Assembly (NCBI RefSeq): GCF_900100335.1
Contig: NZ_FNFE01000002.1
Coordinates: forward strand, 744,001 to 808,000
Direction: 5' to 3'
Origin: Natronorubrum texcoconense
Lineage (GTDB): Archaea; Halobacteriota; Halobacteria; Halobacteriales; Natrialbaceae
DNA length: 64,000 nt
Shown here: piece by piece, positions 1 to 64,000 of the stretch
How the letters are laid out: every line of letters begins with the position of its first letter
Numbering within the stretch: the first letter of the stretch is position 1
The notes under the pieces: model-generated
Databases searched by the model: none
What the model was told of the DNA's origin: nothing
What the model saw: the letters and a program-made list of their open reading frames with translations, nothing else
Translations under genes and position numbers: made by a program

Positions 1-353
1 GTGACGACGAACCACATGTTCCACTCGTGGTCGCGGGCGTAGTTGTGGTTGACCTGCCGGTACTCGTTGATTATCGCGGCGACCTCGTCGAATCGGTCGT
101 CGGGTGCCTGGACGGCTGCCAGCGTCGACGAGCCGATCACCGGCGGGTTGAGGACGGCACCGAACCGCCGGACGATGCCGGCGTCGTGGAGTCGGTTGAC
201 CCGCTCGAGCGCGTCGTCCTCGTCGATACCGAGTTCCGAGCCGATCTGTCGAAACGGACGTTCCGCGACGGGAACGCCGCTCTGGTAGCCGTCGATGATA
301 GCCGCGTCGACGTCGTCGATCGACTCGCGCCACTCCCCCGAGAGGCTGCTCAT
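1..353 (-). CDS. Siroheme decarboxylase subunit (AhbA/AhbB-type, Lrp/AsnC fold), 3' end outside window
   Basis: The first 117 residues of a minus-strand protein are visible; the stop codon lies outside the window. The N-terminal half is an AsnC/Lrp-type winged helix with VAERPFRQIG near residues 28-37 and GIVRRFGAVLNPP near 64-76. It is followed by the start of the ligand-binding fold with VNHNYARDHEWNMWF near 101-115. The ERPF, RRFGAVL and NYxRxHExNxWF signatures are those of siroheme decarboxylases (Ahb/NirDGHL family), which take two carboxylates off siroheme on the archaeal heme b/d1 route; older annotations call them Lrp-family regulators. Start ATG at 353 gives the usual N-terminus. AhbA and AhbB cannot be told apart from this fragment. 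Family call is strong; subunit identity is inference. Confidence 0.85.
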   Translation of the reverse strand, partial: MSSLSGEWRESIDDVDAAIIDGYQSGVPVAERPFRQIGSELGIDEDDALERVNRLHDAGIVRRFGAVLNPPVIGSSTLAAVQAPDDRFDEVAAIINEYRQVNHNYARDHEWNMWFVV

Positions 354-606
354 TGGATGGGCTAGGGAGAACGGGACCGTATTGCTTTCGGGTCCGCGCG
401 AGCGCCGGCGCGGTGTCGCGTTCGGTCCGCTCGAACGAGCCACTGGACGGCAGACCTGACACTCGACCAGCAGCCGCCCAAGAAACCGGAAGTAACCGGT
501 CCGATTTCCGTCACTGTTCGCGCTGCTGGCCCAAAAACCCGTCATTCGTCGGCGACACGAGACCGGAAACGGGAGGTTTTTGCGCGGCCCGTCCCAACGA
601 GAGCGT

Positions 607-1677
607 ATGGCGAAGGCAACCCAGGAGTTCGGCGAGTGGCCGCTCAAACGGCTGATGACGGAGATCGTCGGCTCCGGTCCGAAGTCCGCCGACGACATGA
701 CTCGCGAGCAGGCTCGAGAGGCCTTCCAGCGCATTCTGGCCGGCGAACCCGACGAGACGACCCTCGGCGCGTTCTGGCTGGCCAACCGCTGGAAGCGCAA
801 CAACCCCGAAGAGCTGGCCGGCTACACCGACGTCATGCTCGAGGAGTCGGTCGAGACGGCCGAACCCGACGCGAACCCCGTCGACTGCGGCGCGAACTAC
901 GACGGCAAGCACACCTCCGCCGTCCTCGGCGTCGGCGCCGGCCTCGTCGCCGCCGCCGCGGGAACCCCCGTCGTCGTCCACTCCGGTGATCGGGTTCCGA
1001 CCCAGAAGGCGACGGCGTACAAACACGTCCTCGACGAACTCGGCGTCCGGACGGAACTCGAGCCGACCGAGAGCGCCGACATGGTCGACGAGACCGGCTT
1101 CGGCTTCTACTACCAGCCAGCGTTCAATCCCGGCATTCAGGACCTCTACGAGCGACGCGACATGATGGGCGTCCGGACGTTCGTCAACACCATCGAGACC
1201 GTCGCCAACCCGGCCAACGCCGACGTTCACCTCGGCTCGTTCTACCACCTCGCGTTCGCGAAGAAGATGACCGATCTGATCGAGGAGAGCGACCATCTCT
1301 CCTTCTCCCGCGCCATCTTCTTCCAAGGGATGGAGGGCTACGACGATATCCGACCCGGCTACACGAAGGTGGCCGAGTGGGACGAGGGTGAAGACGAACT
1401 CGAGGACTACGAGGTCGAAACTGCGAACTACGGCATGGAGATGGAAGCCGAGGACCTCGCGGTCGACGACGTGACCGCCGACTCCGCGTCGATCACCGAG
1501 GAGGTACTGGCCGGCGAGCGCGACGATCACTTCGCCGACGCCATCGCGCTCAACGGCGCGTTCCGGATGTACGCCCGACAGGACGTCGAGAGTTTGGAGG
1601 CGGGGCTCGAGGAGGCTCGAGCGGTTATTGCGGACGGGAGTGCTGCAGCGGTGCTCGAGGATCTTCGCTCGTTCTGA
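607..1677 (+). CDS. Anthranilate phosphoribosyltransferase-like protein (TrpD2 type)
   Basis: 356 residues with the nucleoside phosphorylase/phosphoribosyltransferase fold. A helical N-terminal domain (1-75) is followed by a glycine-rich segment (about 108-121) and HSGDRVPTQK (125-134), which correspond to the PRPP/anthranilate-binding loops of TrpD. The typical TrpD GTGGD motif is not intact, so a paralogous TrpD2-like role rather than tryptophan synthesis is more likely; no other trp gene is near. ATG 607 is preferred over an upstream TTG at 580 because a T-rich box at 572-577 lies about 30 bases before it, as in leaderless haloarchaeal genes. Substrate unknown. Confidence 0.75.
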   Translation: MAKATQEFGEWPLKRLMTEIVGSGPKSADDMTREQAREAFQRILAGEPDETTLGAFWLANRWKRNNPEELAGYTDVMLEESVETAEPDANPVDCGANYDGKHTSAVLGVGAGLVAAAAGTPVVVHSGDRVPTQKATAYKHVLDELGVRTELEPTESADMVDETGFGFYYQPAFNPGIQDLYERRDMMGVRTFVNTIETVANPANADVHLGSFYHLAFAKKMTDLIEESDHLSFSRAIFFQGMEGYDDIRPGYTKVAEWDEGEDELEDYEVETANYGMEMEAEDLAVDDVTADSASITEEVLAGERDDHFADAIALNGAFRMYARQDVESLEAGLEEARAVIADGSAAAVLEDLRSF

Positions 1678-1862
1678 TCTACCCGGGTTTCCGTTCACCG
1701 ACATCGATTGTCTGATTTCGAGCCAACGGCAACAGTTCACTTCGGAGTGTACGCGAGGGTCGATTTTTCAGCCCTTGATTAGCAGTGCGTGTTTACCACT
1801 GTTTGTGAATTGAACGAGTCCGTCAAACAAACCGGCCACCTGAACTATAAATAATGAACGAA

Positions 1863-1870
1863 TTTATGTA
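1863..1870 (+). promoter_or_regulatory. TATA box for the SDR gene at 1893
   Basis: TTTATGTA is centred about 27 bases before ATG 1893, the spacing of a leaderless haloarchaeal transcript. A second AT-rich run (TATAAATAAT) lies just upstream. Confidence 0.5.
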
Positions 1871-1892
1871 GCTACCGTCCGATACCGCGAGT

Positions 1893-2654
1893 ATGCGATT
1901 AGCAGACAAGACCGTCGTCATTACGGGTGCGGCATCGGGGATCGGCGAGGAGACAGCGAAGCGGTGTGCAGAGGAGGGCGCACGCGTCGTCGTGACGGAC
2001 GTTGACACGCCGGGTGGCGAGGAGACCGTCGCCGATATCGAGGACGCCGGCGGCGTCGCGGAGTTCCGCGAACTCGACGTCACCGACAGCGAGCGATTCG
2101 ACGAGGTTGTCGACGGCGTCGCCGAGGAATATGGCATCGACGTGATCGTCAACAACGCCGGCACCGGCCACCCCGGTGGCAGTCTCGAGGAGGTCGACGA
2201 CTCCGTTCGGGATTTCGTGATCGACATCAACATCAAGGGCGTCTGGAACGGCTGTGCCGCCGCGCTTCCCCACATGAAAGAACAGGGCCACGGCTCGATC
2301 GTCAACGTCGGCTCCCTGGCGAGCATTCTCGGCCTGCCGAAGCAGGCCGCCTACTCGACGACCAAGGCGGCCGTGTTGAACATGACCCGAACGATCGCCG
2401 CCGAGGCCGGACCCTACGGCGTCCGCGCAAACGCCGTCTGTCCCGGCTTCACGGAGACCCAGATGCTCGATCAGTACTTGGCAACGCAAGACGATCCCGA
2501 GGCGGCTCAGCAAGCGATGGCCGAGGATTACCCGCTGAAGCGACTCGGTAAACCGGAGGAGATCGCCGACTCGATCCTCTTCCTCGCCAGCGACGAGGCC
2601 TCCTTCGTCACCGGCCACGGGCTGGTCGTCGACGGCGGCTTCTCGACCTGCTGA
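1893..2654 (+). CDS. SDR family NAD(P)-dependent oxidoreductase
   Basis: 253-residue classical short-chain dehydrogenase. The Rossmann motif TGAASGIG is at 11-18, an acidic residue ends beta-2 (VVVTDVD, about 33-38) and so favours NAD(H), NNAG is at 87-90, the catalytic Ser is near 141 and YSTTK (Tyr154, Lys158) completes the active site. The C-terminus (VTGHGLVVDGGFS) is typical of glucose 1-dehydrogenase/3-oxoacyl-ACP-reductase-like SDRs. Cytoplasmic. It is a single gene with its own promoter, so the substrate cannot be deduced. Family certain, substrate unknown. Confidence 0.9.
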   Translation: MRLADKTVVITGAASGIGEETAKRCAEEGARVVVTDVDTPGGEETVADIEDAGGVAEFRELDVTDSERFDEVVDGVAEEYGIDVIVNNAGTGHPGGSLEEVDDSVRDFVIDINIKGVWNGCAAALPHMKEQGHGSIVNVGSLASILGLPKQAAYSTTKAAVLNMTRTIAAEAGPYGVRANAVCPGFTETQMLDQYLATQDDPEAAQQAMAEDYPLKRLGKPEEIADSILFLASDEASFVTGHGLVVDGGFSTC

Positions 2655-2757
2655 CGGATTTGGCTGCGAACGCTGCCGGACGCGCAAATCGAAACCGGTT
2701 TTTCGCCGACGATCGTTTAGGGCAACTAACACGTCCGTCGGCCGGACGGCTTTCACA

Positions 2758-3255
2758 ATGCTCGTTCCAGCACTCGTCGATGTCGGCTCGATTCTCGAGG
2801 AGACCTCCGGTCTCGGTCGCTACCTGCTCGTCTTCCTGCTCGCGATGACTCCGGCGATCGAGCCGTTCGTCGTCATCCCGGTCGCCATCGGACTCGGACT
2901 CGATCCGGTCGCGACGGGGCTCGCCGCCTTCGCCGGCAGCGCTACCGCCGTCGGCGCGATCGTCGTCGCCCACCAGCGGCTGGTCGCCTGGTGGGCCCGA
3001 CGGACCGGCACCGACCCCACCGACTCGAGCGACCGATACGGACGCGCGCGCCGGCTCTGGAAGCGCTACGGACTCGCCGGTCTCGCCCTCGCCGGACCGA
3101 TACTCGCGGGCATTCACCTTACGGCGCTGTTCGCGGTGGTCGCCGGCGACGACACGCGAGCGATCCTCGGGTGGCTCACGGTCGGACTCGGCGTCTGGAC
3201 GGTCGCGCTCGTCATCGCCTCGACGGTCGGCCTCTCGCTGCTGGGACTCCCCTGA
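2758..3255 (+). CDS. Small multi-drug export family membrane protein (PF06695-like)
   Basis: 165 residues with four to five hydrophobic segments (about 20-45, 50-75, 105-130, 138-162) separated by a basic cytoplasmic loop (WWARRTGT...RARRLWKRYG). The pattern MTPAIEPFVVIPVAIG in the first helix and the second-half glycine-rich helix match the small multi-drug export protein family, common and uncharacterised in archaea. A transport role is a family-level assumption. It converges closely on the next minus-strand gene: the two stop codons are only a few bases apart. Confidence 0.7.
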   Translation: MLVPALVDVGSILEETSGLGRYLLVFLLAMTPAIEPFVVIPVAIGLGLDPVATGLAAFAGSATAVGAIVVAHQRLVAWWARRTGTDPTDSSDRYGRARRLWKRYGLAGLALAGPILAGIHLTALFAVVAGDDTRAILGWLTVGLGVWTVALVIASTVGLSLLGLP

Positions 3256-3257
3256 GC

Positions 3258-4229
3258 TCACTCCTCGCGGATCAGCGCGACGCTCGCGAGCTGGTCGCCG
3301 CCGACGACGGTCGCCTCCTGCGTGAGCGCGTAGAGGATGCCGTCGCGGTCCGCCGCCGCCTCGTGAAGCGGTTCGTACGTCGTCGGATCGTACACCGTGC
3401 CGATCGACGTTCCGGCGGTGATGGACTGGCCCACGTCGAGCGACGGCTCGGGATGAAACAGGCCGCCGTCGTCGGCGGTGACCTGCCCGAGGTGGTTTCG
3501 GGCGACGGTCTGCTCTCGATTCGGCACTTCGCCGGGGAGCATCCCGAGGTACCGACAGACGTCGAGCAGCCCGTCGACGCCGATCTCGACGGCGTCCTCG
3601 AGGATGTGTTTGTTGTGAGATAATTCGGGCGTGATCGACGGAATCCCCTCCTGTGCGGCGGCGACGCGGAGCTTTCCCCCGAACCCGCGTCGGTGCCACT
3701 CGTCGGAGGCATCATCGTCGGCCTCTTCGGAGAGCAAGAGGTCGGTTCCGAAGGCTTCGGCGAGGTTGCGGGCCGCCTCGTCGCCCTCCCGGTAGACGAC
3801 GTGCGGGAGCATATCGGGACTGCCCGTGTGGAGGTCGACGATGGCGTCGGCCGCCTCGATCTCCTCCCAGAGCGTGTCGGCCATCCGCTGGTGGAGGCTG
3901 CCACCCTCGTCGCCCGGCCAGATCCGGTTCATGTTGGGATTGACGCTGTCGAACTCCTCGGGCGTGATGTAGGAGACGAGGTCGAAGGTGAGCGGGTTCG
4001 CGACGGGGACCGCGACGACGGTCCCCGACAGCGACTCGAGCGGCAGTCGCTCGTGAAACCGTCTGAGCGTTTCCGTACCGTTGATTTCGCGGCCGTGCTG
4101 GGCCGCCTGCACGTACAGCGTCGGTCCGTCGTCGCTCCCTTCGTACGTGTGAACGGTCGCCGTGAGTTCCACGCCGGAGGGAAGTCGCGCGAGCGTTACA
4201 TCCTCGGCCGTATGCGTTCCTGCGGTCAT
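3258..4229 (-). CDS. Succinylglutamate desuccinylase/aspartoacylase family zinc deacylase
   Basis: 323-residue M14-like zinc hydrolase. Zinc ligands are visible as HGREINGTE (His45, Glu48) and DLHTG (His134). NPNMNRIWPGD (about 98-108) is the arginine-bearing substrate loop of this family. The C-terminal 100 residues form the beta-barrel extension (lipoyl-like) often seen in archaeal members. It removes an acyl group from an amino acid or related amide; the exact substrate is not evident. Start ATG 4229 is chosen because the upstream open frame lacks family sequence and covers the start of the divergent cyclophilin. Confidence 0.85.
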   Translation of the reverse strand: MTAGTHTAEDVTLARLPSGVELTATVHTYEGSDDGPTLYVQAAQHGREINGTETLRRFHERLPLESLSGTVVAVPVANPLTFDLVSYITPEEFDSVNPNMNRIWPGDEGGSLHQRMADTLWEEIEAADAIVDLHTGSPDMLPHVVYREGDEAARNLAEAFGTDLLLSEEADDDASDEWHRRGFGGKLRVAAAQEGIPSITPELSHNKHILEDAVEIGVDGLLDVCRYLGMLPGEVPNREQTVARNHLGQVTADDGGLFHPEPSLDVGQSITAGTSIGTVYDPTTYEPLHEAAADRDGILYALTQEATVVGGDQLASVALIREE

Positions 4230-4383
4230 AGGTCGCCGTTCCACGTCCGGCGGTATGTAGCTGCGGCCGTCTGTCGTCACCCGAACGTGACACCCGATCG
4301 GGTTCGCGGTCGCTCGAGCGGTCACGAGCGCGTCACAACTCGAGACCACTACCGTTTTCTGTCGGCCCACCGTCGGCGAAGCT

Positions 4384-4902
4384 ATGGGAGATGTTACTGC
4401 GACCCTCCACACCAACAAGGGAGACATCGAGGTCGAACTGTACGACGAACGCGCGCCACGAACCGTCGACAACTTCGTCGGTCTCGCGACCGGCGGCAAG
4501 AGCTGGGAGGACCCCGAGACGGGCGAGGACGTCGACGGCGAGCCGCTGTACGACGACGTCGCGTTCCACCGCGTCATCGACGACTTCATGATTCAGGGCG
4601 GCGATCCGACCGAAACCGGTCGCGGCGGCCCCGGCTACCAGTTCGACGACGAGTTCCACGACGAACTCCGACACGACGACGCGGGCGTTTTGAGCATGGC
4701 CAACTCCGGGCCGGACACGAACGGCTCGCAGTTCTTCATCACGCTCGACGCCCAGCCACACCTCGACGACCGCCACTCAGTCTTCGGGAAGGTCACCGAC
4801 GGGATGGACGTCGTCGAGGAGATCGGCAGCGTCGACACCGGCCGCAACGACGAGCCCAAAGAGGACGTCGTCCTCGAGTCGGTCTCCGTCGACTACGAGT
4901 AA
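4384..4902 (+). CDS. Peptidyl-prolyl cis-trans isomerase, cyclophilin type (cytoplasmic)
   Basis: 172 residues, a whole bacterial-type cyclophilin domain with no signal peptide. It carries FHRVIDDFMIQGGDP with the catalytic Arg, and the [17 protein letters not shown] core that forms the proline pocket. It isomerises Xaa-Pro bonds during folding. A second, exported cyclophilin lies 1.4 kb downstream at 5799-6635 with nearly the same domain, including a long almost identical DNA stretch around the QFFIT motif. The acidic insert typical of haloarchaea ([18 protein letters not shown]) is present in both. Confidence 0.93.
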   Translation: MGDVTATLHTNKGDIEVELYDERAPRTVDNFVGLATGGKSWEDPETGEDVDGEPLYDDVAFHRVIDDFMIQGGDPTETGRGGPGYQFDDEFHDELRHDDAGVLSMANSGPDTNGSQFFITLDAQPHLDDRHSVFGKVTDGMDVVEEIGSVDTGRNDEPKEDVVLESVSVDYE

Positions 4903-5046
4903 TCTCGGCACCGGTCTCGAGCGGCACTCGAGCGTGTCGTCCCCGAATCACGGAGCGGAGCGTCCCGACATCGCGACGTTCTTAGAGCGTGAGTGGTACC
5001 GCTCGAACAGACGCTCTCGTGAGTGCGGTGCAGAAACGGGTGATGC

Positions 5047-5054
5047 TTTTATAG
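5047..5054 (+). promoter_or_regulatory. TATA box for the acyltransferase at 5079
   Basis: TTTTATAG sits about 29 bases before the GTG at 5079 and supports that GTG as a leaderless start. Confidence 0.55.
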
Positions 5055-5078
5055 AGATCTTCCGAAACACCGAACACG

Positions 5079-5783
5079 GTGACTCTCGAGACCCTCGTGG
5101 AACGTTCGCTGTCGGTACTGGGATATCCGTCCGTGACGCACGGGCTAGCTGACTGGTATCTCGATTCGACTAACCTCGAGATCGCACCCTCCGCTCGCAT
5201 CGCGATGGGCTGTCTGCTTCGAGGCGAGATCGATCTTCGCTCGCATACGAGAGTAAGTCGAGGCTGTATCCTCGCCGGTGACGTGGCGATCGGGACGCGA
5301 ACGAACCTCGAGCCGAACTGTGACCTCATCGGAGCGGTCACACTCGGTCGATACTGTGCAATCGCCCGCGAGACGACGTTCCAGCAGACGAACCACGAGA
5401 CGACGAGACCGTCACAACAGATCCGGTTTTACGACGAGGTGCTCGACAGCGACCTTCCGCCGACGGCGAAGGGGCCGATCACGGTCGGTAACGACGTCTG
5501 GATCGGGACGAGGGCGACGATCCTCTCCGGCGTGACGATCGGAGACGGTGCCATCGTCGGGGCCGGAGCGGTCGTCAGTTCCGACGTCGAGCCGTACGCC
5601 GTCGTCGCCGGGGTCCCGGCCGAGCGGATCAAGTGGCGATTTCCCCAGGCGGTTCGAGAGAAGCTTCTGGACCTCGAGTGGTGGAACTGGGACGAGGAGA
5701 CGATGCGCGATCGACGAGCGTTCTTCGAGCGCGACCTCCGGACCGTCGACGACGCCGCGGAGATCGCAGCCCTCCTCGAGTGA
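5079..5783 (+). CDS. Left-handed beta-helix acyltransferase (xenobiotic/CatB-like or maltose-acetyltransferase-like)
   Basis: 234 residues with hexapeptide-repeat architecture. Isoleucine-patch turns occur twice, about 38-85 and 125-175 (GNDVWIGTRATILSGVTIG then GAIVGAGAVVSSDV), with a loop holding FQQTNHETTRP between them; its His fits the catalytic histidine of the CatB subgroup. The C-terminus PYAVVAGVPAERIKWRF followed by WWNW is typical of the xenobiotic acyltransferase branch. It likely moves an acetyl group from acetyl-CoA to a hydroxyl of a small molecule or sugar. GTG start supported by the TATA spacing. It lies between the two cyclophilin paralogues, with no obvious functional link. 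Confidence 0.85.
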   Translation: MTLETLVERSLSVLGYPSVTHGLADWYLDSTNLEIAPSARIAMGCLLRGEIDLRSHTRVSRGCILAGDVAIGTRTNLEPNCDLIGAVTLGRYCAIARETTFQQTNHETTRPSQQIRFYDEVLDSDLPPTAKGPITVGNDVWIGTRATILSGVTIGDGAIVGAGAVVSSDVEPYAVVAGVPAERIKWRFPQAVREKLLDLEWWNWDEETMRDRRAFFERDLRTVDDAAEIAALLE

Positions 5784-5798
5784 AGCCGCACTCGAAAG

Positions 5799-6635
5799 TT
5801 GTGTGCATGTCGTCACACCGACGGAACGCAGTCCGACGGTTTAAAGTCGTATTGTGCGCGTTCGCGGGTTGCCTCGAGACCGTCTCCGCCGACGACGGAT
5901 ACGCCTCGGGACGAGTTCGAAATCCGATATCGTTATTTTGTCGCCGCGCTCACCAGCGGTATCGCTCCACATCGGCCGCTCCATCGACGAACGCTGCTCG
6001 CAGCGACCGGCTCGACTCTCGGCCTTGTCCTCGCCGGCTGCGCGAATACCGCTGAAGACGATGTGAAACGCGACGCGGACGCGAGCGACAACGAATCGAC
6101 TGGGGACTCGAAGACGGCCGACGCGCTGACGGCGACCCTCCACACCGACACGGGCGACGTGGCGGTCGAACTCTACGCCGACCGCGTCCCGCGAACCGTC
6201 GAGAACTTCGTCGGTCTCGCGACCGGCGAACGGCCGTGGACCGATCCCGAGACGGGCGCGGACGTCGACGGCGAACCGCTGTACGAGGACGTTCTCTTCC
6301 ACCGCGTCATCGAGGATTTCATGATCCAAACCGGCGATCCGCTCGGTACCGGCCGCGGCGGTCCCGGCTACCGGTTCGACGACGAGTTCCACGACGACCT
6401 CCGACACGACGATGCGGGCGTTTTGAGCATGGCCAACTCCGGGCCGAACACGAACGGCTCGCAGTTTTTCATCACGCTCGGCGCCCAGCCCCACCTCGAC
6501 GGCAGACACGCCGTTTTCGGGAGGGTGACCGCGGGGATGGACGTCGTCGAAGCGATCGGGAGCGTCGACACCGACGCGAACGACCGGCCTCGAGAGGACG
6601 TCGTCCTCGAGTCGGTCTCCGTCGGCGACGAATAA
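5799..6635 (+). CDS. Cyclophilin lipoprotein (exported peptidyl-prolyl isomerase); start codon doubtful
   Basis: From about residue 60 onward this is a twin-arginine lipoprotein signal ([10 protein letters not shown], lipobox LAGC), an acidic tether, then a full cyclophilin domain very close to the protein at 4384-4902 ([25 protein letters not shown]). It would fold or isomerise proteins at the outer face of the membrane. The only in-frame start I can find is TTG 5799, which puts about 60 unlikely residues before the signal. TATA-like GTTTAAAG (about 5839-5846) and TTATTTTG (about 5933-5940) lie inside that stretch, and no ATG, GTG or TTG follows either box in frame before the RR motif. So the domain is sound but the 5' end may be damaged, or a non-standard start may be used. 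Confidence 0.75.
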
Positions 6636-6865
6636 CGGGAACCGAGAGCACGGGTTCGTCGTTCAGGACGGCGTTCGAATCTCGAGGTGCGTACAGACCG
6701 AGCACACGTCGCTCAGTCGGGCGAAGACGTGGAGTGGAGATGGGTGTGGGACAGGTGTGGAGTCCCTCGTGAGAGCCTCCTGCGTCATTCGGTGAAACAG
6801 TTGCACGGCGACGAACTCGCATTAAGAGCCAGATAGTGTTACGACAAGGTTCGACACATGGTCGT

Positions 6866-8524
6866 ATGCCTACGTGGAAACGACGATCCGTACTGGCAAC
6901 TGGTGCAGCGCTCTCGCTCGGCGGGCTTTCGTCGATCGGTACGGGATCGGAGGCTGACGACGCCACAGAGCTACCGGATTCGTCCATCGATCCCAATCCA
7001 GAAACGGACGAGGACTGGCCCTCCTACGACGGTGGCGCCGGGCACTCCAGGTCCATTTCGGACACCCGCGAGTTCGACGGCGAGGCTCTCGAGGCCGCCT
7101 GGTCGGTCGCCATCGATAGCGGGCGCGGCGAATTCGGCGCCGCAGTCGCCGTCGCCGACGATACCGTCTACGCGAAGACCGAGTCCGCGGTCGTCGCGCT
7201 CGAGGCGGCGGACGGGTCGGTCGTCTGGGAGGCCGACGACGTCGACGCGTGGGGGCCGGCGGTCGCCGGCGAAACCGTCGCGCTCTCGGGCGAGGAGGTG
7301 GTCGCACTCGATCGCGCCGACGGAAGCGTGCGGTGGACCACCGAGTTCGACCCCGAGAATCGAGGCGACGTCAGCAGGCACACGGTTGCCTACGACGCCG
7401 TCTTCGTTATTTTCGACGGAACGCTGTACGCCCTCGAGATCGACGACGGGTCGATCCGCTGGCGACTCGAGTCGATCCGGGACGAGGACGGCGAGGAACA
7501 CGAGTTCGACACCGACGTCGCTGCGGCGAACGGCGTCGTCTACGCCGTCTCCGGGGACTTCGTCCTCGCGCTCGAGCCCGAGTCGGGCGACGAACGCTGG
7601 CGGTCCGAGGTGTACAACGGCGCGGTGTCCCTTCCGTCCCGCGCGACGGCGACGGGCGTCCTCCTCGGGGGCGATATGTACGAGCGTTCGATCAGCGATG
7701 CAGAGTCGGGTGAGGGTATCGGAGTGGTCAACTCGGAGTACATCGAGCCGGTTTTGGACGAAGAGATGTACGTCGACGGCGGTCCACACACGTTCTCGGG
7801 GCGGTCCTACGCCGCGGACGACGAGTACGAGTGGGACGTCGACATCCACTACAGTTCGGTGTCGACCGTCATCACCGGCGACACCGTCTACGCCTACGTC
7901 GACGAGGCGAACCACCCGCCGAACGCGGAGTACAGCGCGGATCTCGTCGCCCTGGACAGGTTCGACGGGACCGAACGATGGGTGCGATCGGCCGACGAGA
8001 CGCCCGTCGGCCCGATACGGGCGATCAGCGGCGAGACGATCTACGTCGACCACGACGGCGAACTCGTCGCGCTCCGGGAGCAAACGGACGAGGAAGGCGG
8101 TGATGACCAGCCCGACGAGGATAACGAAAGCGGCGAAGATGACGACGGCTCCGGCGACGACGGCGCCGACGATGACACGGACGAGGGAGACGACGAGCAG
8201 AGCGGATCCGAGGACGATGACCAGCAACAGGACGGAGAGGACAATACCGACGAGGCCGAATCCGACGGCGACGACCAGCAACAAGACGGCGATAGCGAGT
8301 CCGGCGAAGGCGACACTGACGCCGGTTCGGAGGCTGGAGACGAAGACACTGATACCGAGGTAGACGCCGAAAACGAAACCGAGACCGACGTCAGCGATGA
8401 CACCGACGGCGTGCCCGGATTCACGACCGGTGCCGGACTCCTCGGTGGGGCGACCGCCCTCGAGTGGCTGCGCCGAACGTCAGGCGCTGATGAATCGACC
8501 AGCGTGAACGAACCAGCCAAGTAA
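6866..8524 (+). CDS. Exported PQQ-like beta-propeller protein with acidic tether and PGF-type C-terminal anchor
   Basis: 552 residues. A signal peptide (TWKRRSVLATGAALSLGG, Tat-like) is followed by repeated propeller blades with the VVALEAADGSVVWE / YALEIDDGSIRW / VALDRFDGTERW pattern (about 45-410). Then comes a roughly 100-residue Asp/Glu/Ser/Gln-rich low-complexity linker. The end reads VPGFTTGAGLLGG, a hydrophobic stretch, then RR, resembling the PGF-CTERM signal cut by archaeosortase A and replaced by a lipid; here 14 residues follow the RR, so the fit is imperfect. Ligand unknown; such propellers bind PQQ or act as scaffolds. ATG 6866 is chosen because it begins the signal peptide. Confidence 0.85.
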   Translation: MPTWKRRSVLATGAALSLGGLSSIGTGSEADDATELPDSSIDPNPETDEDWPSYDGGAGHSRSISDTREFDGEALEAAWSVAIDSGRGEFGAAVAVADDTVYAKTESAVVALEAADGSVVWEADDVDAWGPAVAGETVALSGEEVVALDRADGSVRWTTEFDPENRGDVSRHTVAYDAVFVIFDGTLYALEIDDGSIRWRLESIRDEDGEEHEFDTDVAAANGVVYAVSGDFVLALEPESGDERWRSEVYNGAVSLPSRATATGVLLGGDMYERSISDAESGEGIGVVNSEYIEPVLDEEMYVDGGPHTFSGRSYAADDEYEWDVDIHYSSVSTVITGDTVYAYVDEANHPPNAEYSADLVALDRFDGTERWVRSADETPVGPIRAISGETIYVDHDGELVALREQTDEEGGDDQPDEDNESGEDDDGSGDDGADDDTDEGDDEQSGSEDDDQQQDGEDNTDEAESDGDDQQQDGDSESGEGDTDAGSEAGDEDTDTEVDAENETETDVSDDTDGVPGFTTGAGLLGGATALEWLRRTSGADESTSVNEPAK

Positions 8525-8743
8525 GAGACCCCGATTGCGGTCCGTCGGACGGGGCTGCTGACACCGTATCGATTCTCGCCTCTCGGTTACACCGTTTTCA
8601 GGTCCGACGCACCCGAATATCCCGCCGGTTTTACGTACCGACTGGATCGACGAAAGCCGTGTTATCGAACCCGCGTCTCCGAGACGCCTCGAGTTCGAGC
8701 GCCAATCACACGTTCCGAACGCTGTCGCCCAAACGGTCGAACG

Positions 8744-9337
8744 CTACAGTTCGAACTCGAGGCGGTCTCCCTCCTCGACGTCGCGCTCGTCGGTCCACTC
8801 GTAGACGACTTCCAGCACGTACTGGCCGTGGCCGGCGTAGGTCTGTTCGCTGCCGTCCTCGTCCGGCCCGGGTTCCGGCGCGTGATGGATCTCCGTGATC
8901 ACGCCCTCGTCGTCCGCGAAGACGATGTCGATCCCGAAAGACATCTCCCGCATGAAGAACTCTCGATCCTCGACCGCCTCGTAGACGAACAGCATGCCGC
9001 GGTCGTCGGGTAACTCCTCGGTGTCGCTCAGGCCCAGCCCTTGCAACTCCGGCGTGTCGGCGATGGCCGCCGTGACCGTCCCCAGTTCCTCGCCGTCGGA
9101 ATCCGTCACCGCTACCTCGGTCGTCTCGTACTCCGCGTGAACCTCGGACGAGGAGTCGTCACTGTCGTCGGTATCGTCGCTCGAGTTCCCCGTCGTCTCT
9201 TCGAGTTCGTCACCGTTGGCCCCCTCGTCGTCGCCGGTATCGTCGGCACAGCCCGCGAGTCCGAGCGAGCCGAGAGTTACCGCGGTACCTGCCAGCACGG
9301 TTCGTCGGGTCGAGGTCGACGGCTGTTGCGGAGTCAT
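8744..9337 (-). CDS. DUF192 family lipoprotein
   Basis: 197 residues. The N-terminus has a twin-arginine lipobox signal (STRRTVLAGTAV ... GLAGC, Cys about residue 30), followed by an acidic Asp/Ser tether to about residue 70. The rest is the DUF192 fold: LQGLGLSDTEELPDDRGMLF, FMREMSFGIDIVF and a C-terminal YVLEV segment. DUF192 proteins are small, secreted or periplasmic, of unknown function; the conserved Met/Asp patch is present. ATG 9337 is the start nearest the signal peptide. Confidence 0.9.
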   Translation of the reverse strand: MTPQQPSTSTRRTVLAGTAVTLGSLGLAGCADDTGDDEGANGDELEETTGNSSDDTDDSDDSSSEVHAEYETTEVAVTDSDGEELGTVTAAIADTPELQGLGLSDTEELPDDRGMLFVYEAVEDREFFMREMSFGIDIVFADDEGVITEIHHAPEPGPDEDGSEQTYAGHGQYVLEVVYEWTDERDVEEGDRLEFEL

Positions 9338-9549
9338 TTCGATACGGAACCGACCACGAAAGCGGTGATAAGTGTTTGTCGCCCGATTCGTGAATATAAC
9401 TCGGCTGACAAGGTCTGTATCGGCCACCGGGGGGTTTCTCCCCCGCGTGACCGACGTTGTGTTGTTCTCCACAAATCTCTGTGACGTGCTAACTTCTGAC
9501 AGTGTCGGACGAAGGCCGAGAGCCGTCAGTGGGGAATGCAGTGCGTACG

Positions 9550-9555
9550 TTTAGA
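9550..9555 (+). promoter_or_regulatory. TATA box for the SDR at 9580
   Basis: TTTAGA lies about 27 bases before GTG 9580 and favours that GTG as the start over the frame beginning at 9502. Confidence 0.5.
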
Positions 9556-9579
9556 AGCCATGCACGCGTTAGCGTCGCT

Positions 9580-10530
9580 GTGAACTGGACAGCCGACGAC
9601 GTCCCCGACCAGCACGGCCGAACGGTCGTCGTCACGGGAGCCAACAGCGGGATCGGTCTCGAGGCAACCCGCGAACTCGTCCGAAACGGCGCGACGGTAG
9701 TCATGGCCTGTCGGGACACCGACCGCGGCGACGAGGCGGCGCGGGACATCCGCGCGGACGTGCCCGACGCCGACCTCCGCGTCGAGGCCTGCGATCTGGC
9801 GAGCCTCGAGTCGATCCGCGCCTTCGCCGAGCGCCTCGAGGACGAGGCGATCGACGTCCTGATCAACAACGCCGGGACGATGGCGATTCCTCGCTCGGAG
9901 ACCGAGGACGGTTTCGAGACCCAGTTCGGCGTCAACCACCTCGGTCACTTCGCGCTCACGGGGCTGATGCTCGACGAACTCCATACGGCCCCTGACTCGG
10001 GACCCGCGCGAGTCGTGACGGTCTCGAGCGGACTCCACGAACGCGGCGAGATCGACTTCGACGACCTCCACGGCGAGCGGACGTACGACAAGTGGGACGC
10101 CTACGGCCGGTCGAAACTCGCCAATTTGCTGTTCGCGTACGAACTCGAGCGCCGGTTTCTCACCGCCGGGCTGTCCGCCAAGAGCCTCGCCGTCCATCCC
10201 GGCTACGCGAACACGCAGCTGCAGTTCCGCGGCATCGAGGGTCGCGGCTCCCGGATCCGGTTGTTGGGTCGACGACTGATGAACGCCGTGCTCGCCCAGT
10301 CAGCCGAGAAGGGCGCACTCCCCACGCTGTACGCGGCGACTGCGCCGGACGCGGCGGGCGGCGCGTACTACGGCCCCGGCGGACTGCTTGACATGCGGGG
10401 CACTCCGGAACGACAGGCTTCGTCGGAGCGGTCGTACGACCGCGGGACCGCTCGTCGGCTGTGGGAGGTCTCGAGCGAGCTAACCGGCGTGACCTACGAT
10501 CTCCCCGAGCCGAAGGCCCCGTCGTCGTGA
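9580..10530 (+). CDS. SDR oxidoreductase, retinol-dehydrogenase-like
   Basis: 316 residues. TGANSGIG near 19-26 binds the cofactor, MACRDTDRG marks NADP preference through Arg, NNAG is near 92-95, and YGRSK is the catalytic Tyr/Lys. The FGVNHLGHFALTGLML segment is characteristic of the retinol dehydrogenase/WW-domain-oxidoreductase-like branch of SDRs. GTG 9580 is preferred because the TATA-like box is 27 bases upstream and the protein then begins right before the Rossmann strand; a longer version from 9502 adds 26 residues without family match. Substrate unknown. Confidence 0.88.
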   Translation: MNWTADDVPDQHGRTVVVTGANSGIGLEATRELVRNGATVVMACRDTDRGDEAARDIRADVPDADLRVEACDLASLESIRAFAERLEDEAIDVLINNAGTMAIPRSETEDGFETQFGVNHLGHFALTGLMLDELHTAPDSGPARVVTVSSGLHERGEIDFDDLHGERTYDKWDAYGRSKLANLLFAYELERRFLTAGLSAKSLAVHPGYANTQLQFRGIEGRGSRIRLLGRRLMNAVLAQSAEKGALPTLYAATAPDAAGGAYYGPGGLLDMRGTPERQASSERSYDRGTARRLWEVSSELTGVTYDLPEPKAPSS

Positions 10531-10622
10531 GTCGGTAACTCGAGTCCGCCCGTGTGAGATTCGTTCGGGAACCGTCCGAGCCGACCGTAACGCGAAAGGC
10601 GACGCAGCCGAACAGTCGAGTA

Positions 10623-10964
10623 ATGAGCGACGACGACGGTATCCAGCGCGCGAGCGACGTCGGCTCGTCGGACGCGCCGCCGATCGAGGAGAAGCCCTAC
10701 AAGATCATCTTCGAGGCGAACAAGTGCTTCGGCGCGGGCAAGTGCGCCGAGGTCAGCGACAACTGGGAGATGTCCATCGCATCGGGCATCGCCAAGCCGA
10801 AGACGTACTTCTTCGGCGAGGAGGATCTCGAGCACAACGTCCGTGCGGCCGACGTGTGCCCAGCGAAGAAGGACGACGGCTGCATTCACGTCGTCGATCG
10901 CCGCACCGACGAGGAGATTGCGCCGGACCCCCACGGCGACGGAACGCTGAGCGTCGACTGGTAG
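10623..10964 (+). CDS. Ferredoxin (single Fe-S cluster, 3Fe-4S/4Fe-4S type)
   Basis: 113 residues. The cluster-binding cysteines are in NKCFGAGKCAEV and ADVCPAKKDDGC, the spacing of archaeal single-cluster ferredoxins; one canonical Cys position between the first two is replaced (GAG), so a 3Fe-4S cluster is plausible. A 25-residue acidic leader and a conserved tail (IHVVDRRTDEEI) match haloarchaeal members. It carries electrons for an unknown partner. ATG 10623 chosen; longer frames lack homology. It is a single gene, followed by tRNA-Leu. Confidence 0.85.
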   Translation: MSDDDGIQRASDVGSSDAPPIEEKPYKIIFEANKCFGAGKCAEVSDNWEMSIASGIAKPKTYFFGEEDLEHNVRAADVCPAKKDDGCIHVVDRRTDEEIAPDPHGDGTLSVDW

Positions 10965-11075
10965 CGCTCGCGTTCGCAATCCGGCGGGCGCGACTCACTT
11001 CGTTCGCGGAAGATAACTCGAGAGAACACCGAAACGCACATCCCGAACCGGAGACAACGGTCGAGTGCCTTCTGT

Positions 11076-11159
11076 GCGAGGGTAGCCAAGCAGGCCAACG
11101 GCGGTGGGCTTAAGACCCGCTCCTGTAGAGGTCCGAGGGTTCGAATCCCTTCCCTCGCA
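11076..11159 (+). tRNA. tRNA-Leu (anticodon UAA)
   Basis: 84 bases. A seven-pair acceptor stem (GCGAGGG / CCCTCGC, discriminator A at 11159), anticodon loop CTTAAGA with UAA at 11111-11113, a variable arm of class II length, and T-loop GGTTCGAATCC. The CCA is not encoded. No intron. Confidence 0.95.
11145..11157 (+). repeat. tRNA 3'-end core, candidate attachment site (copy 1)
   Basis: ATCCCTTCCCTCG, part of the tRNA-Leu T arm and acceptor stem, recurs exactly at 11478-11490. Such a pair is what tyrosine-recombinase integration at a tRNA leaves behind. Confidence 0.4.
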
Positions 11160-11160
11160 T

Positions 11161-11188
11161 GTCACCGCGAACACTCGTGAGCGGTGAC
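11161..11188 (+). terminator. Hairpin directly after tRNA-Leu
   Basis: GTCACCGC (11161-11168) pairs perfectly with GCGGTGAC (11181-11188) around a 12-base loop, starting two bases after the tRNA. It may terminate or protect the transcript end; no T run follows. Confidence 0.4.
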
Positions 11189-11477
11189 TGCGAGCGGAGG
11201 GGTTTGAATCAGGGAGCGAAACAACTGAGGTTCGAATCACCCTCGTCCGTGACCTACTCGCAACTAATGCGAGAGCAACAGGATTCGTAACAAACATCAA
11301 TCTGTTATCCATGCTTCTCGTTAGTGATCGGCGGCCAACAGTTGTCGTCGATCACGGGCCGCAGTCAACCGGCCCAGAAGTCAGGGATCTCACCCGCGGA
11401 CACCGAACAAAAATCATTCGGGAAAGGCGTAACAGGTCCACTGACAAGCCCCTACTACGGCACTCGGGGCAGTTGAT

Positions 11478-11490
11478 ATCCCTTCCCTCG
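11478..11490 (+). repeat. Direct copy of tRNA-Leu 3' end, candidate attachment site (copy 2)
   Basis: Exact 13-base copy of 11145-11157. The 320 bases between the two copies hold no recognisable gene, only short weak frames, so if this was an integrated element it is now nearly gone. The rest of the gap up to 11605 shows nothing I can name. Confidence 0.35.
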
Positions 11491-11605
11491 TAGACTCGAA
11501 ATACCGTGTCAACGTATCGATTACGTGAGATCAGGCTACGAGAAGAGAACCCGTCAGCTTACGCGTAGAAAGACACCTCCGGAGATCATTCGCCGAGTTC
11601 GGACC

Positions 11606-12310
11606 CTACGACTCCGACCTTGAGTCCACGCCAATCCCCCTCGCCGCCGTCGCTTTGAACGACGCCATGATCGACCGGCCGGCCTCGAGCCCCAGTCGCT
11701 CCGCGCTGGCTCGAGTGACGAGCGCCTGTAGCGTCGCCCCATCGCCCAGTCGAACCACCACTCGGTCGATCGCATCGCCCGATTCGACCTCGACGATGGT
11801 TCCCGAAAACCGATTTCGGAGGCTGGTATCGTCGCCTCGAGGGGTCTCGTCGGGATCTGTCAGGACGACGGCGTCCGAGCGGATGCTAACCTGCACCTCG
11901 CTCGCGTCCTCGGGAACGAGCGCCAGTATCGAGCCGACGGTGGTCTCGACGGTCGCGAGTTCACCCGTTCGGTCCCGGACGGTGCCCGAGATCACGGACT
12001 CCGTGACCCGGGCGACGCCGTTGAGTTCGGCGGCGTGTCGGTCGAACCGTCGGCGGAGGTCGCGGGCGTTCTGCGTGAGAACTGTCCCGCCGCCACCGCG
12101 GCCCCCGCGTCGCCGTTCGGTAACCGGGCCGACGGCGTCTTCGATCTCGACGATTCGGTTCTGCAGACGCGCGTACGACCGGCCGAGTTCGTCGGCCGCG
12201 CTGTGCATCGAGCCGTGGTCGTCGATCGCCTCGAGCATCTCGATATCGCGGCGGTCGATCGTCACGCCGTCGACCGACAGTGTCGTGGTGTAGCCCTTTT
12301 CGATCGTCAT
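11606..12310 (-). CDS. ModE-like transcriptional regulator with TOBE oxyanion-binding domain
   Basis: 234 residues. Residues about 15-75 form a LysR/ModE-type winged helix (IDRRDIEMLEAIDDHGSMHSAADELGRSY), and RRGGRGGGGTVLTQNA (about 67-82) is the ModE wing. Near 165-228 is a TOBE/Mop fold (SGTIVEVESG...VRLGDGATLQALVT), which binds molybdate or tungstate. The gene overlaps the stop of the transporter ATPase by one base (TGATG), so it is the last gene of the tup operon and probably controls it. Likely represses or tunes uptake when tungstate is plentiful (inference from ModE). Confidence 0.88.
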   Translation of the reverse strand: MTIEKGYTTTLSVDGVTIDRRDIEMLEAIDDHGSMHSAADELGRSYARLQNRIVEIEDAVGPVTERRRGGRGGGGTVLTQNARDLRRRFDRHAAELNGVARVTESVISGTVRDRTGELATVETTVGSILALVPEDASEVQVSIRSDAVVLTDPDETPRGDDTSLRNRFSGTIVEVESGDAIDRVVVRLGDGATLQALVTRASAERLGLEAGRSIMASFKATAARGIGVDSRSES

Positions 12311-13077
12311 CAGTAGATCAGCTCCCCGTCGATGAACTGTTGCGTTCGGTCATCGGTCGGCTCCTCGAACACCGTTTCGGTTGGCCCGACCTCGATGACC
12401 TCGTTTTCGAGAAGCACCGCGACCCGATCCGCGACCCGTTCGGCCTGGTGCATGTCGTGGGTAGCGATCGCGACGCCGATGCCCCGATCTCGCGCGTTGC
12501 CGATCGCCTCCTCGAGGACGGCCGTGTTTCGCGGGTCGAGGTCCGACGTCGGCTCGTCGAGGAGGAGCACGTCGGGTTCGTACGCGAGCGCCCGAGCGAA
12601 CGCGACGCGCTGGGCTTCGCCGCCCGAAAGCGACGAGGCGTCCTGATCGGCCTTGTCGGCCAATCCGACGGCGTCGAGCGCGTCGACAACTTCGATAGTG
12701 CCGTTTTCGGCTCCGACGAGACTCGCGAGTTCGTGTCGAATGCGGTCCGTCCACGACTGTCTGACCCGGAGCCCGTACTCGGCGTTGCGAACGACGCTCG
12801 CGTCGAACAGGCTGGCCTCCTGAAAGACCATCCCGATCCGGCGACGGTACTCGAGTCGCTCGCGGTCGCCGACCGCCCAGACGTCGGTTCCGTCGTACTC
12901 GATCGAGCCATCGTCGGGCGCGTCGAACAGCGCGAGCAGCCGCAGCAGCGTCGACTTCCCGACGCCGGAGGGGCCGATGATGGCGACGACCTCGCCGGGC
13001 GAGACCGACAGCGAGACCTCCTCGAAGACGGTCTCGTCGTCGTAGGCGTGGTAGACGTCCGTCGCGCGTAGCGTCAT
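12310..13077 (-). CDS. tupC: Tungstate ABC transporter ATP-binding protein
   Basis: 255 residues. Walker [10 protein letters not shown] at 35-43, Q-loop MVFQEAS near 85-90, signature LSGGEAQR near 148-155, Walker B VLLLDEP near 168-174, and the switch His in ATHDMHQAE. It is the cytoplasmic ATPase driving import by the permease next to it, with which it overlaps by 4 bases (ATGA). Family assignment to tungstate rests on the neighbouring TupA and TupB. Confidence 0.9.
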
Positions 13078-13793
13078 CGGTACCGCCCTCCGCCGTCGTT
13101 TCCGAGCCGAACGACGATCGCGTTGACGGCCAGGACGAGGACGAGCAGGATCGCACCGAGGAGCATCGCGGTCTCGAACCGGCCCTGTCGAGCCTCGAGT
13201 TGGATCGCCGTCGTAAGCGTCCGTGTGACCGACGTTCCGTCCGAACGGGCGATGTTACCGCCGACGATGAGGACGGAGCCGACTTCGCTGATCGCGCGGC
13301 CGAAGCCCGCCAGCACAGCCGTCGCGATGCCGTAGCGCGCTTCCTTGATGGTGACGAACGCGACGTCCGTCCGCGTCCCGCCCATCGCGTACGCCGCGTC
13401 CCGGACGTTCTGCTCGACGCTGCTGACGGCGGCGAGACTGACGCCAGCGATGACGGGCGCTGCAAGCACGAACTGCGACAGGATCATCGCCTCGGGGGTG
13501 AAAACGAGGTCGAACGAGCCGAGCGGTCCCTGATTCGAGACGGCGAAGAGGACGACGAGACCGACGACGACGCTGGGAAAGCCCATCCCGGTGTTGATGA
13601 GCGACGTGAGCAGCGTCTTCCCGCGAAACTCTGTGAAACCGATGAGGAGGGCGACCGGGAGACTACACAGCGTGCTCAATGCGACGGCGACGAGACTAAC
13701 GTACAGCGAGACCGCGATGATGCTGCGGATGTAGTGCCACTCGAAGGGAAAGTCGACGACCAGCGGCGCGCCCGTGGTGAGTTCGAGTACCAT
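13074..13793 (-). CDS. tupB: Tungstate ABC transporter permease
   Basis: 239 residues with five to six transmembrane segments. The EAA loop is [24 protein letters not shown] (about 136-159), which docks on the ATPase. The N-terminal [22 protein letters not shown] and the [19 protein letters not shown] segment are typical of TupB/WtpB-like permeases. Spacing to tupA is 12 bases and it overlaps tupC by 4, so the three are co-transcribed. Confidence 0.9.
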
Positions 13794-13805
13794 CCGTGCG
13801 CACCC

Positions 13806-14726
13806 TCAGTCGTCCGCGCCGTCCCAGCCCTCGGGGACGTACTGCTGGAAGTTCGGTTCCTCGGAGACGGCCTCCGGAAAGAACAGCTGTTCACCCTCGA
13901 CCGCGTACTCCTCGATCCGTTCGCGGCTCTCGAGCCCCGTGAGATACCCGATGTACGCCATCGCGAGGTCGTAGTTCACGTTGTCGTGGACGGCCGGATT
14001 GACGGCGACGATGCCGTACGGATTCGCGAGCAGGTCCGGCCCGTCTTCGATCGGGCCCTCGACGTGGGTCTCGAGGCCGATATCCGACCGCATCGAGAGA
14101 TACGTGCCGCGGTCGGCGAGCGTGTAGTCGCCGCCCTGGTCCGTCTGGGTGAGTATCTCACCCATGCTGCCGCCACCGTCCAGATACCACTCGCCGAACT
14201 CGTCGTCGCCGACGCCGGCGGCGTCCCAGATCTCGAGCTCTTTCGCGTGCGTTCCCGAGTTGTCCCCGCGCGAGACGAACGTCGACTCCGCCTCGGCGAT
14301 GTCGGTAAACGCCGCTTCGACGTCCGTGGTCCCCGAAATCCCCGCCGGGTCGTCAGCGTCGCCGACGACCACGAAGTCGTTGAACATCAGATCGCGTCGG
14401 TTGACGCCGTACCCCGCTTCCAGAAACTCGTCCTCGAGCGCGCGGGCGTGGACCATCACGACGTCCGCGTCACCGCTGCGGGCGGTCTCGAGTGCAGCGC
14501 CCGTCCCCTGACCGATCGCCTCCACGGTGACGCCGTATCGGTCCTCGAAGGGCGCGTTGAGTTCGTCGAGCAGGCCCGTGTCGTAGGTGCTCGTCGTCGT
14601 CGTGAGCCGGAGCGTTTCGCCGGTGATCGCTCCCTCCTCCCGACTCCTGAACGCCGTACAACCAGCGATCCCGGTAGCTGCCACAGAGCCGACCGCTGCG
14701 ACGAACTGTCGGCGTTGTATCGACAT
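13806..14726 (-). CDS. tupA: Tungstate-binding lipoprotein of ABC transporter
   Basis: 306 residues. A short Tat-like lipobox signal ([14 protein letters not shown]...IAGC, Cys23) anchors it to the membrane outside. The binding core shows [18 protein letters not shown] (about 39-56), [51 protein letters not shown] and SRGDNSGTH, the recognised TupA pattern; the T-S-T and SRGD-SGTH residues hold the oxyanion. First gene of the operon tupA-tupB-tupC-modE-like. ATG 14726 is chosen as the signal peptide start; a TATA-like run (about 14752-14760) is 26-34 bases upstream. An inverted repeat at 14771-14790 sits just beyond it. Confidence 0.93.
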
Positions 14727-14770
14727 AGATACTACGATACTGCCTCGGATGAAATAGTTTTGGATCACGA

Positions 14771-14790
14771 CGTAACCACAGTGGGTTACG
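14771..14790. promoter_or_regulatory. Inverted-repeat operator candidate for the tup operon
   Basis: CGTAACC-ACAGTG-GGTTACG: two perfect 7-base arms around a 6-base centre, 45-64 bases before tupA and immediately upstream of the TATA-like run. A half copy (CGTAACC) is at 14856-14862. The position suits a transcription factor acting on the promoter; the ModE-like product of 11606-12310 is the natural candidate (inference). Confidence 0.55.
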
Positions 14791-14862
14791 TCCGATCCGG
14801 TAGAGAACGACGTTCGGGCTCGAGGAGTGCGTTTTCGACGTGGCCGAATCGGCTGCGTAACC

Positions 14863-14868
14863 AAAAAA
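14863..14868 (-). terminator. T6 tract after the DUF7344-like gene
   Basis: Six A on the plus strand read as TTTTTT about 52-57 bases past the stop at 14920. T runs terminate archaeal RNA polymerase. Confidence 0.35.
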
Positions 14869-14919
14869 GGCAACCCATCTGAGAGCTACTGAAACCCGGC
14901 GGAGATGTGCCGCGAGGAG

Positions 14920-15720
14920 CTACTCTTCGACCGGCGACTGTTTCTCGTCGGGCAGTCGTGCGAGCGCTTCGATGGTGGCGACGACCGGTTCGTCGGCGCC
15001 CGCAGGACGAACGACACCACTCGTCGCATCGTACTCGACCGCGCCGTCGGCGGCCAGTTTCGGCAGTCGGTGCTGGACGAGATCGAGGTAGACCGCCTCC
15101 TCGGTCGTCTCCTCGAGCGACGCGATCTGTGCCGCGATCGTCTCGACGCCGAGCGGTCGGTCGGCGAGCGACACCGCCTGGAGCGTGTACCAGGCTCGCG
15201 TATCGGACGCGAGACTGGCAACGGTTCGTGCAGGCGGCGAGAGGGAGTCGATGTCACCCCGTCCGTCGGCGGTATCCGTCTCCTCGGACGCTCCCAGTTC
15301 GACGGTGTGTCGCTGGTTCGCCACTGCGGCAGCCAGACCGACGACGCCGCCGCTCAACATGCCGATGACGAGCAAGAGCGACGAATCCGCGACGGCGTTT
15401 CCGACGAGCCACTCCGCGAGAAGGAAGCCCGAGACGAGGAGCCCGGCGGTGAGGGAGCCGACGAGAGACCACGTCGCGATCGACCACTGATCCTCGTAGG
15501 ACCGGCGTTGCGTCGCGACCCAGTAGCCCGCGTAGACGAGCGCGAGCGCCGGCGCGATCACGAGTAGGCTCTCGATCGATTGGACGACGATCGGTTCGGG
15601 GTAGCGATACACCTGTGCCAGTCCGGCGACCCCGAGTGCGATTCCGAGTACGGCGACGAACCACGCTGCGCTATCCTGCCATCTCGTCGTACGCGGGCGT
15701 CTACTGTCCAGTGAGGTCAT
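14920..15720 (-). CDS. Membrane protein with C-terminal DUF7344-like winged helix
   Basis: 266 residues. Four hydrophobic segments fall in the first 135 residues (about 18-37, 45-66, 83-105, 115-136), followed by an acidic linker. Residues about 165-255 (LSPPARTV ... VYLDLVQHRLPKLAADGAVEYD) match the haloarchaeal DUF7344 winged-helix pattern. So it looks like a membrane-bound DNA-binding or sensing protein. A 12-base perfect palindrome lies 32-43 bases before its start, over the expected TATA position, which would suit autoregulation. Function not known. Confidence 0.7.
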   Translation of the reverse strand: MTSLDSRRPRTTRWQDSAAWFVAVLGIALGVAGLAQVYRYPEPIVVQSIESLLVIAPALALVYAGYWVATQRRSYEDQWSIATWSLVGSLTAGLLVSGFLLAEWLVGNAVADSSLLLVIGMLSGGVVGLAAAVANQRHTVELGASEETDTADGRGDIDSLSPPARTVASLASDTRAWYTLQAVSLADRPLGVETIAAQIASLEETTEEAVYLDLVQHRLPKLAADGAVEYDATSGVVRPAGADEPVVATIEALARLPDEKQSPVEE

Positions 15721-15751
15721 CAGTCACCTGTACTGTAGCACGTCACGCAGT

Positions 15752-15763
15752 AAGAACGTTCTT
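15752..15763. promoter_or_regulatory. 12-bp perfect palindrome in divergent promoter region
   Basis: AAGAACGTTCTT lies between the divergent genes at 14920-15720 (-) and 15861-16103 (+), 32-43 bases upstream of the minus-strand start. It overlaps the likely core promoter of the minus gene. Confidence 0.45.
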
Positions 15764-15860
15764 GCGTCCGGTCGAACGGGAGAGTCGATCGATCCTGCCA
15801 ACCGGAGGGTGCAGGTGCAACTGTTTCACGTCACCGACTGGTATCACGGCCGAGAGTCCG

Positions 15861-16103
15861 ATGACCAATCCGGATCGAGAGCAGTCACGGATCGCTAACA
15901 ACCGACTGGCAGTCGCCGTAGCCGTCGGTTCGTTGCTCGTCCTCTCGGCAGTCGGACTGTTCTATCGGACCGGGCTGCTCGACTACATCGTGCCGACTCA
16001 CGGCCCTGCAGCCGACGCAGCCCCGCTCTACGTCCTGATGGCCGTCGCTCTGTTCGCACTCATCGTCTGGAGCTGGAGCCGACTGGTCTCGTGGTTCGAC
16101 TGA
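15861..16103 (+). CDS. Small two-helix membrane protein, unknown
   Basis: 80 residues. A basic, polar N-terminus (MTNPDREQSRIANNR) is followed by a helix at about 17-36, a loop with GLLDYIVPTHGP, a second helix at about 55-75, and a short end. I do not recognise a family. It is divergent from the membrane DUF7344-like gene and shares its intergenic palindrome. Confidence 0.6.
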   Translation: MTNPDREQSRIANNRLAVAVAVGSLLVLSAVGLFYRTGLLDYIVPTHGPAADAAPLYVLMAVALFALIVWSWSRLVSWFD

Positions 16104-16133
16104 AGTCAGGAGAACCGACGGCAGCGTTCCGAC

Positions 16134-17606
16134 CTAGAACGGGTACTCCCGAGACTCGCGCTGAATCGAGATCCACTTCGTCGTCGTCAGCTCCTCGAGG
16201 ATCGACTCGCCGTTGTACCGCCCCAATCCGGACTGTTTCATCCCGCCGAAGGGGACGTGGGGCTCGTCGTTGACCGGCTGGTCGTTGATGTGGATCATCC
16301 CCGTCTCGATGCCGTCGGCGATCGATCGAGCCTGCGCGAGGTCCTCGCTGTGAACCGATCCCGAGAGGCCGTGGATCGTATCGTTGGCCAGTTCGATCGC
16401 CTCCTCGTCGCTCGAGTAGGGGATCACCGGCGCGACCGGGCCGAAGTGTTCGTTACACGCCGCGGCCATGTCGTTGTCCGCGTCGGAGAGGACCGTCGGC
16501 TCGACCACGAGTCCGTCGTGTTCGCCGCCGGTCTCGAGGGTCGCCCCTTCGTCGACTGAGGTCTCGACGTACTCGAGGATCTGATCGCGCTGGCCCTCGT
16601 CGATGATCGGTCCGACGACGGTGTCCTCGTCGGTCGGGTCGCCGGTCGGAAGGTTCGCCGCGCGGTCTGTAAGCATCCCCACGTAGTCGTCGTAGACGTC
16701 CTCGTGGACGAGGTGGCGGTTGATCGAGATACAGATCTGGCCCTGGTGGAGGAACGAACCGAAGACTCCGCCGTCGACCGCGCGATCGAGGTCGGCGTTC
16801 TCGGTGACGACGTGGACGTTGTTCCCGCCAAGTTCGAGCGCGGGAAGCGCGCAGTTGCCGGCCGCGTTCGCGGCGACCCGCTGGCCGATCTCCGTCGACC
16901 CGGTGAAGGCGAGCACTCGCGGAATCTCGTGGTCGGAGATCGCGTCACCGATCTCGGAGCCGCTGCCGGTGACGACGCTCAGGACGCCCTCCGGCACGCC
17001 GGCTTCCTCGAAGATCCGTGCGAGGAGCAAGCCGCCCGTAATCGGCGTGTTCGAGGCCGGCTTGAGCACGACCGAGTTCCCGGTCGCGATGGCCGGCGCG
17101 ACCGCTCGCATCGAGAGGTGCAGCGGGAAGTTCCACGGCGAGATGACGCCGACGACGCCGGCAGGTTTGCGCTCGACGATGTTTTCCTTCCCGGGGATCG
17201 TCGACTCCATCTGCTTCCCGTCCATCCGGAACGGGTAGCTCGCCGCCTGCTGCATCATCGCCATCGCCGTCTGCAGTTCGGCCCCGCTTTTGACTCGCGT
17301 ACTGCCGGACTCGAGGGCCAACAACTCGGAGATTTCCTCGCGATTGTCACGAACGAACTCGATCGCCGCCGTAATAACCTCCGCTCGTGCTTGCGGCGGT
17401 TGCTGGGCCCACTCTTTCTGGGCTTCGCTCGCGGCCTCGTAGGCCCGATCGACGTCGTCCTCGGTTCCGGCCGGAACGGTCGCAATCTTCTCGCGCGTGT
17501 AGGGGTTCTCGACCGCGATCTCCTCGCGGTCGCTCGGCTCCGTCCACTCGCCCGCGAGATACAGCGAATTCCAGCCCGATTCGGGTGTCAACGGGAGATC
17601 TGTCAT
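16134..17606 (-). CDS. NAD(P)-dependent aldehyde dehydrogenase
   Basis: 490 residues, the usual length. NAD-binding FTGSTEIGQRVA, the general-base motif LELGGNN (Glu), and the catalytic Cys in GQICIS are all intact, and the end GGMKQSGLGRYNGE is standard. It oxidises an aldehyde to the acid with NAD(P)+; the closest style is benzaldehyde/salicylaldehyde-like ALDH but the substrate is not certain. The 277-base region in front of it holds copy A of the structured element on the opposite strand. Confidence 0.93.
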   Translation of the reverse strand: MTDLPLTPESGWNSLYLAGEWTEPSDREEIAVENPYTREKIATVPAGTEDDVDRAYEAASEAQKEWAQQPPQARAEVITAAIEFVRDNREEISELLALESGSTRVKSGAELQTAMAMMQQAASYPFRMDGKQMESTIPGKENIVERKPAGVVGVISPWNFPLHLSMRAVAPAIATGNSVVLKPASNTPITGGLLLARIFEEAGVPEGVLSVVTGSGSEIGDAISDHEIPRVLAFTGSTEIGQRVAANAAGNCALPALELGGNNVHVVTENADLDRAVDGGVFGSFLHQGQICISINRHLVHEDVYDDYVGMLTDRAANLPTGDPTDEDTVVGPIIDEGQRDQILEYVETSVDEGATLETGGEHDGLVVEPTVLSDADNDMAAACNEHFGPVAPVIPYSSDEEAIELANDTIHGLSGSVHSEDLAQARSIADGIETGMIHINDQPVNDEPHVPFGGMKQSGLGRYNGESILEELTTTKWISIQRESREYPF

Positions 17607-17696
17607 ACAGCGATACTACCCGACGAGTGTGGAAAAGTGACACACCGGCAGGCGCAACGGGGACTAAGTCCACGTTCGACTGAACAAACCACGTGC

Positions 17697-17826
17697 GGTG
17701 GCGCGCGCTGAGCCGCGGTGAACCGACGGTGAACCGCGGCCCGAATATGCGCGAGGGATGAGTGAGCGACTGTAAGGAGCGAACGAATCGGTTGGGGAGG
17801 ACGTGGAACCCATCGCCGCCAGCGGC
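17697..17826 (+). ncRNA. Putative structured RNA element, copy A
   Basis: It starts with GGTGGCGCGCGCTG (17697-17710), then a hairpin of GCCGCGGT (17712-17719) with ACCGCGGC (17733-17740). A 52-base block (17757-17808) follows, and a small terminal hairpin GCCGC/GCGGC (17815-17826). Copy B at 36846-37031 has the same order. The 14-mer is identical and the 52-base block has one mismatch, yet the hairpin arms differ at three positions that all keep pairing. No protein frame is shared. Strand is chosen so that the blocks read in the same order; the true transcript strand is not proven. A mobile palindromic repeat is the alternative. Confidence 0.5.
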
Positions 17827-17883
17827 AGCAACACACTCGTTCTGACTAACCCCCATCGAAACAGCATCGTTCACTAAGTAGGT

Positions 17884-18405
17884 CTATTGATCGGCTGACT
17901 CACCGCAGTCCGATTGAAAGAAACGAAGCCCTCGTGGCGAACTCATCCGCTGAGAGTATAAAAATGACTTTCCACTCGCGATCAGGAGGACGAATCCACC
18001 GACTAATGTCAAGTACAGACCAGTCCCTGCAATAAACATTCCCGTCACTCCGTACTGAGTGAAAAAGAACACTAACGAGAGCACGACCGAGACGGTTCCG
18101 ACAACCGTTCTAAATGCTTCGCTGCTAATCCACCGAATTTCGATCAGTATTCCGAGCGCAGCAATAACTGCAAGTACAAGCGTTACGAGTCCATACGTTT
18201 CCGTCCCTGATCCCATACCCGCGATCTTGACTAGATGGATGTACTCGTACGTCGGATTCGTGATGACCCACGGAAAGTACGCACCGAGACCGAGCAAACA
18301 GAGCCCCGCCCATACTATGACTTTCGAAGATGGGACCACACCATCATGTGACCTATCTAAAATATAGTCTTTTCGTGTAATTAGGAAGGGATCTGTACCG
18401 ACCAT
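17884..18405 (-). CDS. Orphan four-helix membrane protein
   Basis: 173 residues with about four hydrophobic helices (about 28-47, 62-88, 98-118, 122-146) and a polar tail. DNA is clearly AT-richer than its neighbours and codon use is less GC-biased, suggesting recent acquisition. No family recognised. The adjacent 18406-18681 gap is also AT-rich and holds no gene I can support. Confidence 0.55.
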   Translation of the reverse strand: MVGTDPFLITRKDYILDRSHDGVVPSSKVIVWAGLCLLGLGAYFPWVITNPTYEYIHLVKIAGMGSGTETYGLVTLVLAVIAALGILIEIRWISSEAFRTVVGTVSVVLSLVFFFTQYGVTGMFIAGTGLYLTLVGGFVLLIASGKSFLYSQRMSSPRGLRFFQSDCGESADQ

Positions 18406-18681
18406 TGCACTTCTCCACTCACTGAACGAACTCGCTGCCTGTACGGTGATGAACGGCTGCTGAATACATATTCATTATTTGGAATGAGTAACGCTGTCTG
18501 TAACTGGTAGAGTGTCCACTGATCAGTTTGTATCTGTAGTGTGTGTCCCGTACCTTGAGCGATCACAAGTGCCCGTGACCCGACGAGAACGCGCTGTAGA
18601 CCTCACAGATTCGACCTACCTCCGATACGAAGCATGCTGATCGCTCGAGCGAACACGACGAGTCTCCGAGCCCGACCAGTG

Positions 18682-19497
18682 TCAGACACCCGTCCGAAAC
18701 GACAGATCGAGCGACGGCGCAGAGTGCGTCAGCGATCCCATCGAGATGACGTCGACGCCCGTCGCGGCGTACGCCGCAACCGTCTCGAGCGTGATTCCCC
18801 CGCTCGCCTCGGCCAGTACGCCGTCGTACGCCGCGAGCAGGTCGACGGCGGCCCCGATCTCTTCGGGCGTCATATTATCCAACAGGACGATATCCGCACC
18901 GGCCTCGGCGGCCCGCGGCGCGTCCTCGACGGACTCGACCTCGACGTCGAGTTTCGTCGCGAACGAGGTCCGCTCCCGAAAGTGCGAAACTGCGCCCTCG
19001 AGTCCCATCTCGGCGAGATGGTTGTCCTTCACCATCACCATGTGAGAGAGATCGAGTCGATGGGTGTCCCCGCCGCCGGCGACGACGGCGCGTTTCTCGA
19101 GCCCCCGAAGCCCGGGCGTCGTCTTGCGAGTCGCGGCGATCCGCACGTCGCCGGATTCGGTGCGGGCGCGGTCAACTACCCGTCGCGTCCGCGTCGCGAT
19201 TCCCGACGCGTGACCCGCGAGGTTGACAGCGACGCGTTCGCCCCGCAAAACCTCGCGTGCGGGCCCCTCGACGCGGAGGAGTTCGTCGCCGGGTTCGAGT
19301 TGAGCCCCATCGTCGAGCGACTCGAGCACGTCGACGCCGAGATAGTCGAAGACGGCCGTCGCGGCCTCGAGACCCGCGACGACGCCGGAGTCCTTCGCGA
19401 CGAGGCGGCCGGTCGTCTCGCCCGGGACCTGATTCGTCACGTCGTGGTGGCCGACGTCCTCGCGGAGCCAGCGTTCGACCTGTGCGTTCGTGATCAT
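18682..19497 (-). CDS. nadC: Nicotinate-nucleotide diphosphorylase (carboxylating)
   Basis: 271 residues. It converts quinolinate and PRPP to nicotinate mononucleotide, CO2 and PPi. Recognised by GERVAVNLAGHASGIAT (about 84-100), ATRKTTPGLR (about 120-129), HMVMVKDNHL with the catalytic Lys, and VLLDNMTPEE / EASGGI in the barrel. Third gene of nadA-nadB-nadC; 6 bases separate it from nadB. Confidence 0.96.
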   Translation of the reverse strand: MITNAQVERWLREDVGHHDVTNQVPGETTGRLVAKDSGVVAGLEAATAVFDYLGVDVLESLDDGAQLEPGDELLRVEGPAREVLRGERVAVNLAGHASGIATRTRRVVDRARTESGDVRIAATRKTTPGLRGLEKRAVVAGGGDTHRLDLSHMVMVKDNHLAEMGLEGAVSHFRERTSFATKLDVEVESVEDAPRAAEAGADIVLLDNMTPEEIGAAVDLLAAYDGVLAEASGGITLETVAAYAATGVDVISMGSLTHSAPSLDLSFRTGV

Positions 19498-19503
19498 TGT
19501 GGG

Positions 19504-21042
19504 TTAGTCGTCCGCCGGCTGCTCCGCCGTTGAGTCGTCCCTCGAGTCCTCCACGACGTAGTGACAGCCCGTCGACTCGGCGTTCTCGCTCGCCGCTCGA
19601 GCGATCAGCAGGGCCGTCACGCTCGCGTTCCGCAGTTCGTACAGATCCCGCGCCGTCCGCGTGCGGATGTAGGCGTCGACCTCGCCCTTGAGCCGCCGGA
19701 GGACGGCGCTCGCGCGGGCGATTTCGTCGGGGTCGCGCTCGAGACCGAGATACTCGTCCATCGTCCGCTTCAGGCGAATCGACTTTTCGGCGGCGAAGCG
19801 CTCTGGAAGGTCCGGATCGCTGTTGCGGAGGTCGGGGGCCTCGACGGGTTCGGGGTCCGCGTCCAGACCCGCAGCGTCTTCGCCCGCGCGGAGGCCCCAG
19901 ACGAGGCCCTCGAGCAGGCTGGTACTCGCCAATCGATTCGCACCGTGAACGCCTGTGCGCGAGCACTCGCCGACCGCGTAGAGCCGATCGAGTGACGTTC
20001 GGCCGTGTTCGTCGACGTCGATACCGCCACAGAGGAAGTGCTCACAGGGCGCGACCGGGATCTCGTCGCCGTCGATGCCGCGGTCGCGACACTTCTCGGC
20101 GATGGCGGGGTACTCCTCGGCGAACGCGCCCTCGAGCGTGCTCACGTCCAGGACGACCTCCCCGGTCGCCTCCCGCTCGGTCTCGACCGCGCGAGCGACG
20201 ACGTCCCGCGGGGCCAGATCGCCCTGCGAGTGGTAGTCATCCATAAACCGTTCGCCGTCACCGTTCCGCAGTATCGCGCCCTCGCCGCGAAGGGCTTCCG
20301 AGAGGAGGAACGGATCCGCTCCGTCGTACGCCGTGGGGTGGAACTGCACGTACTCGAGGTCCGCGACGTCCGCCCCCGCAAGGGCGGCCATCGCGATCCC
20401 GTCGCCGGTCGCATCGTCGGGGTTGGTCGAGCGCGTGTAGAGCGCCCCGATGCCGCCGGTCGCGAGGATGGTCGTGCCGGCGAATATCGGATTCCCCGTC
20501 GGATCTTCGTCACTCAGAACGCCGTGGACGCGGCCCTCGTGCGTAATCAACTCGAGCGCGGCGGTATCCTGCCGCACCTCGATTCGGTCGTGTGCGTCGA
20601 TGTGGTTCAGAAACGGTCGCAGGATGTGGGTTCCCGTCGCGGCGTCGACGTGGAGGATGCGGTAGTCCGAGTGGGCGGCCTCCCGCGTGTAGTCGAACTC
20701 CCCGTCGTCCGTCTCGTCGAACTCGATCTCGAGCGTCTCGAGCAGCACGTCTTCGACGGCGTCGTCGGCGTTCTCGACCAAGACATCGACCGCGTCGGGA
20801 TCGGCGGTGCCGTCGCTGGCTGCGATAATGTCCGCCTTGAGGCTCTCCGGTTCGCCGCGAGTCGTCGAGATGCCGCCCTGGGCCCAGTCGGTGCTGGCAC
20901 CGTCGGGTTTCGTCGCCTTCGTGAGCAAGAGCACCTCGGCTCCCTCGCGGGCAGCCTGCAGAGCGGCCGCACAGCCCGCGATTCCGCTTCCGACGACGAG
21001 AACGTCCGCAATTTCGTGGTCGTGATCGTGAGTTGCGGTCAT
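19504..21042 (-). CDS. nadB: L-aspartate oxidase
   Basis: 512 residues, full length. It oxidises L-aspartate to iminoaspartate with FAD, passing it to NadA. FAD-binding VVGSGIAGCAAALQAAREGA (about 15-34), TDWAQGGIS, the active-site HxxxYxG-type region (QFHPTAYDG) and GVHGANRLASTSLLEGLVWG are intact. The C-terminal helical domain is present. Six bases separate its stop from the nadA side. Confidence 0.95.
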   Translation of the reverse strand: MTATHDHDHEIADVLVVGSGIAGCAAALQAAREGAEVLLLTKATKPDGASTDWAQGGISTTRGEPESLKADIIAASDGTADPDAVDVLVENADDAVEDVLLETLEIEFDETDDGEFDYTREAAHSDYRILHVDAATGTHILRPFLNHIDAHDRIEVRQDTAALELITHEGRVHGVLSDEDPTGNPIFAGTTILATGGIGALYTRSTNPDDATGDGIAMAALAGADVADLEYVQFHPTAYDGADPFLLSEALRGEGAILRNGDGERFMDDYHSQGDLAPRDVVARAVETEREATGEVVLDVSTLEGAFAEEYPAIAEKCRDRGIDGDEIPVAPCEHFLCGGIDVDEHGRTSLDRLYAVGECSRTGVHGANRLASTSLLEGLVWGLRAGEDAAGLDADPEPVEAPDLRNSDPDLPERFAAEKSIRLKRTMDEYLGLERDPDEIARASAVLRRLKGEVDAYIRTRTARDLYELRNASVTALLIARAASENAESTGCHYVVEDSRDDSTAEQPADD

Positions 21043-21048
21043 CGTGGA

Positions 21049-22182
21049 TCAGATCTCGAGCATTCGATCGAGTGCGACGCCCGCGAGTTCCTTCTCCTCG
21101 GGCGCGACCTCGATGACGTTGCGTTCGCGACCCTCGACGAGTTCCTCGAGCACCCACGTCAGGTAGTTCGGGTCGATCTGGCGCATGGCGTTGCAGTCCA
21201 TGCAGGCGTCACCGCAGAGCGGCAGGACGTTCACCTCGGGGTGCCAACGCTGGAGGTGCTCGGTGAGGTGGATCTCGGTGCCGATGGCCCACGTATCGCC
21301 GGGATCGGCCTCTTCGATCGTCTCGCATATCGTCGCCGTCGAACCCGCCTTGTCCGCAGCTTCGACGACCTCGCGGCGGCACTCGGGGTGGACGATAACC
21401 TTCGCGTCGTCGTGTTCGGCTCGGATCTGCTCGATGTGGTCCACGCGGAACCGCTCGTGGACCTGGCAGTAGCCGTCCCAGAGGATGATGTCGCTCTCGG
21501 CGACCTCGTCGGCGTCTTTCCCCTCCGGATCCCACGGGTCCCACTCCGCAATTCGGTCTTCCATCCCCATTCGGTGGGCCGTGTTCTCCCCGAGGTGCTT
21601 GTCGGGGAGGAAGAGGACCTTGTCGCCCCGATCGAAGGCGTACTCGAAGGCTTTGTGTGCGTTCGAGGACGTACAGACGAGCCCGCCCTGGCTCGCACAG
21701 AACGCCTTCAGGTCCGCGTAGGAGTTCATGTAGGTGATCGGGATGATGTTCGCGTCGGGCGCGGCGGCCGTGATCTCGGCCCACGCGCTGTCGACCTGCA
21801 GGGCTTCGGCCATTCCGGCCATCGGACAGGAGGCCTCCATGCTCGGCAGAATGACGGTCTGGTCGTCGTCGGTGATGATGTCCGCGCTCTCGGCCATGAA
21901 CGTCACGCCGCCGAAGATCACGTACTCGGCGTCCGCGTTCGCGGCCTCCTTCGAGAGCTGATAGGAATCACCGACGAAATCGGCGTGCTCGACGATTTCG
22001 CGTCGCTGGTAGTTGTGACCCAGGATAACGACGTCGTCGCCGAGTTCGGAGAGCGCCGCCTCGATGCGTTCGGTCCGTTCAGACTCCTCGAGGTCCCGGT
22101 AGCGGGGCGGCAACTGCTCGAGATTGTCGTATTTGAACAGACTCAGATCAGTCTCCAGCTCTGCCGTTTCCATTTTGACCAT
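21049..22182 (-). CDS. nadA: Quinolinate synthase (4Fe-4S)
   Basis: 377 residues. It condenses iminoaspartate with dihydroxyacetone phosphate to quinolinate. Cluster cysteines fit SCPMAGMAEA, HPECRREV and CGDACMDCNAMRQ; HNYQRREI near 56-63 and SSNAHKAFEYA belong to the active site. First gene of the nad operon, with an AT-rich promoter zone (TTATTCAATA on the minus strand, about 50 bases upstream). The ATG at 22182 or the ATG three codons later may be used. The 205-base gap upstream holds only the two divergent promoters. Confidence 0.96.
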   Translation of the reverse strand: MVKMETAELETDLSLFKYDNLEQLPPRYRDLEESERTERIEAALSELGDDVVILGHNYQRREIVEHADFVGDSYQLSKEAANADAEYVIFGGVTFMAESADIITDDDQTVILPSMEASCPMAGMAEALQVDSAWAEITAAAPDANIIPITYMNSYADLKAFCASQGGLVCTSSNAHKAFEYAFDRGDKVLFLPDKHLGENTAHRMGMEDRIAEWDPWDPEGKDADEVAESDIILWDGYCQVHERFRVDHIEQIRAEHDDAKVIVHPECRREVVEAADKAGSTATICETIEEADPGDTWAIGTEIHLTEHLQRWHPEVNVLPLCGDACMDCNAMRQIDPNYLTWVLEELVEGRERNVIEVAPEEKELAGVALDRMLEI

Positions 22183-22387
22183 ATCACGTCACCTGTGGTT
22201 GACTGCACATCACAGGCCGCTATTGAATAACTTTTTCCTTCGGTACGGATATATGGCGGAATACCACTGGCCAATAACCGAGTTGAAAACAGCGAATTAG
22301 TTTTTCTCTGTTGCTAATAGGTATTCGGAGCCGACTCTCCGTCGGGCCGCCACTGACGACTTTCCGTTTGAGAGTGGAGGAGAGTGT

Positions 22388-23458
22388 ATGTCACTCGAGG
22401 ACGCCTTCGCGAACTTCACACGGAGAGACTGGGAGCGAGAATCACCCGATGGGACGGTCCGACTCGCCGTGATCGGCGTCGGCGGTTTCGCCCGAAATCG
22501 CGCCCTCCCCGGCATCGCGGACGGGAGCTACTGCGAGACGACGATGCTCGTCAGCGGCTCACCCGACCGAGCGCGGGCGGTCGCGGAGTCGTTCGACGTC
22601 TCGCACATCGTCGACTACGACGCGTTTCTGGCCGGCGACCACGCGGAGACGTACGACGCGGTCTACGTCGCCACGCCGAACGCGACCCACGGCAGGTACG
22701 CTATCGCGGCCGCAGAGCACGGGAAACACGTCATCTGTGAGAAACCCCTCGATACGAGCCTCGAGCGTGCCCGAGAGATCGCCGACGCCTGTACCGACGC
22801 CGGCGTGACGCTGATGACCGCGTATCGCCTCCAGACCGAGCCGACGGTCCGCCGCACGCGAGAGCTCGTCCGCGATGGCGTCGTCGGCGAAGTGGTCCAA
22901 ATCCACGGGGGCTTCTCCCACCCGCTTCTGGAACACGCCGGACCCGGCTCCTGGCGGCTCGATCCAGACCTCGCCGGCGGCGGCGCGCTGGTCGACCTCG
23001 GCGTCTACCCGCTGAACACCACTCGATTCGTCCTCGACTGCGATCCCGAGGGCGTGTACGCGACGACCCACTCGAGCGGCGAGCCGTTCGACGCCGTCGA
23101 CGAGCACGTCGCCTTCCAACTCGAGTTCGACACCGGCGCGACGGCCTCCTGTACGGCGAGTTTCGACGCCCACGCGAGCAGTCGGCTCGAGCTGGTCGGC
23201 ACCGACGGGACGATCTCGATCGCCTCGCCCTTCGGCGGCGTCGTTCCCCAGGAGATGGTCGTCGAGAGCGGGGACGTGCGCATGGAGTACACCGGTCCGC
23301 CGGTCGACGAGGTCCGTGAGGAGTTCGACTACTTCGGCTACTGCGTGCTGACGGGGACCGATCCCGAACCCGACGGCGAGGACGGTCTCACGGACCTGCG
23401 AGCGATCGAAGCCGCCTACGAATCGGCGGAGACGAACTGTCGAGTGGCTCTCGAGTAA
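22388..23458 (+). CDS. Gfo/Idh/MocA oxidoreductase, likely D-xylose 1-dehydrogenase (NADP+)
   Basis: 356 residues. The Rossmann motif VIGVGGFARN is near 29-38, the family signature ICEKPLDTSLERA near 118-130 carries the catalytic Lys, and GGGALVDLGVYPLN near 197-210 is the substrate-binding strand. The N-terminal RRDWE and layout resemble Gfo6-type D-xylose dehydrogenases of haloarchaeal pentose oxidation. No other xylose gene lies nearby, so the sugar remains an inference. Confidence 0.82.
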   Translation: MSLEDAFANFTRRDWERESPDGTVRLAVIGVGGFARNRALPGIADGSYCETTMLVSGSPDRARAVAESFDVSHIVDYDAFLAGDHAETYDAVYVATPNATHGRYAIAAAEHGKHVICEKPLDTSLERAREIADACTDAGVTLMTAYRLQTEPTVRRTRELVRDGVVGEVVQIHGGFSHPLLEHAGPGSWRLDPDLAGGGALVDLGVYPLNTTRFVLDCDPEGVYATTHSSGEPFDAVDEHVAFQLEFDTGATASCTASFDAHASSRLELVGTDGTISIASPFGGVVPQEMVVESGDVRMEYTGPPVDEVREEFDYFGYCVLTGTDPEPDGEDGLTDLRAIEAAYESAETNCRVALE

Positions 23459-23494
23459 AGCTGAAGTCTCCAAAAAGCAGCAGCACGTCGCCAA

Positions 23495-23792
23495 TCACTC
23501 CGACTGCTCTGGCTGCACCCACGGCTTCCCCTCGGCGTCGACGAATTCGAACAGTCGTCGAGCTCCGCGGGAAACTGCTGTTCGACGTTGGCGATGTCGC
23601 CGCCCGGAACCGTCTCGCTCAGGAGCGCGACGACGGCCTTGCTGGGGAACAGCGCCTCCGGCCGGTCGACGTCCGATGGTCGGCCGTAGTTCGACTCGAG
23701 GTCGAGATCCGCGTAGGTCATGCGATCGACGACCCGCTCGACGAACGCGTCGGCGTCGTAGTCGTGGCCGTGGTCGACGTGGAGGAGGACAT
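23495..23792 (-). pseudogene. DUF2267-like protein, N-terminally cut and frameshifted
   Basis: On the minus strand the frame reads YDADAFVERVVDRMTYADLD ... VVALLSETVPGGDIANVEQQ, the C-terminal half of a haloarchaeal DUF2267-type protein. After FPAELD one base is missing (between GAC and CTG). Restoring it gives LFEFVDAEGKPW and a stop at 23495-23497. The first half of the family is absent; upstream of about 23792 the DNA turns AT-rich and non-coding. So it is a remnant, broken at the left edge of the AT-rich kinase segment. Confidence 0.65.
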
Positions 23793-23860
23793 CACACAAC
23801 AGATAACACAATAAAAGCTGCAATACACTAAAGCACCAAGCTGTTATATATGGATCATCT

Positions 23861-26503
23861 ATGCCAGGTAGGGAACAAGATACACCTCCACCGGAGCTCA
23901 AGCTTCTGTGCGTTGGATACGATCGCGACGCATGTGATCGGATTTCCGCTGCCGTGCAAGAGCGAACACTATACAACGTAACTACATTCGAAGCTCAAAC
24001 GATCGATTCAGCTGAATATCTTCTTGACCAGAATGAGATTGCGTGCGTCGTCAGCGAGTATCGTCTTGACGGTGGGGTGGGGGCAGAAGTGGTCCATCAA
24101 ACCGATGATGTGCCAATCATCCTGTTCGTGGAGGACGGAAGCGAAGCGATCGCAAGCGAGGCAGTCTCATCGGGTGTCGACGAGTACGTCCCAAGAGACG
24201 ACGACCTAGAGACGTATCACGAACTCGCGGACACCGTTGCTGAGACAGTCATCGATGACAAGAGGGACGATCACTCGGATGCGACATTGACTGACGTTCC
24301 TGTTGACTCACTTCCAATCGTTCTATTTTCAATTGACGCGAATGGAATTATCACCCACTCTCAAGGTCAGGGGCTAATAGACCTTGGTATAGAACCGGGG
24401 GAACTCGTTGGCGAGTCACTCTATGAGAGGTATGCTGATCTTCCGGGAGCGATCGAGGGGTACGAGACTGCGCTTACTGGTGAACAAACTGTTACCCCAC
24501 TGGAACTCAACGAACGTATCATCGAAACCACCTTCTCACCGTTGGGTGACCGCAACACTGTGAAGGGCGTCGTTGGGCTCTCGATCGACATTACCGAACA
24601 AGTTGATGCAAAGCATGAAACACGTCAACTCTACACAGCTATCGAAACCACGATGGACGGCGTCGCACTTCTCGATTCTGAGGGCGAGTATTTCTATCTG
24701 AACGAGGCCCACGCGAAGATGTACGGTTTCGATGATCTAGAAGAGTTGATCGGAGAGAGCTGGCAAACCCTCTACGATGATGAGGAACTCGAACGCTTCG
24801 ATCAGGAAATTATGCCCGTGATCGGTCGTGAAGGCGAGTGGCGCGGTGAGGCAACGGGAAGGAGGATCGACGGAACTCGATTTCCGCAGGAACTCACACT
24901 CACCGCGCTCGACGCTGGTGGTCTGATTTGCGTTGTGAGGGATATCAGCGAACAGAAATCGATTCTTGACGAACTTTCGAGGACCAGGGCCGAATTACAG
25001 GCCGTCCTCGACAATGCTCTGGCAGCGATCTATATGCGGGACCCCGAAGGGCGATATCGATATGTTAACGAGCAGTTCGAGGACCTCGTCGGCCTCACAG
25101 ACGAGGAACTTCTCGAAAACCAGCCAACGGCAGTTCACGAGGACGAAGAACTAATCGAGACCATCGAAGCAGGTGATCGCGAAGCACTTGACGCTGGAGA
25201 GGCCGTCAAACGGGAAGAAGAAGTGTGGATCAAGAATCGCCGTCGCACCTTCGTGACCACAAAGGTGCCACTTTTCGAGGAAAGCGGTGAGCCATATGCA
25301 GTCTACGGGATCGCGACGGAGATAACGGAAATGAAAGAACGCGAGCGCGTCCTACACTCGCTGAACGAAGTAGCGCCACAGTTCATGAACGCAAGCGGTC
25401 CGATCGAGATTTCCCAGATTGCCGTCAAAACCGCACAGGAGGTTCTTGATCTTCCGATAGCGGGCCTGTGTCGCTACGACGATGAGGAGAACGTTCTCGT
25501 CCCGTTTACCACCACGGATCAAGCCGATGCCCTCTTCGAGGAGAAGCCGGTCTTCCAGCCAGGACAGGGACTCGCCTGGGAGGTATTTGACAGTAAAGAA
25601 CCACAGATCGTGCAGGACGTTGCGTCGAATCCAAACGTCTACAATCCGGAGACTCCCATCCGAAGCGAGATGATACTCCCGCTTGGGGAGCACGGTGTGT
25701 TGATCTGTGGCTCACTTCAACACAAACGCTTTGATGAGTACGATCACGAGTTCGGAACTATCCTCGCGGCAACAACGACGAGCGCACTTACTCGCGCTGA
25801 CCGAGAACGCGAACTCAAACGGCGGGACCGAGAGCTCGAACGGAAGAACGACCGTCTCAACGAGTTCGCAAATGTCGTTGCCCACGATATTAGAAATCCA
25901 CTGACTGTTGCGAAGGGCTATCTCGGACTGGAACGGGAAGACCAAGATAGTCCCCACCTCGAGACGGCCGAAGAGGGAATTGATCGCACATTCGAGATCG
26001 TTGAGAACCTCCTTTCGCTCGCGCGAGCCGGCGAACAAGTCGGCGAGGTAGAACGTGTGAGTGTCGATGATGTGTCCAAGCAGGTATGGTCGATGGTCTG
26101 CACGGACGAGGCACGACTCCTAGTTGAAGATGAAGTGACCGTTGAGGGTGACCAACTCCGGTTAACCCAGCTGTTCGAGAACTTCTTTCGTAACGCCATC
26201 GAACATGGCGGTAGCGACGTCACCGTTCGCATTGGGGAACTCGAGCGGGCCCAAGGATTCTACGTCGAGGACGACGGCCTAGGAATCCCTGAAGAGAAAC
26301 GCGAGACGCTTTTCGCCGATCAAGAGATTCGAGATCAAGACGACCAGCGTCGGTTCGGACTGGCGATTATCTCGGACATCCTTGGCGCGCACGACTGGGA
26401 GATCACCGTGACCGAGAGTGAAGACAACGGTGCACGATTCGAAATTGTCACTGCCGTGGCCCACTCACCAAACGGGTCTGAACAGAAGAGAGAGAACTCA
26501 TAA
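23861..26503 (+). CDS. Multi-PAS/GAF sensor histidine kinase with receiver-like N-terminus
   Basis: 880 residues, no membrane segment. The order is: receiver-like domain (about 12-125), PAS at about 145-245 (LPIVLFSIDANGIITHS), PAS at about 255-365 (TTMDGVALLDSEGEYFYLNE), PAS at about 372-485 (LDNALAAIYMRDPEGRYRYV), GAF at about 500-640, then HisKA with VVAHDIRNPL (phospho-His near 671) and HATPase with FFRNAIEHGG, DDGLGIPEE and RFGLAIISDI. In the receiver the expected acceptor Asp is Glu (CVVSEYRLDGG), so it probably cannot be phosphorylated there. DNA is AT-richer than neighbours, suggesting transfer. Its stop overlaps the next broken frame (TAATG). Partner unknown. Confidence 0.85.
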   Translation: MPGREQDTPPPELKLLCVGYDRDACDRISAAVQERTLYNVTTFEAQTIDSAEYLLDQNEIACVVSEYRLDGGVGAEVVHQTDDVPIILFVEDGSEAIASEAVSSGVDEYVPRDDDLETYHELADTVAETVIDDKRDDHSDATLTDVPVDSLPIVLFSIDANGIITHSQGQGLIDLGIEPGELVGESLYERYADLPGAIEGYETALTGEQTVTPLELNERIIETTFSPLGDRNTVKGVVGLSIDITEQVDAKHETRQLYTAIETTMDGVALLDSEGEYFYLNEAHAKMYGFDDLEELIGESWQTLYDDEELERFDQEIMPVIGREGEWRGEATGRRIDGTRFPQELTLTALDAGGLICVVRDISEQKSILDELSRTRAELQAVLDNALAAIYMRDPEGRYRYVNEQFEDLVGLTDEELLENQPTAVHEDEELIETIEAGDREALDAGEAVKREEEVWIKNRRRTFVTTKVPLFEESGEPYAVYGIATEITEMKERERVLHSLNEVAPQFMNASGPIEISQIAVKTAQEVLDLPIAGLCRYDDEENVLVPFTTTDQADALFEEKPVFQPGQGLAWEVFDSKEPQIVQDVASNPNVYNPETPIRSEMILPLGEHGVLICGSLQHKRFDEYDHEFGTILAATTTSALTRADRERELKRRDRELERKNDRLNEFANVVAHDIRNPLTVAKGYLGLEREDQDSPHLETAEEGIDRTFEIVENLLSLARAGEQVGEVERVSVDDVSKQVWSMVCTDEARLLVEDEVTVEGDQLRLTQLFENFFRNAIEHGGSDVTVRIGELERAQGFYVEDDGLGIPEEKRETLFADQEIRDQDDQRRFGLAIISDILGAHDWEITVTESEDNGARFEIVTAVAHSPNGSEQKRENS

Positions 26504-27019
26504 TGACCAACCTATCAGACGACTCGAGCTCGAATCACGACAGTGAGGAAGACGTTCTCCACTCAGAGGACAGTACCCATCCCCGTATCGAGTTACTCCA
26601 TCACATTGCGGCAGAAATCGCCAGGTGTTCGGCCGAGACGGCGGTCTACGCACCGTGATCACCGCCACGTACGACCTGTTCGACGTTCGATACGCAGTCA
26701 TCGTCATTCGCAATGGCGGCCGGTGGATCACGAACACGAGTTCGCTACCGGACAACGACAGATGTGTCCAACAGGTTCCACTCACCGGCTCCCAACTCAA
26801 CGCAGTAATCGGTTAAAACGAGACGGGCGTTATCGACAACGTCACGGGGACAGTCAATGACACGTCCGTCGAGCGTGGAAAAGCACTCTGTACACCGATT
26901 GGCGAGGCGGGGGTGTTTCAACTCATCACTGACGGCGACGGATTTAATGTGGATGGTACCCACTATATGAGCTCCTCGGGTGGATCGTAGACGCTCGACT
27001 TGATTTCCTGTCACTATAG
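26503..27019 (+). pseudogene. Decayed gene downstream of the kinase (two frameshifts and an in-frame stop)
   Basis: ATG 26503 begins an acidic leader followed by IELLHHIAAEIAR. The reading must jump frame near 26630 to continue as GRDGGLRTVITATYDLFDV and VIRNGGRWITNTSSLPDN. A TAA at 26814-26816 interrupts, but the same frame goes on with GVIDNVTGTVNDTSVERGKA and FQLITDGDGF. A second shift near 26965 restores ELLGWIVDARLDFLS to a TAG at 27017. The order of coherent segments shows one former protein of about 170 residues. I do not recognise the family; coupling to the kinase (TAATG) suggests a signalling partner. Confidence 0.6.
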
Positions 27020-27024
27020 TGACA
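27009..27024. repeat. 16-bp perfect palindrome at the end of the broken gene
   Basis: TGTCACTATAGTGACA spans the stop region of the pseudogene. Just downstream, an imperfect inverted repeat (about 27035-27051 with 27061-27076, arms around TGTACAC and GATCGCA) forms a second hairpin that includes part of the 42-base dispersed repeat. Confidence 0.5.
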
Positions 27025-27055
27025 ACTAAAACGATGTACACACTGATCGCAACGC

Positions 27056-27097
27056 CGTCCTGCGATCGGGTGTACAGTGACGCTCAGTGGCTACTAT
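27056..27097 (+). repeat. Dispersed 42-bp repeat, copy 1
   Basis: Matches 58833-58874 at 38 of 42 bases in the same orientation; flanks do not match. Core bases include CGTCCTGCGATCG and GTGGCTACTAT. It lies in the decayed zone between 27.02 and 27.32 kb, where I see only gene fragments. Confidence 0.55.
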
Positions 27098-27322
27098 AAA
27101 TGATGAGGTCGATTCCATCGGAAAGTAACTGTACGCATTCACCGACTTCCAACAAGACGTTCTCGAACAGGCCTCACACGAACTCCTACACCACTAACAT
27201 CGATCCATAGATACACGGAGATAATAGCCGGCAAAGACGTCGGATCGCTGTCCGAGCAACAAAAGTTACTGGCACAGACTGCACTTCGGACGGCTACTGA
27301 ACTTGGTGCCGCCCTTGAGACC

Positions 27323-27562
27323 CTAATGTCGGCGTTTGATGGGCGGATCACGGAGGTTCGGGAACAAGAAAATCGCCCGAGCGCTGGTCAGCCAGCAGTC
27401 TTCGGGTCGGGTGATGGTCCATTTCTCCTCCTTGATATCGATGGGGTAATCGCCGACCCCTTGGCAGAACACCTCCGCGATATCGGGTACCTCGATCGGC
27501 GGCGTGAACACCAGCTCGGGGTGGACGAGAGTGATCTCGGCGATGACCCTCGAGTCACCCAT
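27323..27562 (-). CDS. Short hypothetical protein, possibly the N-terminal remnant of a larger regulator
   Basis: 79 residues beginning MGDSRVIAEITLVHPELVFT and ending LFPNLRDPPIKRRH. The opening resembles N-termini of haloarchaeal HTH-10 (Bat-like) regulators (IAEhxLxHPxLxLxPT), but the rest does not continue as that family, and no HTH is present. The DNA is AT-richer than the amidohydrolase next to it. An AT-rich run with TTTTCATAG lies 20-30 bases upstream, so expression is possible. The opposite strand also carries an open frame. Real gene versus remnant is undecided. Confidence 0.3.
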   Translation of the reverse strand: MGDSRVIAEITLVHPELVFTPPIEVPDIAEVFCQGVGDYPIDIKEEKWTITRPEDCWLTSARAIFLFPNLRDPPIKRRH

Positions 27563-27639
27563 AGCGGCGGCTTCGATACCGCGAACTATGAAAATTGGAC
27601 CCGGCAGACGCCCGTCTCTCGGATCGAAACGGCTCACCG

Positions 27640-29205
27640 CTACCCGCCGCCGTCGAAAACGATCTCGCCGTCGACCACGGTCGTCGCCACGTCGATCTCG
27701 TCGATCCGTTCGGAGCGGTCCCACGGCGACTCCTCGAGCACCACCAGATCCGCTCGCTTGCCGACCTCGAGCGTTCCGAGTCGGTCCTCGTCGAACCCGG
27801 CGTAGGCCGCGCCGCGCGTGTAGGCTCGCAGCGCCTCGGTGACCGACAGCCGTTGGGCCTCGGTGCCCGCGTTCACCGCGTACTGGACCCCGAGCAGGGG
27901 ATCGAGGGGCATGCAGTCGGAACCGAAAGCCAGGGGGACGTCCGCCTCGAGCACCCCCCGAATCCGATTCGTTCGGTTCCGACGCTCCCGACCGAGTCGC
28001 TGATCGTAGAGCCCGCCCTCGTCGGCCCAGCGGTGGAAATTCGGCTGCATCGACGCCACGATTCCGGCCTCGGCCATTCGCTCGAGGTGGTCGTCCGTCA
28101 CCAACTCCGCGTGTTCGATTCGGTGGCGCGCCGTGGCCGCGTTGGGGGTCTCCTCGAGGAGCGACAGCGTCTCCTCGATCGCTTCGTCGCCGATGGCGTG
28201 GACGCAAATCTGAAACCCCTCGTCGCTAGCTCGGTCGGTCACGGATGCGAGTTCGTCTGGGTCGACGACCCACTGGCCGCGCGCGTCGTCGCCGTCTCCG
28301 TCCGTCTCGGCGTCCGCGTACGGCTCCCGAACTCTGGCCGTTCGACTTCCGAAACTCCCGTCGGAGAAGGACTTGATCGCGCCCGTCCGCACCCGGTCGC
28401 CGCCGGCGTTCGTCGGCAGGCCGACGTCGACGAGCGACTCGAGGTGGTCGCTCCAGTAGTCGAGCCGAACCCGTATCGGGAGCTCGTCGTCGGCCGCCAG
28501 TTCGCGGTAGACCTGCGGCGCCCTCGAGCCGCGAACCTTGTCGTGGACGCCGGTGACGCCGAGTTCCACGGCGTGTGCCATCGCCGCGGTGAGCACCTCG
28601 CGCATCTCCTCGCGGTCCGCCGTCAGTTTCGATCTGACTGCCTCGGCAGCGTCTTCGACCGCAACTCCGGTCGGCTCGCCGTCCGCGTACCGGAGATCGT
28701 CGTCGGGCAGGTCGTCCGCGAACGCCTCGAGCGCGGCCGTGTTCAGCGACACCGTGTGGAGATCGACGCGCAGCGCGACGACGGGGCGTTCCTCGCTGAC
28801 TCGATCGAGTTCCTCGCGCGTGAGCGGCTGCGTCCGCGATCCGTTCCACGAACTCTCGTCGTAGCCGAAGCCGAGGACGTGCTCGCGGTCGGGATCCTCC
28901 CCGGCCTGTTGGCTCAGGAGCTCGACGCACGAGTCGGCGCTGTCGGCGCTCGAGAGATCCGCGTGGACCAGGTGCTGTCCCAGTTGCTCCATGTGCGTGT
29001 GGGCGTCGATGAAGCCGGGAAGGGCGACTCGACCGTCGCAGTCGAGAACGTCGGTTTCGACGCCCTCGAGGAACGTGAGCTCGTCGGCGTCGCCGAGACG
29101 GACGATCTCGCCGTCGCGGACGGCGACGGCCTCGTAGACGGTGTCGGGGTCGGTGAGGGTGTGAACCTCCGCGTTGGTAATGATGAGGTCGGCGGCCGCT
29201 GTCAT
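27640..29205 (-). CDS. Amidohydrolase family protein (YtcJ-like, amidohydrolase 3)
   Basis: 521 residues, metal-dependent hydrolase. GFIDAHTHMEQLG (about 62-74) gives the first metal histidines, CVHAIGDEAIEE and RIEHAELV give the later ones, and FGSDCMPLDP the catalytic Asp. The N- and C-terminal strands (LIITNAEVHTL, GKRADLVVLEESPW, TTVVDGEIVF) make the usual beta-sandwich. It probably cleaves an amide or related bond in a cyclic or acyl substrate; family members are largely uncharacterised. ATG 29205 chosen; the longer frame upstream has no family match. Confidence 0.88.
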   Translation of the reverse strand: MTAAADLIITNAEVHTLTDPDTVYEAVAVRDGEIVRLGDADELTFLEGVETDVLDCDGRVALPGFIDAHTHMEQLGQHLVHADLSSADSADSCVELLSQQAGEDPDREHVLGFGYDESSWNGSRTQPLTREELDRVSEERPVVALRVDLHTVSLNTAALEAFADDLPDDDLRYADGEPTGVAVEDAAEAVRSKLTADREEMREVLTAAMAHAVELGVTGVHDKVRGSRAPQVYRELAADDELPIRVRLDYWSDHLESLVDVGLPTNAGGDRVRTGAIKSFSDGSFGSRTARVREPYADAETDGDGDDARGQWVVDPDELASVTDRASDEGFQICVHAIGDEAIEETLSLLEETPNAATARHRIEHAELVTDDHLERMAEAGIVASMQPNFHRWADEGGLYDQRLGRERRNRTNRIRGVLEADVPLAFGSDCMPLDPLLGVQYAVNAGTEAQRLSVTEALRAYTRGAAYAGFDEDRLGTLEVGKRADLVVLEESPWDRSERIDEIDVATTVVDGEIVFDGGG

Positions 29206-29319
29206 AGCAGCAAGCGTGCAGGCGAAGGGCAAAACAGTTGGGTCCGCCGATCCATCTCCGGAGATGCTGAAACTGCATCTCAGCACAAGGTTGACCTGTG
29301 AGCCCGTGGAATTGGCCGT

Positions 29320-29712
29320 ATGATCGACCGCGATGGCCGGATCGTCTTCGGCTCGCTCCTGGTGTTCGTCGTCGCCCTCACGGGCTCGAACATCGCGGAA
29401 CACCAGTTCGGGGCGTCGCTGCACGATCATCCGGTACTGTCGTTTCTCGTGTTCGGCGGCGTCGCCGTGGTCGGCCCGCAGCTCTACCTCGCCGCGACCG
29501 AAGAGGAGCCGTGGTCTCGAGAACGGGTTCAGTTCGTGACGGTCGCGACGGCCGTCTTCGCGACCCTGTTCGCCGCCGACGCGGCCGGGATGTGGTATCT
29601 GGTGCTCGCGTCGGTCGGTGCGGGCTCGCTGTTCGCGCTCGTCTGCTACGAGGTGCTCCGGTGGCACCGGATGACGGTCGACGAGGTCCGACCGCCGCCG
29701 ACTGACCCATAG
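29320..29712 (+). CDS. Four-helix membrane protein, tandem paralogue 1
   Basis: 130 residues with four hydrophobic segments (about 8-24, 38-56, 68-88, 92-112). The pattern DGRIVFGSLLVFVVAL ... LSFLVFGGVAVVGPQLYLA ... ATAVFATLFA repeats in the next gene, so the two arose by tandem duplication. No family recognised. Confidence 0.65.
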   Translation: MIDRDGRIVFGSLLVFVVALTGSNIAEHQFGASLHDHPVLSFLVFGGVAVVGPQLYLAATEEEPWSRERVQFVTVATAVFATLFAADAAGMWYLVLASVGAGSLFALVCYEVLRWHRMTVDEVRPPPTDP

Positions 29713-29785
29713 CGGGCGGTCCGACCCGCGGCGGATCGGCCGAGAATGACAGAACTACTAACTGTCTTCGGTCGAACACGTTGGT

Positions 29786-30178
29786 ATGGTCTCCCGCGAA
29801 AACCGCGTCATTCTCGGCTCGTTTCTCCTCCTCGTCGTCGCAGTCGCCGCCATTGCTGCCGCAGAGCAGTGGCTGGACCTTCGGTACGGCGACAATTCGC
29901 TGCTCGCGTTCCTCCTGTTTGCCGGGATAGCCGTGGCCGTTCCGCAGCTCTATCTCGCGAGGACCGACACCGACGTCGACCCGCGGAGTAGGGTTCGATT
30001 CGCCGTGATCGCCACGATGGTGTTCGCGGCGATGTTCGCGGAGTCGACGGCCGACTTCCAGAGCCAACTGATTCTGGCGATCGCCGGCGGTTCGTTCCTC
30101 GTGCTCGTCGCCGCCGAGTTCGTCCTGGGGTATCGCGGGTCGGCGGCCGGCGGTGCGGGAGCCGATCTCGATCGATAA
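29786..30178 (+). CDS. Four-helix membrane protein, tandem paralogue 2
   Basis: 130 residues, same length as its neighbour. Shared landmarks are RVILGSFLLLVVAV, LAFLLFAGIAVAVPQLYLAR and IATMVFAAMFAE in the same order. It lies 73 bases after paralogue 1. The conserved PQLYLA between helices 2 and 3 is the most constant part. Function unknown. Confidence 0.65.
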   Translation: MVSRENRVILGSFLLLVVAVAAIAAAEQWLDLRYGDNSLLAFLLFAGIAVAVPQLYLARTDTDVDPRSRVRFAVIATMVFAAMFAESTADFQSQLILAIAGGSFLVLVAAEFVLGYRGSAAGGAGADLDR

Positions 30179-30340
30179 GCGATTGCGTTCGGTCGGCGAC
30201 GGGACGACTCGAGACCGTGCTCATCCGCCGGCGAGACGATTCGAGGCCGCGCTCGATCCTCGAGAGTGTCGATTCGCCGGCCCGTCCTCGAGCCACGACG
30301 ATCAGCAACCCTTAGGACCGACCCCCGTCTTGGCCAACGC

Positions 30341-31588
30341 ATGACAGACCCCGAGGAGCTCGCGGCGAAGGTGCGCGAGGGCGAGCTTCGCATTCACGAA
30401 CTCGAGGAGCACGCAGACCACGATACCGCGGCCGAGGCCCGCCGGCTGTACGTCGAACGCGAAACCGGGACGGATCTCGAGTCGATCGGCGACTACACGT
30501 TCCCCGCCGAGCGGGCGGAGCCGAACATCGAGAACATGATCGGCGCGGCCCAGATTCCGATGGGGATCGTGGGACCGGTCGACGTCAACGGCGAGGAGAC
30601 CGGCGCGAGCGGCGGTGCCGCCGACGGCGAACACTACCTGCCACTGGCAACGACCGAGGGCGCGCTGCTCGCGTCGGTCAACCGCGGGCTCGGCGTGATC
30701 CGCACCGCCGGCGGCGCCGACGCTCGCGTGACCAAAAACGGGATGACTCGAGCACCCGTCTTCCGCGTGAAGGGGGTCGCGGAGGCCGCCGAAACCGTCG
30801 AGTGGGTTAACGACAATTTCGACGCGCTGGCCGAGGCCGCCGAGTCGACCACGAGCCACGGCGAACTGCTCGACGTCGAGCCGTACGTCGTCGGCGACTC
30901 CGTCTACCTGCGCTTCGCCTACGACACGAAAGACGCGATGGGGATGAACATGGCCACCATCGCGACCGGCGAGGCCTGCGAGATCGTCGAGAGCGAGACC
31001 CCTGCCTCCTTGGTCGCCCTCTCCGGGAACCTCTGTTCCGACAAGAAACCCGCCGCGATCAACGCCGTCGAGGGACGGGGCCGCTCGGTGACGGCCGACG
31101 TGCTGATTCCCGGCGAACTCGTCGAGGAGCGCCTGCACACCACCGCCGACGCAATCGCCGAGGCCAACACCCGCAAGAACCTCACCGGCAGCGCCAAGGC
31201 CGGCAGTCTGGGCTTCAACGCTCACGCGGCCAACGTCGTCGCCGCGGCCTTCCTCGCGACCGGCCAGGACGAGGCCCAGGTCGTCGAGGCCGCGAACACG
31301 ATCACGACGATGGACGCCCGGCAGCGCGAGGACGGGACGACCGACCTCTACGCCAGCGTCTCGCTCGCCTCCCTCGAGGTCGGCACCGTCGGCGGCGGCA
31401 CGAAACTGCCGACGCAGTCCGAAGCGCTCGAGATTCTCGGTCTTCGCGGCGGCGGCGAGCCGGCGGGCTCGAACGCCGACGCGCTCGCGGAGATCATCGC
31501 CGTCGGCGCGTTAGCCGGCGAACTCTCCCTGCTCGCGGCGCTGGCCTCGCGTCATCTGGCCAGCGCACACGAAGATCTGGGTCGCTAA
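30341..31588 (+). CDS. hmgA: 3-hydroxy-3-methylglutaryl-CoA reductase (NADPH), class I
   Basis: 415 residues. It reduces HMG-CoA to mevalonate, the committed step to archaeal isoprenoid lipids. ENMIGAAQIPMGIVGP (about 61-76), the catalytic Glu in TTEGALLAS, Lys in SDKKPAAIN, Asp in KDAMGMNMATIATG, GTVGGGTKL, and a C-terminal His in SRHLASAHEDLG are all present. ATG 30341 begins the family N-terminus; CTTA at about 30311 is a possible TATA remnant 28 bases before it. Confidence 0.96.
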   Translation: MTDPEELAAKVREGELRIHELEEHADHDTAAEARRLYVERETGTDLESIGDYTFPAERAEPNIENMIGAAQIPMGIVGPVDVNGEETGASGGAADGEHYLPLATTEGALLASVNRGLGVIRTAGGADARVTKNGMTRAPVFRVKGVAEAAETVEWVNDNFDALAEAAESTTSHGELLDVEPYVVGDSVYLRFAYDTKDAMGMNMATIATGEACEIVESETPASLVALSGNLCSDKKPAAINAVEGRGRSVTADVLIPGELVEERLHTTADAIAEANTRKNLTGSAKAGSLGFNAHAANVVAAAFLATGQDEAQVVEAANTITTMDARQREDGTTDLYASVSLASLEVGTVGGGTKLPTQSEALEILGLRGGGEPAGSNADALAEIIAVGALAGELSLLAALASRHLASAHEDLGR

Positions 31589-31627
31589 GCGAACCGCCGA
31601 CCGGAGCGGCGTTCGAGAAATCGTCGC

Positions 31628-31984
31628 TCAGCCGGCTATCTCGCGCTCCGCCCTTCGCGCTCGGATCGTCACGAGCGCGATGTACGCTCCACCGACGACG
31701 AGCAACAGGTAGCCGCCGAGCACCTGAAGGGCGCTCGCGGCCGGAGCGACCAGAACCAGTCCGACCGCCGCGACGGCGTGAGCGACGGCGAAATCTCGAC
31801 GCCCGTACGCGCCGTGGAGAACGGCGATGGCGGCGAACGTCGCGGCGAACGCGCCGATAGCCAGCATCGTCGGGTCGAGTCCGAGAATCGTCTCGTCGAT
31901 GTACCTGCCGTACGCGAAGAAGGCGAGCGCGGCGATCGTTCCGACACCGATCGCCGTCCCCTGCACGTCCACCGTCTCGTCCAT
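31628..31984 (-). CDS. Four-helix membrane protein, unknown
   Basis: 118 residues. Hydrophobic segments lie at about 10-26, 38-56, 65-82 and 85-105 (LQVLGGYLLLVVGGAYIALV). The end is basic (RARRAERE), so the C-terminus is probably inside. It converges on hmgA. No family recognised. Confidence 0.55.
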   Translation of the reverse strand: MDETVDVQGTAIGVGTIAALAFFAYGRYIDETILGLDPTMLAIGAFAATFAAIAVLHGAYGRRDFAVAHAVAAVGLVLVAPAASALQVLGGYLLLVVGGAYIALVTIRARRAEREIAG

Positions 31985-32050
31985 ATGCTCGACGTTGGGA
32001 CGCGCGGTGCAAAGCCCTGACGTTCCGCTCGGTACCCTGTCAGCATCCGA

Positions 32051-32575
32051 CTACAGCGATCGGTATCGGCCGCCGCTCTCGCTCACCCCGCCGCGCCGGA
32101 CCAGTTTCTCGAGCGCGTTTCGGGCGTAGTCGGCCGACACGCCGCGCTCGCCAGCGTACTCGATAACCTCGTCCTCGGTCGGTCGATCCAATTCCTCGAG
32201 CGCTCGTTTGACGATTTCTTTCTTGCTCCCGCTGCGACTCGGCTGGCGCGGGTCGCGGTCGCCGGCGGCTTCGACCTCGTCGACGTCCAGTCCGGACTCC
32301 TCGAGGTACTCCTCGTCGTCGACGACCCCCTCGGCGACGTCGTCCTCGAGGGCGTCGAACGAGTCCAGTTTCGCGAAGGCCTCGCCCTCGCCCTGCCGAC
32401 TCGCGAGCATCGAGGCGCGGACGTCGCGGGCGTGTCCGGCGTCTTCGGTCTCGACAAACTTCTTGCGCTTCTTGTAGCCCCGACGCGAGCCACAGCGGGG
32501 ACACTGCGTGGTCTCCGAGCGCCCCTCGATGATCCAGAGGTTCGAACACTCGCTACAGCCGACGACGGCGTACAT
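32051..32575 (-). CDS. Zinc-ribbon protein (DUF5817-like) with C-terminal winged helix
   Basis: 174 residues. The N-terminal zinc ribbon has CSECSNLW and CPRCGSRRGYKKRKK (two CxxC knuckles, residues about 7-30), the DUF5817 pattern of haloarchaea. A long acidic middle follows. Residues about 122-172 (KEIVKRALEELDRPTEDEVI ... NALEKLVRRGGV) form a winged helix. It is likely a nucleic-acid-binding protein; homologues are sometimes named replication protein H. ATG 32575 chosen as the ribbon begins at once. Confidence 0.75.
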   Translation of the reverse strand: MYAVVGCSECSNLWIIEGRSETTQCPRCGSRRGYKKRKKFVETEDAGHARDVRASMLASRQGEGEAFAKLDSFDALEDDVAEGVVDDEEYLEESGLDVDEVEAAGDRDPRQPSRSGSKKEIVKRALEELDRPTEDEVIEYAGERGVSADYARNALEKLVRRGGVSESGGRYRSL

Positions 32576-32767
32576 GTCACAGTGTGTGGCAGCCGACCTG
32601 TTGAACGCGTCGGTTCGATCGATACCAGCGCGTCGAGCCGCCGCTCGATAGCCGAGAGCCGTCTTCCCGGTGGCTCGTCGGCGGTGTACGCTGTCCATCC
32701 GTACCGCTTCGTGTCATTCGTCTATCTCGATGGTAGGTTATTCCTATTATCAACGTGTATTCGAGGT

Positions 32768-34141
32768 ATGGGGTCACACGTTTCCCGGCGGCGAGCGCTC
32801 GAGGTCGGCGCAGTCGTCGGCACGATCGGTGTGGCTGGTTGCTTCGACCCTCAGATGGAGTCCGACGACGAGGCGGAGTCGCCGACCGAATCGGAACCCG
32901 GCGACGACGGCTGGGGGACCTTCCGCGGCGATTCGCGACTGACCGGAGTCGCTCCGGCCGAGGCGGCTCCGGGCGAATCGCTCGCGGTCGACTGGCGCGT
33001 GGACGGCGCGGACGTCGCGGCCGAGCGAGACGCGTCGCTCGAGGGGCCGATCACCGTCACGGTCGTCTCCTCGCCCGTGGTAGCGGACGAGTCGGTCGTC
33101 GTGACCGTCGAGTGCGTCGACGAGTCGACGGACGATCTGCTCACGACGCTGCTGGCGATCGACGTCGAATCTGGCGAGATCGAGTGGGCAATCGGGATCG
33201 AAAGCCGCGAGGGACGAGTGCTCGATCCCGTCGTTTCCGATAGCCACGAGGCGATCGGGGTGGTCCACTGGACCGACGACGGTGGTCGACTCTCGCTGAT
33301 CGACGCCGAGAGCGGCGAGCTTCGCGACGAACGGGCGCTCGAGCGACCGAGCCAGCCGACGATGGCCGACGGAACGCTCTACGTCGACGGGACGAGCGTC
33401 GTCTCGAGTGATCTGTCCGACGGGGACGGCCTGTCGGAGGGAGGCGACCCGTCGAACGGAAACGGATGGGAGATCGAGTTGGGAACCGAGGCGGCGCCGG
33501 CGGCTCGTCTCACCGTCACCGACGACTCCGTGCTGGCTCCTCGGGGAGACGGACTCGTCGCCCTCGAGCGCGAGGACGGAACCCATCGTTGGGACGTGTC
33601 GTTCGTCGCCTCGGACGGCACCGAACGGGTCCCCTCCGGCGTGACCGCCCCGGTCGTCGGTGACGAGTCGGCGTACTGCGCCGGCGACCACGACGCGCTC
33701 GGGGAGTACCAGCCGTCGCCGCTGATCGCGCTCGATCCGGACGACGGCGAGGAACGGTGGCAATTCCGGCCCGGCTCCGACGACGGCGCGTTCGGCGGCG
33801 TCTACGGCTACCCGATCGAACGTGACGGCATCGTCTACGCCGTCGGCCTCGAGACAGGAGACCCGGACGCGGAGTCGCTCGAGGACGAGTTCTCCCTGTT
33901 CGCCGTCGACGACGGTGACCTCGTCTGGCAGGTCGACGTCGGACCGACGCTCGCTCCCGTCGCCGCTGACGACGCCCTCTACGTGCCGACCGCAGCGGGC
34001 GTTTCGGTCTACGGAACCGGCGGCGAACGACGTGATGAGGTCGACCTCGGGTCGTCGCCGAACCCCTATCGCTCGCCGGCGATCACTGACGGCCGACTGA
34101 TCGTTCCGACGGACGACGGACTGGTCGCAATCGGCGATTGA
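32768..34141 (+). CDS. PQQ-like beta-propeller lipoprotein
   Basis: 457 residues. A twin-arginine lipobox signal (HVSRRRALEVGAVVG, GVAGC with Cys about 26) is followed by an acidic tether, then WGTFRGDSRLTG and repeated blades such as LLAIDVESGEIEW, LSLIDAESGEL, LVALEREDGTHRW and LIALDPDDGEERW. It is outside-facing and lipid-anchored. Related in style to the protein at 6866-8524 but with a different anchor (N-terminal lipid instead of a C-terminal sortase-like tail). Ligand unknown. ATG 32768 begins the signal. Confidence 0.87.
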   Translation: MGSHVSRRRALEVGAVVGTIGVAGCFDPQMESDDEAESPTESEPGDDGWGTFRGDSRLTGVAPAEAAPGESLAVDWRVDGADVAAERDASLEGPITVTVVSSPVVADESVVVTVECVDESTDDLLTTLLAIDVESGEIEWAIGIESREGRVLDPVVSDSHEAIGVVHWTDDGGRLSLIDAESGELRDERALERPSQPTMADGTLYVDGTSVVSSDLSDGDGLSEGGDPSNGNGWEIELGTEAAPAARLTVTDDSVLAPRGDGLVALEREDGTHRWDVSFVASDGTERVPSGVTAPVVGDESAYCAGDHDALGEYQPSPLIALDPDDGEERWQFRPGSDDGAFGGVYGYPIERDGIVYAVGLETGDPDAESLEDEFSLFAVDDGDLVWQVDVGPTLAPVAADDALYVPTAAGVSVYGTGGERRDEVDLGSSPNPYRSPAITDGRLIVPTDDGLVAIGD

Positions 34142-34210
34142 CGGCCGCGGTGGTGCGGTCCGTTCACCGCTTGAGGAGCCTTTTTCTCCCCGGATGCCGA
34201 CGCAGACGCT

Positions 34211-34552
34211 ATGGAACGGATTTCCCTCGACGACCTCGAGCCGTCCGAAGCCGCCGACGGCGTCCACCTGACCCTGATGGCCGGCGCCGACTCGATGAAC
34301 GTCCAGCACTTCGAGATCGAACCCGGTGCGGCGGTCGAAGAACACAGCCACCCCAACGAACAAACGGGATTCATCTACGAAGGCGAACTCGTCTTCCGCA
34401 GCGACGGTGAGGAGGTCGTCTGCGGTCCCGGCGACTCCTACGCGATTCCGGGGGATCAGCCCCACGCCGCCGAGAACCGCGGGGACGAGACGGTTCGGGG
34501 CGTCGACATCTTCAGCCCGCCGCGGGAAAATCCGAGCTGGCAATCCGACTAG
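34211..34552 (+). CDS. Single-domain cupin
   Basis: 113 residues, a beta-barrel cupin. Motif 1 is VEEHSHPNEQTGFIYEGEL with metal-binding HSH and Glu; motif 2 is PGDSYAIPGDQPHAAEN with the last His. Likely binds Mn, Fe or Zn; may be an enzyme or a sugar/ligand sensor. A second single-domain cupin lies at 44038-44442. Confidence 0.88.
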   Translation: MERISLDDLEPSEAADGVHLTLMAGADSMNVQHFEIEPGAAVEEHSHPNEQTGFIYEGELVFRSDGEEVVCGPGDSYAIPGDQPHAAENRGDETVRGVDIFSPPRENPSWQSD

Positions 34553-34644
34553 GACCCGGCTCCGGTCCGCGGAAGTGATGCTTTTTCACTAGTTCCACCA
34601 AAGAATACCACGGAGTTATATGCCGTAGTTCGCAAGGACAGCCG

Positions 34645-36021
34645 ATGGCAACCGAATCGAAATCCTCGGGTTCGTGGGGAGTCGGACGAGTCGGATCGTA
34701 CCTCGAGCGACTGGGGCCGACGTGGCTCGACGGGGCGATCGCGGCGGGACCGGCGACGATGGTCAGCCTGCTGGTCGCGGGCGCGAGCTTCGGCTACGCG
34801 CTGCTGTGGGTGGTCGTCCTCTCAGCGATCCTCGGCACCGTCGGCCAGTATCTCGCGATGCGGCTGGGGCTGCTCACCGAGGCTGGAATCGTCGCGGTCG
34901 TCGAGGAGCACCTCGGCTCGTTCTGGGCCTGGGTGCTCGTCGTCGACGCCGTTCTCGCCGCGGGGCTCGCCCAACTCGTGATCATGAAGACGCTGGCGGA
35001 CGTCAGCGCAACGGTCGTCGAGACGGCAGGCGTCGGTATCTCTGCGCTCGCCGATCCGCGCCTTTGGGGAGTCACCTGGGCGGTGATCCTCGCGCTCGGA
35101 CTGGCCGGCGGGGGGTATCGGCTCGCCGAGATCGGTGCGAAAGTGCTCGTCTCGCTAGTAGTGCTGGCGTTCGTCGCGTCGCTGTTCGTCGTTCCGATCG
35201 ATCCGGCTGCGGCCGCGTCCGGACTCGCTCCCGAGATGCCGGCCGGCGTCGGCGGCGCGGTCGTCGCCGCCGGCGTTCTCGGCGGTGCGGTCCACATCAC
35301 GCTTCTCACAATGCAGAGCTACACGATGCGGGCTCGCGGCTGGACGGAGGGCGACCGCGACATCGCGACCTTCGACGTCGTCAGTTCGATGCTCGTCGCC
35401 TTCGGGATCTTCAGCCTCGCCGTCTTCCTCGTCGCGGCGAGCGTGCTCCCCGACGCCGGCGTCGATCCGGCGACGCTCGACGCGATCCGGGCCGCCGAGG
35501 TCCTCGGTCCCGTCGCCGGCGAGTACGCGACGTGGCTGTTCCTCGCCGGCCTCCTCGGGGCGGCCGTCTCGACGCTGGGCGGGAACACGATCGTCCCGCC
35601 CTACCTCCTCGCCGACAAACTCGGCTGGGAGCAGTCCGTCGAGGATTCGCGCTACCGAGGGGCGATCGTCGCCGTCGCGCTCGTCTCGGCCGTCGGCGCG
35701 TTTCTCGAGGGAGCCTTCTTCGAACTGCTCGTCCTCGTGCTCGCCTTCGGCCTCGTCGGGACGCCCTTCGTCCTCGCCGTGATCCTCTATCTGCTGAACG
35801 ATCCCGACGTCGTCCCCGAGACGAACTCGCACCTGCTGAACCTCGGTGGACTCGCGCTGTTCGCCATCGCGAGCGTTCTCGCGGGCGAGTTCGTCCTCGA
35901 GGAACTCGAGACCGTCACCGAACCGACGTCGGCGTTCGTCGTGGCCTTCGCGGTCGCGATGGCGCTGGCGATCGTCGGTCTCGTCGGGCGGTACGTGCGG
36001 GAGCGATTCGGTGCCGAGTGA
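34645..36021 (+). CDS. NRAMP-related membrane transporter lacking the canonical metal motifs
   Basis: 458 residues with about eleven transmembrane helices. The first helix (AAGPATMVSLLVAGASFGYALLW) and next helices (LGTVGQYLAMRLGLLTEAG) follow the NRAMP/LeuT-fold pattern. However, the DPGN motif of helix 1 reads ATMV, and the MPH motif of helix 6 reads as GGAVHITLLTMQSYTM. The metal ligands of true Mn/Fe NRAMPs are therefore absent, and cargo may differ (Mg or a non-metal), as in known NRAMP-related branches. A TATA-like TTATATG ends near 34622, 22 bases before the ATG at 34645. Confidence 0.65.
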   Translation: MATESKSSGSWGVGRVGSYLERLGPTWLDGAIAAGPATMVSLLVAGASFGYALLWVVVLSAILGTVGQYLAMRLGLLTEAGIVAVVEEHLGSFWAWVLVVDAVLAAGLAQLVIMKTLADVSATVVETAGVGISALADPRLWGVTWAVILALGLAGGGYRLAEIGAKVLVSLVVLAFVASLFVVPIDPAAAASGLAPEMPAGVGGAVVAAGVLGGAVHITLLTMQSYTMRARGWTEGDRDIATFDVVSSMLVAFGIFSLAVFLVAASVLPDAGVDPATLDAIRAAEVLGPVAGEYATWLFLAGLLGAAVSTLGGNTIVPPYLLADKLGWEQSVEDSRYRGAIVAVALVSAVGAFLEGAFFELLVLVLAFGLVGTPFVLAVILYLLNDPDVVPETNSHLLNLGGLALFAIASVLAGEFVLEELETVTEPTSAFVVAFAVAMALAIVGLVGRYVRERFGAE

Positions 36022-36069
36022 CGTCCGTTCAAACCAATCTTCAAGCCGGTCGAGGGTAATTGATCCGCT

Positions 36070-36795
36070 ATGCCAGTACTCGAAGACGACGTCGTGATCG
36101 TCACCGGCGCGAGCCGCGGTCTCGGGAAGTCGATGGTCGAACGCTTTTCGGCGGAAGGGGCTCGAGTCGTCCTCACCGCACGCGACGAGGACCGATTGAG
36201 CGAGGTCGCCGCCGACCTTCCGACCGAGTCGCTCGTCGTGCCCGCGGACGTCCGAGACAGCGACGCGGTCGCAAACGTAATCGAACAGACGATCGAGGCA
36301 TTCGGTCGCATCGACACGCTCGTCAACAACGCGGGCGTGGCGCCGATGGATTCGGACGGCGGTCTCGTGAACGTCACCGACGAGGAGTGGGAGGCCGTCC
36401 TCGAGATCAATCTCACCGGCGTCTTCTGCTTTACCCGCGAAGTCCTACCCCACATGTACGACCAAGAACGGGGGAACGTGATCAACATCTCCTCGGGGCT
36501 CGGCCGGCGAGCGATGGCCGGCGTCGGCCCCTACGTGAGTTCGAAGTGGGGACTCGAGGGACTGACCCGAACGACGGCGCTCGAGGGCGAGGAGCACGGC
36601 GTCAACGCCAACGCACTCGATCCGGGCGGTCGGGTCGACACCGACATCTGGGCGCACCTGCCCGACGAAGAGCGCGAGCAGATTCTCGATCCGGACGTGA
36701 TGGACGACGCGGCCGTTCTGCTCGCCGCCCAGGGCCCCGACGGTGTCAGCGGCGAGTCGATGGATGCCGAGGACTGGGAGGAACGACTCGGGTAG
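36070..36795 (+). CDS. SDR family oxidoreductase
   Basis: 241 residues. TGASRGLG near 14-21, NNAGVAP near 88-94, ISSGLGRR with the catalytic Ser, and YVSSKWG with Tyr and Lys define a classical SDR, FabG-like. LTARDED after beta-2 suggests NADP binding. Third SDR in the window, unrelated in context. Substrate unknown. Copy B of the structured element begins 51 bases after its stop. Confidence 0.9.
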   Translation: MPVLEDDVVIVTGASRGLGKSMVERFSAEGARVVLTARDEDRLSEVAADLPTESLVVPADVRDSDAVANVIEQTIEAFGRIDTLVNNAGVAPMDSDGGLVNVTDEEWEAVLEINLTGVFCFTREVLPHMYDQERGNVINISSGLGRRAMAGVGPYVSSKWGLEGLTRTTALEGEEHGVNANALDPGGRVDTDIWAHLPDEEREQILDPDVMDDAAVLLAAQGPDGVSGESMDAEDWEERLG

Positions 36796-36845
36796 TCGAC
36801 AGTTCGAACGACCACCGTCTCCGTTCGGATCGGTACGCTACTGCG

Positions 36846-37031
36846 GGTGGCGCGCGCTGGATCACGGTGACCGATAGGGAACCGTGATCAGAAGCCGTGC
36901 GAGGTCGTCGCGAGTGAAACGAGCGACTGCGTGGAAGACGCGGAGCGTCTTCCTATGGATGAGTGAGCGACTGTAAGGAGCGAACGAATCGGATGGGGAG
37001 GACGTGGAAATCCCTGTTGCCATGATAGCAA
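36846..37031 (+). ncRNA. Putative structured RNA element, copy B
   Basis: GGTGGCGCGCGCTG (36846-36859) is followed by hairpin GATCACGGT (36860-36868) / ACCGTGATC (36881-36889). Then comes an insert of about 53 bases absent from copy A, with two more hairpins (GTCGC/GCGAC, and GAAGACGC-GGA-GCGTCTTC). The conserved 52-base block follows (36958-37009, one mismatch to copy A), and a last small hairpin TTGC/GCAA (37017-37031). It lies between the 3' ends of two convergent genes, so it is not simply a 5' regulatory site. Strand assigned by comparison with copy A. Confidence 0.5.
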
Positions 37032-37072
37032 AGTAGTACTCTTTTCGTTGAGATTTCCCTGTTCCCGTTCTC

Positions 37073-37456
37073 TTAGCTGTACGCCTCGAGCGCGTCCCAC
37101 TCGCGTCGCATGAGTTCGCGGACGCCGTGCTCGAGTATTCCCTCACCGAGTGAGGTCGCCCGGTAGTACGAGTACAGCCCGTCGCTATCGGGATCCTTCC
37201 GTTTTCTGTTCTCGACGAGGCCGACGTCGACGAGTTCGTCGAGGTGATAGTGTAACGTGTTCGATCGGATCTCGAGGCCGTCGCGCAGTTCGCTCGCGTG
37301 CTGTGGCCCCTCCTCGACCAGCGTATTGAGTACGCGAAACCGCGTTTCGTTCCCAATCGAGCGCTGCATCTCGAGGTACTCCTCCAGGCTCAAGATGCTC
37401 TGCTCCGGAAGCAATTCGTCCCCGGACCGTCGTGCCGAGCGCTCGGACTCTGCCAT
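37073..37456 (-). CDS. Winged-helix transcriptional regulator (ArsR/MarR-like)
   Basis: 127 residues. An acidic-basic leader is followed by RSIGNETRFRVLNTLVEEGPQHASELRDGLEIRSNTLHYHLDELVDVGLV (about 31-80), a classic helix-turn-helix with recognition helix SNTLHYHLDEL. The wing is KRKDPDSDGLYSYYRAT. No metal-binding cysteines. Divergent from the DUF7509-like gene at 37552; GCTTAAGC at about 37480 is a TATA-like site 27 bases before its ATG. It may regulate its divergent neighbour (inference from layout). Confidence 0.85.
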   Translation of the reverse strand: MAESERSARRSGDELLPEQSILSLEEYLEMQRSIGNETRFRVLNTLVEEGPQHASELRDGLEIRSNTLHYHLDELVDVGLVENRKRKDPDSDGLYSYYRATSLGEGILEHGVRELMRREWDALEAYS

Positions 37457-37522
37457 GTGACAGTGTTGAATCGCCCCGTGCTTAAGCGTTCCCTGAGTCA
37501 GTAATTGCTGAAATCGGCCTGC

Positions 37523-37529
37523 TTTATAT
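37523..37529 (+). promoter_or_regulatory. TATA box deciding the start of the gene at 37552
   Basis: TTATATA is centred about 26 bases before ATG 37552. A GTG at 37537 would lie upstream of the expected transcript start, so the ATG is chosen. Confidence 0.6.
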
Positions 37530-37551
37530 AGTCAGGGTGAGCACGTCGCGT

Positions 37552-38172
37552 ATGCGCGATCGGATCATCGACGAACTGGGCGAGTTACCGCGATCACGAT
37601 TTCTCGTCTACTTGATGGGACCGTACGAGGCGTTCGACGTCGAGCACGTGCTCGAAACCGCCGATTCTGGTGCAGTTCTGGAATCGGTCGACTTCGGAAC
37701 ACTCACTGACGCTGACCACGACCTCGAGCGTGACGAGGCGGCACTGGATCTCCTGCTCGAGGTTCGCGATCACCTACGAGCAAATGCAGGTGTCAATGCA
37801 TTTCTCGCGATCGACATCGACGTACCGCTCTCGGAGCTGGACGCCGCGACCCAGAGTATCGCCTTCGCTCGAGCGAGCAACGCGATCGTATACGTCGTTC
37901 CCGCCGTCGGTGACAATCTCGGTGTCGGGATCGAGGTAGGATCCGTGCTCGAGGCGCTGTACGCCGAGGATGCTGCCGATCACCGTCGCGAACGAGTCGT
38001 ATTCGTGCACGAATCGGGTGTCCGTAGTGCGATGATCGCTGCCGTTCGTGATCGTTGGGAGGCCCGAATCTACTCCTACGACGATCGTGAGGACCTGAAT
38101 CGCCAAATCCGACTGTTCGTCCGTGATCTCGTTCGGAAGGAACGAACGGGTGAGCTGCCACGACTCGAATAG
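37552..38172 (+). CDS. DUF7509-like haloarchaeal protein
   Basis: 206 residues, cytoplasmic. RSRFLVYLMGPYEAF near 14-28 opens an alpha/beta fold, followed by an acidic segment, an IDIDVPLSELDAATQSIAFARASNAIVYVVPA strand-helix-strand region and RERVVFVHESGVRSAMI near 146-162. The layout looks like a nucleotide/TIR-like Rossmann fold (MGPYE, then a conserved Glu-rich helix VGSVLEAL), but I make no functional claim. Haloarchaea-specific. Divergent with the winged-helix gene at 37456. Confidence 0.6.
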   Translation: MRDRIIDELGELPRSRFLVYLMGPYEAFDVEHVLETADSGAVLESVDFGTLTDADHDLERDEAALDLLLEVRDHLRANAGVNAFLAIDIDVPLSELDAATQSIAFARASNAIVYVVPAVGDNLGVGIEVGSVLEALYAEDAADHRRERVVFVHESGVRSAMIAAVRDRWEARIYSYDDREDLNRQIRLFVRDLVRKERTGELPRLE

Positions 38173-38190
38173 TCGCGTTCGCGGCGACCC

Positions 38191-38622
38191 TTAGGACAAC
38201 GATTTCCGCATCTTCACGTGCGGTATTCCGGCTTCCTCGAACTCCTTCCCGTAGCGTTCGTACCCCAGACGACCATAGAAGGGGGCAGCGTGCGTCTGGG
38301 AGTGCAGTTTCAACGACTCGAGCCCCTCCACACGAGCCTGCTCCTCGAGGGCGTTCATCACCGCGAGACCGACCCCCTCTCCGCGATGCGACTCGAGGAC
38401 GGCGACGCGTTCGACTTTCCCGAGCCCCGGTTCGGGCGCTCGCAGCCGAGCGGCCCCGATCGGCTCGTCGCCATCGTAGGCGACGAAGTGGGTCGACTCG
38501 TCCTCGTACTCGTCGTACTCGAGTTCTTCGTCGACGTCCTGTTCCTCGACGAACACCGTCCGACGGACTGCGAAGGCGTCCTCGCGTTCGTCCACCGACT
38601 CGACCGCGCGTACCTCAGTCAT
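38191..38622 (-). CDS. GNAT family N-acetyltransferase
   Basis: 143 residues. Acetyl-CoA binding loop VAVLESHRGEGVGLAVMNAL (about 74-93) with R/Q-x-x-G-x-G/A, preceded by ARLRAPEPGLGKVERV. LHSQTHAAPFYGRLGYERYG is the usual C-terminal substrate strand. ElaA-like spacing is plausible. Substrate unknown. Confidence 0.88.
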   Translation of the reverse strand: MTEVRAVESVDEREDAFAVRRTVFVEEQDVDEELEYDEYEDESTHFVAYDGDEPIGAARLRAPEPGLGKVERVAVLESHRGEGVGLAVMNALEEQARVEGLESLKLHSQTHAAPFYGRLGYERYGKEFEEAGIPHVKMRKSLS

Positions 38623-38771
38623 TGCACGCCAGTTCGGCCCGCCGCAACGAGAGGGTTACGACACGTTTGGATGCCGTTTCTTCGATACGTCGTGACTCGA
38701 GCGGGTCCGAGAAAAATGCAGAAATACGGGTTCGACAGCCGAGCGCTACGTTGACTGCCCGAGAAACGAGC

Positions 38772-40034
<1,263 letters not shown>

Positions 40035-40274
40035 CTCGTCTGTACGGTTCTTCGACGGGGGTAAAAGGTCTACCATTTCTATCGACGGACGACGAAATGT
40101 CGACGGTTCAAAACCGGATCGGGACGGCGGTTCGACGCGACAGCCGATCGTGGCGGATACAGCCGCTCGGCACGCTGTCGGCCCCTGAAGCGGAAACTCC
40201 ACCAGATTGAAGCGACGAGTTCGCTCGTCGCCGAGTCTCCCGCTCCGTCGTGTCGCTGGCGACCGATACCGATC

Positions 40275-40556
40275 CTACGAACAGTTCGGCTCCGGGGGAT
40301 CGTCCCAGTAGCGGACCATCAACACGACCCCGGCACCGACGAGACACGCACCGAGGAGACCCAGCGTCCCCCGTCCGACCGACGTCAGCCACCCCTCCTC
40401 GAGTGCGGTCCACAGGGCGGCCAACACGGTAATTCCGACGACGGTGAGCGCCGAGCCGACGTCGACCCGGTCCCGGCGGTCGTCGGTCGCCAGTCGCCAG
40501 ACGGCAATGGCAGCCATCGTCGCACAGAAGGCAGCAAGTACCGCGACTGGCGTCAT
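40275..40556 (-). CDS. Small three-helix membrane protein, unknown
   Basis: 93 residues. Hydrophobic segments lie at about 3-17, 33-50 and 62-82 (LGLLGACLVGAGVVLMV), with a WRLATDDRRDRVDVG loop after the first and a WDDPPEP end. It is divergent from the asparaginase gene. No family recognised. Confidence 0.5.
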   Translation of the reverse strand: MTPVAVLAAFCATMAAIAVWRLATDDRRDRVDVGSALTVVGITVLAALWTALEEGWLTSVGRGTLGLLGACLVGAGVVLMVRYWDDPPEPNCS

Positions 40557-40656
40557 TGTCGTCAGCGGTACACAGGCTGCCGTCGTAAGTGTACGGGATT
40601 TGGTCCCGCCGTTCGATCACGAAACGCTCTCCTATACCGCGTTCGCTGGAGAGCGT

Positions 40657-41583
40657 ATGCAGGTACTCGTACACGGCGGAGCCGGTAGCGATCCCGAAGA
40701 GCCCGAACCCAGACAGGGCGTTCTCGAGCAGGCTGCCGACGCCGGCGCGGCGGAGTCGGACCCCGTCGACGCGGTCGAAGCGGCGGTGGCGGTTCTCGAG
40801 TCCGATCCGCGGTTCAACGCCGGCGTCGGAAGCGCGGTCCAGAGCGACGGCGAGATCCGAACCGACGCGGGGCTGATGACCGACGATCGATCCGTCGGCG
40901 CCGCCTGTTCGATGCCGAGCGTCGAACACGCGCTGCGCGTCGCTCGCGTCGTCATGGAGGAGACGCCCCACGGGTTCGTCTCCGGCGATCACGCCGTCTC
41001 GCTGGCCGACGCGTACGGTGTCGAGACGGGCGTCGACCTCTGGTCAGAACGCACGCGTGAGAAGTGGACCGATCTCGAGCCCCCGACCGGCGATTCCAGG
41101 GTCCACCTCGAGTGGATCCGCAGTCGGTACGGCGATTCCGATCCGGACGGCCGGGACGAAGATGGAAAATCGGTCAGGGATCCCGAACGGCCCGACAGCG
41201 ACCTCGACCACGACACGGTCGGCGCCGTCGCGTTCGACGGCGACTCCCTCGCGGCGGCAACCTCGACCGGCGGCCGGTGGCTCGCGCTCGCCGGCCGCGT
41301 CGGGGACGTGCCGCAGGTCGGCTCGGGCTTTTACTGTTCACCCGCCGCGGCGGTCAGCGCGACCGGCGCCGGCGAAGATATCGCCCGCGTGACGCTCTCG
41401 AGACGGGTCGCCCGCCACGTCGAGCGCGGCTGTGACGCCGACGAGGCGACCTCGCTCGCGATCGAGGAGTTCGGCGAACTCACCGGCTCGCGGGCCGGTG
41501 TCATCGCGATCGATTCCGACGGGACGCTCGGCTCGGCGTACAACAGCGACGCGATGCAGACGGCTCGAGCGGACCGGCGGTAG
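40657..41583 (+). CDS. Isoaspartyl peptidase/L-asparaginase (Ntn-hydrolase, plant type)
   Basis: 308 residues. VHGGAGSDPEE at the start, RFNAGVGSAVQSDGEIRTDAG in the middle, and the self-cleavage site before the nucleophile Thr in DHDTVGAVAFD define the family; the precursor would split into two chains there. STGGRWLALAGRVGDVPQVG is the usual post-nucleophile loop, but the second part differs slightly from the common MTNK pattern. It clears isoaspartyl peptides or hydrolyses asparagine. ATG 40657 follows a GAGAG stretch and opens the conserved strand. Confidence 0.9.
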   Translation: MQVLVHGGAGSDPEEPEPRQGVLEQAADAGAAESDPVDAVEAAVAVLESDPRFNAGVGSAVQSDGEIRTDAGLMTDDRSVGAACSMPSVEHALRVARVVMEETPHGFVSGDHAVSLADAYGVETGVDLWSERTREKWTDLEPPTGDSRVHLEWIRSRYGDSDPDGRDEDGKSVRDPERPDSDLDHDTVGAVAFDGDSLAAATSTGGRWLALAGRVGDVPQVGSGFYCSPAAAVSATGAGEDIARVTLSRRVARHVERGCDADEATSLAIEEFGELTGSRAGVIAIDSDGTLGSAYNSDAMQTARADRR

Positions 41584-41616
41584 TCCGGCGAAATTTCGAC
41601 GATTGACGTGAGGTAC

Positions 41617-41625
41617 TTTTAATAT
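41617..41625 (+). promoter_or_regulatory. TATA box for the small zinc-finger gene at 41649
   Basis: TTTTAATAT is centred about 28 bases before ATG 41649. It is the best evidence that this 44-codon frame is expressed as a leaderless transcript. Confidence 0.6.
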
Positions 41626-41648
41626 CGTCGTGACCATCGTCGCACTCG

Positions 41649-41783
41649 ATGCTCGAAGCCCCATACCACGCGGCCCGGCACTGTCCGGAGTGCGCCTCGA
41701 GGCTCTCGAACGTACAAGGTGTCGACGCCTGTCCGGACTGCGACTGGGTTGATACCGACCGTTCGACGACGCCACCGGCCTGA
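41649..41783 (+). CDS. Small CPxC zinc-finger microprotein (44 aa)
   Basis: 44 residues with two CxxC knuckles, [10 protein letters not shown] (Cys12, Cys15) and [10 protein letters not shown] (Cys28, Cys31), a complete four-Cys zinc site. Haloarchaea encode many such one-domain zinc-finger proteins of 40-60 residues, and some have roles in biofilm and swarming (general knowledge of the class). It is flanked by its own strong TATA box and by methionine aminopeptidase 67 bases downstream. Specific role unknown. Confidence 0.75.
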
Positions 41784-41850
41784 GCGGCGCCGCCGACGGG
41801 AGTCGACCGGAGACGGAACCTCTTTTTGTCGACCGGTACAACCCCGGTGC

Positions 41851-42747
41851 ATGGCCGAATCCGAGGTGGACCTCGAGTCCGAGAAGTACGAAAAGCACCG
41901 TGAAGCGGGGGAGATCCTCTCCCAGGTTCGCACAGAGACAGCCGAGCGCGTCGAGGTCGGCGCGAGCCACCTCGAGGTAGCGGAGTACGCCGAGGATCGC
42001 ATCCGCGAACTGGGCGGGAAACCGGCGTTCCCGGTCAACATCTCGATCGACGAGGAGGCCGCCCACGCCACGCCGTCGATCGACGACGAGGAGACGTTCG
42101 GCGAGGAGATGATCAACCTCGATATCGGCGTCCACGTCGACGGCTGGCTGGCCGACACCGCGATCACCGTCGACCTCTCGGGTAACCCCGAACTGGCCGA
42201 GGCCTCCGAGCAGGCCCTCGAGGCCGCGATCGACATCATCGAACCGGGCGTCGACACCGGCGACATCGGCGCCGAGATCGAGGACGTCATCACCGGCTAC
42301 GGCTACAACCCGGTCGTCAACCTCACCGGTCACGGGCTGGGCCACTGGGAACAACACACCAGCCCCAACATCCCGAACCGCGCCGTCTCGCAGGGGACGA
42401 CGCTCGAGGTCGGCGACGTCGTCGCGATCGAGCCGTTCGCGACCGACGGCGGCGGCAAGGTCACCGAAGGCGCCAGCGAGGAGATCTTCTCGCTCGAGCG
42501 CGAGGGATCGGTCAGAAACCGACAGGCTCGCGACGCACTCGAGCAGATCACCGAGGAGTTCCGCACGCTTCCCTTCGCGACCCGGTGGCTCGAGACCGAC
42601 CGCGCCGAGATGGCGCTGCGTCGGCTCAAGCGCAACAACATCGTCCACGGCTACCCGGTGCTCAAGGAGGACGACGGCTTCCTCGTCAGCCAGAAAGAGC
42701 ACACGATCATCATCACCGAAGACGGCTGTGAAGTGACCACGGCGTAG
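41851..42747 (+). CDS. map: Type II methionine aminopeptidase
   Basis: 298 residues. It removes N-terminal methionine from new proteins. Metal ligands fit NLDIGVHVDGWLADTAITVD (two Asp), GHGLGHW (His), AIEPFAT (Glu) and QKEHTIII (Glu). The type II insert (about residues 200-260) is present. T-rich TCTTTTTG at 41821-41828 is about 28 bases before ATG 41851. Confidence 0.96.
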   Translation: MAESEVDLESEKYEKHREAGEILSQVRTETAERVEVGASHLEVAEYAEDRIRELGGKPAFPVNISIDEEAAHATPSIDDEETFGEEMINLDIGVHVDGWLADTAITVDLSGNPELAEASEQALEAAIDIIEPGVDTGDIGAEIEDVITGYGYNPVVNLTGHGLGHWEQHTSPNIPNRAVSQGTTLEVGDVVAIEPFATDGGGKVTEGASEEIFSLEREGSVRNRQARDALEQITEEFRTLPFATRWLETDRAEMALRRLKRNNIVHGYPVLKEDDGFLVSQKEHTIIITEDGCEVTTA

Positions 42748-42902
42748 ACGGAAGCGAAGATCGGTACTTCTCGAGCGTCAGGAGTTGATTAGTTCGAAAG
42801 CGAGTGAGCGTCGGCCCCGGACGGCGCCAGACGTCGAGAGAGCGAGAGCGCGGTATCGAGAAATCCGTTCCGTCCGTGCTGCGTGCGAATCGAGTCTCGC
42901 GT

Positions 42903-43103
42903 TCAGGCGTTGTTCATCCGCTGGCTCGTCCGGTTGCCACAGCGCTGGCACTCGGCCACGCGGTAGGGTTCGCGGGAGAACTGGGCGTTCTCTTTCTTGA
43001 GGCTCTCGGTCCGAATCTGGACGGACACCTCGTGGAGCGTGTCCAGATCGCAGTCGTCGCAGTGCTCGGTCATCCCGTTGACGGAGTCGTCAGTCGTTGC
43101 CAT
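42903..43103 (-). CDS. DUF7835-like zinc beta-ribbon protein
   Basis: 66 residues. CDDCDLDTLHEVSVQI (Cys15, Cys18) and CQRCGNRTSQRMNNA (Cys52, Cys55) are two zinc knuckles of a ribbon. Highly conserved small haloarchaeal protein, role unknown. A minus-strand ATTTAAG (about 43129-43135) is about 28 bases before the ATG, giving a leaderless transcript. The 251-base gap that follows (43104-43354) holds only the two divergent promoters. Confidence 0.8.
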   Translation of the reverse strand: MATTDDSVNGMTEHCDDCDLDTLHEVSVQIRTESLKKENAQFSREPYRVAECQRCGNRTSQRMNNA

Positions 43104-43354
43104 TAGCGGACTCCTTTCGTCAGTACGGTCTTAAATCCCTGTTTCATTTCGAGCGCTGAGTCGAACAACTGGACGAAACCTCTCTAGATCCCCTCTCCGG
43201 CCACGAGAGCGTGTATTATCGTTCATTCAGGACTCCCTGTAATTCGCTTTCGAGCTACAGTCATTGATTGGAGGAGTACAAGGACCGTTTACGACGGGGC
43301 TCGGAGCGGAGCCGGGAGTGAAACGCTTTAGGGCCGTCTCGAGTGGGCATCGGT

Positions 43355-43897
43355 ATGGAGCAGGTGTTCGCACCGTGGCGGATCGATTGGATCAAACGCG
43401 AGGACAAGAACCCCGATATCGACGACTGCGTCTTCTGTGAGCTGCCGGAGCAAACCGCTGATCGCGAGAATTTGCTGCTCGCACGGAGCGAGCACGCCTT
43501 CGTCATGCTGAACAACTACCCGTACAACCCGGGCCACGCGATGGTAATTCCACGAACGCACACGGGAGACTACCGGGACCTCACCGACGAGCAACTGCTC
43601 GATCACGCCCGCTTGAAACAGCGAACGTTCGACGCCCTCGAGGTCGCCCTCGAGCCGAACGGCTTCAACGCCGGCTTGAACCTCGGTGACGGGGCCGGCG
43701 GCTCGATCGACGACCACCTGCACACGCACGTCGTCCCGCGCTGGGAGGGCGACACTAACTTCATGCCCGTCCTCAGCGACACCTCGGTGATCGTCGAGGC
43801 GCTCGAGGAAACGTACGACCGCGTCCGCGAGGCGTTCGCCGGACAGGAAGAGGCCATCGTTCCCGGCGACGAGGACGAGGCAATCAGGTTCGAGTGA
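43355..43897 (+). CDS. HIT family hydrolase
   Basis: 180 residues. The histidine triad is HLHTHVV near 126-132. CVFCELPEQ near 24-32 has a CxxC pair common in archaeal Hit/FHIT-like proteins, and HAMVIPRTHTGDY is the nucleotide strand. It cleaves nucleotide phosphoramidates or dinucleoside polyphosphates. ATG 43355 is preferred over GTG 43343 because CTTTAGG is about 26 bases upstream. Confidence 0.92.
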   Translation: MEQVFAPWRIDWIKREDKNPDIDDCVFCELPEQTADRENLLLARSEHAFVMLNNYPYNPGHAMVIPRTHTGDYRDLTDEQLLDHARLKQRTFDALEVALEPNGFNAGLNLGDGAGGSIDDHLHTHVVPRWEGDTNFMPVLSDTSVIVEALEETYDRVREAFAGQEEAIVPGDEDEAIRFE

Positions 43898-44037
43898 CGA
43901 GTAGGATCGGCTGACGAGCCCGGATCGACTGACGAGAGCGCGGATCAACTGACGAGCGTCCGCGCGCTGGCAACTACCGGCACGATACCCCGGCCGACCA
44001 TACGTTTTTGCGGCGCTGTCGCGTGCTATCGAGCGTC

Positions 44038-44442
44038 ATGGAGTACGAGGTCGTCCACACCGACGACGTACCGAAGACGGATCTTTCCGAGATAGACGAG
44101 GTTCCGCCGGACCTCCAGATCCGGGCGTTAGACGAGGTGCTCCCCACCGAGCACGTCCAGCTCAAGCTCTGGTACTTCGAGCCCGGCGAGGAGATCCAGT
44201 ACCACGCCCACAGCGAGCAAGAGGAGCTCTACTACGTCCTCGAGGGCGAGTTCTCGGTAAAGCTTGGCCGCTCCGGCGAGGAGGAGTACGTCGACGCCGA
44301 ACCGGGGACGTTCTGGATGGCGCGGCCGGAGATCGGCCACGGCCATCGCAACGTCGGCGACGAACAGGGTGTCGTCCTCGCGATCGGAGCGCCCGCCGTC
44401 GAGGATCCCGGTCTCGACCCCCACGGTCTCGAGGACGAGTAG
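44038..44442 (+). CDS. Single-domain cupin
   Basis: 134 residues. Motif 1 (IQYHAHSEQEELYYVLEGEF) supplies HxH and Glu; motif 2 (EPGTFWMARPEIGHGHRN) supplies the last His. The N-terminal 35 residues (EVVHTDDVPKTDLSEI) are typical of quercetinase-like single cupins. Likely a metal-binding oxygenase or isomerase; substrate unknown. Confidence 0.88.
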   Translation: MEYEVVHTDDVPKTDLSEIDEVPPDLQIRALDEVLPTEHVQLKLWYFEPGEEIQYHAHSEQEELYYVLEGEFSVKLGRSGEEEYVDAEPGTFWMARPEIGHGHRNVGDEQGVVLAIGAPAVEDPGLDPHGLEDE

Positions 44443-44506
44443 CGGGTTCCGGCGACGTAATCAAGCGTCACTCGCGTCGATATCGAGCGACGAAGTAGCG
44501 GCGCCG

Positions 44507-44743
44507 TCAGGCGTAGTTCGCCTCGAGATAGTCGAGAATGCGTTCGGATTCGGGCATCGTGACGCCGCGCTCGTCGTCGACGATGACGGGGACCTGCCGC
44601 TGGCCCGAAACGCGCTTGACCTCGTCGCGCTTCGAATGCAGCCCCTCGGTCCAGACGCTCTCGTAGTCGACCTCGAGTTCGTCGAGGCGGTCGGCGACGA
44701 GTTCGCAGTACGGACAGCCCTCGAGCTGATACAGGGTAACCAT
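44507..44743 (-). CDS. Glutaredoxin-like protein (GST N-terminal fold)
   Basis: 78 residues, a single thioredoxin fold. LEGCPYCELVADRLDEL carries the CPYC redox pair (Cys10, Cys13), RQVPVIVDD gives the cis-Pro, and MPESERILDYL the C-terminal helix. It reduces disulfides or thiol adducts; haloarchaea use gamma-glutamylcysteine rather than glutathione. It is divergent to a redoxin-like protein at 44871, both on the theme of thiol/peroxide handling. Confidence 0.9.
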   Translation of the reverse strand: MVTLYQLEGCPYCELVADRLDELEVDYESVWTEGLHSKRDEVKRVSGQRQVPVIVDDERGVTMPESERILDYLEANYA

Positions 44744-44870
44744 ATCCCCCCTTTCGGCTCGGGTCGACAAAAGCGTGGGTGCCGACCGCGTCCGCGGAAG
44801 TGCCGACGCACGTCGTTGGGGGTTCTGCCGCGGAACGGAGGTTTTTGTCGCTTCGCGGGGGAGACGGGGT

Positions 44871-45350
44871 ATGCCACCGACCGAGGGCGACACCGTTCCG
44901 GCGTTCGAAGCACTGTTGTGCGACGGCGAGACGTTCCGTTCGACGGCGCTCGAGGAAGCGCTCGGGGATCGGGGCGGCGTCCTGATCTGTACCGGCTTCG
45001 CGTTCAGCGCGATCGCACAGAACTGGTGGAAACAGTTCGTTCGCGCGGGCTGGGGCGAGTTCGAGGACGTCTCGGTGCTGGGCGTCAGTCGCGACGGGCC
45101 CTACGCGCAAAACGAGTTCCTGCGCTGGCTGGACGAGCCCGCGTTCCGCTTCTTCGCGGACGTCGACGGCGCGGTGAGCGAGTCGCTCGACCTGCTCGCC
45201 GACCGCGATCACATGGCCAACGTCTCGACGCCGTGGCGATCCGCGTTCGTCCTCGACGCCGACCGGGAGGTCCAGTACGCGTTCGTCGCGGACGACTGGA
45301 TCTCGCCGCTGCCGCGCGAGGAGATCGAAGCGGCTATCGACGAACTCTGA
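44871..45350 (+). CDS. Redoxin-fold protein without the peroxidatic Cys
   Basis: 159 residues with the AhpC/TSA-like fold: GDTVPAFEALLCDGETF, then GGVLICTGFAFSAIAQNWW, VLGVSRDGPYAQNEFL, and FRFFADVDGAVSESLDL. In active peroxiredoxins the third segment reads FxFTxxCTxE with the peroxidatic Cys. Here the Cys is gone (FAFSAIAQ), and the only nearby Cys is before the loop (LICTG). It probably is not a standard peroxidase. Partner unknown; a GST-like glutaredoxin is divergent upstream. Confidence 0.78.
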   Translation: MPPTEGDTVPAFEALLCDGETFRSTALEEALGDRGGVLICTGFAFSAIAQNWWKQFVRAGWGEFEDVSVLGVSRDGPYAQNEFLRWLDEPAFRFFADVDGAVSESLDLLADRDHMANVSTPWRSAFVLDADREVQYAFVADDWISPLPREEIEAAIDEL

Positions 45351-45372
45351 GGAAAAACGGCCCGCAACTGAC

Positions 45373-46626
45373 CTACACTGGCTTCCCGAACGCGTACATC
45401 GTCTCGTGGGCCGTCACCTCGAGGTCGACGAAGTCGCCGGGCTCGAGACCGTACTCGCTCGCGTTCTGGACGATGAGCTGCCGGTACGCCGAGTCGCGGC
45501 ACTTCACCGAATCGGCGGTGCCCTCCTCGACGACCAGTACGTCCTCGCGCGTCTCGCCGACCATGTCGGCGTAGGCTTCGCCGACGATCTCGCGTTTCGC
45601 CGCGCTCATCTCCTTCGAGCGCTCCTTCTTGAGCGTCCCGCCGAGGCCCTTCATCTCGGCGGCGTCGGTGCCCGGCCGCTTCGAGAAGCGGGTGACGTTG
45701 ACCTTCTCCGGACGCGTCTCGCGCAGCAGGGCCATCGACTGTTCGTGGTCGTGGTCCGTTTCGGTCGGGAAGCCGACGATGAAGTCCGTCGAGAGCGTCC
45801 AGTAGTCGAGGGCCGCATCGAAGCTCTCGATGACCTCGAGATACTCCTCGACCTGGTGCTGGCGGCGCATGTCGCCGAGCACGTCGTCGCTGCCCGACTG
45901 CACCGGCGCGTGCAGGAAGTCGTAGAGTTCGTCGTACTCGGCGAAGACGTCCGCTAGCTCCTCGCGGATGCCGTGGACGCCCTTCGGGTTGGCCATCCCG
46001 ACGCGAACGCGGAACTCGCCCTCGAGTTCGCAGATCTCGGAGAGCAGCCGGTGCAGTTTGCGTTCGCCCTCGTCCCAGCCGTAGACGCCGGTGTCCTGAC
46101 CCGTGATCCGGATCTCCTTCGCGCCGGCGTGGATCAGCGCGCGGGCTTTCTCGACGTTTTCCTCGATCGGGGGCGAGTCGATCTTGCCCGTCGCGTGCTT
46201 CGTGATGCAGTACGAGCAGTCGGACATACAGCCCCGCGCGATAGGCAGGATGCCGACGACGCCGTCCAGAATGGGTTCGGCGTCGGGCGTCGTCGTCGGA
46301 CACTCGCCGTTCGTGACCGCCTCCGGCACCTCGTCCCAGTGGAGCACCTGCCCGTCGACCTCCGCCTTCGCGAACTCCTCGCCCTGGGCGAGCGCCATAC
46401 AGCCCGTGATGAACAGGTCCGCGGTCTCGTCGGCCAGTTCCTCGGCGCGGCGGAGCATGTTCCGCTCGGTCTTCTCGACGACGGTGCAGGTGTTCAGGAT
46501 GGCGACGTCCGCCTCGTCGGCCCCCTCGACTCGGTAGTGGCCCGCGTCGCGGAGCCGTCGCTCGATCTCACGGCTCTCCCCGCGGTTGGACGTACAGCCG
46601 TACGTCTCGATGTGGTACCGGGCCAT
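45373..46626 (-). CDS. tRNA threonylcarbamoyladenosine methylthiotransferase (archaeal MtaB/CDKAL1 type)
   Basis: 417 residues, radical SAM enzyme turning t6A37 into ms2t6A37 in tRNA. The UPF0004 N-terminus (YHIETYGCTSNRGE) and its cysteines (Cys11, CTVVEKT, TGCMALAQG) hold the auxiliary cluster. CMSDCSYCITKHATGK has the CxxxCxxC SAM cluster. The TRAM-like end (about 355-415) closes it. Single gene. Confidence 0.93.
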   Translation of the reverse strand: MARYHIETYGCTSNRGESREIERRLRDAGHYRVEGADEADVAILNTCTVVEKTERNMLRRAEELADETADLFITGCMALAQGEEFAKAEVDGQVLHWDEVPEAVTNGECPTTTPDAEPILDGVVGILPIARGCMSDCSYCITKHATGKIDSPPIEENVEKARALIHAGAKEIRITGQDTGVYGWDEGERKLHRLLSEICELEGEFRVRVGMANPKGVHGIREELADVFAEYDELYDFLHAPVQSGSDDVLGDMRRQHQVEEYLEVIESFDAALDYWTLSTDFIVGFPTETDHDHEQSMALLRETRPEKVNVTRFSKRPGTDAAEMKGLGGTLKKERSKEMSAAKREIVGEAYADMVGETREDVLVVEEGTADSVKCRDSAYRQLIVQNASEYGLEPGDFVDLEVTAHETMYAFGKPV

Positions 46627-46787
46627 TCGTTGCTATACGCTCGTCCGGTCCGAACGGCCAAAAGCCCGACGGATCGGGGCAGACCACCCTAGCGGACGTC
46701 GGGATCCGCGCTCGAGGCCTCCTCGACGAACCGGTGACTCGAGTATCGACGGCGACCCCAGTGCGCTCATCGTCGGACGCGATAAGG

Positions 46788-47909
46788 CTAAAACTCGCCT
46801 CGAAACTGTGCGTCGGAGAGAACTCCGGGTCGCCCCGTGCTCCCGCCCACGTACTCGCCGCGTTGGACTCGTTCGCGAAAGGCGTCGTAGACCCGATACC
46901 GCTCGCCGTCGCGCTCGTCGTCGAACGTATCCGTCCCGCGAGCGCCGCCGAACACCGTCCAGTCGGTTTCCTTGTCGATATTGAACCAGCAGGCCATTCG
47001 GACGTCGTTCGCCTCGATATAGTCGAAGACGTCCTCGATCCACTTGCGTTTGGCCTGCATGTCGGGTTCGCCGTCCCGGATCGACGTGGTCCCGAACTCG
47101 GGGAGCGACAGGGGGCGGCCGGTGAGATCGACGAGTCTGGTTCGCATCGGTTCGAAGATCGAGTCCGGCGACCGCCAGCCGTCCCCCATCGGGCTGTCGC
47201 CGAAGTTGTAGCCGTCGATGCCGACCCAGTCGACGTATGCGTCGCCGGGGTAGCTCGCCTCCGTGGGCACCTCCCCGTGTTCGGTCGCGTTCGGGTTCCA
47301 GAGCCACTGCACCCGATCCCGCGGATCGCCCGCACCGATCGCGGCGACGGCGTTCATCAGCCGCTCGTGGACGTACCGCCAGGCGTCGACGAAGGCCTCG
47401 GCGTCGCCGTCCTCGAGCACGCTCCAGGGGAGCCAGTCCCCGTTCATCTCCGGAAACGGTCGGAAGTAGAGCCGTCGCGGCCCGTCGATCGCCGGATCGT
47501 CGGTCGCCAACCACGCCGCGAGTTCCGCCACCCACCACTCGAGGACGTCGTCGTACTCGCCGTCGCGAACCTGCCGCGTGATCGTCGACGGCGTGTCGGT
47601 CTCCGAGCCGGTGTAGGAGAGCCAGGTCACCATCGGCACGTGACCGGTCTGCCAGACCTCGGTCATCCCGGAGAGAAACTGCCGACGCACGCGCTCGTCG
47701 TCGTCCGCGTTCACGTACAGCGTAAGCACGCCGAAACGGGTCTCGAGCCACCGCTCGAATGGGCGGAACTGCTCCGGCGAGGCGGCGTTTTCGCCCGGAT
47801 ACGCGCCGAGAATCCGCCGGCGTTCGTTGGTCGTCGGCCCGGCACAGCCGCTGATCGAACTCAGAAGCGGGACCGTGCCGACCGAACAGAGGACGTCGCG
47901 TCGTCGCAC
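46788..47909 (-). CDS. Glycoside hydrolase family 26-like lipoprotein
   Basis: 373 residues. RRRDVLCSVGTVPLLSSISGC is a lipobox-type signal with Cys about 21. The barrel shows MVTWLSYTG, YFRPFPEMNGDWLPW with the acid/base Glu, NATEHG...DWVGIDGYNFGDS, and LPEFGTT with the nucleophile Glu. Both Glu are in the positions expected for GH26 beta-mannanases and related enzymes. It would act on an outside glycan. GTG 47909 starts the signal; the longer frame to 48098 overlaps the gatD promoter. Substrate inference only. Confidence 0.75.
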   Translation of the reverse strand: MRRRDVLCSVGTVPLLSSISGCAGPTTNERRRILGAYPGENAASPEQFRPFERWLETRFGVLTLYVNADDDERVRRQFLSGMTEVWQTGHVPMVTWLSYTGSETDTPSTITRQVRDGEYDDVLEWWVAELAAWLATDDPAIDGPRRLYFRPFPEMNGDWLPWSVLEDGDAEAFVDAWRYVHERLMNAVAAIGAGDPRDRVQWLWNPNATEHGEVPTEASYPGDAYVDWVGIDGYNFGDSPMGDGWRSPDSIFEPMRTRLVDLTGRPLSLPEFGTTSIRDGEPDMQAKRKWIEDVFDYIEANDVRMACWFNIDKETDWTVFGGARGTDTFDDERDGERYRVYDAFRERVQRGEYVGGSTGRPGVLSDAQFRGEF

Positions 47910-48014
47910 GGGAGTGATACGGCGCGAGCGGGCATACGTATCGCGGACGGTCGCGGACGATCGCGGGCGCGCCGAAAGCGTGCCTTCAAGTCCGACCCCG
48001 CGCAACGCCACCAC

Positions 48015-49265
48015 ATGAACCCAGGCGATCGCGTTCGCGTCGACCGCGCGGATCGCACGTACGAAGGCGTGTTGCTCCCCTCGAGTACCGACGACCACCT
48101 CGTCGTCAAACTCGAGGGCGGCTACAACGTCGGCGTCGACCGGGACGGCGCCGACGTCGAACTGCTCGAGGAAGACGTCTACGAGATCGACGGCGACACC
48201 GCAGGTGAGGAAGGGAGCGTCTCCGAGATCGAGTTCGACGACGACTTGCCGACGATCTCGCTGATCTCGACGGGCGGCACCATCGCGTCGACGGTCGACT
48301 ACCGCACGGGCGCCGTGACGGCGCAGTTCGACGCCGAGGACGTCCTACGCGCGGTTCCGGATCTCGCCGGTCGGGCGAACTACCGCGGGAGAGTCGTCGC
48401 GAACATCCTCTCGGAGAACATGGAGCCGCCGCTCTGGCAGGACCTCGCGCAGGCGGTCTCGGAGGAGATCGAAGCCGGCGCCGACGGGGTCGTCGTCATG
48501 CACGGCACCGACACGATGCAGTACTCCGCGTCGGCGCTCGCGTTCATGCTCGAGACGCCCGTCCCGATCGTCTTCACGGGCTCCCAGCGCTCGGCCGACC
48601 GACCCTCCTCGGACAACGTGATGAACGCCGTCTCGGCCGTCGAGGCAGCCAAGAGCGACTGCGCGGAGGTGCTGGTCTGCATGCACGCCTCCGAGAGCGA
48701 CGATATCTGTGCGCTGCACCGCGGGACGCGCGTCCGGAAGAACCACACCTCGCGTCGCGACGCCTTCGAGACCGTCGGCGCCGAACCGCTGGGCGAGGTC
48801 GAGTACGAGACGGAAGACGTCACGTTTCGACGAGAGTACCAACAGCGAGGCGAGACCGACCTCGAACTCGCCGACGCCCTCGAGAGCGACGTCGAACTCC
48901 TCAAGTTCACGCCCGGAATGGACCCCGCCTTCCTCGACGTCGTCGAAGGGGCGGCGGGCCTGGTCATCGAAGGCACCGGCCTCGGCCACGTTCAGACCGA
49001 CCTCATTCCGCGGATCGAGGGGCTCGTCGAAAACGGCACGACGGTCGTGATGACGAGTCAATGTCTCGAAGGTCGGGTCTGTGACCGGGTCTACGATACG
49101 GGTCGGGACTTGCTCGAGGCCGGCGTCGTCGAGGCCGGCGACACCCTCCCCGGGACGGCGAAAGTGAAGCTGATGTGGGCGCTCGAGCACAGCGAGAACG
49201 TTGAAGAGGCGATGGGGACCTCGCTGGCCGGCGAGATTCAGGAGCGATCGGTTCCCTGGGAGTAG
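48015..49265 (+). CDS. gatD: Glu-tRNA(Gln) amidotransferase subunit D
   Basis: 416 residues. With GatE it turns Glu-tRNA(Gln) into Gln-tRNA(Gln) in archaea. GatD-type N-terminal barrel (GDRVRVDRADRTYEGVLLP, about 4-60), then the L-asparaginase I domain with ISTGGTIAST (catalytic Thr), VVMHGTDTMQYSASALAF and a Lys in the third motif. gatE is not in the window. ATG 48015 chosen; the frame in front is a shadow of the GH26-like gene. Confidence 0.95.
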   Translation: MNPGDRVRVDRADRTYEGVLLPSSTDDHLVVKLEGGYNVGVDRDGADVELLEEDVYEIDGDTAGEEGSVSEIEFDDDLPTISLISTGGTIASTVDYRTGAVTAQFDAEDVLRAVPDLAGRANYRGRVVANILSENMEPPLWQDLAQAVSEEIEAGADGVVVMHGTDTMQYSASALAFMLETPVPIVFTGSQRSADRPSSDNVMNAVSAVEAAKSDCAEVLVCMHASESDDICALHRGTRVRKNHTSRRDAFETVGAEPLGEVEYETEDVTFRREYQQRGETDLELADALESDVELLKFTPGMDPAFLDVVEGAAGLVIEGTGLGHVQTDLIPRIEGLVENGTTVVMTSQCLEGRVCDRVYDTGRDLLEAGVVEAGDTLPGTAKVKLMWALEHSENVEEAMGTSLAGEIQERSVPWE

Positions 49266-49407
49266 CCGCGAAATCGACCGTCCCGACAGCGTCCCGGGGC
49301 GTACGCTCCGTCCCGCCACCCCGTCGAGGGTATGCGATTTTACGGCACACTGCGTCCGTCTGAAAAGCGCTTTCCCGCGTGACTGCCTCAGATGCGTTCA
49401 ACGAACC

Positions 49408-50370
49408 ATGGTTCCCAATCTGGAGACCGAGACGCCGGTCGAGATCCGCCGGGCGACCCACGACGACTACGAGGCCGTCGTCGACTTTACGAGCGACATC
49501 TGGCCGGATCGCGGCGGCGATTACATTCCGAAAATCTACCACGACTGGCTCGAGGACGACGGAGACGACAGGAAAACGTTCCTCGCGACGATCGACGGCG
49601 AAGCCGCAGGCATCGTTCAGGCCGTCATGCTCACCCCCGACGAGGCCTGGTTCCAGGGGATGCGAGTCTCCGCAGACCACCGTCGACAGGGCGTGAGCCA
49701 GCGGCTGAACGAAGCCTGCTTCGAGTGGGCGCGCGAGCGGGGCGCGACGCTCGCCCGCGTCATGATCTTCTCGTGGAACGCGGTATCGATCGGCGCGGCC
49801 CGCGCGAGCGGCTTCGAGCCGATCACGGAGTTCCGGTTCGCCCACCCGACCCCGGACCCGGACGCCGAGGGACCGTATCGCGTCTCGGGCGATCCGACGG
49901 CCGCCTGGCGCTACTGGACCCACAGCGACGCCCGCGAGCACCTGTCCGGGCTCGGGCTCGATCCCGAGGAGTCGTGGGCCGTCCGCGAACTCACGCGCGA
50001 GGACTTCGAGCGCTTCGCCGACGAGTCGGCGGTGTTCGCCGTCGCGGGCGACGACGGACTCGCGGGGGCGGCCTACCGGAGCCGAACGTACGAGCGAACC
50101 GTCGAGAATGATGGCGACGCCGATTCGGGCGACGACACGGAACCCGAAACCGAGACGTGGGCCGAGTACGGCGTCGGCGCGTGGGAGGACGTCGATGCCG
50201 CCCGCTCGCTGTTCGCGGCGATCGCTCGAGACGCGGCCGACTGCGGAGCCGACGAGGCGCGTGTCCTGATCCCCGAAACCGCCCGATACGTCTGTGACGT
50301 CCCGTACGCCGGCGCCGGACTCTCCGACGAGCCGGATTTCGTGCTCGGGATCGATCTCGCCGCGAACTGA
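49408..50370 (+). CDS. GNAT acetyltransferase with second GNAT-like half
   Basis: 320 residues. The first half is a GNAT domain with IRRATHDDYEAVVDFTSDIW and the CoA loop MRVSADHRRQGVSQRLNEAC (about 82-101). The second half (from about 175) restarts with LDPEESWAVRELTREDFERF and ends FVLGIDL, so it looks like a tandem, partly degenerate GNAT without a clear CoA loop. Substrate unknown. Confidence 0.85.
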   Translation: MVPNLETETPVEIRRATHDDYEAVVDFTSDIWPDRGGDYIPKIYHDWLEDDGDDRKTFLATIDGEAAGIVQAVMLTPDEAWFQGMRVSADHRRQGVSQRLNEACFEWARERGATLARVMIFSWNAVSIGAARASGFEPITEFRFAHPTPDPDAEGPYRVSGDPTAAWRYWTHSDAREHLSGLGLDPEESWAVRELTREDFERFADESAVFAVAGDDGLAGAAYRSRTYERTVENDGDADSGDDTEPETETWAEYGVGAWEDVDAARSLFAAIARDAADCGADEARVLIPETARYVCDVPYAGAGLSDEPDFVLGIDLAAN

Positions 50371-50499
50371 CGGGGGTTGGCCGTCGATTCGTTTCTACGA
50401 GAGATCGATCGTCGGGTCGTCCGCGTTTTCGAAGCCCGCGAGACGCCGTTCGTTCAGCGGGACTGACGGGTGAGCTACCCCTACTTGGTGCGTGCTAGC

Positions 50500-51780
50500 G
50501 TGAGTGAAGACGAGATGGTCGCCGAAACCCCGCGGGAGAGCCGACACGACGAGATCGAGGCGATACTGGAGTCGAAGGCGAGCGGCGTGAAACCGGTACG
50601 AGACGAGGTGGACAAGTACACGGTCGTCGGGCCAGCCCGGCGAGATACCTTCGCGAACTGGGTGACGCCAATCGAGGAGCACTTCGTCTGCCACCGGAAC
50701 GATATTCCGGACGGCGACGCCGACGCGTGGACCGTCTCGCTCACCGGGCAGGTCGAAGCGGAGCTCTCGGTGAGCGAAATCGCGGACGGATACCCCACCG
50801 TTGCCGTCGCCCACACCATGGAGTGTGCGGGAAACGGCCGCGGGCAACACGACCCCGAAACGGGAAGCGTCCAGTGGGGGTTCGAGGCCGTTGCTACCGC
50901 GATCTGGACCGGCGCGCCGCTCGAGTCGATCCTCCGCGACCACGGCGTGGCGGCCGCCGAGGGGACGTGGCTGACCGCGGTCGGCGGGGACCCCGCAGAC
51001 GGCGACGACGTCTTCGCGCGGTCGATCCCGCTCGAGAAAGCGATCGACGACTGCATCCTCGCCTTCGAGATGAACGGCGAGGCGCTCCCGCGGGAGCACG
51101 GCTATCCGGTGCGGCTGATCGTTCCCGGCTGGTACGGCGTCAACAACGTCAAGTGGGTCGAGGAGCTCCGAGTCACGAACTCGATGGTGGGCCAGGGCTC
51201 GCTCGACCGGCCCGGCGAACACGCCTACTGGCAGCAGGAGGCGTACCGGATCCACCCGCGAAACGCTCCCCCCGAGGCGAACGAGACGATCGAGACGGTC
51301 GATACGTGGGAGCAACTCGAGGGCGCGGTCGATCACCCCTACACGTTCGACGCGAACGCGATGTCGGTGATCGGGACGCCGGACGGGGAGTCGCCCGTGA
51401 CGCCGAAAGCGGACGGAACGGTCGAAATTCGGGGCGTCGCCTGGGCGGGTGACGACGCGGTAGCGCGCGTAGAGATCTCGACCGACGGCGGCGCAACGTG
51501 GGACGACGCGGAGCTGTTCGGCCCCGACTACGCCGGCGCGTGGCGGCTGTTCCGGTACGACTGGAACGCGGAGGCCGGCCGCCACTCGCTGGTATCACGG
51601 GCGACCGACGAACTCGAGCGACGACAGCCGGCGACCATCTCCGCGCCAGACGCGTGGCGCGACGCCCTCGAGAACGACGAGTTCCCCTGGAACGAGGGCG
51701 GATACGCCGCGAACGCCTACGAACCGAACGGCGTAACGGTCGAGGTCCGTCCCGCGGATGGCTCGACGAAAAACGAGTGA
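50500..51780 (+). CDS. Sulfite-oxidase-like molybdopterin-dependent oxidoreductase
   Basis: 426 residues. Mo-binding core with FVCHRNDIPD near 60-69, the Mo-coordinating Cys in HTMECAGNGRG near 107-117 and GWYGVNNVKWVEEL near 208-221. The C-terminal Mo-co dimerisation domain is near 300-400 (VEIRGVAWAGDDAVARVEIST). No signal peptide, so cytoplasmic. The substrate could be sulfite or an organic substrate; electron acceptor unknown. Several starts are possible (GTG 50470, 50488, 50500; ATG 50515); 50500 is an arbitrary middle choice. A MoaD/SAMP-like protein converges 32 bases away. Confidence 0.85.
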   Translation: MSEDEMVAETPRESRHDEIEAILESKASGVKPVRDEVDKYTVVGPARRDTFANWVTPIEEHFVCHRNDIPDGDADAWTVSLTGQVEAELSVSEIADGYPTVAVAHTMECAGNGRGQHDPETGSVQWGFEAVATAIWTGAPLESILRDHGVAAAEGTWLTAVGGDPADGDDVFARSIPLEKAIDDCILAFEMNGEALPREHGYPVRLIVPGWYGVNNVKWVEELRVTNSMVGQGSLDRPGEHAYWQQEAYRIHPRNAPPEANETIETVDTWEQLEGAVDHPYTFDANAMSVIGTPDGESPVTPKADGTVEIRGVAWAGDDAVARVEISTDGGATWDDAELFGPDYAGAWRLFRYDWNAEAGRHSLVSRATDELERRQPATISAPDAWRDALENDEFPWNEGGYAANAYEPNGVTVEVRPADGSTKNE

Positions 51781-51812
51781 GGCGAACGAGACGAACCGCG
51801 GCTCGACGACCG

Positions 51813-52094
51813 CTACCCGCCGCTGACCGGCGGAAACAGCGCCAGCTCGTCGCCCTCCTTGAGTTCCGTCTCGAGGCCCTCCTCCTCGACTAAGACGTTC
51901 GTTCCGTTTCGAAGCACGTTGATCTGTGAGCGCAGGTCGCCGTCGTCCAGGACGCGCTCCTCGAGCTCTGATCGGTCCGCGACGAGTTGCTCGAGGGCGT
52001 CTCCGACGGTATCACCGGCCGACGCGTCGACGGTGACGTGTTTGTCGCCTGCGCGCTCCGCGAGGTCGGCAAAGAGCTTCCACTCCGTAGGCAT
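51813..52094 (-). CDS. Ubiquitin-like small archaeal modifier / MoaD family protein
   Basis: 93 residues. Beta-grasp fold: TEWKLFADLAERAG opens it, a long helix follows (VGDALEQLVADRSELEERV), and it ends with ELALFPPVSGG. The exposed C-terminal di-glycine is the adenylated and ligated end of SAMP/MoaD proteins, used either as a protein tag or as sulfur carrier for molybdopterin. The neighbour with a molybdopterin cofactor makes the sulfur-carrier role attractive, but many haloarchaea use SAMP1 for both. ATG 52094 is chosen over an upstream ATG at 52121. Confidence 0.9.
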   Translation of the reverse strand: MPTEWKLFADLAERAGDKHVTVDASAGDTVGDALEQLVADRSELEERVLDDGDLRSQINVLRNGTNVLVEEEGLETELKEGDELALFPPVSGG

Positions 52095-52125
52095 ACGTGG
52101 CGATATCGGTGCCGACGGCAAGTAG

Positions 52126-53442
52126 CTACCGCTCCCGTGTGCGGTTCGCCGGCGACGCCGACTCCGCTGCCGGTGGCTCTCCCGCGGCTGCAGCCGACTC
52201 CGTATTCGATTCGCGCGTCTGTGCGATCTCGGACACCCGCCGGAGCGCCTCCGGACGGCCGAGCACGTACGCCGTATCGCCGGCCTCGAGTTGGGTCTCC
52301 GCGTCGGGCAACGCGAGGTGGTCGGCGGCGTCGGCCGGCGACTCGCCGCGCTCGACGGCGACGACGAGCACCGGGAGCGAGCCGACGGTCGCCCCCGCGA
52401 GCCCGTCGCCGGCTGCGACGGGAAGCGTCGTCACCGTTTCATCAGCCGCCCGCAGGAGGGAGACGAGGTCGCGCTCCGCGCCCGGGCTCCGGGGCAGGGT
52501 CACGAGTCGGTAGGCGGCGTCGGACTCGAGTGACTCCGCGTCGTCGGCGTCGACGGCGACGGTCGCGACGTCGTCGGCCACGCCGCGGAGTTCGCCGCCG
52601 GTCACCCGTCGCAGCGAGTCGCCCTCGCGCCGCCAGATGCGAACCGCGTCGCCCGGACTGGCGTCGGGTGCGGGGTCGCCCCGGATCGCGACGGCGACGC
52701 TGCCCGGCGCGAGCGTCGGCCCGATTCCGGCCGGCCGGCTGCCGAGGCCGAGGTGGGAAATCGTGCCGTCGTCGGCGAACTCGACATCGACGTGGCCGAT
52801 GCCGTGGTCGCGCTCGAGGCGATCGATCAGCCGCTCGCGGAGCCGATCGGTGGTGAGCCGCCGCGGGAAGAGGAACGTCTGACCCGCGAGTTCCGCCTTC
52901 GTGGTGGGATCGACGGGATCGTAGCCGTCGACGTCGGCGATGGTCTCGGGGAGCTCGACGGTGACGACGCGGCCCGCCGAGCGGACGAGTTGGCCGACCT
53001 CCGTCATCGTTCGGGGAGCCGTCGCGGCGAACACGTCCCGCGCGAGGTAGTCGCCCGCTCGGCGGCCGCCGTCGGCGGCGATCGCACTCGCGGTGAAGGC
53101 GGCGACGGTGTAGACGGCCGTCGCGGGCTCGAGAAGTCCCGTATCACCGATGATCGCGTCCTGGAGGGCGGACTGCGTGTTCAGCCAGATCGCGACCATC
53201 GTGACGCCGAGCAAGATCGCGATGCCCTCGGGAATCTCGTCCGCGCTGTACCAGCGAAAGACGAACGCCACCGTCGCACCCGTCCCGGCTGCGAGCAGCC
53301 CGAAGCCGAGGATGCGAACGACGGCGTCTATCAGCGTCTCCGAGGGGAGCGTCTGGGCGACGACGGGATCGAGGGCGAACGGCGGGACAACGGCGGCGAG
53401 GACGAACAACGCGGCCACGGATTCGACGTATGCGGCGCTCAT
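52126..53442 (-). CDS. TrkA-C domain membrane protein (second of a pair)
   Basis: 438 residues. N-terminal transmembrane helices at about 8-26, 40-64, 75-92 and 108-125 are followed by a soluble part with TrkA-C-like domains (about 230-275, LVSLLRAADETV ..., and 385-415, LPDAETQLEAGDTAYVLGRPEALRRV). Starts inside the end of the preceding gene (ATGA overlap). No Trk ion pore is visible. It likely senses or controls K+ flux by ligand-binding TrkA-C units. Precise partner unknown. Confidence 0.7.
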   Translation of the reverse strand: MSAAYVESVAALFVLAAVVPPFALDPVVAQTLPSETLIDAVVRILGFGLLAAGTGATVAFVFRWYSADEIPEGIAILLGVTMVAIWLNTQSALQDAIIGDTGLLEPATAVYTVAAFTASAIAADGGRRAGDYLARDVFAATAPRTMTEVGQLVRSAGRVVTVELPETIADVDGYDPVDPTTKAELAGQTFLFPRRLTTDRLRERLIDRLERDHGIGHVDVEFADDGTISHLGLGSRPAGIGPTLAPGSVAVAIRGDPAPDASPGDAVRIWRREGDSLRRVTGGELRGVADDVATVAVDADDAESLESDAAYRLVTLPRSPGAERDLVSLLRAADETVTTLPVAAGDGLAGATVGSLPVLVVAVERGESPADAADHLALPDAETQLEAGDTAYVLGRPEALRRVSEIAQTRESNTESAAAAGEPPAAESASPANRTRER

Positions 53443-54701
53443 TCCTCGAGCCCCTCCACGAACTCGTCGATCGCCCGCTCGGGGCCCGCGACGAACAGTT
53501 CGTCGCCCGCCTCGAGTCGCCGTTCGATACCGGGACCGAACACCCAGCCGTGGCGGCGACCGCTCGTCTCGCTCCCGTGGCGGCGAATCGCGAGGATCGT
53601 CACGGTTCCCGAGGAGACGGCGTCGGCGGTCGAATCGCCGGCTCCCGCCGGCCCGACGGTGACGCGCCGGATCGCGTACCCGGCCCGCCTGACCAGAGCG
53701 AACGCCTCGAACTCGCGACTGGTGCCGCGCGAGCGGACCCGGATCCGCGGCCGATCGGTCTCGAGCAGTGCTTTGGCGTCTCGGCGGGCGACGGAGACAG
53801 TGACGCGGCCGACGCCGCCGGCGCTCGCGGTCGTCGGTTTCGGCTCCGAATCCAGCGCCGGTGCGTCCTCGCCGCCGTCGGTGACCGCCGTTCCGGACGG
53901 TTCGTCCCCAGACTCGTCGGTCACGCTCTCGGCGCGTTCCGCGTCGATTTCGGTTCGCGCACTCAGGACCGTCCCGGAAATCGTTCGCTCGCCGGCGCTG
54001 ACGGTTACCTCGTCCCCCCGGGCCAGCCCCGTCGGGACCAGCGTCGCGAGCGAGACGGCGCGCTGGCCGTCCGGGACCCGCCGCGAGAGCCCGCCCGACG
54101 GCGGCGCCGCGACGATCGTCGCGCGGGCCTGTTCGTCGATCGAAACGTCGACGTCGGCCAGATCGTGATCCGTCCGCAGGCGTTCCTCGAGGCGGATCTC
54201 GAGCTCCGAGAGCGGGATGTCGGCGGGGAGCTTCCACGAGCCGTTCTTCAGCGTTCCGCGGAGATCCGGCGAAAGCGGGGGGTAGCCCTGCATGTCCCGA
54301 ATTTCGCCCGCCGGACGGACCGTGACCTGCCCCATCGTGCCGACGAGTTCGACGACGTCGGCCGAGAGCGTTCGCTGGCGAAGCGAGGTAAAGGAGAGTC
54401 GACGCGGGAGTTCGGAACCGAGTTTGTCGCCCTGACTGTGCGCGTAGAGCGCGAGCATGAGGACGACGAGCACCGCGACCAGCAGCCGCGGCGACTGCGC
54501 GATGTCTGGTTCGACGAGACCCAACAGCCCGCCCTGCACGCTGGCGATCGAGAGCGCGAGGACGACGACACCGAACCCCGGCAGCGTCACGCCCGTAAAG
54601 TAGCGGACGAGAAATCCGAGCGAGCCGGCGACGAAGGCGGGAACGATTCCTGTCAGGAGACCGAGATAGAGCCCGAGCAGGACTTCGACTGGAAGCGTCA
54701 T
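53439..54701 (-). CDS. TrkA-C domain membrane protein (first of a pair)
   Basis: 420 residues. Three N-terminal hydrophobic helices (about 5-30, 36-60, 70-90) followed by soluble domains: LELVGTMGQVTVRPAGE-like strand region, and a C-terminal TrkA-C module ending DELFVAGPERAIDEFV. Overlaps the next gene by 4 bases, so the pair is translationally coupled. Its start codon lies only about 10 bases from the left end of the TnpB element, which has cut or replaced the original promoter region. Confidence 0.7.
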   Translation of the reverse strand: MTLPVEVLLGLYLGLLTGIVPAFVAGSLGFLVRYFTGVTLPGFGVVVLALSIASVQGGLLGLVEPDIAQSPRLLVAVLVVLMLALYAHSQGDKLGSELPRRLSFTSLRQRTLSADVVELVGTMGQVTVRPAGEIRDMQGYPPLSPDLRGTLKNGSWKLPADIPLSELEIRLEERLRTDHDLADVDVSIDEQARATIVAAPPSGGLSRRVPDGQRAVSLATLVPTGLARGDEVTVSAGERTISGTVLSARTEIDAERAESVTDESGDEPSGTAVTDGGEDAPALDSEPKPTTASAGGVGRVTVSVARRDAKALLETDRPRIRVRSRGTSREFEAFALVRRAGYAIRRVTVGPAGAGDSTADAVSSGTVTILAIRRHGSETSGRRHGWVFGPGIERRLEAGDELFVAGPERAIDEFVEGLEE

Positions 54702-54719
54702 CTTGCAGTAGCGAGGAAA

Positions 54720-54739
54720 CCCCGTCCCTTGGGGCGGGG
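54720..54739 (+). repeat. Left-end hairpin of the TnpB element
   Basis: Eight pairs CCCCGTCC / GGGCGGGG-type (one G-T) around CTTG. Subterminal hairpins of this sort are recognised by TnpA in IS200/IS605 elements. Confidence 0.6.
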
Positions 54740-54771
54740 AGGAATCGCGTTCGTTCGTGTCTCGACTCGGC

Positions 54772-54906
54772 CTACAACGGCCCTTCGGTGTCCAACGATC
54801 TCGCACCTTGGAGCAACATTCCTTTCCAAGTGAGGCCGTGTGCGTCTTTGATTTCGCTCAGGCGGTCGTACTCGTCTTGATCGACTTCGATGTTCAGGTT
54901 GGGCAT
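54772..54906 (-). CDS. Small protein divergent from TnpB (44 aa)
   Basis: 44 residues beginning MPNLNIEVDQDEYDRLSEIK and then HGLTWKGMLLQGARSL. The pattern, a beta strand then two helices with IEVD...RLxEIKxxHGLTW, resembles the ribbon-helix-helix-like small proteins that accompany haloarchaeal IS200/IS605 TnpB genes. It is inside the element and divergent from tnpB. Possibly a regulator of the element. Too short for many gene callers. Confidence 0.65.
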   Translation of the reverse strand: MPNLNIEVDQDEYDRLSEIKDAHGLTWKGMLLQGARSLDTEGPL

Positions 54907-54967
54907 CTATGCACATGATTATCTTTTCATTAGTTTTAACTATTATGCTCTCGTACTTGTAATCGTG

Positions 54968-56197
54968 ATGACCGCCACGAAAACGCTCGAAGCAACGCTT
55001 GCTCCGCCCACCACGGGTAAAGAGCAACGTCTCGAGCGAACGGTGGCGACCTACCGACGTGCGCTTTCGGACGCCTTCGAGAGTGGCGCAGACACGCAGA
55101 CGGCGGTCAACGATGTCGTCACGCCGTACACACTCACGTCCTACGCCAAGGACGCGCTCAAGAACTACGTCCCAAAACTCCGGGATACATATAACGCGTC
55201 GGAGTTGGCTGAGGACCACCCGGTTCGGTTCACGAACCGTGGGTTCAGTCTCGACCATTCCGACGAACGTGCGTACGAATTCTGCTGGCGCGTTCCACAG
55301 GCCGGGCATGGCAACGCCTTCTGGATTCCGCTTCGGATCAACCCCGAACAAGAATCGCTCTGGTTTGACCTGCTCGACGAGAGTGCGACAGTCGGCGAGT
55401 TCCGACTGCAACAGCACCGAACGAATTGGGTGCTGCACGTCACCGTCGAGTACGACGTGGTCGATCCAGAGATTCCGGACGACCCGACTCGAATCGGCTT
55501 CGATATCGGCGAGTCCAAGCTGCTGACGGGCTGTGCCTGTCAGAACGATACTCCGACTCAACCGTACATCTACGACGGCGGTCGAGCACGAGCACTCCGT
55601 AAGGAGATGTACACGACGTTGAAGCGCCTCCAAGAGCGTGACGCCGCTGAGTGGCGCGCCGATGAACGATTCGACCACTACCAGAACGCCCTGACGGATA
55701 TCGTCGAGAAGGCGTCTCGAGAAGCCGTCGAGTACGCCGCGTCCTTCGAGGATCCAGTGATCGTACTCGAGGATCTGTCGTACATCCGCGAGAATCTGGA
55801 TTACGGCAAGTACATGAATCGGCGTTTGCACTCGTGGGCGTTTGCCCGCCTCACTGGTCGCATCGAGGACAAGGCCCTCGAAGCCGGTATCCCGGTCGAG
55901 TTCGTGAATCCGCGCTACACATCCCAGACCTGCCACGAGTGCGGTCACATCGGTCGGCGTGGTTCGCAAGCCGAGTTTCGGTGTACGAAATCGGAGTGTT
56001 GGGTCACGGAGTACCAAGCAGATATCAACGCGGCCGCGAACATCGCTGGTCGTTTTGATCCGTGGGGAGAGAGCGTTCCTTGGAAACCGGAACGCAATGA
56101 CTCGCCACGGAACGGGAGCCGTTGTGACACGGCCGCAGGACACCGCACGCCGAGTCGGATATCCCGACAAACGACGCTTGCGGTCTTCGAGTCCTGA
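54968..56197 (+). CDS. tnpB: RNA-guided endonuclease TnpB (IS1341 group)
   Basis: 409 residues. The RuvC active site is complete: Asp in RIGFDIGESK, Glu in VILEDLSYIREN, Asp in YQADINAAANIAGR. A zinc finger reads CHECGHIGRRG ... CTKSEC, where the second pair is C-x4-C rather than C-x2-C, so one knuckle is altered. TnpB proteins are ancestors of Cas12 and cut DNA next to a short motif using the right-end-derived omega RNA. ATG 54968; the 26-residue frame in front is not conserved. Probably able to cut but not to transpose without a TnpA in trans. Confidence 0.9.
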   Translation: MTATKTLEATLAPPTTGKEQRLERTVATYRRALSDAFESGADTQTAVNDVVTPYTLTSYAKDALKNYVPKLRDTYNASELAEDHPVRFTNRGFSLDHSDERAYEFCWRVPQAGHGNAFWIPLRINPEQESLWFDLLDESATVGEFRLQQHRTNWVLHVTVEYDVVDPEIPDDPTRIGFDIGESKLLTGCACQNDTPTQPYIYDGGRARALRKEMYTTLKRLQERDAAEWRADERFDHYQNALTDIVEKASREAVEYAASFEDPVIVLEDLSYIRENLDYGKYMNRRLHSWAFARLTGRIEDKALEAGIPVEFVNPRYTSQTCHECGHIGRRGSQAEFRCTKSECWVTEYQADINAAANIAGRFDPWGESVPWKPERNDSPRNGSRCDTAAGHRTPSRISRQTTLAVFES

Positions 56198-56214
56198 AAC
56201 CTCCCTCGACGCGA

Positions 56215-56251
56215 GGCTTCCCTTGTAGGAAGCCCCGCCGTTTACGGCGGG
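56215..56251 (+). ncRNA. Right-end hairpins, likely 3' part of the TnpB omega RNA
   Basis: GGCTTCC/GGAAGCC (56215-56221 with 56228-56234) and CCCGCCG-TTTA-CGGCGGG (56234-56251) lie within 55 bases of the tnpB stop. In haloarchaea sense-overlapping RNAs from tnpB 3' ends are known. The guide would be the sequence right after the element end, about 56255 onward. The rest of the gap to 56454 shows no gene. Confidence 0.5.
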
Positions 56252-56454
56252 TGAGGATGTCACTGGTGGCGACAGGCCCGGGAACAATAAAGGCGTACCG
56301 ACACCGGGCGTGTGTAGGAGGCAGACCGACGCCGGGAGCGCAGTTTCGCCTCGAGGATCGTCGCAAATTCGGTCTGATCGAACGCCGAGGCCGCGACCGA
56401 GAGCGAAGCCGTCAGGCCGAACGAACTTGACGACGGACGCCGAACACCCGTCAA

Positions 56455-57426
56455 ATGAGTCGCGACTCCGATCCGACGCCAGTCGCCATCGCCTGCCAGG
56501 GCGGTGGCAGTCACACGGCCTTCACCGCCGGCGTTCTCGACCGCCTGCTGAGCGATCCCGTCCTCGAGCGCGAGATCGATATCGTCGGCTTTAGCGGGAC
56601 CTCCGGCGGCGCCGTCTGTGCGCTGCTCGCGTGGTACGGCCGTGAACACCCCGATCACGAGCCGGACGAACTGCTCGCCGACTACTGGGCCGATCTGGCG
56701 GCCGAGGGGCCGATCGACCGCACGGCCAACAGCGCGATCCGCTGGACCAGCCAACTCGAGCGGATGGGCGTTCCGCTTCCCGACGTCAGCCCGTACCACT
56801 CCCCGGCCGCCTACTGGGGCAAACGGGAGTTTCTGGACCTGCTCGAGCGCCACGTCGACTTCGAGGCGATTCCGCAGTTGTTGGACGGGACGGAGCCGGC
56901 GCTGTTGATCAGTGCGATCGACGTGCTGACCGGCCAGTTCAAGCTCTTCCGTGAGGACGAGCTCTCGCCCGAGGCAATCTTAGCCTCGGCCGCGATCCCG
57001 TACGCGTTCAAAGCCGTCGAAGTCGACGGCAGCTACTACTGGGACGGGCTGTTCTCCAAGAACCCGCCGGTCAAAGACTTCGTGACGAATCGCGAGACCC
57101 CGGATCCCGACGAGGTCTGGATCGTCAAGATCAATCCGGAGCGGCGAGACCGCGTGCCGAAATCGTCCGACGGCATCGCCGATCGGCGCAACGAACTTTC
57201 CGGGAACAAGTCGCTCAACGCCGAGGTGAGCTTCGTCGAGCACATCAACGACTGGATCGAGGCGGGCTACCTCCCCGAGAAGTTCACCCACACCGAGATC
57301 GAACGAATTCGGTTCGGCCGGTCGGATCTCGGCTGGCGGACGAAACTCGAGCGCAGTCCCGAGTTCGTCGAGTCGTTGTACGCCGACGGCGAGGACGCGG
57401 CCGAAGCGTTCCTCGAGGCCCGATGA
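56455..57426 (+). CDS. Patatin-like phospholipase
   Basis: 323 residues. Oxyanion loop CQGGGSHTAF (about 14-23), nucleophile in GFSGTSGGAV (GxSxG, Ser about 47), and catalytic Asp in YYWDGLFSKNPP. It cleaves an ester or acyl bond of a lipid; archaeal ether lipids cannot be deacylated, so the substrate may be foreign or a different ester. Cytoplasmic, no signal peptide. ATG 56455 begins the fold. Confidence 0.92.
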   Translation: MSRDSDPTPVAIACQGGGSHTAFTAGVLDRLLSDPVLEREIDIVGFSGTSGGAVCALLAWYGREHPDHEPDELLADYWADLAAEGPIDRTANSAIRWTSQLERMGVPLPDVSPYHSPAAYWGKREFLDLLERHVDFEAIPQLLDGTEPALLISAIDVLTGQFKLFREDELSPEAILASAAIPYAFKAVEVDGSYYWDGLFSKNPPVKDFVTNRETPDPDEVWIVKINPERRDRVPKSSDGIADRRNELSGNKSLNAEVSFVEHINDWIEAGYLPEKFTHTEIERIRFGRSDLGWRTKLERSPEFVESLYADGEDAAEAFLEAR

Positions 57427-57476
57427 AACCGTCCGAAGACGGAGCCGTTAACTAACGTCGCAGCACACCGGTGGGT

Positions 57477-58676
57477 ATGGCTGAGGTCCGAGCGTGGCAA
57501 GATCGGCTTCCCGACAACTGGCGACGGATCCTCTCGACCCGGGCAGCCGTCGCGCTCGCGCTGACCGTCGCGCTGCTCTCGGTTGCGACCGCGATCGTCA
57601 ACATCGGTACCGACGTCGTCTACGGCCCGCTCGCGCCGTACCTTCCCGACGCCGTCCAGGACGCGGCTGGCTTTACCGGCGCGCTCACGGGCTTTCTGAT
57701 GGTCGGCAGCGCGCTCGCACTGCGCCGCGGACTCCGCGTCGGCTGGTGGGCGACGTTTCTGCTCCTCCCGCTAACCGCGGCACAGGGGCTCCTCCAGGCG
57801 AGTCAGTACTCGCTGCCGCTGATCGTGGTCTCGCTCGTCGCGATGCCGGTGCTCCTCGTCAGTCGAAAACGGTTCAGGAAGCCGCTCGAGCTCGGGACGA
57901 CCGAGATCGCAGCCGGATCGGCCCTGCTCGGCGTGCAGCTGTACGGAACCATCGGCGGCTACGCCCTTCGAGACCACTTCGAGGGCATCGACAGCATCCT
58001 CGACGCCTTCTACTTCACGATAATCACCTCGAGTACGGTCGGCTACGGCGATATCACGCCGGATCCCGACTCGACCGAAGCGATGCTGTTCACGATGTCC
58101 GTCCTCGTCCTCGGCGTGGCCAGTTTCGGTATCGCCGTCGGGGCGCTGGTCGGACCGGCGATTCAGGCGCGGATTACGAAAACACTCGGAAAGATGACCG
58201 ACTCACAGCTCGAACTCCTCGAGGACCACCTTCTCGTCCTCGGCTACGGCGAACTGACGGAACCGATCGTCGACGAACTCGCGGCCAGCGACCGGGAGTT
58301 CGTCGTCGTAACGAACAACCGGGACGTGGCGCCCGCGCTCTCCGATCGAGGAATCCCGGTGGTCACCGGCGATCCAAGCGACAAGGGACCGCTCCGACGG
58401 GCGAAGATCGAGCGCGCGAGGGCGATTCTGGTCGCGACGAATCACGACGCCGAAGACGCGCTCACGATCCTCACCGCCCACCAACTCGCCCCCGAAACCC
58501 GCATCGTCGCCGCCGCAACCGACCGCGAGAACACCGAGAAACTCGAGCGCGCCGGCGCGGACGCGGTGATCAGTCCCTCGGTTTTGGGGGGCCACCTGCT
58601 GGTCCGATCGGCGCTCGGCAGCGACGACACCGAACTGATCGATCGGATCATCGGCACCAACGATAGTAACAACTGA
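57477..58676 (+). CDS. Two-pore-helix K+ channel with TrkA-N (RCK) domain
   Basis: 399 residues. Several N-terminal hydrophobic helices (to about 130), then the pore: FYFTIITSSTVGYGDITPD with the TVGYGD selectivity filter. After a helix a cytoplasmic Rossmann RCK/TrkA-N domain begins with LLVLGYGELTEPIVDEL (about 251-267) and covers VVTNNRDVAPAL. It passes K+ under control of a nucleotide or ion on the RCK ring, a normal task for a salt-in halophile. ATG 57477 rather than GTG 57471. Confidence 0.93.
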   Translation: MAEVRAWQDRLPDNWRRILSTRAAVALALTVALLSVATAIVNIGTDVVYGPLAPYLPDAVQDAAGFTGALTGFLMVGSALALRRGLRVGWWATFLLLPLTAAQGLLQASQYSLPLIVVSLVAMPVLLVSRKRFRKPLELGTTEIAAGSALLGVQLYGTIGGYALRDHFEGIDSILDAFYFTIITSSTVGYGDITPDPDSTEAMLFTMSVLVLGVASFGIAVGALVGPAIQARITKTLGKMTDSQLELLEDHLLVLGYGELTEPIVDELAASDREFVVVTNNRDVAPALSDRGIPVVTGDPSDKGPLRRAKIERARAILVATNHDAEDALTILTAHQLAPETRIVAAATDRENTEKLERAGADAVISPSVLGGHLLVRSALGSDDTELIDRIIGTNDSNN

Positions 58677-58718
58677 AACGGTTTACAGACCGATCGCATA
58701 GCTCGCGGGCCACTACGT

Positions 58719-58761
58719 TCCCCGTTCGCTTTTCCGCGGTTCTCGCTCACTTCGTTCGCTC
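58719..58761 (+). repeat. 43-bp perfect direct repeat, unit 1
   Basis: Identical to 58777-58819; 15 bases separate the two (period 58). The unit begins TCCCCGTTCGCTTTTCC and ends CACTTCGTTCGCTC. Only two units exist, so it is not a CRISPR array. Confidence 0.85.
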
Positions 58762-58776
58762 ACGGGTCGCTTGCGC

Positions 58777-58819
58777 TCCCCGTTCGCTTTTCCGCGGTTC
58801 TCGCTCACTTCGTTCGCTC
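58777..58819 (+). repeat. 43-bp perfect direct repeat, unit 2
   Basis: Exact copy of the preceding unit. It is followed within 14 bases by the dispersed 42-base repeat. Confidence 0.85.
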
Positions 58820-58832
58820 CGAACCGCGCTCC

Positions 58833-58874
58833 CGTCCTGCGATCGAGTGTGCAGTGACGTTCGGTGGCTACTAT
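58833..58874 (+). repeat. Dispersed 42-bp repeat, copy 2
   Basis: Matches 27056-27097 at 38 of 42 bases, same orientation. Both copies sit in non-coding DNA. Confidence 0.6.
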
Positions 58875-58915
58875 CGGTTTCAGAACAGTCTCAGTCGGTG
58901 ACGGAGCGCTCGATC

Positions 58916-59551
58916 CTACTCCGGCGCGCCCTCGAGAATATCGACTCCGCTCGAGGCCCCGATCCGTTCGGCGCCGGCCTCGAGCATGGCCATCGCTTCG
59001 TCGTAGCTGCCGACGCCGCCGCTGGCCTTGACGGGGCGGTACTCGCTCATGAGTTCGACGTCCGCTATTGTGGCCCCGCCATCCGCAAAGCCAGTAGAGG
59101 TCTTGACCATCGACGCGTCGGCCGCGACAGCGGCCTCGCAGGCGCGGTGTTTCTCCTCCTCGGTCAACAGCGCGGTCTCGATGATCACTTTGACGGGAAT
59201 CGGCACCGCGGCGACGAGTTCGGCCAGTTCGGCCCTGACGGCGTCGTCGTCGCCCGCCTTCAGGCGGCCGACGTTGATCACGACGTCGAGTTCGTCCGCG
59301 CCGGCCTTCCAGGCGAGGACGCCCTCCCGCCGTTTCACGTCGTGATCGTTCTGCCCGTGGGGGAAGCCGATCACCGTCGCGAGCGTGACGTCGGGGGCGT
59401 AGTCGTCGGCCTCCTCGAGGGCGTACGGCGGAATACAGGCGTTCATGCCGTGTTCTGCCGCCTCGTCGAGGACGGTTCTGACGTCCGCCATCGTCGTCTC
59501 CGGGCCGAGGACGGTGTGATCGATCATCGGCGCGAGTTCGCTGTGGTCCAT
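58916..59551 (-). CDS. deoC: Deoxyribose-phosphate aldolase
   Basis: 211 residues, TIM barrel. It splits 2-deoxyribose 5-phosphate to acetaldehyde and glyceraldehyde 3-phosphate. LDVVINVG (Asp of the proton relay), the [11 protein letters not shown] strand and the Schiff-base Lys in MVKTSTGF are intact. Divergent from the R15P isomerase gene; together they belong to nucleoside sugar salvage. Confidence 0.95.
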
Positions 59552-59623
59552 ACGGAGGGGCAGTCACCGGATCATCAAAAACCCGCCCGATCACTTTTGA
59601 CCGCTCGAGTGCAACCGGTTGGC

Positions 59624-60601
59624 ATGGACGACAGTCTGCCTGCCGTCGATCCGGACGTCGCGGCGACCGCCGCCGACATCGCCGAGATGGAGATTCGCGG
59701 CGCGGCGACCATCGCCGACGCGGCTGCCGAGGCGCTCGCGAAACAGGCCGAGCGATCCGAGGCCGCGAGCCCGAAGGAGTTTCGCCGCCAGCTTCGCGCC
59801 GCCGCGAAGACGCTCTACGAGACCCGACCGACCGCAGTGAGTCTGCCGAACGCGCTCCGGTACGTCCTCCGCGGGATGAGCGGCGAGACCGTCTCGGAGC
59901 TGCGGGCGTCGACCATCGCCCGCGCTGAAGAGTTCCAGGTGGATCTGGCCCAGGCCCAGTCGAAACTCGGCGAGATCGGCTCGAACCGGCTGCGCGACGG
60001 CGACGTGGTGATGACCCACTGCCACTCGACGGACGCGCTGTCCTGTCTCGAGGCGGCCGTCGAGGACGGCAAGGAGATCGAGGCGATCGTCAAGGAGACC
60101 CGCCCCAGAAAACAGGGCCACATCACGGCTCGGCAGTTACGCGAGTTGGGGGTACCGGTGACGCTGGTCGTCGACAACGCGGCCCGTCGGTATCTCGACA
60201 GGGCGGATCACGTGCTCGTCGGCGCGGACAGCATCGCCGCCGACGGCAGCGTGATCAACAAGGTCGGCACCAGCGGGCTGGCGGTCAACGCCCGCGAGCG
60301 CGGCGTGCCGGTGATGGTCGCCGCCCAGACGATCAAGCTGCATCCGGATACGATGACGGGACACACCGTCGAGATCGAGATGCGCGCGGAACGCGAAGTC
60401 GTCTCGGACGAAGAACGGGCAGATATCGCCGGCGAGCAATCCGACGACGGACTCACCGTCGAGAACCCCGCCTTCGACGTCACCCCGCCGCGGTACGTCG
60501 ACGCGATCGTCACCGAGCGCGGACAGTTCCCGCCGGAGAGCATCGTCATCCTGATGCGAGAGCTGTTCGGCGAGACGACCGGCGAGCCCTGGGCGCCCTG
60601 A
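59624..60601 (+). CDS. Ribose-1,5-bisphosphate isomerase (eIF2B-like)
   Basis: 325 residues of the eIF2B alpha-beta-delta/MtnA-related family. EIRGAATIADAAAEAL (about 25-40) and MTHCHSTDALSCLE (about 132-145) with the catalytic Cys, ADHVLVGADSIAADGSVINKVGTSG with the catalytic Asp, and PEFDVTPP-type end (NPAFDVTPPRYVDAIVTERG) are R15P-isomerase features. It turns ribose 1,5-bisphosphate into ribulose 1,5-bisphosphate. ATG 59624; TATA-like ACTTTTGACC about 27-30 bases upstream. Confidence 0.87.
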   Translation: MDDSLPAVDPDVAATAADIAEMEIRGAATIADAAAEALAKQAERSEAASPKEFRRQLRAAAKTLYETRPTAVSLPNALRYVLRGMSGETVSELRASTIARAEEFQVDLAQAQSKLGEIGSNRLRDGDVVMTHCHSTDALSCLEAAVEDGKEIEAIVKETRPRKQGHITARQLRELGVPVTLVVDNAARRYLDRADHVLVGADSIAADGSVINKVGTSGLAVNARERGVPVMVAAQTIKLHPDTMTGHTVEIEMRAEREVVSDEERADIAGEQSDDGLTVENPAFDVTPPRYVDAIVTERGQFPPESIVILMRELFGETTGEPWAP

Positions 60602-60738
60602 ACGACGGCCGTCGACCGCCGTCAGCGACGAGCGATGACGGACCAGACCGAGACGCGAGTACTGCACCGAAGCTGTCTCGTCCGAGCGAATAATTGACAA
60701 CCGGAAAGTGTTAGTCGCTGGTGTGTGCCACTACCCAT

Positions 60739-61560
60739 ATGGTATTACCCGAGGGGTTCGTGCTCCCGCCGTGGTACCTCCTCGTTCCGATTCTCGTGGT
60801 ACTGGCAGGGGTCATCGCACTGCTGTGGGCACTCGAGCCACCGGTAACCGATCAGACGGTGCTGGCGTTCGTCCCGTGGATGATGTTCGGCTCGGCCCTG
60901 CACGTTCTTCACCGGCTCGAGGCGTATCCGGACCAGTTCGAAACGCTGTTCGCGACGCCAACGGTCTATCTCGTGACGGCGATCATCGCCGGCGGCAGCT
61001 GGATCGTCGGGATCTTCCTCTACGCGGGCGGGTTGCAGTCGACGATCGAGCGGTTCGTGGGCGTCGCCGGAACCGCGTTCTTCACCGTCTTCACGATGGT
61101 CATCCTCAACATCGGCTGGGAGGAGGGGACGTTCGAACTGTTCTGGCCCGTCATCAGCGTCGTCGTCGCCGGAATCGTCACCGCGGTCGCCTGGATCGCG
61201 CTCAGTCTCTGGTTCACCGACGTCGCCGCGACGACGAGTGCCACCGGCGCGCTCGTCGTCTTCGGACACGCCTTAGACGGCGTCTCGACGGCTATCGGCT
61301 ACGACGTCCTCGGCGCGGCCGAAGACGTCCCGCTCTCGCGGCTGATCCTCGAAGCCGGCGAGTCGCTGCCGACCGCCGAGTACGTCGGCGCGGGCTGGCT
61401 GTTCATTCTCGTGAAGGTCGTCCTGGCGCTCGTGATCGTCGGACTGTTCAAAGAGTACGTCGAGGAGCGGCCACAGCAGGCGCGAACGATTCTCGCGCTG
61501 GTCGCTGCGGTCGGACTCGGCCCGGGCGTTCACAACGTCCTGCAGTTTATCGTCACCTAG
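60739..61560 (+). CDS. DUF63 family membrane protein
   Basis: 273 residues with about seven hydrophobic helices. MVLPEGFVLPPWYLLVP opens it, PWMMFGSALHVLHRL (about 49-63) and FGHALDGVSTAIGYD (about 180-194) are DUF63 landmarks. An archaeal family of unknown role. AAATAAT-like GAATAATT (about 60688-60695) would place the transcript start near 60718, which equally suits a GTG at 60721; both starts share the frame. Confidence 0.85.
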   Translation: MVLPEGFVLPPWYLLVPILVVLAGVIALLWALEPPVTDQTVLAFVPWMMFGSALHVLHRLEAYPDQFETLFATPTVYLVTAIIAGGSWIVGIFLYAGGLQSTIERFVGVAGTAFFTVFTMVILNIGWEEGTFELFWPVISVVVAGIVTAVAWIALSLWFTDVAATTSATGALVVFGHALDGVSTAIGYDVLGAAEDVPLSRLILEAGESLPTAEYVGAGWLFILVKVVLALVIVGLFKEYVEERPQQARTILALVAAVGLGPGVHNVLQFIVT

Positions 61561-61561
61561 A

Positions 61562-61568
61562 TTTTTTT
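61562..61568 (+). terminator. T7 terminator after the DUF63 gene
   Basis: Seven T begin one base after the stop at 61558-61560. Archaeal polymerase stops at such T runs. It also lies 30 bases before the next ATG, so it could double as a promoter. Confidence 0.5.
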
Positions 61569-61597
61569 CGGACGGCCCCGTCTTCTCGCTCGTATCG

Positions 61598-62476
61598 ATG
61601 GATCCTCACGTACTCACCGCCGGCCACGTCAACTGGGACGTCACGTTGCGCGTCGATCGACTCCCCGAGGCCGACGGTGAGGCGACGATCCGCTCACAGC
61701 GCCAGTCCGGCGGCGGCAGCGCCGCGAACGTCGCCGCCGCGCTCGCCGGGCTCGAGGTCGACACGGGCCTGATCGGGAGCGTCGGCGACGACGACAACGG
61801 CCTGCTCGCCAGGCGCGAACTCGAGGACGCGGGCGTCTCCTTGTCGGGACTGCAGGTCGTCGAGGGCGCCGATACGGCCGTCAAGTACCTGCTGGTCGAC
61901 GATACGGGCGAGGTGTCGATACTCGGCAACGACGGCGTCAACGAGGCCGTTCGACCATCGGATCTCGACGCGTCCCGGATCCGGTCGGTCGACCACGTCC
62001 ACCTCACGAGCCAGCGACCCGAGACGGCCAACGCCATCGCGACCATCGCCGCCGAAGCCGGCGTCACCGTCAGTTTCGATCCCGGTCGGCGGGTCGGCGA
62101 CCGCGACTACGGCGAGACGCTCGCGGTCGCCGACGTGCTCTTCGTCACCGACCGCGAGGCGACGGCGCTCGACGGCGACGCCGACTACCGATCGGACGGC
62201 CAACTCCTCGCCATCACGTCCGGGGACGACGGCGCGGCGGTTCGGACCCCCGACCGCACGTACACCCACCCCGGGTTCGACGTCGAAGCCACCGACACCG
62301 CGGGCGCGGGCGACGCGTTCGCGGCCGGTTTCATCGCGTCGCGACTCGAGGGTGCGGGGTTCGACCGGGCGCTCGAGTACGCGAACGCCTGCGGCGCGCT
62401 CACCGCGAGTCGAGACGGGGCCCGAAGCGCGCCGACGGCGGTCGAGGTCGAACGATTTCTCAGTAACCGATCGTGA
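61598..62476 (+). CDS. PfkB family carbohydrate kinase, candidate ribose-1-phosphate kinase
   Basis: 292 residues, ribokinase fold. GGGSAANVAAALAGL near 39-53 binds substrate, FVTDREATALDGD near 182-194 is the anion strand, and DTAGAGDAFAAGF near 235-247 holds the catalytic Asp. In halophilic archaea a PfkB member phosphorylates ribose 1-phosphate to ribose 1,5-bisphosphate; the neighbouring R15P isomerase and uridine phosphorylase support this. Ribokinase or another sugar kinase cannot be excluded by sequence. Confidence 0.85.
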   Translation: MDPHVLTAGHVNWDVTLRVDRLPEADGEATIRSQRQSGGGSAANVAAALAGLEVDTGLIGSVGDDDNGLLARRELEDAGVSLSGLQVVEGADTAVKYLLVDDTGEVSILGNDGVNEAVRPSDLDASRIRSVDHVHLTSQRPETANAIATIAAEAGVTVSFDPGRRVGDRDYGETLAVADVLFVTDREATALDGDADYRSDGQLLAITSGDDGAAVRTPDRTYTHPGFDVEATDTAGAGDAFAAGFIASRLEGAGFDRALEYANACGALTASRDGARSAPTAVEVERFLSNRS

Positions 62477-62592
62477 CCGACACACAATTATTGTGGTTCC
62501 TTGTAGTCGACACCTTCGCAACCGGTCGATTCTCACCCATCGTCGTCTGACGGTAATTATATAGGCGACGCCGTTGGCCACTCGAGTAGAAA

Positions 62593-62608
62593 GTCACGGA
62601 GACGTGAC
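62593..62608 (+). repeat. Hairpin just before the HalOD1 start region
   Basis: GTCACG-GAGA-CGTGAC, six pairs. It lies 9-24 bases upstream of ATG 62617 and next to a GGAG Shine-Dalgarno-like run (62609-62613). The TATA (TAATTATATAG, about 62554-62564) is far enough for a leader of about 25-30 bases, so the hairpin would be in the mRNA leader. Confidence 0.45.
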
Positions 62609-62616
62609 GGAGAGAC

Positions 62617-62919
62617 ATGACGCAACGAAGGATCAGCGAGTCCCACGGATGCGAGTTTAAACGCCGCACCCGGTACGAGCGAGACACGACCGAACCGCCG
62701 AGTATCGCAACTGCAACGGCGCTGGCGGAGTTCCACGGTGAGGACGTTGCAGCGAGCAGTACCCGACTGTACGACTACATCGATCCCGACGCGCTCGATG
62801 CGCTCTTCGCGGAGACACACAGCGGCACCGCTCGAGCACCGGGTACCGTCGAGTTCACGGTCGAAAACGTGGCCGTGACGGTCGAGTCCGATCGAGTGAC
62901 GGTGGAGCCGGCGGACTGA
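62617..62919 (+). CDS. HalOD1 domain protein
   Basis: 100 residues. A short leader is followed by the halobacterial output domain: PSIATATALAEFHGEDVA ... LYDYIDPDALDALFAETH (about 31-68) and VEFTVENVAVTVES. HalOD1 proteins are small output modules of haloarchaeal signalling with unknown ligand. Its mRNA leader probably forms the hairpin at 62593-62608. Confidence 0.9.
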   Translation: MTQRRISESHGCEFKRRTRYERDTTEPPSIATATALAEFHGEDVAASSTRLYDYIDPDALDALFAETHSGTARAPGTVEFTVENVAVTVESDRVTVEPAD

Positions 62920-63047
62920 CTGCTGTCCAACGGCTGGTGGCCAGTAGCCAGCGGGGGCGGGACGGGAGTGGCGCAGGTCGCCGAGACGATGGACGCTCGG
63001 GACCCGTCCTCGAACCTTTTTTCTCGCCGCCACGGAAACGGAGGGGT

Positions 63048-63776
63048 ATGGCAACGCAACCGCACCTGCTGGTAGACGACGGCGATCTGACCGATCGAGT
63101 TCTCATTCCGGGCGACCCCGGTCGCGTCGACCGCATCGCCGGCCACTGTGACGAGCACGAAACGATCGCCGAAAACCGCGAGTACAAGGTCGTCAACGCG
63201 ACCTACGAGGGCCAGGAGCTGACGATCTGCTCGACCGGAATCGGCTGTCCCTCCGCGGCCATCGCCGTCGAAGAGCTCGCGAACGTCGGCGTCGAGAACT
63301 TCATCCGCGTCGGCACGACCGGCGCGCTCCAGTCGGACATCGAGATCGGCGACATGATCGTCGCGACCGGCGCGGCGAAAAACGAGGGGACCTCGAAGCG
63401 CTACGAGGCCGTCGAGTACCCCGCCGTACCGGACTACGACGTGCTCTCGGCGCTCGTCGATTCAGCCGAAGCGAACGACGAGGAGGTCCACGTCGGCCCC
63501 ATCGCCTCGGACGACGCCTACTACGCGGAATCCGACGAGGCCGTCGAAGATTGGGAGGCCGCCGGACTCCTCTCGGTCGAGATGGAAGCCGCCGCCGTCT
63601 TCTCGCTGGCCCGCCGCAAGGGCCTGCGCGCCGGCGCGATCTGCACCGTCGACGGCAACCTCGTCGAGGGCACCCAGAAGGGCACCGACACCGAGGACGA
63701 CGAACTGCCGGACAAGGCCAAGAACAACGTCGGTCGCGCGATCGATATCGCGCTCGAGGCCACGACCCAACTGTAA
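63048..63776 (+). CDS. udp: Uridine phosphorylase (PNP/UDP family)
   Basis: 242 residues. GDPGRVDRIA near 25-34, CSTGIGCPSAAI near 63-74, FIRVGTTGALQ near 87-97 for phosphate, and SVEMEAAAVFSLA near 173-185 for the ribose. It splits uridine with phosphate to uracil and ribose 1-phosphate. It is the entry step into the pentose bisphosphate route completed by the PfkB and isomerase genes here. ATG 63048. Confidence 0.93.
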   Translation: MATQPHLLVDDGDLTDRVLIPGDPGRVDRIAGHCDEHETIAENREYKVVNATYEGQELTICSTGIGCPSAAIAVEELANVGVENFIRVGTTGALQSDIEIGDMIVATGAAKNEGTSKRYEAVEYPAVPDYDVLSALVDSAEANDEEVHVGPIASDDAYYAESDEAVEDWEAAGLLSVEMEAAAVFSLARRKGLRAGAICTVDGNLVEGTQKGTDTEDDELPDKAKNNVGRAIDIALEATTQL

Positions 63777-63873
63777 CGGCCGCTCGTCGCTGCTTCAGCC
63801 ACTCGATTTTTCGTCGAAGCTCCCGCCCGATAGCGTCCGCTCGACTCCGGACACTCCTCGAAAAACTGGCGTC

Positions 63874-64000
63874 TCAGTCGTCGGAAAGCTGTGCTGCGAG
63901 CGCCGTCGCCCGGTCCGTGAGGTTTTCGGTCGTCGTGGACGCGTTCTGCAACTCGTCGTTGATCGCCGCAAAGAGCCGATCCAGCGCCATCTCCCCGTTC
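63874..64000 (-). CDS. C-terminal end of a coiled-coil protein (5' part outside window)
   Basis: Last 42 residues are visible: NGEMALDRLFAAINDELQNAS then TENLTDRATALAAQLSDD, amphipathic and helix-forming. Gene starts beyond the window edge. Identity not clear; the repeating pattern would fit a helical bundle tail, for example of a signalling protein. Confidence 0.5.
   Translation of the reverse strand, partial: NGEMALDRLFAAINDELQNASTTTENLTDRATALAAQLSDD

Follow-up and report, generated by a model that had tools for sequence, protein, structure and literature searches.

The window analysed here, 64,000 nt of the Natronorubrum texcoconense genome (contig NZ_FNFE01000002.1, positions 744,001 to 808,000), contains two members of a dispersed intergenic family of non-coding elements with a common single-strand fold and with resident copies under constraint. 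The core of the element consists of a helix P1 around a hypervariable hairpin P2, followed by a helix P3 that contains tandem G.A pairs and by the conserved block GGYTGGGGAGGNNGTGG. Between sister species P2 together with an optional hairpin module M1, or the whole unit, has been replaced at a fixed site by another paired variant. We explain the family, at a probability of roughly 0.55, as a structured repeat that is dispersed and non-autonomous, that is renewed by recombination between copies and whose folded + strand a factor recognises.

Architecture of the element

Profile and covariance-model searches of the genome (4.64 Mb, 11 contigs) found about 50 copies on both strands. The unit has a length of ~265 nt with weakly conserved ends and a core of ~115 nt. 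In the best copies its left segment begins near GTTCAGTACAGG, 58 nt 5′ of block 1, and after this segment the unit continues with (CCACGTGC)GGTGGCGCGCGCTG, P2, GYGCGAGGGATGAG, P3 and GAATCGGYTGGGGAGGRYGTGG; its 3′ part comprises the segment GCCGCCAGCG..AGCA.CAC.CTCG and the right end GTTCACTA, located ~85 nt past GGGGAGG. Degenerate copies also occur (L059, the second copy of L005, L050). No reading frame is common to the copies, and the minus strand is often stop-free because of composition only. A possible fourth helix in the 3′ segment, GUGGC/GCCA(C), is visible in Natrinema-type copies, where clear covariation was not found, and no terminal inverted repeats (TIR) are visible in copies of the host genus.

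The two window copies, A and B, are described in Table 1. An earlier note, made from the letters of this DNA, had reported a 14-base and a 52-base block common to both copies, with one mismatch in the latter, three compensated differences between the hairpin arms, and the lack of a shared reading frame; all of these are present in the sequence as described. Block 1 of copy B lies within 36846-36859, and the 52-base block starts at 17756 in copy A and at 36957 in copy B, with the single mismatch GGTTGGGG / GGATGGGG. A window scan allowing up to 3 mismatches found the 22-nt core GARTCGGYTGGGGAGGNNGTGG at two places, 17785-17806 and 36986-37007, and nowhere else (chance expectation 0.01). The extent first given to the element was correct for both blocks and P2 but too small: P1 surrounds the reported hairpin, P3 is a third hairpin within the 52-base block, and conservation continues in the 3′ direction, in copy A to ~17842 and in younger copies on to the right end (17869-17876 in copy A). 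The left end of copy A is decayed and its right end intact. A search of the same genome with the element ends matched 17815-17878 of this copy at 91%, and the flank consensus also supports the unit. Module M1 of copy B occurs at about a dozen places in the genome, mostly within element copies.

Table 1. Parts of copies A and B (positions in the window)
Feature	Position	Strand	Basis or remark
Copy A, whole unit	17640-17876	+	extent judged by comparison with relatives; left segment decayed, core and right segment, the latter with terminal GTTCACTA
Copy A, block 1 GGTGGCGCGCGCTG	17697-17710	+	sequence, MAFFT alignment
Copy A, P1 5′ strand	17702-17707	+	partner 17748-17753; covariation, MFE fold agrees
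Copy A, P2, hypervariable covarying hairpin	17710-17742	+	17710-17718 with 17734-17742; covariation
Copy A, P1 3′ strand	17748-17753	+	covariation, MFE fold
Copy A, P3, GAU [GA] stem [GA] AUC with tandem G.A pairs	17757-17789	+	17757-17767 with 17779-17789; covariation, G.A columns
Copy A, block 2 TCGGTTGGGGAGGACGTGG	17788-17806	+	alignment, window pattern scan
Copy A, 3′ segment (CATCGCCGCCAGCG.CAGCAACAC.CTCG)	17807-17842	+	kept within genus, different in distant genera
Copy B, core, second window member	36846-37007	+	full CM match 1-163, 79.9 bits (L014)
Copy B, P1 with enclosed P2	36851-36901	+	P1 36851-36856/36896-36901; P2 36860-36868/36881-36889; MFE fold agrees
Copy B, optional hairpin module M1 (GTCGTCGCGAG..., GGAAGACGC/GCGTCTTCC)	~36904-36957	+	between P1 and P3
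Copy B, P3	36958-36990	+	CM match, MFE fold
Copy B, block 2	36989-37007	+	one mismatch against copy A

Copies are also found in pairs. In the host genus and Natrinema the inverted pairs stand tail to tail, with a short spacer between the copies (L010, L012, L023, L185, L193, L142). Haladaptatus has its cores paired head to head in units of ~330-420 bp (L141, L143, L160, L184, L189), whose outer ends are TIR-like, GTYGYTAGCAAGTCACGACTCC. In Halolamina, Halogranum and others (L198, L199, L150, L140) the core is directly followed by GGTGGGACTGAAAGGGGC or a close variant of it, which may constitute a second repeat motif of haloarchaea. Elsewhere in the window, ARAGORN called a tRNA-Ala with anticodon AGC at 2884-2978 on the minus strand; the Rfam tRNA model gave it no support and it is probably a false positive.

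Covariation and the folded strand

The fold was evaluated on two alignments. Alignment A1 is a plain MAFFT alignment of 25 copies from the same genome, not fitted to structure, while A2 contains 95 copies from other genera and is biased towards structure because it was fitted to the model. In A1 the three-helix structure had 95.6% standard pairs against 81.0% in shuffled alignments, 15 of 22 pairs with double changes against 9.5, 83 double-change cells against 25.3, and a covariation score of 0.502 against 0.222. None of 500 shuffles reached the real value on any of five measures, and slid structures, used as a control, scored about 0.1 or less, about five times lower. All three helices contribute: P1 is 100% paired in the 25 copies and has two pairs with double changes, P2 has double changes in 8 of 9 pairs, and P3 is 99.4% paired with double changes in 5 of 7 pairs and with its tandem G.A columns kept in 24 and 25 of the 25 copies. 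The double changes are of independent types, such as GAU/AUC to GAC/GUC in P3 and C-G to U-A in P1. Alignment A2 agrees, with 94.1% paired and with 424 double-change cells against 129. The change from GAU/AUC to GAC/GUC in P3 is seen in 20 copies.

These comparisons strongly favour a single-strand fold under selection. The selected RNA structure proposed in the earlier note stands as regards selection and fold, and the molecule may be RNA or single-stranded DNA. Random differences in the stem among many copies, which that note had named as evidence against its proposal, were absent: the copies vary greatly yet remain paired. The strong evidence for the fold is this covariation across many copies and not the two window copies, whose folding energies are unremarkable in A (z = -0.95) and not so in B (z = -4.94). 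Folded as single sequences, both nevertheless give the three-helix structure, in each case with the + strand more stable than the minus strand. G-U pairs exceed A-C pairs by 44:4 in A1 and by 130:20 in A2; this excess and the nearly invariant tandem G.A pairs show the + strand to be the folding strand, as RNA or as single-stranded DNA.

Replacement and constraint at fixed sites

How do individual copies change while they stay in place? Comparison of nine species of the genus gave 61 locus pairs with homology in both flanks. Some sites persist across species (for example, L068/L069/L071/L077), and some copies are missing from syntenic sites in sister species. For 19 same-site pairs with unchanged P2, drawn from few species pairs and not fully independent, single changes in helices kept pairing in 25 cases and broke it in 8, double changes kept it in 13 and broke it in 2, and the identity of the core was 0.907 against 0.849 and 0.861 for the flanks. 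The sister-species copy of B (L265) has a compensatory G-C to A-U change in P2. That resident copies are under selection counts against our explanation, as it suggests maintenance of something beyond mobility.

A different picture was seen between genomes G000 and G003, from two sister species, whose same-site pairs have coding flanks 90-95% identical. Here P2, and sometimes the whole element, was replaced in 8 of 14 pairs. Where measured, the identity of replaced P2 was 0.47-0.63, against 0.62 ± 0.08 for unrelated copies, and in most of the eight pairs the new P2 still pairs. At L030/L260 P2 alone was exchanged, with an identity of 97% in the left flank as far as block 1 and of 86% on the right side, while at L019/L257 and L026/L267 the exchange covers everything between both ends. 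The lack of any replacement in 13 same-site pairs between lower-copy species, against 8 of 14 here, points to a need for donor copies in the exchange, as expected of ectopic recombination. No recent donor of a swapped P2 was found within the genome, where the best matches are mostly 0.78-0.88 identical, so that ectopic conversion is not directly seen, and some same-site pairs may represent independent insertions in one intergenic gap instead of swaps. At empty-site junctions in sister species the intergenic DNA is too diverged to show target duplication; because it diverges too fast, element ends and target duplications are not fixed exactly. The replacement of a paired hairpin at a fixed site between flanks ~90% identical lends itself to direct study in close strains, which would reveal how repeats of archaea hold their fold while changing their sequence.

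If the family is a non-autonomous repeat, as we propose, its copies would spread via a mobilising activity supplied in trans, which would recognise the folded + strand, RNA or single-stranded DNA, together with the invariant blocks and not the sequence of P2. The two conserved blocks flanking P2 would allow resident copies to swap their hairpins through ectopic recombination or conversion. Since recognition would go through fold and invariant blocks and hairpins would be exchanged between copies, P2 may be an interchangeable structural clamp and the invariant blocks the recognised part. The invariant blocks offer a handle for finding the recognising protein or machinery. A search of the genome by the outer ends for an autonomous copy found no autonomous partner and no transposase. 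What it found was the left end without a core, in one place with another structured element and in a second place upstream of a gene.

Distribution, gene context and alternative explanations

The element was found in 32 of 61 relatives by a DNA query and in 39 of 61 by the covariance model, with counts per genome from 0 to at least 47. A pattern scan over 84,980 species genomes gave at least 113 stretches, and all 80 matches listed belong to Halobacteria. These listed matches represent more than 14 named genera: Natrinema, Natronococcus, Natronorubrum, Haloterrigena, Halostagnicola, Halopiger, Haladaptatus, Halolamina, Halogranum, Halobium, Halorarius, Halococcus, Salinibaculum and others. Two haloarchaeal plasmids carry it, with no annotated feature beneath the match. 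All 53 genomes from other orders of the phylum lacked it, and viral and phage collections (IMG/VR, phage records) gave no match. The ~50 dispersed copies, the patchy presence and the syntenic sites without a copy support the mobile structured repeat that the earlier note had considered.

Rfam 15 gave no match on the element, with the window at gathering thresholds and six loci at E up to 10, and searches by sequence and topic met no description in open-access papers. Measured against Rfam 15 and the open-access literature, the family is apparently undescribed, and within this scope the remark in the earlier note that no name was known for the element holds. A widespread, apparently unnamed non-coding element with unusually strong covariation is thereby added to Halobacteria, where Rfam is thin. 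It accounts for many unannotated intergenic regions and can confound small RNA and assembly work in the carrier genera.

Gene context was evaluated with a simple codon-usage gene finder for 115 intergenic copies of this and other genomes: 35 lie between convergent genes, 16 between divergent genes, and 24 in sense and 40 in antisense orientation between co-directional genes. The gaps longer than 200 nt in these loci (52 convergent, 77 divergent, 133 co-directional) served as background, and relative to them the copies are scarce in divergent gaps (16 seen, ~34 expected; chi-square ~16) and overrepresented in convergent ones (35 seen, ~23 expected). The upstream gene is on the opposite strand in 56 of the 115 copies, which argues against simple read-through, and the copies have neither a TATA-like peak upstream nor a T-run at a fixed distance downstream.

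These signals weaken the suggestion of a small RNA family. Independently transcribed small RNA genes, that is, host regulatory RNAs that have multiplied, with each transcript functional and P2 conferring individual specificity, would agree with the strong covariation and strand asymmetry, the constraint on resident copies and the persistence of sites over species. However, besides the missing promoter-like signal and fixed terminator and the antisense upstream gene of about half of the copies, relatives range from 0 to more than 40 copies and P2 is replaced wholesale at fixed sites. We regard this explanation as doubtful.

An origin as PATEs from IS200/IS605 ends, mobilised by Y1 (TnpA) transposase and with the folds serving as single-stranded DNA recognition hairpins, is unlikely. 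Haloarchaea are rich in PATEs, and the PATEs and SMRs of Haloquadratum walsbyi are short non-coding mobile repeats without transposase, the former lacking terminal inverted repeats and the latter nesting within other repeats (PMC3119063). Our element is likewise a short non-coding haloarchaeal repeat without transposase, and no obvious TIR was seen in the host genus. The right ends of TnpB loci in the genome have GGGGAGGAYGT in common with block 2, and a single-stranded DNA fold would likewise give G-T over A-C. However, the Y1 transposase is absent (no PF01797 match) in the high-copy genomes G030 and G041 (44 copies each), G043 (39) and G004 (18), so that high copy numbers today do not depend on an IS200/IS605 transposase, although one may have mobilised the element in the past. 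What varies is P2, where a recognition hairpin would be conserved, and the conserved block lies inside the element, with at least 35 conserved nt after it. Compared with PATEs and SMRs, the element also differs in its internal fold, which has a stem that is hypervariable and compensated, in persisting at its sites and in exchanging P2, and no near-terminal conserved palindrome connected with an IS605 relative was found. IS200/605 mobilisation is disfavoured. Derivation from TnpB right ends was rejected, the similarity being 11 nt only. Of the 18-19 TnpB loci of genome G000, most carry GGGGAGGATGTCA or a similar right-end motif; its Y1 transposase matches number only two, both contig-end.

The omega-RNA (sotRNA) of haloarchaeal IS1341-type TnpB (Rfam RF02656, sot0042), the RNA of a mobile element, is also haloarchaeal and structured and has GGGGAGGAYGT near its 3′ end. 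In contrast to it, our element gives no covariance-model match, whereas the TnpB copy in L040 does; it does not adjoin tnpB, and its conserved sequence runs past GGGGAGGAYGT. Another structured interspersed repeat with covarying stems, bcr1 of the Bacillus cereus group (~155 bp), differs in domain of life, sequence and fold, and to our knowledge hairpin replacement at fixed sites is not described for it. REP, BIME and REPIN with RAYT are high-copy intergenic structured repeats, often in inverted pairs (PMC3116915, PMC2817692). The element shares these features, but its unit is ~265 nt instead of tens of nt, its core has three helices, the hairpin sequence is not conserved, and no Y1 or RAYT is needed. 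It works like the dispersed structured repeats, and the Y1 transposase expected in hosts of PATEs and REPINs is absent in several of its high-copy hosts.

The same data could be read with the conserved scaffold as a functional RNA and P2 (with M1) as an exchangeable cassette, the copies forming a hairpin repertoire shuffled by recombination, with the fold selected at every site. This is quite unlikely in our estimation; if true, P2 would be the variable part for specificity or partner recognition in a new haloarchaeal RNA system.

A role as 3′-end or insulator element for neighbour genes, with terminator or RNA-stability hairpins, would agree with the enrichment between convergent genes and with the tail-to-tail pairs between genes (L010, L012, L023, L185, L193). 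However, about half of the copies do not lie downstream of a same-strand gene, antisense placement is as common as sense, the T-run at a fixed distance is missing and the Haladaptatus pairs stand head to head, so we consider such a role very unlikely. Neutral debris of an old repeat, with compensated changes due to chance or shared ancestry, is hardly credible: degenerate copies do exist, but A1, A2 and the same-site results contradict it through the shuffles, the slid structures, the independent types of double change and the 25:8 constraint on resident copies.

Two further structured elements were met during the searches. A 60-nt double-hairpin module, TAGYGCGGGACC..GGTCCCGC..ACCATGCGAACGGG..CCCGTGAGCAGA, occurs at no fewer than 15 places in the genome (L004:2383-2599 on the minus strand, L026, L028, L029, L040, L058, L034, L252), and its sites include hairpin loops of the element, a different structured element and, with reversed orientation, the DNA just downstream of tnpB (L034). 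It has the look of a tiny independent mobile hairpin that prefers structured loops. At L252 (~2200-2620, minus strand; G000:C2 ~378.0-378.4 kb) the left end of our element, GTTCAGTACAGGCGAAGGCGTTACCGC, opens a different structured element with AACGAGCGAAGCGAG..., GTGTTTTTAGCGTAGATTTTTGCG... and a right part similar to AGCAGAACG; the element ends may be common to several core types.

Follow-up and report, generated by a model that had tools for sequence, protein, structure and literature searches.

A folded interspersed repeat of Halobacteria, plausibly of mobile type, with exchangeable hairpin arms

In Streptococcus pneumoniae and S. suis, BOX elements are interspersed, intergenic, folded repeats whose end modules are fixed and whose internal stem module, boxB, is optional; they have terminal inverted repeats and target duplications, and in S. 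suis one boxB module occurs in two different repeat families (PMC3049150). REP sequences and REPINs, associated with TnpA_REP, are presented as high-copy intergenic palindromic units that form inverted pairs and whose mobility is presumed to be provided in trans (PMC3116915, PMC8266576). Haloquadratum walsbyi harbors PATEs, which are transposase-free repeats with palindromes, and SMR-A, small repeats inserting into the palindromes of other repeats (PMC3119063). Prokaryotic MITEs, in turn, have been reviewed as short, non-coding, repeated and folded sequences whose presence is variable (PMC10969869). Here we describe a real haloarchaeal repeat family that is apparently undescribed so far, as no account of it was found in the non-subscription literature searched.

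The window, that is, the whole stretch of 64,000 nucleotides of Natronorubrum texcoconense DNA that was analysed, contains two copies of the family only, A and B, both on the + strand. A 36-nt block matches the window twice against 0.00 matches expected, and the core covariance model finds the same two copies, with 109 and 62 bits. Copy A (17695-17810, +), located by the 36-nt block and the core model, is a short form devoid of module M1, and its fold energy taken alone is unexceptional (z -0.8). It is borne by a segment of about 1 kb (17661-18689), and the orthologous site lacks this segment both in the sister species (G003) and in another species (G009); for this reason, the site of copy A yields no clean element ends. 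Copy B keeps the order of copy A and adds to it two further hairpins at one defined place, just as the first-pass annotation had proposed. This insert, M1, comprises 53 nt (36904-36956, +), is wanting in copy A and sits precisely where the first hairpin domain adjoins a 52-nt block.

As a whole folded element, copy B spans 36838-37036 on the + strand, the model match covering 36894-37011. It is flanked by converging genes, lying 50 nt past an SDR gene (36070-36795, +) and preceding a second gene (37073-37456, -) that, judged by eye from its sequence, looks like an HTH regulator. The conserved head GGTGGCGCGCGCTG (36846-36859) carries the 5' strand of helix P1 (36851-36856) and is followed by the P2 arm GATCACGGT/ACCGTGATC (36860-36889), which has an internal tandem G.A pair, and by the 3' strand of P1, CGTGCG (36896-36901). 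Then come the two hairpins of M1 (36907-36927 and 36933-36953). Hairpin a is formed by GTCGC (36907-36911) and GCGAC (36923-36927) and is topped by a tandem G.A pair and a GT/AC step; in hairpin b, GGAAGACGC (36933-36941) pairs with GCGTCTTCC (36945-36953) across a 3-nt loop. Beyond the insert stand the P4 arm (36958-36990), composed of GAT/ATC plus 2-bp steps with tandem G.A pairs between them, and the conserved tail TCGGATGGGGAGGACGTGG (36989-37007). The MFE fold of copy B further predicts a 3' hairpin GATGGGGA/TCCCTGTT (36992-37022), pairing of GCCA in the 3' part with TGGC of the head, and an outer closing stem, present in this fold only, between CUAC (about 36838) and GUAG (about 37036). 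Measured against this stem, the extent initially given to the element was slightly short. The + strand of copy B adopts a closed multi-arm fold that none of 200 dinucleotide shuffles equals (z -4.5), and the fold of the - strand is weaker (z -3.4 against dinucleotide shuffles).

Throughout the family, a core of ~110 nt shows a conserved one-strand fold in which P1 carries P2 and is followed by P4 and by an invariant tail. In 40 diverse short copies, the 6 bp of P1 are paired in 100% of cells, P4 consists of GAT/ATC and then 2-bp steps alternating with tandem G.A pairs, and a single G.A column pair of this helix is kept in 40/40 copies. The three core helices covary: 76 cells are changed on both sides, compared with 22.6 in shuffles, and the covariation score reaches 0.427 versus 0.230, values attained by 0 of 500 shuffles for either measure; the signal collapses when helix partners are slid. 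The core helices hold 62 G.T cells as against 4 A.C cells, which indicates that the fold acts as a single strand, on the + strand. The hairpins of M1 also covary (18 cells changed on both sides versus 3.8, 0/500 shuffles, 27 copies). A pseudoknot between CCACGT and ACGTGG was considered as well; it pairs in many Natronorubrum copies, but covariation is missing in others, and it was dropped. As for the nature of the folded strand, three-nucleotide loops are common in DNA hairpins, and RNA tends towards tetraloops. Strong module hairpins nearly always have 3-nt loops (each palindrome being counted on both strands), a feature that points to DNA only suggestively, and we hold folding in single-stranded DNA and folding in RNA to be equally likely.

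Among 119 parsed copies, a set from which those with unusual arms were left out, the insert has a length of 0 in 98, of 53-54 nt in 14 and other lengths in 7, its place always being flanked by GYGYGAG and GGATGA. A set of 27 copies with an insert of 51-53 nt was gathered at this same junction, between P1 and P4. No arbitrary truncation, the outcome named at first as refuting a variable stem region, was seen among the copies examined, and modular insertion of stems is borne out by these lengths, by the covariation of the insert hairpins and by the orthologous site described below. A second two-hairpin module of ~60 nt, M2, sits in P4 of some copies and, by eye, within an M1 hairpin loop in others. 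M2 is also found outside the core family, in two unrelated repeat families, one with a TTTTTGGTGGAGATTTTTG motif and the other with inverted ends, and it adjoins 2 of the 18 TnpB genes of the genome.

Several observations were made alongside these. The inverted-end repeat just named, likewise haloarchaeal (ATAGTNACAACT...AGTGGCTACTAT), has two copies in the window, a bare one of 82 nt (27016-27097) and another (58663-58874) with hairpin modules, ~130 nt in all, at a single internal position, following the same logic as copy B. A further repeat family has conserved TTTTTGGTGGAGATTTTTGCG and GCGGAAAAAGG blocks around M2 (loci L330, L331, L332, L335 and L336), and several of its copies lie directly past gene ends in a terminator-like manner. 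The M1 hairpin sequence GGAAGACGCGGAGCGTCTTCC was also encountered at positions 413-446 of locus L040, in a stretch apparently without the core element.

The repeat is interspersed, with about 60 copies each in the genome holding the window (G000, 4.64 Mb) and in its sister G003. A sequence search of the former with copy B gave 61 pieces, and the core covariance model gives 63 matches in G000 and 62 in G003, totals that include some copies twice. Of 292 Halobacteria genomes sampled, 174 have a match, spread over 47 of 77 genera; as at most 12 candidates were scored per genome in this sample, per-genome copy counts are lower bounds, and the weak matches near 1e-4 to 1e-6, for the most part from a single genus (g20), could be false positives. 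All 17 matching genomes of a phylum-wide sample belong to one order, none lying outside it. The repeat core is identical across genera, and a 21-nt pattern from the tail region has exact matches in Natrinema, Natronococcus, Halorussus, Haladaptatus and Halobium, as well as Halogranum, Halobaculum, Salinarchaeum and others. At the Rfam gathering score, the window returned a tRNA alone and neither copy matched; with a relaxed E-value, selected copies gave nothing credible, a single weak match falling far below the gathering score. Phages gave no match to the repeat, and two viral contigs gave weak matches only.

Of 189 copies, only a few lie outside intergenic DNA. There are 62 between convergent genes and 22 between divergent genes, and within tandem gene pairs 42 are sense and 40 antisense, orientation bias being absent. 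This distribution supports, for the family as a whole, the early argument that the place of copy B between converging genes speaks against an mRNA leader. Several neighbors look like genes of acyl-CoA or hydroxyacyl-CoA metabolism (e.g., L298, L307, L309 and L318), which may be due to chance, because such genes form large paralogous families. Copies less than 500 nt apart are always inverted (28 tail-to-tail, 4 head-to-head and 0 in the same direction).

On balance, we favor the reading that copy B belongs to a non-autonomous, single-strand-folding repeat of mobile type, BOX/REPIN-like, with exchangeable hairpin arms, because the copies are dispersed, pair in inverted fashion and have modules in common with other repeat families. 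The repeat would be, or would formerly have been, mobilized by an enzyme acting in trans and recognizing the folded strand, which could be single-stranded DNA, as with HUH/Y1 transposases, or an RNA copy. Copies might exchange modules such as M1 by recombining through the invariant blocks on either side of each insertion point. Against the mobile reading, the search described below found no cognate transposase, neither a clean target-site duplication nor exact ends could be defined, many copies are old, and the G.U-type pairs that abound in P1 are equally compatible with RNA.

The comparison of orthologous sites bears both on the mobile-type reading and on its main competitor. An orthologous copy in G003 exists for 32 loci of G000. 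At the locus of copy B, the sister species has the element with exactly M1 missing and differs in P2 by a compensatory G-C to A-T change, and the nearby non-coding flanks hardly align; at other orthologous sites, with flanks aligning, the core is kept and M1, M2 or the entire P2 arm differs. In G009 the site of copy B is empty, the two genes lying 28 nt apart by alignment, and for two copies of G003 the matching site of G000 is short and empty. Empty sites were located, but their flanks are too diverged for placing the element ends or a target-site duplication. At a third site (L268, L359), the element is present in G003 and an unrelated insertion in G000, with common flanking motifs CAGTAGA ... 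GCGTAGC. Across 34 usable copies, orthologs are 93% identical within the 19-nt tail motif, as against 80-83% in the near flanks and 90% in the wider, mostly coding flanks; degenerate tails were seen in few copies of the two genomes, whose loci had been picked by similarity. Such a combination of many old copies, as the 32 orthologs attest, with few decayed ones suggests selection on the residents, and not idle transposon remains.

That orthologs preserve the core leaves room for a function as a host RNA. According to this explanation, which we consider doubtful, the copies may belong to a family of structured host non-coding RNAs, either multi-copy small RNAs or protein-binding ones, whose variable arms would be ordinary expansion stems. 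It is consistent with the covariation on one strand, with a core identical across genera, with the scarcity of decayed copies in the two genomes and with the higher identity of the tail motif relative to the near flanks. Against it stand the search for promoter-like and terminator-like signals, in which neither TATA-like boxes before the copies nor T runs after them rose above shuffle level, the lack of orientation bias, the differences in presence between sister species, the wholesale swapping of arms, the module hairpins common to other repeats and the many genomes of the class without the repeat. In its reading of the element as a structured RNA, the first-pass interpretation goes beyond what was shown; such signals are absent, and the copies behave as a dispersed repeat of mobile type. 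With slightly less conviction still, it may be conjectured that haloarchaea possess class-wide folded single-stranded "building blocks", in which several repeat families would draw on one pool of small hairpin modules, put in and exchanged at fixed points of the tandem-G.A core; selection on the resident copies would maintain the system, as an undescribed RNA or ssDNA-protein machinery.

The search for a mover bears on an improbable third explanation, in which the repeat would be a PATE, i.e., an IS605-type (TnpA/TnpB) derivative retaining structured ends only, and M1 and M2 would resemble the SMR-A inserts of Haloquadratum. Apart from orthologs of ordinary genes, no gene family recurs next to the copies, transposases included, and G000 has only two Y1_Tnp genes, each lying at the end of a contig. 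No terminal inverted repeats appeared in copies aligned with their flanks, and this absence, together with heterogeneous ends, agrees with a PATE, as do the strand-specific folds, the targeting of stems by the inserts and the position of M2 beside two TnpB genes. On the other hand, none of the 18 TnpB loci of the genome is similar to the repeat core or its flanks, and a TTCA.TA end motif common to 11 of 55 copies, direct-repeat-like and at fixed distances, 60-64 nt beyond the tail, is absent from all TnpB loci examined. An IS605/TnpB origin was discarded for this missing end similarity. Least probable is an element acting in cis on the upstream gene, as part of its 3'-UTR or as a terminator, for which the location of copy B and many others 20-150 nt after a stop codon and the enrichment of convergent regions could be invoked, and which was rejected on the 42/40 orientation split in tandem pairs, there being also no T-run past the tail.

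Archaeal interspersed repeats are poorly charted, and to these the present repeat adds a fold backed by covariation and a very regular tandem-G.A helix, with stem modules seen appearing or vanishing at orthologous sites of sister species. It offers a testable case of how structured repeats acquire arms and of whether single-strand folding drives movement and haloarchaea retain such repeats for a function. Like MITEs, it is non-coding, multicopy and variably present; in contrast to them, terminal inverted repeats were not found, nor was a target duplication recognized at the empty sites with their diverged flanks, and its folding is strand-specific. It shares with REP/REPIN the occurrence in inverted pairs, and differs in its much larger, multi-armed fold and in that no Y1 (RAYT) transposase was seen beside its copies. 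PATEs differ in that the core of the present repeat is unlike the resident TnpB loci, and SMR-A measures ~110 bp with inverted ends (PMC3119063), compared with 53 nt for M1 and ~60 nt for M2, with two hairpins each. The likeness to BOX, taken as an analogy only and assuming no sequence relation to boxA, boxB or boxC, lies in the fixed end modules and the optional internal module; terminal inverted repeats were not found, nor target duplications recognized at diverged empty sites, in the haloarchaeal repeat, whose fold, in a further difference, covaries across a whole archaeal class.
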